DNA of 33,724 nucleotides from Cyclobacteriaceae bacterium (lineage in GTDB: Bacteria; Bacteroidota; Bacteroidia; Cytophagales; Cyclobacteriaceae). A program made the translations under genes and the position numbers. Position 1 is the first letter of the stretch; each line of letters starts with the position of its first letter. Positions 1-33,724 of the stretch are shown in pieces. The stretch lies in assembly GCA_027067135.1 (NCBI GenBank), contig JAMOMJ010000301.1:1-33724 (forward strand), written 5' to 3'. Below the pieces are notes generated by a model, which saw nothing but the letters and a program-made list of their open reading frames with translations, did not search any database and had not been told where the DNA came from.

Positions 1-1
1 A

Positions 2-499
2 GTAGTAGGTACTGTTATAATGTTAATGTCAACTTACTTATGGAAGTATAGGCCTTTTATATGGTTGTATAGAATTGATGATTTTTCAGGCAGATATCAA
101 GGGTTGCTAAAATCTCAATATCGAGATAGCTCCGGAAAGTTGCACTCAAAGGAACTTAAACATGTAAAGATTATTAGTCAGAATGGTAGCAGGATTATAG
201 TTTCTTCTTTTACTATTAAAGATGATGGAACCAAGTCCTCATTATCAGTAAGCAAAGGGATGTACGTGGAAAAAACGGAGGATGAACAACATTATCGATT
301 GATATATAATTATTTAAATGAAGGGAGTACTAATCAGGAGTTTGCACCGCATTATGGAACTGATATTGTCAAATTCATAAAAAATGGAAATAGAAAATCG
401 CTTTCGGGCAGGTATTATACAGAAAGAACTCCTTTTCAAACCAAAGGAGAGTTTATAGAATTAAAATGGGTCAACGATGACTTGAATCACGAATTTTAA
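2..499 (+). CDS. Cap15-like CBASS effector (2TM + beta-barrel, S-2TMbeta type), N-terminus cut by window edge
   Basis: Frame is open to the left edge. Residual hydrophobic/TM segment (VVGTVIMLMSTYLWKYRPFIWLY) followed by a beta-rich domain (IDDFSGRYQGLLKSQYRDSSGK...LSGRYYTERTPFQTKGEFIELKW). Lies directly upstream of a CD-NTase gene. Confidence 0.65.
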   Translation, partial: VVGTVIMLMSTYLWKYRPFIWLYRIDDFSGRYQGLLKSQYRDSSGKLHSKELKHVKIISQNGSRIIVSSFTIKDDGTKSSLSVSKGMYVEKTEDEQHYRLIYNYLNEGSTNQEFAPHYGTDIVKFIKNGNRKSLSGRYYTERTPFQTKGEFIELKWVNDDLNHEF

Positions 500-509
500 A
501 ATTAGTTAG

Positions 510-1508
510 ATGGCAGTTTTACACAAGGAATTTATTAAATATAACAAAGAAATTAAGCTTACCTCAACTAGAGAAGAGAGCTTAAAAAAGAGTAGAAAAG
601 AATTACGTAGAAAAATTCGTAATTGGTTTAAGGATAACAAATCAAATGAATTGCAACCCAAGTTTAGAGGGCAAGGATCATTTGGTATGAATACAGTAAT
701 AAATCCTATTCCTACTTATGATGACGATGGGGAGAAGCTGCTTAAATATGATTTAGACGATGGAGTCTATTTTATTGAAAAAGATGATGAAGACAACAAG
801 AAATCCATTAATACTTGGCATGATTGGGTTTACGATTCTGTAGAAAACCATACGGGTAAAGATTCTATTAGAAAAACTACTTGTGTTAGGGTTGTGTTTG
901 CCGATGGACATCATATAGATTTACCGATTTATTATAAAGACGGAACCATTGAATTAGCTCATAAAACTAAAAGTTGGTTAGAAAGTGATCCCAAAGAATT
1001 TGTTGAATGGTTTAATGATTTCAACAACTCTCAGCTTAAACGAATTGTGAGGTACTTAAAGGCCTGGAAAAACTATAGGGAGGATAATAATAGCAATCTG
1101 AAACTACCCAGTGGTTTTGAGTTAACTATTTTAGCCGCTAACAATCATGTTAAAGACGATAATGACGATAAGGCTTTTAGAGAAACCATTAGAAATATAA
1201 ATACTGAGCTAAACAAAACCAATGGGTTTAAATGTTTAAGACCTACAACCCCCAAAGGAGAGGATGTTTTTGCTGCTTATTCTGATACTAGAAGAGATAA
1301 TTTTTTGAACACACTGTCTAGTTTATTAGGTGATTTGGATAGAGCAGATAATGAGAAAAACTTTAGAAAGGCTTCTGAATATTTAAGAAACAATCAATTT
1401 GGTGATCGCTTTCCTTTAGGAGAAGACAAGAAAGAAGAAGCTAGAAGTAATCAGCTAGCATCGTCTTTAGGTGCTGCAGCAATAATTCCAAAACCATATG
1501 GATATTAA
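510..1508 (+). CDS. CD-NTase (cGAS/DncV-like nucleotidyltransferase), CBASS signal synthase
   Basis: Nucleotidyltransferase signature GQGSFGMNTVINP...YDLDDGVYF with third acidic position in ADGHHIDLPIYY; gene neighbourhood of effector and E2-like protein. Confidence 0.88.
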   Translation: MAVLHKEFIKYNKEIKLTSTREESLKKSRKELRRKIRNWFKDNKSNELQPKFRGQGSFGMNTVINPIPTYDDDGEKLLKYDLDDGVYFIEKDDEDNKKSINTWHDWVYDSVENHTGKDSIRKTTCVRVVFADGHHIDLPIYYKDGTIELAHKTKSWLESDPKEFVEWFNDFNNSQLKRIVRYLKAWKNYREDNNSNLKLPSGFELTILAANNHVKDDNDDKAFRETIRNINTELNKTNGFKCLRPTTPKGEDVFAAYSDTRRDNFLNTLSSLLGDLDRADNEKNFRKASEYLRNNQFGDRFPLGEDKKEEARSNQLASSLGAAAIIPKPYGY

Positions 1509-2133
1509 TGTAGAAATTGAAGATGTTTTATTAAATCACCCTTCGCTTAATTACGATACTGAAAAGAATCACTTAGAAGGTGAGTTGTTTATTTCTGATA
1601 ATGATTCTTATGAACTTATTATTGATTTGAATTCATACCCCAAGTCTTTTCCGATTGTTTATGAAACAGGAGAACGCATTCCTAAGAAAATGGATAGGCA
1701 TATTTATACTGATACTGGTTCTTGTTGTTTTACTACTAGAGCGAAAGCACAGATATTGTTAAGAACAAAAGTAAAAAGTCTACTGATTTTTATAAATAAT
1801 ATTGTTATCCCGTACTTACAAAACAATTCTTATTTTGAAATTAATAAGAAATACAAAACAGCAGAATATTCACATGGACCTTTGGGAGCTGTAGAAAGCT
1901 ATAGAGATATATTAGACCTAGAAATTGACATGCTTATTGCTCAATTGATATATAGAAGGGTTAAAGGAGAGAAATTATCTATCAGAGATGCTTGCTATTG
2001 CGGAAGTGGAATACCTCTAAAAAAGTGTAACAAGGGCAAGCACGATAAGTGCTATAGGGCGTTTAGAAAAATAGATAAAGAAATTTTAGAAGGAGATTTA
2101 TATACTGACTTTTCGAAACATTTGAATTTATAA
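1498..2133 (+). CDS. E2-like ubiquitin-conjugating-fold protein with C-terminal SEC-C zinc motif (CBASS ancillary)
   Basis: E2-like core: YPKSFPIVYETGERIPKKMDRHIYTDTGSCCF, with candidate catalytic Cys in SCCF; C-terminal CYCGSGIPLKKCNKGKH matches the SEC-C pattern CxCxSGxxxKxCxxxxH. Start codon overlaps the CD-NTase stop by 11 bp. Confidence 0.75.
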   Translation: MDINVEIEDVLLNHPSLNYDTEKNHLEGELFISDNDSYELIIDLNSYPKSFPIVYETGERIPKKMDRHIYTDTGSCCFTTRAKAQILLRTKVKSLLIFINNIVIPYLQNNSYFEINKKYKTAEYSHGPLGAVESYRDILDLEIDMLIAQLIYRRVKGEKLSIRDACYCGSGIPLKKCNKGKHDKCYRAFRKIDKEILEGDLYTDFSKHLNL

Positions 2134-2184
2134 ATAAACCTATCCTACAATATAAAATTAGTCAAGTATTATTGTTGATAAATA

Positions 2185-2622
2185 ATGGATATACTAACTA
2201 AATACGCCCACCAATTTGTACAACTAGAATTACTAAAAGCCAAGTTGGAAGTTTTTCCAAACAAAAACGGGAGAGAAGAGGTTGATTTAATTGTAAGAAC
2301 AAGTACAGGAAAGCAATATGAGCTTTATTTTCAACCCATTGATTTAGAAAAGGAGAGGAGCGTTAAAATTCTTAAAGAAGAGTTAGGAGATCCCAAAGTT
2401 AACCTTTGGATTGCATTGGTGTTACTTATAAAGGATATGGAGCCTGTTTTGCATTTAATACCTTCTAAAGTACTCTCAGAGCCAGATAATTATATATTTT
2501 TTGATAATGAGCAAGGGGAGAGGTTTAAACACTTATCTAACTGGGAGATTAAGGTATTTGTCAAGGCTATTCCTGCATTGAGTAAGTATTCGTTTGCAAA
2601 TATGTTAACTCAATTAGTCTAA
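2185..2622 (+). CDS. Hypothetical protein, possibly degenerate restriction-endonuclease-like fold; candidate CBASS accessory
   Basis: 145-aa ORF, same strand, 51 bp after the E2-like gene. Pattern VDLIVRTSTGKQYELYF...NLWIALVLL...LHLIPSKVL...LSNWEIKVF resembles PD-(D/E)xK-like proteins but lacks a clear ExK. Confidence 0.5.
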   Translation: MDILTKYAHQFVQLELLKAKLEVFPNKNGREEVDLIVRTSTGKQYELYFQPIDLEKERSVKILKEELGDPKVNLWIALVLLIKDMEPVLHLIPSKVLSEPDNYIFFDNEQGERFKHLSNWEIKVFVKAIPALSKYSFANMLTQLV

Positions 2623-2626
2623 TCTA

Positions 2627-2654
2627 AATGCTATATTCTTACATTATGTTAAAT
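2627..2654 (+). other. dif-like (XerC/D-type) site, copy 1
   Basis: AATGCTATATT|CTTACA|TTATGTTAAAT; right arm identical to the XerD arm of E. coli dif (GGTGCGCATAATGTATATTATGTTAAAT). XerC-side match is weak. Confidence 0.35.
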
Positions 2655-2890
2655 AGAAACACCAAACCTAGCCACCTCGGTGCGGTGGCAGGGCAAATAG
2701 CGAGGTGAGCGTAGGCCAAATGCGTTGGCAGCATTATTTTGTCTAGATTTTTTGCCCCGAAACATATCGGGGAGCCTAGCGGCCTTGCTCTACCGAAGCG
2801 GCTACGCGAAGACGATGCTTGAGCGGCCTAAGTGAACACGTATTAAGGCAAGTTAATAATGTGAACCATACTATTTTTACGATTGAACAG

Positions 2891-2910
2891 ATTCCTGCCT
2901 GCGCAGGAAT
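2891..2910. repeat. Palindromic repeat ATTCCTGC-ctgc-GCAGGAAT
   Basis: 8-bp perfect arms with 4-nt loop followed by GACGG; resembles dispersed ATTCCYGC...GCRGGAAT palindromes. Confidence 0.6.
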
Positions 2911-2966
2911 GACGGTTAGTTTGGAGGGATTGCCACGTCTCAATCAGCAAAACGGCTGGATTGTTC

Positions 2967-2987
2967 CCTGCCTAGCCGGCAGGCAGG
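2967..2987. repeat. Palindromic repeat CCTGCCT-agccggc-AGGCAGG
   Basis: 7-bp arms, inner GCC/GGC extension. Confidence 0.55.
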
Positions 2988-3440
2988 CTCGCAATGAGGT
3001 ATAGAGTGAGAATGACTGCTAGAACAAAGCGATGGCGGCAAGTGGCCCCGACTTAAGACCTGTATATTCGATATTAGCAATATTGATTTTAATATATCCA
3101 TAGGTTCAATTGTAAAGCGATTGTAATCGGGGTCTCTTGGCTTGCGTTGGGTAATTGCGCCTTAGCGCAACAGCGTGTTGGCAAAAAACTATTAATAGCT
3201 GCTTGGTTAGGGCATGGCAGAGCGAAGGATTCGTGCGCTAAAAGGCCGATCGCTTGCGCCCAAGCTGTTTAATAAAAGTAAAGTTGAAATATATGATGGG
3301 CTACAGCGATGGCGCAGCGGCTATTTAATATAACGGCTAATTATAGAAGCAAAAGACTGAACTGAGGATTTTCTTTGGATGATCAGATGGAGTAGATTTT
3401 CCTACGGTAGTATTTAGGCGAAGCCCGAAGCGCAGCGGAG

Positions 3441-3599
3441 ACATAATATACATTATAGCAACAAAAGGGTTTGTGTGTGGCCGTAATTTGCTTTACATAA
3501 TATCAGCCGATATGAGTCTAAAGACGTCATATCTGATATTATGCAAAATAGCGAGCTATTACGCAAATTACTACTTTTGTTCTATAATTAATATTATGT
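3441..3599. repeat. 159-bp imperfect palindrome with nested stems
   Basis: Outer ends ACATAATAT/ATATTATGT; collinear complementary blocks AACAAAAG/CTTTTGTT, GTAATTTGC/GCAAATTAC, CATAATATCAG/CTGATATTATG. Confidence 0.75.
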
Positions 3600-3604
3600 T
3601 AAAT
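3577..3604 (+). other. dif-like (XerC/D-type) site, copy 2
   Basis: TTGTTCTATAA|TTAATA|TTATGTTAAAT: 11/11 match to the E. coli XerD arm, 6-bp centre, XerC-like arm ending in ATAA. Confidence 0.45.
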
Positions 3605-3619
3605 AGCTTGTTTAATAAA

Positions 3620-3644
3620 ATAGGTGAACCTTAAGTCCACCTAT
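3620..3644 (-). terminator. Stem-loop downstream of the TPR gene
   Basis: Minus strand ATAGGTGgACTTAAGGTtCACCTAT followed by TTTATTAAAC, 20 bp beyond the stop codon. Confidence 0.5.
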
Positions 3645-3664
3645 CCTATTTTAATATTCTCTGT

Positions 3665-4825
3665 TTAGTCTTCATCTGAAACGTACCCTAAGGCTTTACG
3701 CTTCTCATATATTTCAGTGGCTTTATTGCCATTTTTCATTTTAGCATATACCGCTTGAAGGTTTTGAAGTCCCAGCTCATCATTTTCATCCAATGACAAA
3801 ACCCTTTCTAATAAAGGAATAGCATTATTATATTCTGCAAATGATTCTTTTTCAGCTGCATCAATATTTTTATTATACTCCTTAATAGACATCTCATTTA
3901 CTTTATGCATTACTGCATCTCCTTTACTAATGTATAGTACAGATAAATTAATTAAGGCATTCCTGCTATCTGGCTCCAGTTCTAACGCTTTTTTATAATA
4001 CACTTCTGCATTCTCTAAATCTTTTGTCATATCATAAAGCATAGCCAAATTACCTACAAGCAGTGCATTTCCAGGGTCTTGCTCAATCGCCACCTTCAGG
4101 CCTTCAATTGCCTCATCCATTTTGTTCATTTTTATAAGGATATCTACTTCTTGACGTTGAAAATTTAGTTCCTCAGGAAATTTCTTTTGGCCTAATCGTA
4201 CGTACTTAAGTGCATTTTCAGGATCTTCTTTCTGATTTAAATAAATAAACACAACACTGCTCAGTACACTTTGAGAATACTTATCCATCTCAATAAGTTT
4301 CTCATAATTCATTAAAGCATCGTCATACTTTTCTATTTCCTGTGCCATCATTGCACCGTATAAATAGCCAGTAGTATCTGTTGGATTAATTATAGATACA
4401 TCCATAAAATGATCATAAGCTGCAGCATAATCTCCACTATTATAGTTTTCTACCCCTTTATTAAGAGCACGGCCGTATAATTGATCGTAAGCTAACTGAG
4501 CCAAACCGTCATAAGTAGCTCCTTCTTTCTCTAATTCACGTGTTTTTAAGTAACTCTCAGCAGCCAATTTTAGCGCATCTGGGTATTTACTTCTTAAAGC
4601 CTCATCTTCTGATTGCGATATTTGATCATAAATTTGAGCTCTGGTGTACCAGGTTTTAGGTTTTTCCATTGTTTTTTCAAACGTAATGGCAGGCTCAATC
4701 ATTTCAGCTGCTTCTGCTAATTCCCCTTTAGTAAGTAGTGCATTTGCTTTTGTTACGTTTTTACCTTGACCAAAAGCAGTCATTACTGCCCCTAAAAAAA
4801 TGGTCAACATCATTATCTTTTTCAT
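3665..4825 (-). CDS. Tetratricopeptide-repeat secreted/periplasmic protein
   Basis: Signal peptide MKKIMMLTIFLGAVMTAFGQ; TPR repeats (ALLVGNLAMLYDMTKDLENAEVYYKKALELEPDSRNALINLS). Start moved from 4897 to 4825 because the longer ORF overlaps the gyrA 3' end. Confidence 0.85.
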   Translation of the reverse strand: MKKIMMLTIFLGAVMTAFGQGKNVTKANALLTKGELAEAAEMIEPAITFEKTMEKPKTWYTRAQIYDQISQSEDEALRSKYPDALKLAAESYLKTRELEKEGATYDGLAQLAYDQLYGRALNKGVENYNSGDYAAAYDHFMDVSIINPTDTTGYLYGAMMAQEIEKYDDALMNYEKLIEMDKYSQSVLSSVVFIYLNQKEDPENALKYVRLGQKKFPEELNFQRQEVDILIKMNKMDEAIEGLKVAIEQDPGNALLVGNLAMLYDMTKDLENAEVYYKKALELEPDSRNALINLSVLYISKGDAVMHKVNEMSIKEYNKNIDAAEKESFAEYNNAIPLLERVLSLDENDELGLQNLQAVYAKMKNGNKATEIYEKRKALGYVSDED

Positions 4826-4829
4826 CTTA

Positions 4830-7379
4830 TTATTCGTTTGTATTTGTTGATTCTTCATTTGTATTATTTTCATCAGTTGGGTTTTCCAGAGCTTCAATAT
4901 CTTCTTCTAACCCTTCTATAAGTTCAATTTTTGCAATGGATGAAATTTCATCTTTTTCGTTTAGTCGAATTAGCTTCACTCCTTGTGTTGCTCTGCCCAT
5001 TACTCGTAAATTTTCAACTTCCATTCTAATGGTAATACCACTCTTATTTATTATCATAAGTTGGTCAGTATCAACTACTTCTTTTATCGCAACTAAAGTA
5101 CCTGTTTTATCGGTAACATTCATTGCTTTTACTCCCTTGCCCCCACGTTTGGTAATGCGGTACTCTCCTACTTCGGATCGTTTTCCATAACCTTTTTCCG
5201 ATACCACAAGCAGTGTAGCATCTTCTCTGGCTACACATACCATGCCAATTAGCTTATGCTCGTCTTTATCTATACGCATAGCACGTACACCCGTAGCTGT
5301 TCTTCCCATTGACCTAACATCAGATTCGTGGAAATGTATTGCCAAGCCTTTAGTACTTGCAATAATGATATGATTATTACCGTTTGTTAGATTTACATCT
5401 AATAAATGATCGCCTTCTGCAATGTTAATTGCGTTAATTCCGTTTGTTCTTGGCCGTGAATAGGCCTCTAAACTTGTTTTCTTAATGGTACCATTTTCGG
5501 TACACATTACGATAAAGTTATTATTGATGTAATCTTCATCAACTAAGCTCTTCACTGCAATTACAGCCTTCACTTTATCACCCGACTCAATATTAATTAA
5601 GTTCTGAATAGCTCTGCCCTTGGTAGCTTTACCACCTTCAGGAATTTGCCATACTTTTTTCCAGAACACTTTACCAGATTCTGTAAAAATGAGTAAATAG
5701 TTATGATTGGTAGCTACAAATAGATGTTCTGTAAAGTCATCATCTTTTGTTGTAGCCCCTTTAGAGCCAACTCCACCTCTACCTTGCGTACGATACTCTT
5801 TAAGTGCAGTTCGTTTAATATACCCCTCGTGAGAGATGGTTAATACCATTTCTTCATCAGGTATCATATCCTCGGCCGTCATGTCATCCGCAGCATGCTC
5901 AATCACAGATCTTCTGTCATCACCATAGCGCTCTTTAATATCGGCTAGCTCTTCTTTAATAATACCCATTCGAATAGATTCGTTCCCCAAAATCTCGTTT
6001 AAACGAGCAATTAGTACTTGAATTTCATCGTATTCTTTCTGAATTTTTTCACGTTCCAGACCTGTAAGTCTCTGTAAACGCATTTCCAAGATGGCCTTGG
6101 CTTGAATTTCACTCAAATCAAACTTCTTTATCAAGCCATCTTTGGCAATTTCAGGATCTCTTGAACCCCGGATTAACGCAATAACCTCATCTAAATGATC
6201 TAATGCAATTAAATACCCTTGAAGTATATGAGCTCTTTTCTCAGCCTCTTTTAGTTCGTATTTAGTTCTTCTAATAACCACCTCATGTCGGTGATCCACA
6301 TAGTGCCGAATCATATCTTTTAGATTCAGCATTTCTGGTCGGCCTTTAACCAGTGCAATATTATTTACACTAAACGAAGATTGTAATTGCGTATATTTAT
6401 AAAGATTATTAAGAACAATATTTGGAATTGCATCCTTTTTTAAGTCATAAACAACCCTCATTCCGTTCCTATCCGATTCATCTCTAATATCTGAGATGCC
6501 CTCAATTTTTTTCTCATTGATAAGACCTGCGGTCTTTTCAATCATAGAGGCTTTGTTTACTTGGTAAGGAATTTCTGAGATAATGATTTGCTCTTTTCCT
6601 GTTTTGGTTACATCGAAATGCGCCTTAGCTCTTAGCACAATTCGCCCCCTACCCGTTTCAAAAGCGGATCTTACTCCTGTGTAGCCATAAATAGTAGCTC
6701 CAGTAGGGAAATCTGGGGCAATAATATGCTCCATTAACCCTTCTACAGTAATCTCATTATCATCAATAAATGCAGTAATACCGTCCACAACCTCTGAAAG
6801 GTTATGTGGCGGCATATTAGTAGCCATACCTACAGCAATACCCGATGCTCCATTTAACAGTAAGTTTGGTAACTTACCAGGCATAACAGTTGGTTCTTTT
6901 AGTGAATCATCAAAGTTAAGTTGAAAATCAACCGTGTCTTTATTAATATCGGTTACAAGCTCATCTGCAATTCGTTTTAAACGTGCTTCTGTATAACGCA
7001 TTGCTGCGGGTGAGTCGCCATCAACGGAACCAAAGTTTCCTTGTCCATCTACCAATGGATATCGTAACGACCAAGATTGAGCCATACGTACCATAGTATC
7101 GTAAACCGATGAATCGCCATGTGGGTGATACTTACCAAGCACCTCTCCTACAATTCTTGCCGATTTTTTATGAGCCTTGCTATAGGTAACACCCAGGTCG
7201 AGCATACCAAAAAGCACCCTACGGTGCACTGGCTTTAAGCCATCACGAACGTCTGGTAGTGCCCTAGAAACAATAACTGACATCGAATAATCGATGTATG
7301 CAGCCTTCATTTCTTCTTCAATATTTATTGGAATAATGGTCTCAGAGCCAAATTGCTCTTCATTCTCGTCCTCTGCCAT
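4830..7379 (-). CDS. gyrA: DNA gyrase subunit A
   Basis: [52 protein letters not shown] catalytic Tyr, C-terminal beta-propeller repeats. Confidence 0.98.
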
Positions 7380-7412
7380 TTATAGAGTTATAGGTTGTAA
7401 AAAATTCAGTTC

Positions 7413-7420
7413 CAAAAATA
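7413..7420 (-). promoter_or_regulatory. Bacteroidetes-type promoter (TAnnTTTG) for gyrA
   Basis: Minus strand TTG-N22-TATTTTTG about 33 nt upstream of the gyrA ATG; fits the Bacteroidetes -33/-7 pattern. Confidence 0.5.
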
Positions 7421-7526
7421 CAATTAATTATGGGTTTTTAGGCAACTAAATGAGTGATAAAATAAGGTTTACATGTGCTATTCGTTCTTAAAAGGAGAAT
7501 AGATTAAGTATTACACTAGCTAGTGG

Positions 7527-8558
7527 CTAATAAGGGTTTTTCTTCTTCTTATTCTTGCCCTTATATTTAATCAGTTGGGGGTAGTTTTGCCCATAATTAG
7601 GATTTTGCCATTTCCAGAAAGGGTGCATTTTACTTCTATAGACATTACCGCCATGCCTATGGTTTATTTGTGAATGGCATTGACTTACAGGGCATTTATT
7701 TAAATCGGGTATTCTTATGATTGCTCCAATGCTAAAATACATAGCTGGTGCAGAATGGGTTAGTGCATAATTTAGTCCAGGAATGGTAAGTTCATATCGC
7801 TTAATTTCAAGAGATGGCCTCACAAACACCTTAAAATACTCTGAAAGCGATCTTTCAAACGAAACCCCAATGTTTACAAATAGCTTATACTTAATTTGAT
7901 CGGGGTTAAATTTCTTTTTGCCATATTTAAAGGTTCCAATCATGGCATCTATGGCAATAGTGTGTCGTATAGACCTAAACACCTCTCCTCCAACATAACC
8001 ATAATACCTTGTTATTGAAGAAGTTACAAAGTCTGTTTTAAATGGTTGTAAATCGTTTGTAAGTGCATTTGGGTAGTACTTAGCTGCAAAAGATTGCTCG
8101 TAAGTAACCCCACCTCCAAATCTATACCTATCAAATGTATAACTCACCGCAACTGAAAAAGGGATGCTCCCTCCTGCTCCCTTGTATTTTATCGCCAATG
8201 TATCAGTACCTAATAAAAAATCCTCATCTCCAATAGGTATGTTTGAGGAAGATTGAGCATTATTTGTCCAACCAGTATAACCAGTGTTAAGAGAATCTCC
8301 ACCAATCACATAAAAATTATCAAATAAATACACATTGCCATCCTTTTGCTGCAAAATCCCTGGCCCTTGAATCTCGTGGCTAAAAAAGGTCATCCCAAAC
8401 CCTGTACTTGCATGCAACGAAAACCCACCTATAAACTTAGAGAAAGCTCCATTTGGATTCTTTTGCTTTTTTTTCTCCATGGGTTGCTGTGCCGTAGCTA
8501 TGAAAGTTCCAAAAGCTAACACTATACAAATAAAAAAGGGTTTAAGCAGTTTTTGCAT
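7527..8558 (-). CDS. Hypothetical outer-membrane beta-barrel-like protein
   Basis: Signal peptide (MQKLLKPFFICIVLAFGTFIATAQ), beta-rich body, C-terminal basic tail KGKNKKKKNPY. Confidence 0.6.
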   Translation of the reverse strand: MQKLLKPFFICIVLAFGTFIATAQQPMEKKKQKNPNGAFSKFIGGFSLHASTGFGMTFFSHEIQGPGILQQKDGNVYLFDNFYVIGGDSLNTGYTGWTNNAQSSSNIPIGDEDFLLGTDTLAIKYKGAGGSIPFSVAVSYTFDRYRFGGGVTYEQSFAAKYYPNALTNDLQPFKTDFVTSSITRYYGYVGGEVFRSIRHTIAIDAMIGTFKYGKKKFNPDQIKYKLFVNIGVSFERSLSEYFKVFVRPSLEIKRYELTIPGLNYALTHSAPAMYFSIGAIIRIPDLNKCPVSQCHSQINHRHGGNVYRSKMHPFWKWQNPNYGQNYPQLIKYKGKNKKKKNPY

Positions 8559-8570
8559 TAATTGCTTGTA

Positions 8571-9185
8571 TTACTTAATCACAAGCTTAGAATGATAAAT
8601 CTGGTAAACTGGAAGTTCTTTAATCCCCAACTGCTCTGCAATTTCGTTTACTCTATCGTATTCAATTTTTGAAATTTTACGCTCAACCAAAATATCCTCT
8701 TCTTCATCGTTCATAAAAAAAGAAGTTAAAAATCGAATGATTACAAAGGGGGCTTTAAGCACCTGAGCACATTGTTGTGAATCATCTGCCTCTCCCAGTT
8801 TAAATGAGTTATCATGTAAGGCACTTACATCTACCGTTTTATGCATAAGATTTTTAATATGCTCATAAAAAACCGGAGCCCACTTGTCATAGCCTTTAAT
8901 TAGGTGTTCCATAGCAAAAACCACTGGATCTGTTTTCATCCAATAGCCTCCTTTTGATAATTTCCTTGCCTTTTTGTTTAAAGCCATTTCTTCAAATAAA
9001 CTTACGCTTCCATTTGACAAAGCAATACCAATAGATGGGGTTAAAAGAATGAGCGACAGAAAATCATGCTCTTCAATTTCTAAAAATTCAGCTTCTTCAT
9101 CAATAAACTTTTGTTTTAGGTCTGCAACCTCATCAAATATTCCAGGATAGTTGAGTAGAGCATTTACTTCATTTTCGGTAAACAT
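8571..9185 (-). CDS. Hypothetical cytoplasmic protein
   Basis: Long ORF adjacent to the preceding gene; MFTENEVNALLNYPGIFDEV start preferred over the upstream 16-residue extension. Confidence 0.55.
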   Translation of the reverse strand: MFTENEVNALLNYPGIFDEVADLKQKFIDEEAEFLEIEEHDFLSLILLTPSIGIALSNGSVSLFEEMALNKKARKLSKGGYWMKTDPVVFAMEHLIKGYDKWAPVFYEHIKNLMHKTVDVSALHDNSFKLGEADDSQQCAQVLKAPFVIIRFLTSFFMNDEEEDILVERKISKIEYDRVNEIAEQLGIKELPVYQIYHSKLVIK

Positions 9186-9345
9186 AGAATCAGTTTTTCT
9201 AAAGTTAGGTATAAATAGACTGCTGAGCACGGTTAAATAACTGCACCAACAATAAAACTAATATATAAAAGTAATTAATTTCTATTGCATACTTACTGTA
9301 TATTAGCTTGTAATTACTGCACAATTAGTGCTAACTTGGATTTAT

Positions 9346-9900
9346 ATGTACAAATCTATAACAATTGTATTGGCTCTTTTATTACTTTTTGCCTCAAAAA
9401 ATATGGCTCAAAACTCTTTTTCGGGTCATGCAGGGTTAAACTACTCTAATGTAAGCAGCAAAAATAGCATTAACCCAGATGCCATATTAGGATTAAATGC
9501 AGGGTTTACCTATAAGTTATACCTTGATGACCTTGGTTGGGCTGTTATGTCAGGTTTAGACTATTCACAAGAGGGTTTTGCAGGCCAAAGGCTTAATTAT
9601 ATAAATTTGCCTATTTCTGTTGGATTTGATTTTACAAGTTCGTTTAGCTTGTCTGCCGGTTTTCAGTATAGCCAATTAGTTGGAGGAGCGAAGGAAGTAA
9701 CCCAAGTTACATATTCAAGTAATTTTGCATTTTTGATAACTTTTGAGTTTTTCCCTACCGAAAAATTTGTGACTGGCTTACGATTTGCCAATGGGGTTAA
9801 AAACATAATAAAAGCACCAGATGTGCTTGTAATAGAAAATGCATCTACTTACTCTATTCAGTTTTATGTAGGTGTAATACTTTTTAAGCGCCCTAAATAA
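9346..9900 (+). CDS. Outer-membrane beta-barrel (PorT-like) protein
   Basis: Signal peptide MYKSITIVLALLLLFASKNMAQ; GLNAGFTYKLYLDDLGWAVMSGLDYSQEGF... beta-barrel pattern. Confidence 0.65.
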   Translation: MYKSITIVLALLLLFASKNMAQNSFSGHAGLNYSNVSSKNSINPDAILGLNAGFTYKLYLDDLGWAVMSGLDYSQEGFAGQRLNYINLPISVGFDFTSSFSLSAGFQYSQLVGGAKEVTQVTYSSNFAFLITFEFFPTEKFVTGLRFANGVKNIIKAPDVLVIENASTYSIQFYVGVILFKRPK

Positions 9901-9977
9901 GCTTTTAACTTGGTTCTTAAAATAAATTCAGGAATGAGCCTATATTTTCAACATCTCTTCCACTCTCTTAATTTCTT

Positions 9978-10024
9978 CTGACAGTTATCCCCTAGATAGA
10001 ACTTAGGCTGACAGCTATTCCCTA
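9978..10024. repeat. Two 17-bp imperfect direct repeats CTGACAG(T/C)TAT(C/T)CCCTA
   Basis: Copies at 9978-9994 and 10008-10024, 15/17 identical, 30-bp period, just upstream of ctaA. Confidence 0.6.
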
Positions 10025-10055
10025 CCCCAAACTCAACTAATTATTAATGGTTTTA

Positions 10056-10063
10056 TACTTTTG
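10056..10063 (+). promoter_or_regulatory. Candidate -7 element TACTTTTG for ctaA
   Basis: Exact TAnnTTTG, 5 nt before the ctaA ATG; -33 element not clear. Confidence 0.35.
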
Positions 10064-10068
10064 CCAAT

Positions 10069-11094
10069 ATGAGAACAGCAAAGTCAGATAAGGCAATTGT
10101 AATTTGGTTATTAACTGGTGCATTTTTAGTAGCTTCAATGGTTATTTTAGGTGGAATTACGCGGTTAACACAATCGGGATTATCTATGGTGGAGTGGAAA
10201 TTGATTATAGGTTCAGTTCCTCCAATGAATGAAACTGAGTGGCAAGCCACCTTTGAAAAATATCAAAATTTTCCAGAATATAAGAAGCTTAACATACATT
10301 ATACGTTAAGCGATTTTAAGTCTATTTTTTGGTGGGAGTATTCGCATAGGTTGCTAGGCAGGCTTATTGGTATTATTTTCTTAATTCCTTTTTTTGTATT
10401 TTTAGTAAAAAAGAAGCTTGACAAGCCTCTGACAAAAAAGCTCTTGTTTATCCTCTTTATGGGAGCTTTTCAAGGTTTTTTAGGGTGGTTTATGGTTAAA
10501 AGTGGCTTAGTAAATAACCCTCATGTGAGCCATTTTAGGTTAGCGGCTCATCTGCTTACCGCTTTTTTCTTATTTGCCTATATCTTTAATTTAGCATTGG
10601 TCATTGGCTGGCCTTCTAAGAATAAAATTAGAATATCGTACTACCGTCAATTGCTTAACGTACTGCTGGGCTTAATAATATTTCAAGTTATATATGGTGC
10701 TTTTGTTGCCGGGTTAAAAGCAGGGCTCTTTTATCCTACCTTTCCAACCATGAATGGAGCTTTGATGCCGGATGTGATCAACAATTCGTTTGTCACTGAG
10801 GGTTGGACTAGTTTAATTAATTCGGTGGCCAGTGTACAATTTATACATCGGTGGTTAGGCATAACCGTTTGGAGCTATGTGGTATTAATGGGTGTTTTAT
10901 ATGCCCCTTCTATGGCAGGAAAAATAAGATCAAGCTTTATTCTATTGGGTATAATAATAACTATTCAAGCGTTATTGGGTATTTTCACCTTATTATATAG
11001 TGTTCCACTTACATTAGGAGTGTTACATCAATTAGGAGCATTGCTAACATTGATGGCTTGGGTGTATGCAGCTCATATTTCACGATTAGCTTAA
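10069..11094 (+). CDS. ctaA: Heme A synthase (COX15/CtaA)
   Basis: GGITRLTQSGLSMVEWKLIIGSVPPMNETEW, WWEYSHRLLGRLIGI, FIHRWLGI motifs; multi-TM. Confidence 0.93.
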   Translation: MRTAKSDKAIVIWLLTGAFLVASMVILGGITRLTQSGLSMVEWKLIIGSVPPMNETEWQATFEKYQNFPEYKKLNIHYTLSDFKSIFWWEYSHRLLGRLIGIIFLIPFFVFLVKKKLDKPLTKKLLFILFMGAFQGFLGWFMVKSGLVNNPHVSHFRLAAHLLTAFFLFAYIFNLALVIGWPSKNKIRISYYRQLLNVLLGLIIFQVIYGAFVAGLKAGLFYPTFPTMNGALMPDVINNSFVTEGWTSLINSVASVQFIHRWLGITVWSYVVLMGVLYAPSMAGKIRSSFILLGIIITIQALLGIFTLLYSVPLTLGVLHQLGALLTLMAWVYAAHISRLA

Positions 11095-11220
11095 CCTGGG
11101 TTATTCATGAGTTTGGAATAAGTAATGATGCGAACAATTTATATCAATTGATTGTCAGGTATTTACGGCAGGGTTAACCCCGATAATTTTAAAATTTAAA
11201 CCCGAATTATGCAATAAAAC

Positions 11221-11339
11221 TTCGTAATGAGGAGCTAAAGAGCAATAAATCAGGGAGTTTTATTGGTTTCAGCATAGCACCGCTATGGTTAAATCAAAAA
11301 ACTCATAAAAGTTTTGATTTGCAGCTATTTAGCTACGAA
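11221..11339. repeat. 119-bp imperfect inverted repeat
   Basis: Outer arms TTCGTA...AGCTAAAGAGCAATAAATCA / TGATTTGCAGCTATTTAGCTACGAA; inner GAGTTTTATTGGTTTCAGCATAG / CTATGGTTAAATCAAAAAACTC. Confidence 0.65.
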
Positions 11340-11440
11340 ATTGGTTGTCCTTAAATTATAACTAACTGATTATCTTAATTTTAGAATTAGTCGGCTCTTT
11401 GGGCGGAAAATTCATGTGAATTTTTCGGGTTAAATCTATT

Positions 11441-12196
11441 TTACTTTGATTTTGTAACAATATCAAAATAAGCTTCAATCCCGTTGAGTGTTAAGTGCCT
11501 ATCGATATGGTTAAAAAGAGGAGTCAAAGGTTTTAAAACGTGAGATAAGCCTCCTGTAGCCACAATTTTAATATTTGGGGTAGTCTCAGATTTAATCTTA
11601 TCAATCATAAACGACACCTGGCCAACAAAGCCCCAAATAGTGCCTCCTTTAATGGCGGATACCGTATCGGTGCCTAAGGCTTTTTCAGGCAATGTAGGTG
11701 TTATTTCGGGCAATTGGGCAGCGGTGTTTGATAATGCTCGAATAGCTGTATTAATTCCTGGTGCTATGGCAACACCTTTAATTGCCCCTTTCGCATCTAC
11801 AAATGTGTAGGTTAGAGCTGTACCAAAATCTATGATTAAACTCTCCGTATTTCCAAATAACTGATTGGCCGCTAAGCTATTAACTAATAAGTCAGTTCCT
11901 AGTTCATCAGGATTTTCCGGCTTAATCGGTAATAGTTTATAATCCGATTTGTTTATTACCACTGGTGTAATGCCAAAAAGCAATTCTAATTCGGAACGAA
12001 CTAGTGGAGTAACAGTGGGTACAACGGAGCTAAGGCCTACCCCTCTAATCTTCTTTATATTTAACTCTTTAACCTGCTCTCTTAAAAGCAATAAGGGCTG
12101 ATCAGAATGAGTGGAGAATCTATATTCAGTCCATTTACTCTTTTCTTTTAGCCCCACAGTTATGTTAGAATTACCTATATCTACCGCTATAAACAT
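11441..12196 (-). CDS. coaX: Type III pantothenate kinase
   Basis: MFIAVDIGNSNITVGL, PDELGTDLLVNSLAA, IIDFGTALTYTFVD, GGTIWGFVGQ, ATGGLSHVL. Confidence 0.95.
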   Translation of the reverse strand: MFIAVDIGNSNITVGLKEKSKWTEYRFSTHSDQPLLLLREQVKELNIKKIRGVGLSSVVPTVTPLVRSELELLFGITPVVINKSDYKLLPIKPENPDELGTDLLVNSLAANQLFGNTESLIIDFGTALTYTFVDAKGAIKGVAIAPGINTAIRALSNTAAQLPEITPTLPEKALGTDTVSAIKGGTIWGFVGQVSFMIDKIKSETTPNIKIVATGGLSHVLKPLTPLFNHIDRHLTLNGIEAYFDIVTKSK

Positions 12197-12249
12197 GGCT
12201 TTTTATTAATGAACTCCAAAGTAAGTGCAATTACTATTTTAAAAAAAAA

Positions 12250-12257
12250 TATATTTG
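12250..12257 (+). promoter_or_regulatory. Candidate -7 element TATATTTG
   Basis: Exact TAnnTTTG 12 nt before the ATG at 12270. Confidence 0.4.
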
Positions 12258-12269
12258 TACTTACTGTAT

Positions 12270-13190
12270 ATGAAAAGAGCACTCTCTGACATCCAACTCG
12301 ATTTTTCTGAAGACAGGCTATTGGCACTTAATATTGCTATGGCTTTTATTATGTTTGGGGTTGCCCTAAGCATAGAGTCAAAAAACTTTAAAGAAGTGAC
12401 AAGAAACCTCAAATCAATTATTACAGGGGTGGTTAGCCAGTTTATTTTACTCCCTTTTTTTACATTTTTGTTTGTGTACTTTACACAGCCACTCGAAGGT
12501 TTAGCATTGGGGCTTATTTTGGTTGCCGCTTGTCCCGGAGGTAATGTATCTAACTTCTTTTCTAATTTAAGCGGTGGTAATGTGGCTTTATCTATCAGTT
12601 TAACAGCCATAGCTACCATACTTGCTATTATTTTTACCCCCATAAACTTTGAGTTTTGGAGTAGTTTATATTTAGGAGAAAAGGTTGGTAAAGGCATTAC
12701 ACTTGAAACCTGGAAAATGCTCAAAACTATCTTTTCAATCTTAGCTGCTCCCCTCCTTTTGGGATTGTTATTTAAGTATAAGTTTTCAAGCTTAGCTTCT
12801 AAAATTGCAGAACCCATTAAATTAATATCTTTTATTTTATTGGTTGTAATAATTGCCATTGCTTTTATTCAAAACCTTGGAATTTTTAAGCAATATTATC
12901 ACTACATAATTTACTTAGTTTTTTTTCATAATGCGATAGCTTTGGGTAGTGCATATTTAGTAAGCAAGCTTGTTGGAAATAATGAACAAGATAGCCGTAC
13001 GATAAGTATTGAAACTGGCATTCAAAACTCTGGTCTAGGCTTGGTAATAATATTTAGTGTTTTTCAAGGCAATGGAGGCATGGCCATTATTATGGCTTGG
13101 TGGGGTATATGGCATATTGTTGGAGGCACTGTTATGAGTCTTATTTTTACAAAAGGGAAACTATTTCAATTTCAACCTTTGAAATCTTAA
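12270..13190 (+). CDS. Bile acid:sodium symporter family protein
   Basis: Multi-TM; ALGLILVAACPGGNVSNFFSNLSGGNVALSISLTAIATI and IQNSGLGLVII are characteristic of the SBF family. Confidence 0.88.
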   Translation: MKRALSDIQLDFSEDRLLALNIAMAFIMFGVALSIESKNFKEVTRNLKSIITGVVSQFILLPFFTFLFVYFTQPLEGLALGLILVAACPGGNVSNFFSNLSGGNVALSISLTAIATILAIIFTPINFEFWSSLYLGEKVGKGITLETWKMLKTIFSILAAPLLLGLLFKYKFSSLASKIAEPIKLISFILLVVIIAIAFIQNLGIFKQYYHYIIYLVFFHNAIALGSAYLVSKLVGNNEQDSRTISIETGIQNSGLGLVIIFSVFQGNGGMAIIMAWWGIWHIVGGTVMSLIFTKGKLFQFQPLKS

Positions 13191-13208
13191 TTTTACATTT
13201 TTTTATCT

Positions 13209-14399
13209 ATGAAGTTGGTTAAAAAAGCTATTCACACAACCTTTATTGCCATTATTTCTTTCCTTGTTGGAATAATTTTGCGCTTTTACTTTAAGCGTTG
13301 GCAAGTATCTAATTATGAAAACATACCGCATAAAGGCTCTGTTATATTTGCTTCAAATCACCAAAATGCTTTTCTAGATCCTCTCGTCATTTACTTTTCG
13401 CAGCCGCGAATAAATTACTTTTTGGTTAGGGCCAATATTTTTCAAAATCCTACGGCCAGATTCTGGTTAGAATCGATGTATATGCTACCCATTTATCGTG
13501 TGAGAGACGGATTGAGGTCTGTAGCCAAGAATGATGAAGTGATCGAAAAATGTGTTGATATTTTGACAGATGGAGATCATCCGTTAGTAATTTTTGCCGA
13601 AGGGAACCATAATATGAGGAGAGCTTTACGCCCTTTGCAAAAAGGAATTGCTCGGATTGCCTTTGCCACAATGGAAGCCAACAATTTTGAGCTAGACCTT
13701 GCCATTGTACCTACTGGGTTAAATTATGGACGCCATACCCGCTTTCGTTCTGATATGCTGTGCAACTTTGGCCAACCTATTTACCTTAAAAAATATACCG
13801 AGCTATATAAGGAGAGCCCCAATAAGGCCTACCAAAAACTGGTAGCGGATATTTTTGAAGAACTTGATAAAGAAGTTCTTTCTATAAGGCCTTCAAGCTC
13901 ATACCAACATATCGAGAATGAATGGTTAAGCAAACGTTCAACTAACAGAGATATGATTGCTCAGTTTGCTAACGATAAAACTTTAATTAAAAGCATTTCA
14001 GAAAAATATAAAGAAGAGCATGTGGAAATTCCTGAAGAGGCTAAACATGAGCCTGCCCCTCCATTGCCATCTTTATTGTACAGAATAGCTATGTTCCCTG
14101 TGTTTATATATGGATTTTTAAACAGCTTTATTGGGTATAAAATCTTAGATATCTTTATAAAGAAAGTTGTCTCCGATATTCATTTTTATGCCTCTATTAA
14201 AAGTGCTATCAACTTAATTCTTGCACCACTTGTATTTTCACTACAAGCCTATTTAGTCTATGTTTTTACAAGTAATGGCCTTATTGCATTGGTCTATTTA
14301 ATAACCTCTCCCTTTGCGGCCATATTAGCGTTTGATTATAAATTTGCTGTTTTTGAAAGGCTACCTGCCATGAAAGGTGTTGCTGGTTATAAATTTTAG
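13209..14399 (+). CDS. PlsC-like 1-acyl-glycerol-3-phosphate acyltransferase
   Basis: NHQNAFLDP (Hx4D), VIFAEGNHN, IAFATMEANNFELDLAIVPTGLNYG. Confidence 0.88.
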   Translation: MKLVKKAIHTTFIAIISFLVGIILRFYFKRWQVSNYENIPHKGSVIFASNHQNAFLDPLVIYFSQPRINYFLVRANIFQNPTARFWLESMYMLPIYRVRDGLRSVAKNDEVIEKCVDILTDGDHPLVIFAEGNHNMRRALRPLQKGIARIAFATMEANNFELDLAIVPTGLNYGRHTRFRSDMLCNFGQPIYLKKYTELYKESPNKAYQKLVADIFEELDKEVLSIRPSSSYQHIENEWLSKRSTNRDMIAQFANDKTLIKSISEKYKEEHVEIPEEAKHEPAPPLPSLLYRIAMFPVFIYGFLNSFIGYKILDIFIKKVVSDIHFYASIKSAINLILAPLVFSLQAYLVYVFTSNGLIALVYLITSPFAAILAFDYKFAVFERLPAMKGVAGYKF

Positions 14400-14481
14400 C
14401 TCACTTAATGTTTATCGTATCTTCTTGCTTGGTGCGTGTTTTCTGTTTTCCTTTGGGTTTCTAATTTAAACAATCGCTAAC

Positions 14482-15138
14482 ATGTTATTTACCGCTCTAT
14501 TTCATACTCACAAATTAGTTGTTCTCCTTTTTGCAACTATCTATATAATTAAAACAATTCTACTGCTAATTGGTAGTGATAATGGTCTTGAAAAATTCAC
14601 AAAAATTATAAAGATTCCTGAAATAATTATTAGCCTACTGTTTTTATTAACAGGAGGTTATATGGTAATGAATATTGCAGAATTCGATGTGCTCTTTATT
14701 ATTAAACTTGTATTTGTATTTACCTCTATTCCTCTAGCTATTATTGGGTTCAAAAAGAAGAAGAAACTTTTTGCACTAATTTCTATATTTTTAATAGTTG
14801 GTGCTTATGGGTTAGCCGAAGTGCACAAAGCTCGATTAGGAAAACGACACGATTTTAAGGAAGAAGTTATTACTAACCCTGAGGCTCAAAATTATGTATT
14901 AAGCCTTCATGGTAAAGCTTTATACAACGCTCAATGCACCGTTTGTCATGGTGATGATGGTAGTGCAGGCTTATCAGGTGCCAAAGATTTGCGCTATAGT
15001 CAAAAATCTTCTGAGGAGGTAAAACACATTATTAACTCAGGAAAAAACACAATGCCTAAGATTAAACCTGCGCTTAATGAGCAAGAGCTAAAAGCACTTG
15101 TTAGCTATGTTAATGGCTTAAGAAAACAGGATTTATAA
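14482..15138 (+). CDS. SirB2-like membrane domain fused to c-type cytochrome domain
   Basis: N-terminal TM domain LFHTHKLVVLLFATIYIIKTILLL; C-terminal CTVCHGDDG (CxxCH) with distal Met (KNTMPKI). Confidence 0.75.
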   Translation: MLFTALFHTHKLVVLLFATIYIIKTILLLIGSDNGLEKFTKIIKIPEIIISLLFLLTGGYMVMNIAEFDVLFIIKLVFVFTSIPLAIIGFKKKKKLFALISIFLIVGAYGLAEVHKARLGKRHDFKEEVITNPEAQNYVLSLHGKALYNAQCTVCHGDDGSAGLSGAKDLRYSQKSSEEVKHIINSGKNTMPKIKPALNEQELKALVSYVNGLRKQDL

Positions 15139-15933
15139 CCTTTCAGCTTCTTTTTTTAGAATATGCCAAGTAGCAGAATCTAGCACTTGTTTGGCTTTGT
15201 AATTCTTTTTTTGACTATAATTTACAATTTCTTCAGCCCTTTCTTTAGAATATGGGTGTGTGCTTACCCACGACATTAATTCTTCTGCATCAGGATTATT
15301 TCCTCCTAGTGTATATAAAAAATTAGCAAAGGCAGTTGGGTCTATATCTGCTTTAATTAAATAATCTACCGATTTAAAATCGGCTTCTTCTTCTAACGAT
15401 CTATCATAAGCCGAGGAAGTAAGCGTCTTTATAGATTCAAGCAATACTTGGCTATTCCCATTTCCTGAGGTCATAGTAATAATTACAGCAAGCCCTATTT
15501 CTTTTACGAGCTTCTTCATTACGTGATCCATTTGTAAATGGGCTATCTCATGACCAATAACACCACTTAACTCTGCCTCATTTTTTACAGCAACTAGTAA
15601 ACCACTATAAATTACTAAGTGATTATTGGGTAGCGCAAATGCATTAACTTCATCATTATTAATAAGGTGAAGCTTAATTTCATCTCTTTCAATTGAATTG
15701 GATTCGCAAATTTTAGTTAAAATACTATCAATAGGCAATAAGAGGTCATCCTTAGTTACCTCTGTATTATTAGCGCTGTAAAATTCCCATAGCAACTCTC
15801 CTACTTTCTGTTCAGTAGAAGAAATATTTTCTTCCACCCCGAACAGCTCCATCCAATTCATCTGATTTGCAGCCCAGAGAGAAATTGAAAAAAGTGATAC
15901 TATACCAATAAGTCTAAATACTATTTTGTCCAT
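15133..15933 (-). CDS. M48 family Zn metalloprotease
   Basis: GHEIAHLQMDHV (HExxH), EEEADFKSVDYL, STHPYSKERAEEI. Confidence 0.92.
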   Translation of the reverse strand: MDKIVFRLIGIVSLFSISLWAANQMNWMELFGVEENISSTEQKVGELLWEFYSANNTEVTKDDLLLPIDSILTKICESNSIERDEIKLHLINNDEVNAFALPNNHLVIYSGLLVAVKNEAELSGVIGHEIAHLQMDHVMKKLVKEIGLAVIITMTSGNGNSQVLLESIKTLTSSAYDRSLEEEADFKSVDYLIKADIDPTAFANFLYTLGGNNPDAEELMSWVSTHPYSKERAEEIVNYSQKKNYKAKQVLDSATWHILKKEAERL

Positions 15934-16366
15934 TGCCAGGTTTACAAATTATATCAGTTACATCTCCGTACAGCCACCAATGGATATGTTTCCCTTTTCT
16001 AGTTTGAATAGAAGAGTAAATAGTAGCGATAAATTCGGTGAAATTAAATATGATAACTACGAATAGATAAGAGATGTAATGATTACTCACTGACTCATCT
16101 CCAAAAATGATTGAAACCGTCCACCAGAAACCATAGCTATTAATAAATACCAAAGACAATTGTGATAATAAAGCCTGTGTAGCATGCCACCGCACATAAT
16201 AGGTTCCATTTCTGTTAGCCAAGTAAAAAAAGAAAGTAGCAAACAAGTTAATAATAGGAATGGGTAAGCCTACGATTACAGCTATTAATGACATTAAATA
16301 ACTGTATGAAGCTTTTTCGGCTTCATGTTCATTTGGTTTGTAAGCAAATTTAGGTGTACTAATCAT
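15914..16366 (-). CDS. DUF4870-like membrane protein
   Basis: SYLMSLIAVIVGLPIPIINLFATFFFYLANRNGTYYVRWHATQALLSQ pattern. Confidence 0.65.
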   Translation of the reverse strand: MISTPKFAYKPNEHEAEKASYSYLMSLIAVIVGLPIPIINLFATFFFYLANRNGTYYVRWHATQALLSQLSLVFINSYGFWWTVSIIFGDESVSNHYISYLFVVIIFNFTEFIATIYSSIQTRKGKHIHWWLYGDVTDIICKPGNGQNSI

Positions 16367-16776
16367 AGCCCTTTATATATGTTCCATATCCAATTTGCAA
16401 CGACTAACGAGATAAGAGGAATAGTATATTTTTTTTGTCTTAAGTAGGATTCTACCAGTGAATAAAAAGTATATAAACTGTCTCTTTTCTTTATTAAGTC
16501 TATTAATATCCAAACTGGAAGTATTACTAAAAATGAAGTTAATAATAGCCCAAATGGGTTCCAGAGTATCGACTCAATTAAATTACCATGAAACAGAGCT
16601 TCAACGGCTCTTGTAGAACCACAAGAAGGGCAAGGAATACCTGTTACATTTTTAATTATGCAAACCGTAAAGCCATCATTAAGCCTATAACTGTTGTAAT
16701 TATAAATAAGCCAAGTAGCCCCTACTCCACACCCTATGCCCATAAAAGTATATAACTTATTACGGGTAAGGGCCAC
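16363..16776 (-). CDS. DUF2752 membrane protein
   Basis: CPSCGSTRAVEALFHGNLIESILWNPFGLL signature. Confidence 0.88.
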   Translation of the reverse strand: MALTRNKLYTFMGIGCGVGATWLIYNYNSYRLNDGFTVCIIKNVTGIPCPSCGSTRAVEALFHGNLIESILWNPFGLLLTSFLVILPVWILIDLIKKRDSLYTFYSLVESYLRQKKYTIPLISLVVANWIWNIYKGL

Positions 16777-17114
16777 TACACTAGTGCTTGTTGAATTTTT
16801 TCAAAGTTCTTTTCTCGTGTTGCTCCCATAATCAAGAAATAATCAACAATTGCCCAAATACCTAAGCCTCCACAAGTTAGTAGCTTTCCTACTCCCATGC
16901 CTGTGTCTCCAATTAAAAAACGATCTATACCAAGTGTTCCTCCTAGAATTGAAACGATAAGACTTGTGGTAGGATCTTTAAATTGCAGAGTTTGCAGGAC
17001 AGACCATTTGCTATCATCTAAAGCAATTAATCTATCTCTAATTTGATTTAGGTGATGACTTTCAAAATACTTGCCATTGGTCATGATAAACATATCCACT
17101 TTTTGTGCATCCAT
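16776..17114 (-). CDS. TM2 domain-containing protein
   Basis: GGTLGIDRFLIGDTGMGVGKLLTCGGLGIWAIVDYFLI. Confidence 0.9.
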   Translation of the reverse strand: MDAQKVDMFIMTNGKYFESHHLNQIRDRLIALDDSKWSVLQTLQFKDPTTSLIVSILGGTLGIDRFLIGDTGMGVGKLLTCGGLGIWAIVDYFLIMGATREKNFEKIQQALV

Positions 17115-17268
17115 AATATAGTTATTTAGGTTAAGTTTTTCTACTCTTAGGCTTTTCGATTACGCCCCGATTTAGCTTGTTGGTTTCGGCTCCAAGTGTA
17201 TCAAATGTAGGAAAATAGAACTGTATTTACTAATTACTCTTTTATTAGATATTCTAAAGGAAAATACT

Positions 17269-17730
17269 CTACTTTTCTTCTATCTTCTCTCCTGTTCTAA
17301 GACCCTTAGCCCAGTTTACTAAGCGTTGTTGCTGCTGCTCACTTAATCGTGCCTCTCCGTGTATAATTAAATACCCAGGCAATGGCATTTCACCCTCTCC
17401 TACTTCTTCCTCAATTTCTTCGAGCTTGTGTAGTTTTCTTTTGGTTGTAAAACTGCCCCATTCCGAAAAATTCAGTTCCTCTCTGGCTTCATTTATGTGG
17501 TTTTTTACCACCCAGCTTACTGGTGCTATATTACTATACCAAGGATAGGCAACCTGATTAGAATGGCAATCGAAACAAGAGGTTTTAATGATGGTTTCTA
17601 CATCTGTAGGCACACTTTCTACTACAAATATGGAATGATTAGGGTCTGATTCAGGATTTGTTTTGTCTATCCTAAAAAGTTGTATAATTACCAGAGCTGC
17701 TAATAATCCTAAAAATATCTTCCTTTTCAT
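17269..17730 (-). CDS. Heme-binding domain protein (Haem_bd-like)
   Basis: CFDCHSNQVAYPWYSNIAPVSWVVKNHINEAREELNFSEW; CxxCH. Confidence 0.88.
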   Translation of the reverse strand: MKRKIFLGLLAALVIIQLFRIDKTNPESDPNHSIFVVESVPTDVETIIKTSCFDCHSNQVAYPWYSNIAPVSWVVKNHINEAREELNFSEWGSFTTKRKLHKLEEIEEEVGEGEMPLPGYLIIHGEARLSEQQQQRLVNWAKGLRTGEKIEEK

Positions 17731-17732
17731 AA

Positions 17733-19835
17733 TTAGTAAAATTTAATAAGTGTTAAAAAAAGCAATACGCCTAACCAAATGGGCCAAAAAGCCAGTTTTA
17801 CAATAAGGTTGTCTTTATACTGAATAATCTTAAATTTTCTATTTTTCGAGAACATGACTACATCTACAATCAATAATATAATAATTATATACACCGCAAA
17901 ATAAAAGGTTTCCATATAAGTAATATGGGGCGAAGCTATTCTATTTCGAATTGTAATATGAGCGAAGAGCAAACTAAAAAAGAGACCTACCATGCCCTGT
18001 ACAACTCCCATTACGGTAACACCTGATTTATCGTCTTTATCTTTGGTTAAACTATAAAGCAGAAAGAAAATTAATGCTGCGCCTAAAAGTGCTGGTATAA
18101 TAAAAGATACAAATGGGGTAATAAACCTTCTTTTTATAACAATATTATACTCTAATAACTGGTACTCTGTTACTCCACTTCCCCGGTCTCTACCAAAAAA
18201 TGTTTTCATATCCATACTGGCAAATGAGAAATAAGAAGCAATTATTCTATGCTTAGGCAAGAAAAGAACATCGCTTAAACCAGGTTTGGCAGAGGGGTTC
18301 AATACCTCATAACTATCTAGATCTGGGATTAACATTATATCATCAGTTAAATCAGGGTAGAGCAACTTAATATCTATATAATGCTGATCCAGTGGGTATT
18401 GGGCATAATCGAAATAGATTTTTAAGGTTGCGTCAAATTGCCATGTATAAAGCAAGCTGCCGTCTGCTAATTTATCTTTAGATAATAAGGTAATTTTTAC
18501 CGATCTGCCGTAAGGTGCTGCCTGAATAAAATGAAATCCAACCTTGTCTTTTAAATCACGATCTGCCGGCCAGCGTTGCCATACTATACCGCTTATGCTC
18601 ATATCGTACGATTCGCTTACCTCAAGCCCTTCTATAAATATTCCGGTAGGTATTTTTAAATATTCTTTATGTCCTAATTTATGTTGATCTAGGTCTTTTT
18701 TATTGATATAGTTATGAAGTTCGCTGGTGTCGTACACTCGGGTAGTGTTCGATAATTCTTCTGAATAGTCAAAATCTAAGTGCATTAGCCATACTACGGC
18801 AATATTGAGTACAAATAACACAGAGATTGCAAAACTTGCCATCCATAATTGTTTCGATTCTAGCTGATGCCATTTAAAAACTAGCGCAAAACTTAAGAAT
18901 AAAAAGATGCTTATGACTCCGGCAAATTGAATTACTTTTTGTTTCAATATTTTTGGATCGCCCGATATATCTGAACGGCTGAACACAACAGCTACTTTCC
19001 ATCGGGTAATCTTGCTTCGTGCAAAATATATAATGGAAGGTACTTGGGTATATAAACTTCGGTATTTAAAAAAGCCTTCTTCTTTAGGCAAAAGGTTGTT
19101 CTTTATTTTTTTTGCATTTCTATTACCTTCAAGTGTATTTATGTTTTTGTGCAATATAAAATCTCGATTAGGGTGTGTAATAAAATCGCCATAATCATCA
19201 AAAGTAAAAGCATACCCTGAGTTACCTAACACTAGTGAATTGATAAACTCAGTAAAACTATCAAGCGAAACCGTTATAGAAATAACCCCTATTTTTTCTT
19301 TTTTACTGGCATCAGCATAAAATGGAATGGCATAATCTACTACAATTTCTTGTGCTGCCTGAGCAAAATACGGTTTGGTTAAAATTGGCAAGGTAGCCTC
19401 TATTGCCTTAGTAAACCATACAGAAGTCTCCAATTCAGAATTTGTATAGTCATAAAAATTTGCTATATCCAGAAGCTCATCAGTTTTAAAATCATAAAAA
19501 GGAGCATAAAGGCCATCCTTGCCTGGAAATTTACCAGAAAGATAGGCTACTGTAATGCCTAATAAATCCACATTTCTCCTCCCTTTATTTACTAAAAAAA
19601 CCAACAACTCTTCTTCGGTAAAAGTGCTTATACTTAATGTATCTGATAGTCTTTCAATATTTTCATATTCAATTTTAGATATTGAATCCAAGCGGTTAAT
19701 TACATCGTAACATGCTTGTTTACTTAGCTGCTCCCCTTGATTTTTTAAAGCAATATTTGTCTGATAAAAGTTATTTCCGATCCAAATAAGGCCGAATATA
19801 GATATGATAAACCCAAAGATTACAATTTTCTTCAT
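17733..19835 (-). CDS. Cache-domain sensor fused to pentameric ligand-gated ion channel-like module
   Basis: TM1 (~4-20); dCache-like region (~30-295; VWFTKAIEATLP...VDYAIPFYADASKKEKIGVISITVSLDSF...GYAFTFDDYGDFITHP); TM (~301-320) and TM (~331-351); beta-sandwich with Pro-loop-like FDYAQYPLDQHYIDIKLLYP; pre-M1 basic RRFITPFVSFIIP and four C-terminal TMs. Confidence 0.72.
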   Translation of the reverse strand: MKKIVIFGFIISIFGLIWIGNNFYQTNIALKNQGEQLSKQACYDVINRLDSISKIEYENIERLSDTLSISTFTEEELLVFLVNKGRRNVDLLGITVAYLSGKFPGKDGLYAPFYDFKTDELLDIANFYDYTNSELETSVWFTKAIEATLPILTKPYFAQAAQEIVVDYAIPFYADASKKEKIGVISITVSLDSFTEFINSLVLGNSGYAFTFDDYGDFITHPNRDFILHKNINTLEGNRNAKKIKNNLLPKEEGFFKYRSLYTQVPSIIYFARSKITRWKVAVVFSRSDISGDPKILKQKVIQFAGVISIFLFLSFALVFKWHQLESKQLWMASFAISVLFVLNIAVVWLMHLDFDYSEELSNTTRVYDTSELHNYINKKDLDQHKLGHKEYLKIPTGIFIEGLEVSESYDMSISGIVWQRWPADRDLKDKVGFHFIQAAPYGRSVKITLLSKDKLADGSLLYTWQFDATLKIYFDYAQYPLDQHYIDIKLLYPDLTDDIMLIPDLDSYEVLNPSAKPGLSDVLFLPKHRIIASYFSFASMDMKTFFGRDRGSGVTEYQLLEYNIVIKRRFITPFVSFIIPALLGAALIFFLLYSLTKDKDDKSGVTVMGVVQGMVGLFFSLLFAHITIRNRIASPHITYMETFYFAVYIIIILLIVDVVMFSKNRKFKIIQYKDNLIVKLAFWPIWLGVLLFLTLIKFY

Positions 19836-19839
19836 ACAA

Positions 19840-20499
19840 CTAGTTATTAGTGGATTTGTACAAAAACCGTCTTGAAACTCCCAATGCTACAAAATAAGAA
19901 TCGTTTGTAAGAAGCCCTCCTGAAAAATCCAACTGGGTCTCATTATTTATTAAATAGGTTAACCCTGCATTAAATTGCTGTACTCTATCGTCATATACAC
20001 CTTCTATAAAAGCACTCGTTTTACCTCCAAGCGAGTACCCAAGCGCAAGTACTACATAATATATATCGGCTTTACCTATGTTAAAGGTAGTTCCTAATTT
20101 TTCCGTTATTTTCTGAGACCATGACACACGGTAGTTTACAAGGCTTAGTTCATTGCCAAACGAAGCTTGAATAGAAATGCCGGGTTTATATTCATTTTGT
20201 TCCCATAAATTTACCTTTGCTCCCAAATATGTAGAATTTGAGCCATAACTAGTAAATAATCTTATTTCCCCTCTTTCAGAAACTGCTAATCTAAACAAGC
20301 CATCCAGTGCAGTGGTATCGTTCCAAAAGGCAAAGCCTTGTTCAACCTGAAACGTATTCTTTGATATAGTGTAAGAACTTGTGGATGTTGTTGGTCGTTC
20401 AGTACCAATACTGCCCTGAGCAACTACACCAGTCGGAAAAGATGCATCTAGGAGTAGCATTGATACGAGCAGAAGTAAGCCAATTTTTACCTTAATCAC
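19840..20499 (-). CDS. Outer-membrane transporter-like beta-barrel protein
   Basis: Signal peptide; GSIGTERPTTSTSSYTISKNTFQVEQGFAFW...LGYSLGGKTSAFIEGVYD...NNETQLDFSGG pattern of 'transporter' OM proteins. Confidence 0.65.
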   Translation of the reverse strand: MIKVKIGLLLLVSMLLLDASFPTGVVAQGSIGTERPTTSTSSYTISKNTFQVEQGFAFWNDTTALDGLFRLAVSERGEIRLFTSYGSNSTYLGAKVNLWEQNEYKPGISIQASFGNELSLVNYRVSWSQKITEKLGTTFNIGKADIYYVVLALGYSLGGKTSAFIEGVYDDRVQQFNAGLTYLINNETQLDFSGGLLTNDSYFVALGVSRRFLYKSTNN

Positions 20500-20502
20500 C
20501 TA

Positions 20503-21735
20503 TTAATTTTTTAACATTTTAAGAGAAAACCATCCAAGAATAAAAATAACAAAAATCATAATAGCCCAAAGCCAAATATCATCTTTAAATAAAGCTTCTT
20601 GCTCTGCCTTTACTTCTTCCTCAATAAACACTTCATCTCCCACACTTAGCTGTTTATTTTTTTTAGGAATACTATCTTCAAATTTGGTAATATCATAATT
20701 AGGTACATAAGCTCTCTTATTGCCATACACGAGGTAATATGTGGCTGGCTTGGTAAACCTGACAATTAGTTTGTGAGGGTTGCCATGTATGTTAGCCTTG
20801 CTAAAAGTTAGAGGCTCATTATCGTAGTTTTTAATAGTAATTCGTAAGTGTTTCAGCACCTGATTAGAAAAATTATACCCTTTCTTATTTAACGAGCTAA
20901 GTGTAGAAGTAAACAAACTCCTATAAAGATATTGCCAGCCTTTGTTGTTTTTAATACTATCTATGGCATATTCTACTGAAATCGGACGGTAATAATCTAT
21001 TGAATCAACAACCTGCAATTGAATGAACGAAACCGGTTGCATCTTTTGTAAACTCAGTAAAATTTCAGTTTCATTACGATCACTATGCTCAATTACCTTA
21101 AATGATTCAATTACAGGGGATATATAAACTCCTTTGGTAAGTATTTTTTCTTCTATTGTAGCCTTATTGAATTGAGGATTTTTGGAAGAAGGAATTTTTA
21201 AGCGTAAGTACTTATAGCTTACATCCTTAAACTCTAGCGTAGTATATTGATAAGAGGTATTATCATTTTTTATGCCTAAAATCCTGCTTTTAGTACCTAT
21301 AGTAAACCATTCTTGCTGGTTTTGGCTTCCCTCCAAGGTAACAAACCAATCGAAATTAGACCGATTGAATGAGAGGTTAATAGTGTTAACCAGTTGTGGC
21401 TTTGGCAATTCAAACGTATAATAGTAACTGCCAGATTTTTTTACCTCATTAATCAAACTAAAGTCAATCACTTTATTATCATAACTATCTGCTTGAACCT
21501 GAAGAATATATGGTGCTTCAATGGTGTCGCCATTTGCAAGTATTCCTAAAATTCTTACATCAGAAAAATCATTATTTAGTTTGCTATAAGCATCGTTAGG
21601 AATTTCAATGGTATGCCAAGTATCGGTAACTCCTTCTAAGCTTCTTTGATATTTAAACTCATGCTCTTGTGCCAATCCTAAATTTGCAAAAAGAATTAGG
21701 GCAAAAAACAGGTTTGAAAATGCTAATTTATTCAT
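20503..21735 (-). CDS. DUF3999-like protein (secreted, C-terminal TM)
   Basis: Signal peptide MNKLAFSNLFFALILFANLGLAQ; discoidin-like LEGSQNQQEWFTIGTKSRI...KYLRLKIPSS; C-terminal TM; adjacent to DUF2339. Longer ORF start (21879) lies inside the upstream gene. Confidence 0.7.
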   Translation of the reverse strand: MNKLAFSNLFFALILFANLGLAQEHEFKYQRSLEGVTDTWHTIEIPNDAYSKLNNDFSDVRILGILANGDTIEAPYILQVQADSYDNKVIDFSLINEVKKSGSYYYTFELPKPQLVNTINLSFNRSNFDWFVTLEGSQNQQEWFTIGTKSRILGIKNDNTSYQYTTLEFKDVSYKYLRLKIPSSKNPQFNKATIEEKILTKGVYISPVIESFKVIEHSDRNETEILLSLQKMQPVSFIQLQVVDSIDYYRPISVEYAIDSIKNNKGWQYLYRSLFTSTLSSLNKKGYNFSNQVLKHLRITIKNYDNEPLTFSKANIHGNPHKLIVRFTKPATYYLVYGNKRAYVPNYDITKFEDSIPKKNKQLSVGDEVFIEEEVKAEQEALFKDDIWLWAIMIFVIFILGWFSLKMLKN

Positions 21736-21748
21736 CGTTTTTTCTATT

Positions 21749-24127
21749 TCAATCTTTGTCTGCTTCATTATTCTTAACAAATTCTTCCTCTTCAAAAATG
21801 AGGTATTTGTATTTATTATATAAAAACGAAATAACCAGTAGTAATATACCCAGCACAACAAACACAATGGTTTTAGCAATAGTATCTAAATGCGAAATAT
21901 CGTAGAAAAATAGTTTAACAAGTGTAATGGCAAATAAAGCCATGGCACCAACCCGCAATTGTTTATACTTACGAATAATGCCAACAACAATTAAGCTTAA
22001 AGAATATACACCCCATAATATACTTAACCCAAGTTTGTAGGATTGAGTAGAGCCTGCGTAGTCCATCCAATGAATTAGTTCACTACTTAACAGCCAAAGT
22101 ACAGTTCCGTAAAACACCAAAGCAAAGAGTTGCCTGATATTTACATCCATAAACTCTTGCCTTATATATTTAAAGCTTGCTAACAACAAACCACCAACAA
22201 ACAGAATAGAAATATATCGGATGCCAATATAAATCCAGCCGTATGCAAAGTATTCATTCATTTCTTGGGTAAGAAAATCAACTCTGAGTTCGCTTATCAA
22301 ATATAAGCCTGAAAATAGAAACATTAATAGCACAAACCCATTGAGCCCTAAGTTAACAAGTCCCAGTGTTCTGTTTTTTAAAAACTTATAATTTACAATT
22401 GATAATAGAGTAAAGAACCCCATGGTGTAAATATACGACCAGGCTTTTCCTAAATTTAGTAACGAATAATTGAATTCATTATAGGTTTCCCCCGACCCGT
22501 CTTCGTAAGCTATTTGCACTTCAGAACTATAATATTGTTGATCCCAATAATTGCTTATTTCCATAGAAAACGCCATAAATAATAAGATTAAAAGCATGGC
22601 AGGAAGTACAGTATTAATAACCTTATTAAAGTTGATAAATTTAAAGGGGAACAAATCAACTTTAATTTTTTGATTATAGAAGTTGATAATACCGAACCCC
22701 GCAACTACAAATAAGGAGCTCAGGAATTGAACATTAAAAAATGGCGTTAACCAGCTTTCAGTGTTATATTTACTTATATAGCTATATGCACCCTCCCAAT
22801 CTTGAAAAACACTAAAAAAGGCAATTATCATTAATGGATATGATAATTTTTCATACACCTTAATTTGTTTGGTTCTGCCAATCCAAAATAGCAAAGTGGC
22901 CTCTCCTATCCATAAAAGCGTAACCCAGTGCCCGTCTAATTGCACGGGTATAGCAATAGTAATAAAGGTAAGCACCAAACCAATAATGAGGTAAAACAGG
23001 TTTTTATCTGCCAGTTTTTGCTTAAAAATATAAATACTAAAGCCAAAGTGAATAACGGCATTTAACAGGGTAAACAAACCTATATAAATACTAAAAGTCT
23101 CATTATCTCTAAAAATTGAATAGCCCAGCCCATAAAAAATAAACGAGTTGGACAGCAGCATTATAATATCCATTTTTAAGAACTTCTCGCTACGAATAAG
23201 TTTATATCCAATAAATACCCCGTAAAAAGTGAGGTAAAAAATACTTAAGAAACTAAGTAGCACACCGAAATCACTTGCGGCAAAAAGCTTTGTGGCATAT
23301 ACGGCCATGTAAATAAGCCATGTAAAAACAAAAGCCGTATAATAAAGTGATTTCCAATAATTTTTAAGAGACACGGCCAGTATGCCAATATTAATAATGG
23401 CAATGTAGCCAAGTAATATTGTAGCATTCCCTGAACCATCGCTTAATAAAAAAGGAACGGCATAGGCACCCACAAAACCAATATGAGCAATTACCTGCTT
23501 ATTGTATTTTATGGAGGCAAAGGTTGTAAATACAGTAAAAAGAAGCATTAAGCCAAAAGCCATCATTTTGGGTATGAGATCGTAAAAATCGTAGGCAGCA
23601 AAGGTTAAAAAGTACATTAACGCCAGGGCTCCACTGAGCAATACGGCACTGTATTTCTCGTATTTTGCTTTTAGCTTAATAGCAAATACAAGTAAGCCAA
23701 TCGAAATAATATAACCCAAAATAATTCGGGTTAAGGGGCTTATCATTTTATTGTCGATGGCGTACTTTGCACCTATGCCAACACCAATTATTAGGATAAT
23801 TACTCCAATAACACTGATTAGGTTCTCTCCAACAAATTTTTCAATATTTTGTTTAAATTCTGGCGAAAAAAGATTGTTTAGCCCCTTCTTAACAAATGAA
23901 TCTTTTGGCTTTTGAATGACCCATGGGTCGTACTCAGCTATAGGTTGAACGGGTTTGGCTTGTTTAGTAAATGGTTCTTCAAAAGGTTCTGTATTCGGTT
24001 TGGTGATTACTTTCCCTTCAACCTCTGCCTTTAACAACTGTACTTCAGAGTTCAGTTTCTCTTGCTTAAGAAGAAGTTCATTCAAGCGATTTAATAGAAT
24101 TTCATTATTAGAGTCTTGGTTATCCAT
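21749..24127 (-). CDS. DUF2339 multi-pass membrane protein
   Basis: N-terminal coiled coil then KFVGENLISVIGVIILIIGVGIGAKYAIDNKMISPLTRIILGYIISIGLL and many TMs. Confidence 0.88.
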   Translation of the reverse strand: MDNQDSNNEILLNRLNELLLKQEKLNSEVQLLKAEVEGKVITKPNTEPFEEPFTKQAKPVQPIAEYDPWVIQKPKDSFVKKGLNNLFSPEFKQNIEKFVGENLISVIGVIILIIGVGIGAKYAIDNKMISPLTRIILGYIISIGLLVFAIKLKAKYEKYSAVLLSGALALMYFLTFAAYDFYDLIPKMMAFGLMLLFTVFTTFASIKYNKQVIAHIGFVGAYAVPFLLSDGSGNATILLGYIAIINIGILAVSLKNYWKSLYYTAFVFTWLIYMAVYATKLFAASDFGVLLSFLSIFYLTFYGVFIGYKLIRSEKFLKMDIIMLLSNSFIFYGLGYSIFRDNETFSIYIGLFTLLNAVIHFGFSIYIFKQKLADKNLFYLIIGLVLTFITIAIPVQLDGHWVTLLWIGEATLLFWIGRTKQIKVYEKLSYPLMIIAFFSVFQDWEGAYSYISKYNTESWLTPFFNVQFLSSLFVVAGFGIINFYNQKIKVDLFPFKFINFNKVINTVLPAMLLILLFMAFSMEISNYWDQQYYSSEVQIAYEDGSGETYNEFNYSLLNLGKAWSYIYTMGFFTLLSIVNYKFLKNRTLGLVNLGLNGFVLLMFLFSGLYLISELRVDFLTQEMNEYFAYGWIYIGIRYISILFVGGLLLASFKYIRQEFMDVNIRQLFALVFYGTVLWLLSSELIHWMDYAGSTQSYKLGLSILWGVYSLSLIVVGIIRKYKQLRVGAMALFAITLVKLFFYDISHLDTIAKTIVFVVLGILLLVISFLYNKYKYLIFEEEEFVKNNEADKD

Positions 24128-24221
24128 AATATATATATGAAAGAATTAGCTAAAATAGAAATTATAGCGCAATGAATGGCTATAAAACTGATAGTTTAGC
24201 TGTTACTGTTAACATAAGAGC

Positions 24222-25019
24222 CTATTTTCTCAGCACTCTTTTAATTAGCTGTAGCTTGTGAGTTAATGAATTATTTACCACCAAATGAATTCCCTGATCG
24301 GAAATATCATCAATACGAACTTGGCCACTGGCATGGATTATTTTACTATTTGACAATAGCATGCCAACGTGGGTAATCTTAGTTTTGGTTCCAAAATAGC
24401 ACAAATCACCAGGAATAGCATCGGTTAAGTTATCCACCTTAGTACCGAGCAGGGCTTGCTCGCTGGCGTCTCTGCTTAATTTGTAACCTGCAATTTTAAA
24501 CACCATTTGAATAAAACCTGAGCAGTCCACACCAAAGGGTGTTTTGCCGCCCCATACATAGGGTGCATTTAAATATTTAAGCGCTATCTGTTTTACAAAT
24601 TCAAAGCCCATCGAATTGCCCATATTATGAGACTCCCCATTAAATGCCAGTTGTTCCTCCATATCAAAAAGTTCCATGGAGGAAATAGGAAGTATGCTGC
24701 CTATTAATATTTGAATAGGGCTTTTATTATAAAGAAGGCTGCCGGTTATATCGGTACAAATTTTAAAATTTACATCGTTAAGGTGGTTAAAATATGTATC
24801 AGATATCGGATAATGCTGTTTAGCATCGATCCAACCAAGGTACTCATCAAAATTAATTTCGATCTTAAGCCAACGACCTTCGTTCATCGATTCTAATACG
24901 GTGTAATGATCTCCAAATAGCAATTGAGTAACCATTTCAGATTCCTCTGAAGGATATGACCGTACAGGAACAATGGCTAATCGGCAAACGCCTTTATTAT
25001 CTTTTTCTTCTACCTTCAA
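24222..25019 (-). CDS. NlpC/P60 (C40) peptidase with SH3-like N-terminus
   Basis: APYVWGGKTPFGVDCSGFIQMVFK, IPGDLCYF, ITHVGMLLSNSKIIHASG. Confidence 0.93.
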   Translation of the reverse strand: MKVEEKDNKGVCRLAIVPVRSYPSEESEMVTQLLFGDHYTVLESMNEGRWLKIEINFDEYLGWIDAKQHYPISDTYFNHLNDVNFKICTDITGSLLYNKSPIQILIGSILPISSMELFDMEEQLAFNGESHNMGNSMGFEFVKQIALKYLNAPYVWGGKTPFGVDCSGFIQMVFKIAGYKLSRDASEQALLGTKVDNLTDAIPGDLCYFGTKTKITHVGMLLSNSKIIHASGQVRIDDISDQGIHLVVNNSLTHKLQLIKRVLRK

Positions 25020-25022
25020 TTA

Positions 25023-25487
25023 TTAGTATTTAATTCTTTCTAAGTCTCTTTTAACATCCTTTTCTTTGATGGAATCTCGCTTATCGTGCAATTTTTTACC
25101 TTTTCCTAAAGCAATTTCCAATTTAGCAAATCCTCGGCTCGAAAGAAACAATCGAGTCGGAATTAATGTTAATCCTTTCTCAGAAATTTTCTTATGGATT
25201 TTGGTGAGCTCTGATTTGTTCAATAGTAATTTTCGCTGTCTTGTAATGGTATGATTAAAATGTGTCCCTTGTTTATACTGGCTTATATGAATATTATAAA
25301 CAAATAATTCTCCTCTATGAAATGCACAATACCCATCCTTTAATACCACTTTCCCTTCCCTGATAGATTTTATTTCAGTGCCTTGCAGTACCATTCCTGC
25401 TACATATTTGTCCAGCAGTTCATATTCATACGAAGCTTGTTTGTTTCGTATATTAATCGAGTTTGAAAATCTATCTTTTTTTGCCAT
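25023..25487 (-). CDS. smpB: SsrA-binding protein SmpB
   Basis: YELLDKYVAGMVLQGTEIKSIREGKVVLKDGYC, RKLLLNK, KLEIALGKGKKLHDKRDSIKEKD. Confidence 0.97.
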   Translation of the reverse strand: MAKKDRFSNSINIRNKQASYEYELLDKYVAGMVLQGTEIKSIREGKVVLKDGYCAFHRGELFVYNIHISQYKQGTHFNHTITRQRKLLLNKSELTKIHKKISEKGLTLIPTRLFLSSRGFAKLEIALGKGKKLHDKRDSIKEKDVKRDLERIKY

Positions 25488-25891
25488 TATTTTTTAGGAT
25501 CAGCTAAGCTAGAAAAAATCTCTTTGATTCTATCTTTTTTTAATAATTTTTGCCCGGTTTGGGCTTTTGCAACCACTCTGTTTTTACAACTTACCAGTAC
25601 ATCACAAATCAATTTATTTCCATCAATTGATTTTACCGTAGCTTCGAATAAAAGTTCTTCGTTAATAAAAGCCGGTGATTTATGGTCAATATGGAGCATA
25701 GTACCAATTCCTTCTTCTTCATCGTTTTTAATCTCTAGTATAAATAAGCGACTGCTCCACTCAATGTATTTTGCTAATGCAAATGTGCTACATACCTTAT
25801 GCACAGTACCAGCATTGAATTTGGCAAAGTCATCATTACAAACAATATGTTTGAATATTCTTTTGTCTCCTATAATAAGCCTATTATTCAT
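25487..25891 (-). CDS. Hotdog-fold thioesterase-like protein
   Basis: GIGTMLHIDHKSPAFINEELLFEATVKSIDGNKLICDVLVSCKNRVVAKAQTGQKLL pattern. Confidence 0.65.
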   Translation of the reverse strand: MNNRLIIGDKRIFKHIVCNDDFAKFNAGTVHKVCSTFALAKYIEWSSRLFILEIKNDEEEGIGTMLHIDHKSPAFINEELLFEATVKSIDGNKLICDVLVSCKNRVVAKAQTGQKLLKKDRIKEIFSSLADPKK

Positions 25892-25898
25892 TACGCAA

Positions 25899-26915
25899 TT
25901 ATGATTTTACCCCAATTGGCATCCTTGCCATTGGCCCAACTTCAAGCCCAACAAATTCTTTTGCTAAATATTTAAAATGTGCTGCTATGGCAATCATACC
26001 TGCGTTATCTGTGCAGTATTGAAAATCAGGCACATATACATTCCATCTTTTCTCTTCTTTCATATTTTCTAAAGCCTTGCGCAATCCTGAATTAGCAGAT
26101 ACACCTCCTGCAATGGCAATTTCTTTTATGTTATGCTCTCTGGCTGCTCGCTTTAGCTTATTCATTAGCATTTTTATCAATGCAAACTGGATACTGGCAG
26201 CCAAATCGTTTATATTATTTTTAATAAAGTCAGGATCTTTCTTTAGCTCATCTCTTAAAAAATAAAGAATGGCCGTTTTAATTCCACTAAAAGAATAATC
26301 CAAACCAGGCATAGAAGTGTTAGGAAACTCAAATTTAGTTGGATCACCCAATTTGGCATATTTATCAATCAATGGCCCTCCCGGATAAGTAAGCCCAAGC
26401 ATTTTGGCTGCTTTATCAAAGGCCTCTCCTACGGCATCGTCTTTTGTTTGGCCAATTACCTCCAAATTAGTGTAATCTTTTACCAACACCAGTTGAGTAT
26501 GGCCGCCACTAACGGTAAGGCATATAAACGGAAACTTTGGTTTAGGATCATCAATAAAATGTGCTAGAATATGTGCTTGCATATGGTTTACATCAATTAA
26601 AGGTATATCCAAAGCTAAAGCCATTGATTTGGCAAATGATGTACCTACTAATAAGGCCCCTAGCAATCCAGGCCCTCTCGTAAACGCTATGGCACTTAGC
26701 TCACTTGATAAAACACCTGCTTCTTTCATAGCCTTGTCCACCACAGGCACTATGCTTTGTTGGTGGGCTCTGGATGCTAATTCTGGCACCACTCCTCCAT
26801 ATTCTTGATGAACAGATTGCGTAGCCACTACATTATTTAGAACTTTGCCATCTTTAATTACAGATGCCGAAGTTTCGTCACAAGAAGATTCAATTGCAAG
26901 AATTATAATGGCCAT
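25899..26915 (-). CDS. tsaD: tRNA N6-adenosine threonylcarbamoyltransferase TsaD
   Basis: ILAIESSCDETSASVI, VNHMQAHILAHF, LTVSGGHTQLVLV, IAGGVSANSGLR. Confidence 0.98.
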   Translation of the reverse strand: MAIIILAIESSCDETSASVIKDGKVLNNVVATQSVHQEYGGVVPELASRAHQQSIVPVVDKAMKEAGVLSSELSAIAFTRGPGLLGALLVGTSFAKSMALALDIPLIDVNHMQAHILAHFIDDPKPKFPFICLTVSGGHTQLVLVKDYTNLEVIGQTKDDAVGEAFDKAAKMLGLTYPGGPLIDKYAKLGDPTKFEFPNTSMPGLDYSFSGIKTAILYFLRDELKKDPDFIKNNINDLAASIQFALIKMLMNKLKRAAREHNIKEIAIAGGVSANSGLRKALENMKEEKRWNVYVPDFQYCTDNAGMIAIAAHFKYLAKEFVGLEVGPMARMPIGVKS

Positions 26916-26998
26916 ATAGGGCTGCTATTTATTTTTGTACTTACTTGGTGGCAAAGTTTACAGTTTAATCATTCTAATGATAATTTTCTGGTAATATT

Positions 26999-29900
26999 TT
27001 GAAAGATAAAAATAAAATAAGGTTAAAAAATCTATCTATACAGGTGGTTGCCATTTTGGTAATTAACATTTTGGTTATTTTATCTTTTTTCCAATTATCA
27101 AGTGTTCAAACTTATTTAGGAAGAATGCTTACCAACAGTATTAGCAAAAAAGTTGGATATGAAATAACGATTGACAAGGTAGATATTGAATGGCTTGATA
27201 AAGCTATTCTAGAACATGTAAAGGTGAAAGATCTGGCTAAAAATGAGATGATTAATATTGACCAGGTTTTTATTAATTACAGATTTTCTTCATTAATTGG
27301 CGATCGAGCAAACATTATTGACCAAATTGTGCTACACAAACCCAATGTGCAACTTAGCTTATCGGATAGCTCCCCTTTAAACATCACTTCGTTTATAACT
27401 GCTCTAAAAAAGAGGTATGCCCCTAAAAGGAAAAATAAGGCTAAACCATTTATTATTAGTGAAATTATATTAGAACAAGGAACGTTTACCTATGACCACC
27501 AAAATAGAAAATCGTTAGCGAACAGATTCGATTATAACCATTTTGGTTTAGATTCGATTAATATGCAGGCCTCAAAGCTTTATGTAGTAGCCGATACATT
27601 TGGTTTAAGTGTCCAAAGTCTTTCGGCCTTTGAAACATCCACTCAATTACCCATACATTCCTTTACTACAAATTATGAGGTAAGTAATGCTCAAATGAAA
27701 TTTGAAAAGCTACACTTTGCTCTGGGAAATAGCATAATCAACGACTCTATCGTATTTGAGTATAACTCCATGGCAGATTTAAGCCATTTTACTGAAAAAG
27801 TGTACATTCTAGCTCGTTTTAAGGAGTTGAAACTTTCAACCCAAGACTTAAAGTATTTTTCTCCTTATTTTAATTCTATTTATGACACAATTTTTCTAAA
27901 AGGAAACTTAAAAGGTCGATTAAATAAATTTGATCTTAAAGAAATTTTCCTGCAGTTTGGGACAAATAGTAGCTTAGTCGGAAAGGCTTATTTCGAAGGG
28001 CTTCCTGATATTTATAATACATTTATTGATTTAAAATTAAAAAACTCGAAGGTTTATAAGCCAGATCTTTCAATCTACATTCCTTCAGAATCATTTAATA
28101 AGTTCTATCCTTTTGATTCAGCAAAAGTTAAGGGTACGTTTACAGGATACCCCAAAGACTTTGTTTCTAAAGCTTCTATTAAAACGAGTATCGGCCATAT
28201 TCATACCGATTTGAATTTGAAGTTAGCAAACGATCCGGCTCTTTCTAAGTACAGCGGAGCCATTAAGTTAGATAAATTTGATCTAGGAAAGCTATTCAAT
28301 GCAGAATCAATTTTAGGGAAGACAAGTTTATCAGGCAAAATCAAGGGCAAAGGGATGACAAAATCTAGTGCGAACTTTAACCTCGAAAGTAGCATAGATG
28401 AAGTGGATTTATATAAGTATAACTACACCAACATTGTTACCAACGCCCATTTTTCGCAAGAATTATTTGATGGTTCATTGAAGATCAATGATCCAAATTT
28501 GCAATTTCAGACCACGGGCATTATCGATCTTAGAGCTACTAAAAAAATAATTCAGCTTGAGGGTGAATTGAAAAATGCACAGCTAAATGCGCTGCATATC
28601 AGATCAGATACTTCTTCTATTTCGGCAAAATTTAATGTGAATGCCAGAGGGCTATCAATAGACAGTATTATAGGAACACTTCATGTTGCAGAGCTTAAAG
28701 CTACCAATAATGAACAATCCTATCAAGTAAATAACCTCGAATTAATTTCAGAAATAAAGAACTCGGAACGTGTTATCGTGTTGTACTCCGATCGCGTAAA
28801 AATGAAGTTAGCAGGTAGCTTTAATTTAACTACTGCATATAAGGATATCTTTTATCTGTGGAAAAAACATAGGATAAAGTTTAGAAACCAAACAGATGAA
28901 ATAGACAGATTTTATAAAGAATCGACTTATGAGCCACACATTTCAAACATTGATTATGAAATTGAACTACAGAATATAAACCCATTAGTAAACCTTTTTG
29001 ATCCTTTAATTTACCTATCTCAAAATACTTTTATTAAGGGCAGCTTGGTAACAAGCAAACAACTGAGCGTGCTAAAGATGAATTTTAAGAACGACACTAT
29101 TATTTATGATAATAATTCTTTGATAAACAATAATATAAACATATTCACGCAAAGTTTTCCTGATAAAAATAAAGTGAGTGGTCAATTTAGTATTGACTCA
29201 GAAACTCAGGTATTAAGGAGTGGTTCTTCATTAGATAGTTTAGCTATACACTCACAATGGGCCGCAGATTCATTAAATTTTGACATACACATACGGCAGC
29301 AAGCTGAACATAACGTAAACAAAGTAGAAGGTATTTTTCGATTTAATTCTGATACTACTTTATTGCGCTTTGGTAACTCGCAAATTCAAGTACTTGAACA
29401 AACTTGGAATATTAGAGAAAACAATTTAATTACATTTACCAAAGATAACCTTAGGTTATCAAATATGAGTATTAAAAGTGGTACTCAATCAATAAGCGCA
29501 TCTGGGTCTATTTCAAAATTTAATAACAAACCAGTAATAATAAAGATTAGAAGTGTAAATATGAATAATCTCAACCCTCTTATAACCAATAAATTAGAAG
29601 GCATGATTAGTGGTTCAGCCAAGGTGTCAAATATATTTAGCACACCTTTAATAGAAACTGACTTCATCATCGACAGCCTAAGAGTTGATGGCTATTATTT
29701 TGGTAATATCGAAGGTGTGAGTAATTGGAATCAGTTCGACAATCAGTTTGACGTTAACTTTTTTGTGGACAGGAAGAGTGTTAAACTTTTAAATATCACA
29801 GGAGCCTATAAACCATTAGGTGATAATAATGCGTTGATGTTAGATGCCCAACTAATAAATACAGATTTGAGATTAGTTGAGCCATTTACAAAGCTTTTTA

Positions 29901-31519
29901 CAGATATTGAAGGAACCGTTTCTGGTAATGTAAAAATTACAGGTGCTTTGTTTAAGCCTATTTTAAAAGGAAGTGGTCGTATTAATGATGCATCTATTAC
30001 CGTTGACTACTTAAAATCAAAATTATACGCACAGGGTAATTGGCAGCTCGACTCAAGCTTAATATCACTTAATAATGTGGCAATTAAAGATGATAATATT
30101 GGTACAGGCCTGCTTAATGCCAATTTTTATCACAGCAATTTCAAGTCGTTCTCAATGGATTTAAAAGCTGATTTTGATAATCTAAAAGTGCTCAATACCC
30201 TTGCAAAAAACAATGATTATTTTTATGGAACAGCCATTGGAAGTGGTAATTTATCAATAACAGGGTCATTTAGCAATTTGGTTATTAGCACCAGAGCCAA
30301 AACTGAAAAAGGTACCAAATTTTATATTCCACTAAGTGATAGCAAATCAGGAGCCAAGCAAGAAGATTTTATTTCATTTTCGAACTTTACAAGCGAGGAT
30401 GAAACTACCACCGTTGCAATTGAAGATAAAATAAACTTAAAAAATGTTACAGTTAACTTGGATATTGAAGTAACGCCCGATGCCTATGCAGAAATTATTT
30501 TTGACCTAACTGCAGGAGATATTATCCGTGGTAAAGGGAAAGGAAATTTAAGTTTAGGAGTAGATACAAAAGGTGAATTTACGGTTTTGGGAGAATACGA
30601 GTTTACAGAAGGTGCCTATAATTTTACTATGTATAATATTGTAAATAAGGAGTTTAAGATTAATCCTAAAAGTAAAATTACATTTTCAGGCGACCCCTAT
30701 TTGGCCACTATGGAGATTGATGCAGATTATAAAGTAAATACTTCACTTGCTCCCATTATTGATACAGTTTACCAAGATTTACCCGAGCTAAAACGAATTT
30801 ATCCTACCAAAGTACTACTTGATTTAAACGGCCCTCTCCTATCTCCAGATATTGATTTTGATATTATTATAGAAGATTATCCTCGATCGAATGTAAATAT
30901 TGATACGGAGGTAAGAGCATTCTTAAACAAGATTAAAAATGATGAGCAAGAAATGAATCGGCAAGTTTTTAGTCTATTGGTTTTTAGAAAATTCTCCCCT
31001 CCAAACTCATTCTCAACTGGTGGAACTTTAGGTAGCAGTGTTTCCGAGTTTGTCTCTAACCAGTTGAGCTATTGGATTAGCCAGGTGGATGAAAATTTAA
31101 CCATTGATTTAGATTTAGGTGAATTAGATGCCGATGCACTCAAAACATTTCAACTTAGGGTTTCCTATGCCTTTATGGATGGAAAACTAATTATTACTCG
31201 CGATGGTGGGTTTACAGATCAAAACCAAGAAGCAACATTATCGAGTATTACTGGCGATTGGACAGTAGAGTACCTTCTATCGCAAGATGGTAAACTGAGA
31301 ATTAAAATTTTTAAAAGAACAAATTATGACCAACTATCTGCCTCTACAGGAAATAATGACGAGTTAATAACAGGAGGATTTAGCTTATTATATACAACTA
31401 GCTTTGACCATATTAAAGACCTCTTTAATAAGAATAAAAGTAAGAAATCGTCTAGCCCGCCCAAGAATAATTCAGGCAAGGAGGCTATAAAGCCTGATGA
31501 AGATGAAAATATCCCCTAA
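26999..31519 (+). CDS. tamB: Translocation/assembly module TamB-like protein (TTG start)
   Basis: Single N-terminal TM, very long beta-repeat AsmA/DUF490-like body, conserved C-terminal SVSEFVSNQLSYWISQVDENLTIDLDL. Confidence 0.9.
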   Translation: MKDKNKIRLKNLSIQVVAILVINILVILSFFQLSSVQTYLGRMLTNSISKKVGYEITIDKVDIEWLDKAILEHVKVKDLAKNEMINIDQVFINYRFSSLIGDRANIIDQIVLHKPNVQLSLSDSSPLNITSFITALKKRYAPKRKNKAKPFIISEIILEQGTFTYDHQNRKSLANRFDYNHFGLDSINMQASKLYVVADTFGLSVQSLSAFETSTQLPIHSFTTNYEVSNAQMKFEKLHFALGNSIINDSIVFEYNSMADLSHFTEKVYILARFKELKLSTQDLKYFSPYFNSIYDTIFLKGNLKGRLNKFDLKEIFLQFGTNSSLVGKAYFEGLPDIYNTFIDLKLKNSKVYKPDLSIYIPSESFNKFYPFDSAKVKGTFTGYPKDFVSKASIKTSIGHIHTDLNLKLANDPALSKYSGAIKLDKFDLGKLFNAESILGKTSLSGKIKGKGMTKSSANFNLESSIDEVDLYKYNYTNIVTNAHFSQELFDGSLKINDPNLQFQTTGIIDLRATKKIIQLEGELKNAQLNALHIRSDTSSISAKFNVNARGLSIDSIIGTLHVAELKATNNEQSYQVNNLELISEIKNSERVIVLYSDRVKMKLAGSFNLTTAYKDIFYLWKKHRIKFRNQTDEIDRFYKESTYEPHISNIDYEIELQNINPLVNLFDPLIYLSQNTFIKGSLVTSKQLSVLKMNFKNDTIIYDNNSLINNNINIFTQSFPDKNKVSGQFSIDSETQVLRSGSSLDSLAIHSQWAADSLNFDIHIRQQAEHNVNKVEGIFRFNSDTTLLRFGNSQIQVLEQTWNIRENNLITFTKDNLRLSNMSIKSGTQSISASGSISKFNNKPVIIKIRSVNMNNLNPLITNKLEGMISGSAKVSNIFSTPLIETDFIIDSLRVDGYYFGNIEGVSNWNQFDNQFDVNFFVDRKSVKLLNITGAYKPLGDNNALMLDAQLINTDLRLVEPFTKLFTDIEGTVSGNVKITGALFKPILKGSGRINDASITVDYLKSKLYAQGNWQLDSSLISLNNVAIKDDNIGTGLLNANFYHSNFKSFSMDLKADFDNLKVLNTLAKNNDYFYGTAIGSGNLSITGSFSNLVISTRAKTEKGTKFYIPLSDSKSGAKQEDFISFSNFTSEDETTTVAIEDKINLKNVTVNLDIEVTPDAYAEIIFDLTAGDIIRGKGKGNLSLGVDTKGEFTVLGEYEFTEGAYNFTMYNIVNKEFKINPKSKITFSGDPYLATMEIDADYKVNTSLAPIIDTVYQDLPELKRIYPTKVLLDLNGPLLSPDIDFDIIIEDYPRSNVNIDTEVRAFLNKIKNDEQEMNRQVFSLLVFRKFSPPNSFSTGGTLGSSVSEFVSNQLSYWISQVDENLTIDLDLGELDADALKTFQLRVSYAFMDGKLIITRDGGFTDQNQEATLSSITGDWTVEYLLSQDGKLRIKIFKRTNYDQLSASTGNNDELITGGFSLLYTTSFDHIKDLFNKNKSKKSSSPPKNNSGKEAIKPDEDENIP

Positions 31520-31557
31520 TATTCGTTAATAATTATTATCTTGAGCAAAATTCTATT

Positions 31558-31944
31558 ATGGAAGTTGTTAAAGTTGTAAAAAAGTATGCAGAGTCAATTG
31601 GAGGTAATTTTTCCACCTATGACGATTCCAAAGTTGCTGTTGTTATTCCAATTGGGCAGCATAGGCATCAAACAGTATTAGCCGAATCCAAAAGCATAAA
31701 TGGTAATTTTTATATTACCCTTACATCTAAAATCAGTAATAAAGAGGCCATCTCCGATGTTGATATTTACGAAAAACAAAAAAACCTTTTATTTGGAAAA
31801 CTGGTTATTGAAAAAGATCATCTTGAAATACGGGCTTATTTAGAAGAAAAAATGTCGGAACAGTTAATTGCTGAAATTTTTAATGAAATAGCTGCCTTTG
31901 CCGACATCTATGAAAAACGATTTACCGGAAAAGATATCTATTAA
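31558..31944 (+). CDS. Hypothetical protein
   Basis: 128-aa ORF, 38 bp after tamB, good codon content, no recognised motif. Confidence 0.55.
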   Translation: MEVVKVVKKYAESIGGNFSTYDDSKVAVVIPIGQHRHQTVLAESKSINGNFYITLTSKISNKEAISDVDIYEKQKNLLFGKLVIEKDHLEIRAYLEEKMSEQLIAEIFNEIAAFADIYEKRFTGKDIY

Positions 31945-31950
31945 TTTTCT

Positions 31951-31958
31951 TAATTTTG
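31951..31958 (+). promoter_or_regulatory. -7 element TAATTTTG of rnpB promoter
   Basis: Exact TAnnTTTG ending 5 nt before the predicted P RNA 5' helix. Confidence 0.5.
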
Positions 31959-31963
31959 CAGTG

Positions 31964-32357
31964 CAGACCGCCTTATCGACCCGCTAGCTAGCGGGTAGGA
32001 AAGTCCGGGCAACGTAGAGCAACGCACTTCCTAACAGGAAGGCTCTCCGCCAGATGGCGGAGGGACAGATAGTGCAACAGAAAATATACTACTCCTGATT
32101 AATTTTAGGAGCAAAGGTGAAAAGGTGGGGTAAGAGCCTACCGCTTTGATGGCGACATCATTGGCAGTGTAAACCTTGCGTGTTGAAAAATCAAATAGGT
32201 ACTGTCTCCGACACTTGTCGGAGCTAACTTGCTCGGTTAGACTTGCAGTATGGGTAGATTGCTTGATCCCGATAGTGATATCGGGACTAGATAAATGATA
32301 AGGGTCTCGTTCTGATAATTATCGGGATCGGGATACAGAACCCGGCTTACAGGTCTG
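31964..32357 (+). ncRNA. rnpB: RNase P RNA (class A)
   Basis: Terminal pairing CAGACC...GGTCTG; AGGAAAGTCCGGGC, AACAGAAA, GTGAAAaGGTGGGGTAAGAGCCTACCGC, AGATAAATGATAAGGG, ACAGAACCCGGCTTACAGGTCTG; followed by T-run. Confidence 0.95.
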
Positions 32358-32372
32358 TTTTTTTTTATTGTT

Positions 32373-32446
32373 GCCACTAAGACATAAAGGCACAAAGAAT
32401 CACTAACTTTTTCTATCCTCTTTGTGTACCTTAGCGTTTTAGTGCC
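32373..32446. repeat. Imperfect inverted repeat GCCACTAAGACATAAAGGCACAAAG...CTTTGTGTACCTTAGCGTTTTAGTGCC
   Basis: Complementary arms of about 25 nt; resembles dispersed Bacteroidetes intergenic palindromes. Confidence 0.65.
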
Positions 32447-32488
32447 TTTGCTACCGCTGTGGCTATTTAATAACTTTTAATAGAAAAA

Positions 32489-33649
32489 ATGCCTTCCATT
32501 TTAATTGTTGACGATGAAAAAAGCATTCGCTTTGCATTACGAGAAATACTAGAAGATGAAAACTACGAAGTGGATGAAGCGGCTGATGGTGTTGAAGCCC
32601 TAAAAAAGCTATCGTCCAATTCGTATGATGCTGTTTTAAGCGATATTAAGATGCCAAAAATGGATGGCATCACATTGCTCGAAAAGGCCATTGAAGAGGG
32701 GGTTGATACTCCTTTTATTATGATTTCGGCACATGGTACCATTGATACAGCCGTAGATGCCACCAAAAAGGGAGCATTTGACTTTATAGAAAAGCCACCG
32801 GACTTAAACCGTGTACTTTTAGCCGTTCGTAATGCGGTGGATAAAGAAACTCTGGTTAAAGAAACAAAGGTTCTTAAAAAGAAAATAGCCAAATCAACTT
32901 CTATTATTGGGGAATCTGAACCTATTCAAAAGGTATTTGCAACCATTGAAAAAGTAGCCCCCTCTGAAGCACGTGTGCTTATTACTGGGCCAAATGGCTC
33001 TGGTAAAGAGTTGATTGCTAAATCGTTACATAAAAACAGTTCAAGAAAAAAGAGTCCACTAATTGAAGTTAATTGTGCAGCCATACCTAGTGAATTAATT
33101 GAGAGTGAACTATTTGGGCACGAAAAAGGTGCTTTTACTTCGGCAATAAAACAGCGTATAGGTAAATTTGAACAAGCTCATAACGGCACCCTGTTCTTAG
33201 ATGAAATAGGAGATATGAGCCTCTCTGCTCAGGCCAAGGTACTGCGTGCATTGCAAGAAAATGTGATAACCAGAGTGGGTGGCGATAAGGAAATTAAAGT
33301 AAATGTACGTGTGCTTGCAGCCACCAATAAAAACCTGAAAGAAGAAATTGCCAATGGCAATTTTAGAGAAGATCTATACCACCGGCTCAGTGTTATCATT
33401 ATTGATGTACCTGGTTTAAATGATCGAATAGATGATATTCCATTACTTACAGAACATTTTTTAAGCCTTATTGCCAACGAATATGGAGCTCCGGCCAAAA
33501 CAATGGACACCAAAGCCATAGCACTACTTCAAAAGCATAACTGGACTGGTAATATTCGCGAACTCCGAAATGTAGTAGAACGACTCATTATTTTGGGTGG
33601 TGCTAATATTTCTGCTAAAGATGTAGTGCAATTTGGGCATATTGGTTAA
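32489..33649 (+). CDS. Sigma-54-dependent response regulator (receiver + AAA+), no C-terminal Fis HTH
   Basis: ILIVDDEKSIRFALREIL receiver, LITGPNGSGKELIAK Walker A, GAFTSA sigma-54 contact motif, GTLFLDEIGDM Walker B; ends at VVQFGHIG soon after the AAA+ lid. Confidence 0.93.
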   Translation: MPSILIVDDEKSIRFALREILEDENYEVDEAADGVEALKKLSSNSYDAVLSDIKMPKMDGITLLEKAIEEGVDTPFIMISAHGTIDTAVDATKKGAFDFIEKPPDLNRVLLAVRNAVDKETLVKETKVLKKKIAKSTSIIGESEPIQKVFATIEKVAPSEARVLITGPNGSGKELIAKSLHKNSSRKKSPLIEVNCAAIPSELIESELFGHEKGAFTSAIKQRIGKFEQAHNGTLFLDEIGDMSLSAQAKVLRALQENVITRVGGDKEIKVNVRVLAATNKNLKEEIANGNFREDLYHRLSVIIIDVPGLNDRIDDIPLLTEHFLSLIANEYGAPAKTMDTKAIALLQKHNWTGNIRELRNVVERLIILGGANISAKDVVQFGHIG

Positions 33650-33724
33650 AACAATATAGGGTTACCCATTTAAAGCGCATAGAAATTGCTGTATCAGAAT
33701 AACATCAAATATATGGTCACCCTG

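Follow-up and report, generated by a model that had tools for sequence, protein, structure and literature searches.

The gene at positions 17733..19835 (minus strand) of the window, by which we mean the whole 33,724-nucleotide stretch of DNA that was analysed, probably encodes a divergent subunit of the pentameric ligand-gated ion channels (pLGICs) that carries a dCache chemosensor on a three-helix leader and would form a ligand-controlled channel. This reading draws on sequence comparison and structure prediction, from which we document the gene, its domains, their fold homology, a predicted seven-helix topology and the conservation of the coupling residues. The main interest of the fusion protein lies in the predicted channel family that it represents.

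The fusion gene and its sensor half

The reading frame begins with ATG and runs without an internal stop for 700 amino acids, it has homologues, and the gene is under purifying selection: set against a relative of 74% identity, it shows saturation of synonymous differences (pS 0.76) and a pN of 0.18. The slowest-changing parts of the protein are the ligand-binding domain (LBD) and the four helices M1-M4 that follow it, 82-88% identical to those of the nearest relative as compared to 62% for the Cache domain, and M2 is among the best-conserved parts between these nearest relatives (97% identity).

At a spacing of 4 nt upstream lies a gene for an outer-membrane-protein-like product (19840..20499, minus strand; PF13557, Pfam E 4.4e-5), and 2 nt after the fusion gene there is a gene with a haem-binding domain (17269..17730, minus strand; PF14376, Pfam E 4.1e-46), the product of which is a small protein with a CxxCH-type motif. 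These gaps of 2-4 nt suggest an operon, and judged by their placement both genes are probable operon partners of the fusion gene. The tight run on this strand (window positions 15133-24127, minus) comprises genes for DUF2339, DUF3999, the outer-membrane-protein-like product, the fusion protein, the haem-binding protein, a TM2-domain protein, DUF2752, a DUF4870-like protein and an M48 peptidase. The haem-binding gene stands beside its fusion gene also in L002, the nearest relative, and was kept only there, the neighbours in L026, L027, L030 and L028 being different, so that gene context offers no strong functional hint; we rejected conserved operon partners as a clue for this reason.

The preliminary description placed dCache features at residues ~30-295 between two transmembrane segments, and this assignment was borne out. 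The periplasmic dCache_1 sensor occupies residues about 28-293 (18957..19754, minus strand) and matches PF02743 at E 6.9e-15, with 55.7 bits against a curated cut-off of 45; it is the sole dCache_1 domain over the cut-off in the source genome (81% complete). A phmmer search of the PDB matched the dCache histidine kinase structure 3lic at E 9.2e-11, and Foldseek aligned the AlphaFold2 (AF2) model with 3lic and 3lib at target-normalised TM-scores of 0.75-0.80 (0.80 for 3lic), such that a double-PAS fold is found between transmembrane helices. The sensor fold and the order helix, sensor, helix are thus common to the fusion protein and to the dCache_1 histidine kinases and chemoreceptors (3lic, 3lib, PctA), whereas the output of the latter is a kinase or methyl-accepting domain and that of the fusion protein is a channel-type module.

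As for the ligand, receptor dCache domains are commonly small-molecule binders (PMC10104139, PMC11245519), and several ligand classes can be recognised by motif. An Asp at the position of PctA D173 is strictly conserved in both dCache_1AA and dCache_1AM, together with an Arg at R126 in the former (PMC10104139, PMC11245519), and the purine class dCache_1PU is marked by Phe and Asp at McpH F167 and D169 (PMC11245519). On alignment to PctA the fusion protein has Thr188 in place of ligand residue Asp173 and Ser138 in place of Arg126, and at the two McpH positions (aligned via PctA T155 and A157) it has Asp167 and Ala169; neither the dCache_1AA/dCache_1AM motif nor the dCache_1PU motif is present, and the fusion protein thus lacks the residues that mark amino-acid, amine and purine binding.

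The channel-type half and its predicted pore

Hydropathy points to seven transmembrane helices, three ahead of a beta-rich part and four behind it, and the AF2 model places them at residues about 2-27 (the start of a long helix, 2-69), 294-319, 327-354, 572-595, 608-632, 640-663 and 677-699. The chain would accordingly run from an N-terminal anchor (TM1, residues about 1-27; 19755..19835, minus strand), with its N terminus predicted inside, through a periplasmic domain of ~265 residues to TM2 (residues 294-319; 18879..18956, minus strand) and TM3 (residues 327-354; 18774..18857, minus strand), followed by a beta-rich domain on the predicted periplasmic side and then four helices. Hydropathy and AF2 agree here with the preliminary description, which had proposed seven membrane passes per subunit and a third that returns the chain to the periplasm; TM3 is retained in relatives that have no Cache domain, as seen in a second AF2 model (L032). 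We found no earlier description of this predicted topology, in which three helices cross the membrane ahead of the binding domain.

Neither Pfam nor NCBIfam matched the channel half of the fusion protein, Pfam gave no LBD or transmembrane domain (TMD) match in any of 22 aligned family members, and a single-sequence phmmer search of the PDB reached an E-value of only 1.3 for this half. A few weak Pfam matches (Yip1 at 0.0016, RseC and others) lay below the cut-offs, covered transmembrane segments only and were discarded. The PF02931 profile had no match in the source genome and none in control genomes either, and its silence is therefore not evidence of absence. Since these collections were silent on the channel half, homology was tested with profiles, one built from the C-terminal 405 residues of 26 family members (A3) and one from 11 canonical or PBP-fused Bacteroidota pLGICs (A5), the latter of which matches GLIC at E 1.6e-22. 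Searched against all PDB sequences, A3 retrieved pLGICs or pLGIC chimaeras in all 60 matches listed, the best at E 0.003. With hhalign, for which E-values are single-comparison values, A3 aligned to A5 over 273 columns with 99% probability (E 2.1e-18), LBD to LBD with 98.3% (E 2.5e-14) and TMD to TMD with 77% (E 2.1e-5); the controls gave 0.9-1.0% for reversed alignments, 0.1-0.4% for eight column shuffles, at most 0.2% for cross-domain pairs and 1.3% when the N-terminal portion of A3 was compared with A5.

The predicted structures point the same way. The AF2 model of the fusion protein, made with 22 sequences, has a pLDDT of 84 and a pTM of 0.72, and in the PDB Foldseek matched it to both dCache domains and pLGICs, with TM-scores of up to 0.77 for GLIC, the proton-gated Gloeobacter channel, and about 0.69 for the GABA-A beta3 receptor; TM-scores are the better guide in this comparison because the large rmsd of some Foldseek rows stems from inter-domain hinge differences. 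The Cache-less protein L032, of Litorilinea type and 451 amino acids long, was modelled as well (pLDDT 82); it shows the same three-helix leader and module, and all 50 of its PDB matches listed are pLGICs. The LBD-LBD alignment, the AF2 strands and the Foldseek matches to GLIC and GABA-A receptors delimit a pLGIC-type ligand-binding beta-sandwich at residues 388-570 (18126..18674, minus strand), preceded by a helix at 370-386. The profile and model results are positive for a Cys-loop-like sandwich with a four-helix bundle, as well as for the proposal that a pLGIC-like module is fused to the dCache domain, and they support the C-terminal half as a divergent pLGIC (Pro-loop receptor) subunit, kin of the nicotinic and GABA receptor channels.

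The residues of the superfamily can be followed along this half. Its signature, catalogued by Jaiteh et al. among the most conserved pLGIC residues, is an [F/Y]PxD Pro-loop with an invariant Pro, the Asp of which is known to form a salt bridge with a pre-M1 Arg (PMC4795631). In the fusion protein the loop tip is YPLD (residues 480-483; 18387..18398, minus strand), with Pro481 and Asp483 present in 26/26 aligned family members and the Tyr in 25/26, and the expected partner of Asp483 is Arg569 (18129..18131, minus strand), likewise invariant (26/26). The preliminary description had named a pre-M1 'RR', of which this first Arg is conserved and the second is not; its Pro-loop, M1 Pro and M2-M3 segment are all present. 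M1 (residues 572-595; 18051..18122, minus strand) has its kink at Pro581, found in 20 of the 26 members, and the beta9 core Trp is found in 21 of the 26, the fusion protein having His529. M3 (residues 640-663; 17847..17918, minus strand) opens with the invariant Tyr640 and Glu642, and M4 covers residues about 677-700 (17736..17807, minus strand).

M2 is the predicted pore-lining helix (residues 608-632; 17940..18014, minus strand). Placed on the GLIC register, which rests on a sequence alignment and may shift by a few positions, it has Val612 at 2', Val616 at 6', Phe619 at 9', Leu623 at 13', His626 at 16' and Arg630 at 20'. Most family members have a hydrophobic residue at 2'; position 6' carries a small side chain (A, S, G or V), bulky hydrophobic residues predominate at 9', and Arg630 is invariant (26/26). 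On the same register, uncertain by a few residues, the basic 0' residue is absent (Gly610) and so is the M2-M3 Pro at 23' (Ile633); such residues are common and not universal in the superfamily, at 79% for the basic 0', 88% for Pro 23' and 71% for the beta9 Trp (PMC4795631). No conserved charge occurs at the cytoplasmic end of M2 among the aligned family members, and the M1-M2 loop is ~9 residues longer than that of GLIC, with a pLDDT below 50 at residues 600-604. Acidic residues had been reported before M2 and taken to indicate a cation-selective channel. They are indeed there, as D599, D601 and D602, but they lie in the M1-M2 loop, at least ~6 residues before -2', and so fall outside the -2' to 0' filter, where no acidic residue is conserved; they make no case for cation selectivity, and that proposal finds no support here.

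Prior descriptions and distribution of the family

Fusions of this kind are not new. In 2005 Tasneem et al. described fusions of bacterial pLGICs with PBP-I or with MCP-N and Cache domains, in which the additional domains follow the signal peptide and precede the binding domain, and reported the MCP-N/Cache fusions from Cytophaga, Methanosarcina and Microbulbifer (PMC549065). For C. hutchinsonii they listed three versions of pLGIC, one of them of simple architecture (PMC549065). As described there, the order of these ART-LGICs (Cache sensor, pLGIC binding domain, four-helix channel) is that of the fusion protein; the TM2-TM3 hairpin and the Cache-less seven-helix relatives are reported here and find no mention in those parts of the 2005 text that were available to us (PMC549065). 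We searched two Cytophaga genomes, and each holds all three architectures, the Cache-fused forms (L053 and L054) being homologues of the fusion protein; the complete, single-contig genome among them (G486) encodes the simple L060, the PBP-fused L056 and L054, which has dCache_1 and the same layout. The architecture was therefore already known, and by its sequence the fusion protein is a further member of a little-studied Cache-pLGIC kind that has been on record since 2005. In the open literature the 2005 paper was the only work we found on Cache-pLGIC fusions, and we found no experimental work on the architecture.

Among characterised channels, GLIC has the beta-sandwich with M1-M4, the [Y/F]PxD loop, the pre-M1 Arg and the M1 Pro in common with the fusion protein. 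The latter differs in having only ~15% identity to GLIC and the canonical Pro-loop receptors, another pattern of charges in M2 and, relative to GLIC, 350 additional residues at the N terminus that include three transmembrane helices. DeCLIC, a pLGIC from Desulfofustis, likewise has a large accessory domain at its N terminus in the periplasm, made however of two jelly-roll-like, calcium-binding lobes (PMC12664993, PMC9897478) as compared to a dCache domain on its own transmembrane helices; it has been called the sole prokaryotic pLGIC with a structurally characterised N-terminal domain, and that domain only accelerates gating (PMC12664993).

Within the same genus, two genomes encode homologues (74% identity over 609 residues, and 49% over the full length), and of two further genomes of this genus one had no match and the other only a 33-residue fragment. 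More distantly, Cytophaga aurantiaca has a homologue (L030) with 29% identity over 663 residues, dCache_1 and the same layout. Of 396 Bacteroidota genomes sampled, 17 had a match, which in 2 of them was only a weak one to canonical pLGIC-like proteins. In the genus g140 the full-length form is present in 13 of 65 genomes, and several have a shorter relative of roughly 360-410 residues. Several g140 genomes (among G177, G188, G303, G307, G350, G378, G481 and G299) have, in addition to the Cache form, a Cache-less relative of roughly 275-410 residues, possibly a bridge between the fusion family and the canonical pLGICs. A scan of our collection extended the family to Planctomycetota, Chloroflexota, Thermomicrobiota, Acidobacteriota, Cyanobacteriota, Actinomycetota and Pseudomonadota. 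Two loci deserve separate mention: L028 (Candidatus Anammoxibacter) has adjacent paralogues at 5999-8173 and 8734-10407, the second 29% identical to the fusion protein over 564 alignment columns, and its Pro-loop reads YPLE as compared to YPxD; in L021 (1-2685) the family member has a frame of >1000 residues that is open upstream of the usual start, which may be read-through or an extra domain.

Eleven loci (L032, L033, L037, L038, L040, L042-L045, L047 and L048) have no recognisable Cache domain and retain the three helices before the binding domain. One of them, L038, was considered as Cache-containing for its long open frame; this was ruled out, there being no Cache match and the leader helices following an unrelated N-terminal read-through. 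In a quick tree of low resolution and with long branches the Cache-less loci share a single part of 16 rows with Cache forms of Planctomycetota, Pseudomonadota and Cyanobacteriota (SH-aLRT 89), a placement consistent with the Cache domain having been gained or lost within the loop that joins TM1 and TM2. Since the Cache-less relatives keep the three-helix leader, the leader may have a role of its own. We speculate, and this is a tentative idea that we consider possible and not yet probable, that these proteins form a distinct seven-transmembrane pLGIC branch (Bacteroidota, Planctomycetota, Chloroflexota, Cyanobacteriota, Actinomycetota and Pseudomonadota) in which the leader would relay the Cache signal across the membrane to the channel, and in which the invariant Arg near the outer mouth of M2, with no cytoplasmic charge filter, might give a pore chemistry or gating that differs from those of all characterised pLGICs.

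Proposed mechanism and biological meaning

We envisage that five copies of the fusion protein most likely join into a homopentamer of the inner membrane, the Cache and pLGIC ligand-binding domains both facing the periplasm. Occupancy of the Cache domain, of the binding-domain interface or of both by a solute from the periplasm would shift the conformation of the beta-sandwich, the conserved pair Asp483 and Arg569 would couple this change to M1, to M2 and to the loop between M2 and M3, and the M2 pore would presumably open or close, altering ion flux or the membrane potential. Several observations count against this reading: pore residues typical of most pLGICs are missing (0', 23' and a hydrophobic 2'), the M1-M2 loop is long and poorly modelled, and the known dCache ligand motifs are absent.

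There are three other ways of reading the protein. One might ascribe the likeness to pLGICs to chance, the C-terminal half being a membrane protein of separate descent that also combines four helices and a beta domain, as the empty Pfam results for the fusion protein and the 22 aligned members and the poor phmmer match would allow; the hhalign match with its clean controls, the PDB profile matches listed, all of them to pLGICs or their chimaeras, the two independent AF2 models that match pLGICs and the invariant superfamily signature leave this a vanishingly small probability, and we regard it as refuted by the controls and both Foldseek results. Alternatively, the pLGIC fold might have been retained and ion conduction lost, the pentamer acting as a conformational relay in which the seven-helix subunit signals through protein contacts. 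An M2 without a conserved charge filter and with a hydrophobic 2' in most members, the invariant Arg near 20' with the invariant Glu642 at the start of M3 and the extended M1-M2 loop would all suit such a relay, but a small 6' and a mostly bulky hydrophobic 9' resemble gated channels and M2 is strongly conserved between the nearest relatives. Moreover, with no cytoplasmic output domain and a short M3-M4 loop a relay would be without an obvious target, and we think it unlikely.

A further alternative accepts the channel and separates it from the sensor: the Cache domain might serve, for instance, as an anchor or in assembly, and pH or ions might gate the channel, a mode of control that has been reported for GLIC and DeCLIC. 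The existence of Cache-less relatives means that the channel module can stand without a Cache domain, which is consistent with this alternative, as are the faster evolution of the Cache domain, the absence of amino-acid, amine and purine motifs and the precedent of DeCLIC, in which the N-terminal domain only speeds gating (PMC12664993). Faster change would however fit a turnover of ligand specificity equally, and dCache domains of receptors often bind small molecules (PMC10104139, PMC11245519); on balance we find a separate Cache domain somewhat doubtful. We retain, as the probable reading, a channel under the control of a ligand. A role in chemotaxis was proposed by Tasneem et al. for the proteins that they described (PMC549065), and the presence of MCP signalling domains in the source genome would allow such a role.

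The family is largely hidden from annotation, as Pfam and NCBIfam label the Cache half only. Prokaryotic pLGICs serve as structural models for human synaptic receptors, and, to our knowledge, little has been learned of what triggers them in nature or of the roles that they play. A dCache-fused channel would couple a class of sensor for which ligands can be found, by thermal shift or calorimetry, to an output that can be recorded, and in this way what bacterial pLGICs sense would become testable.
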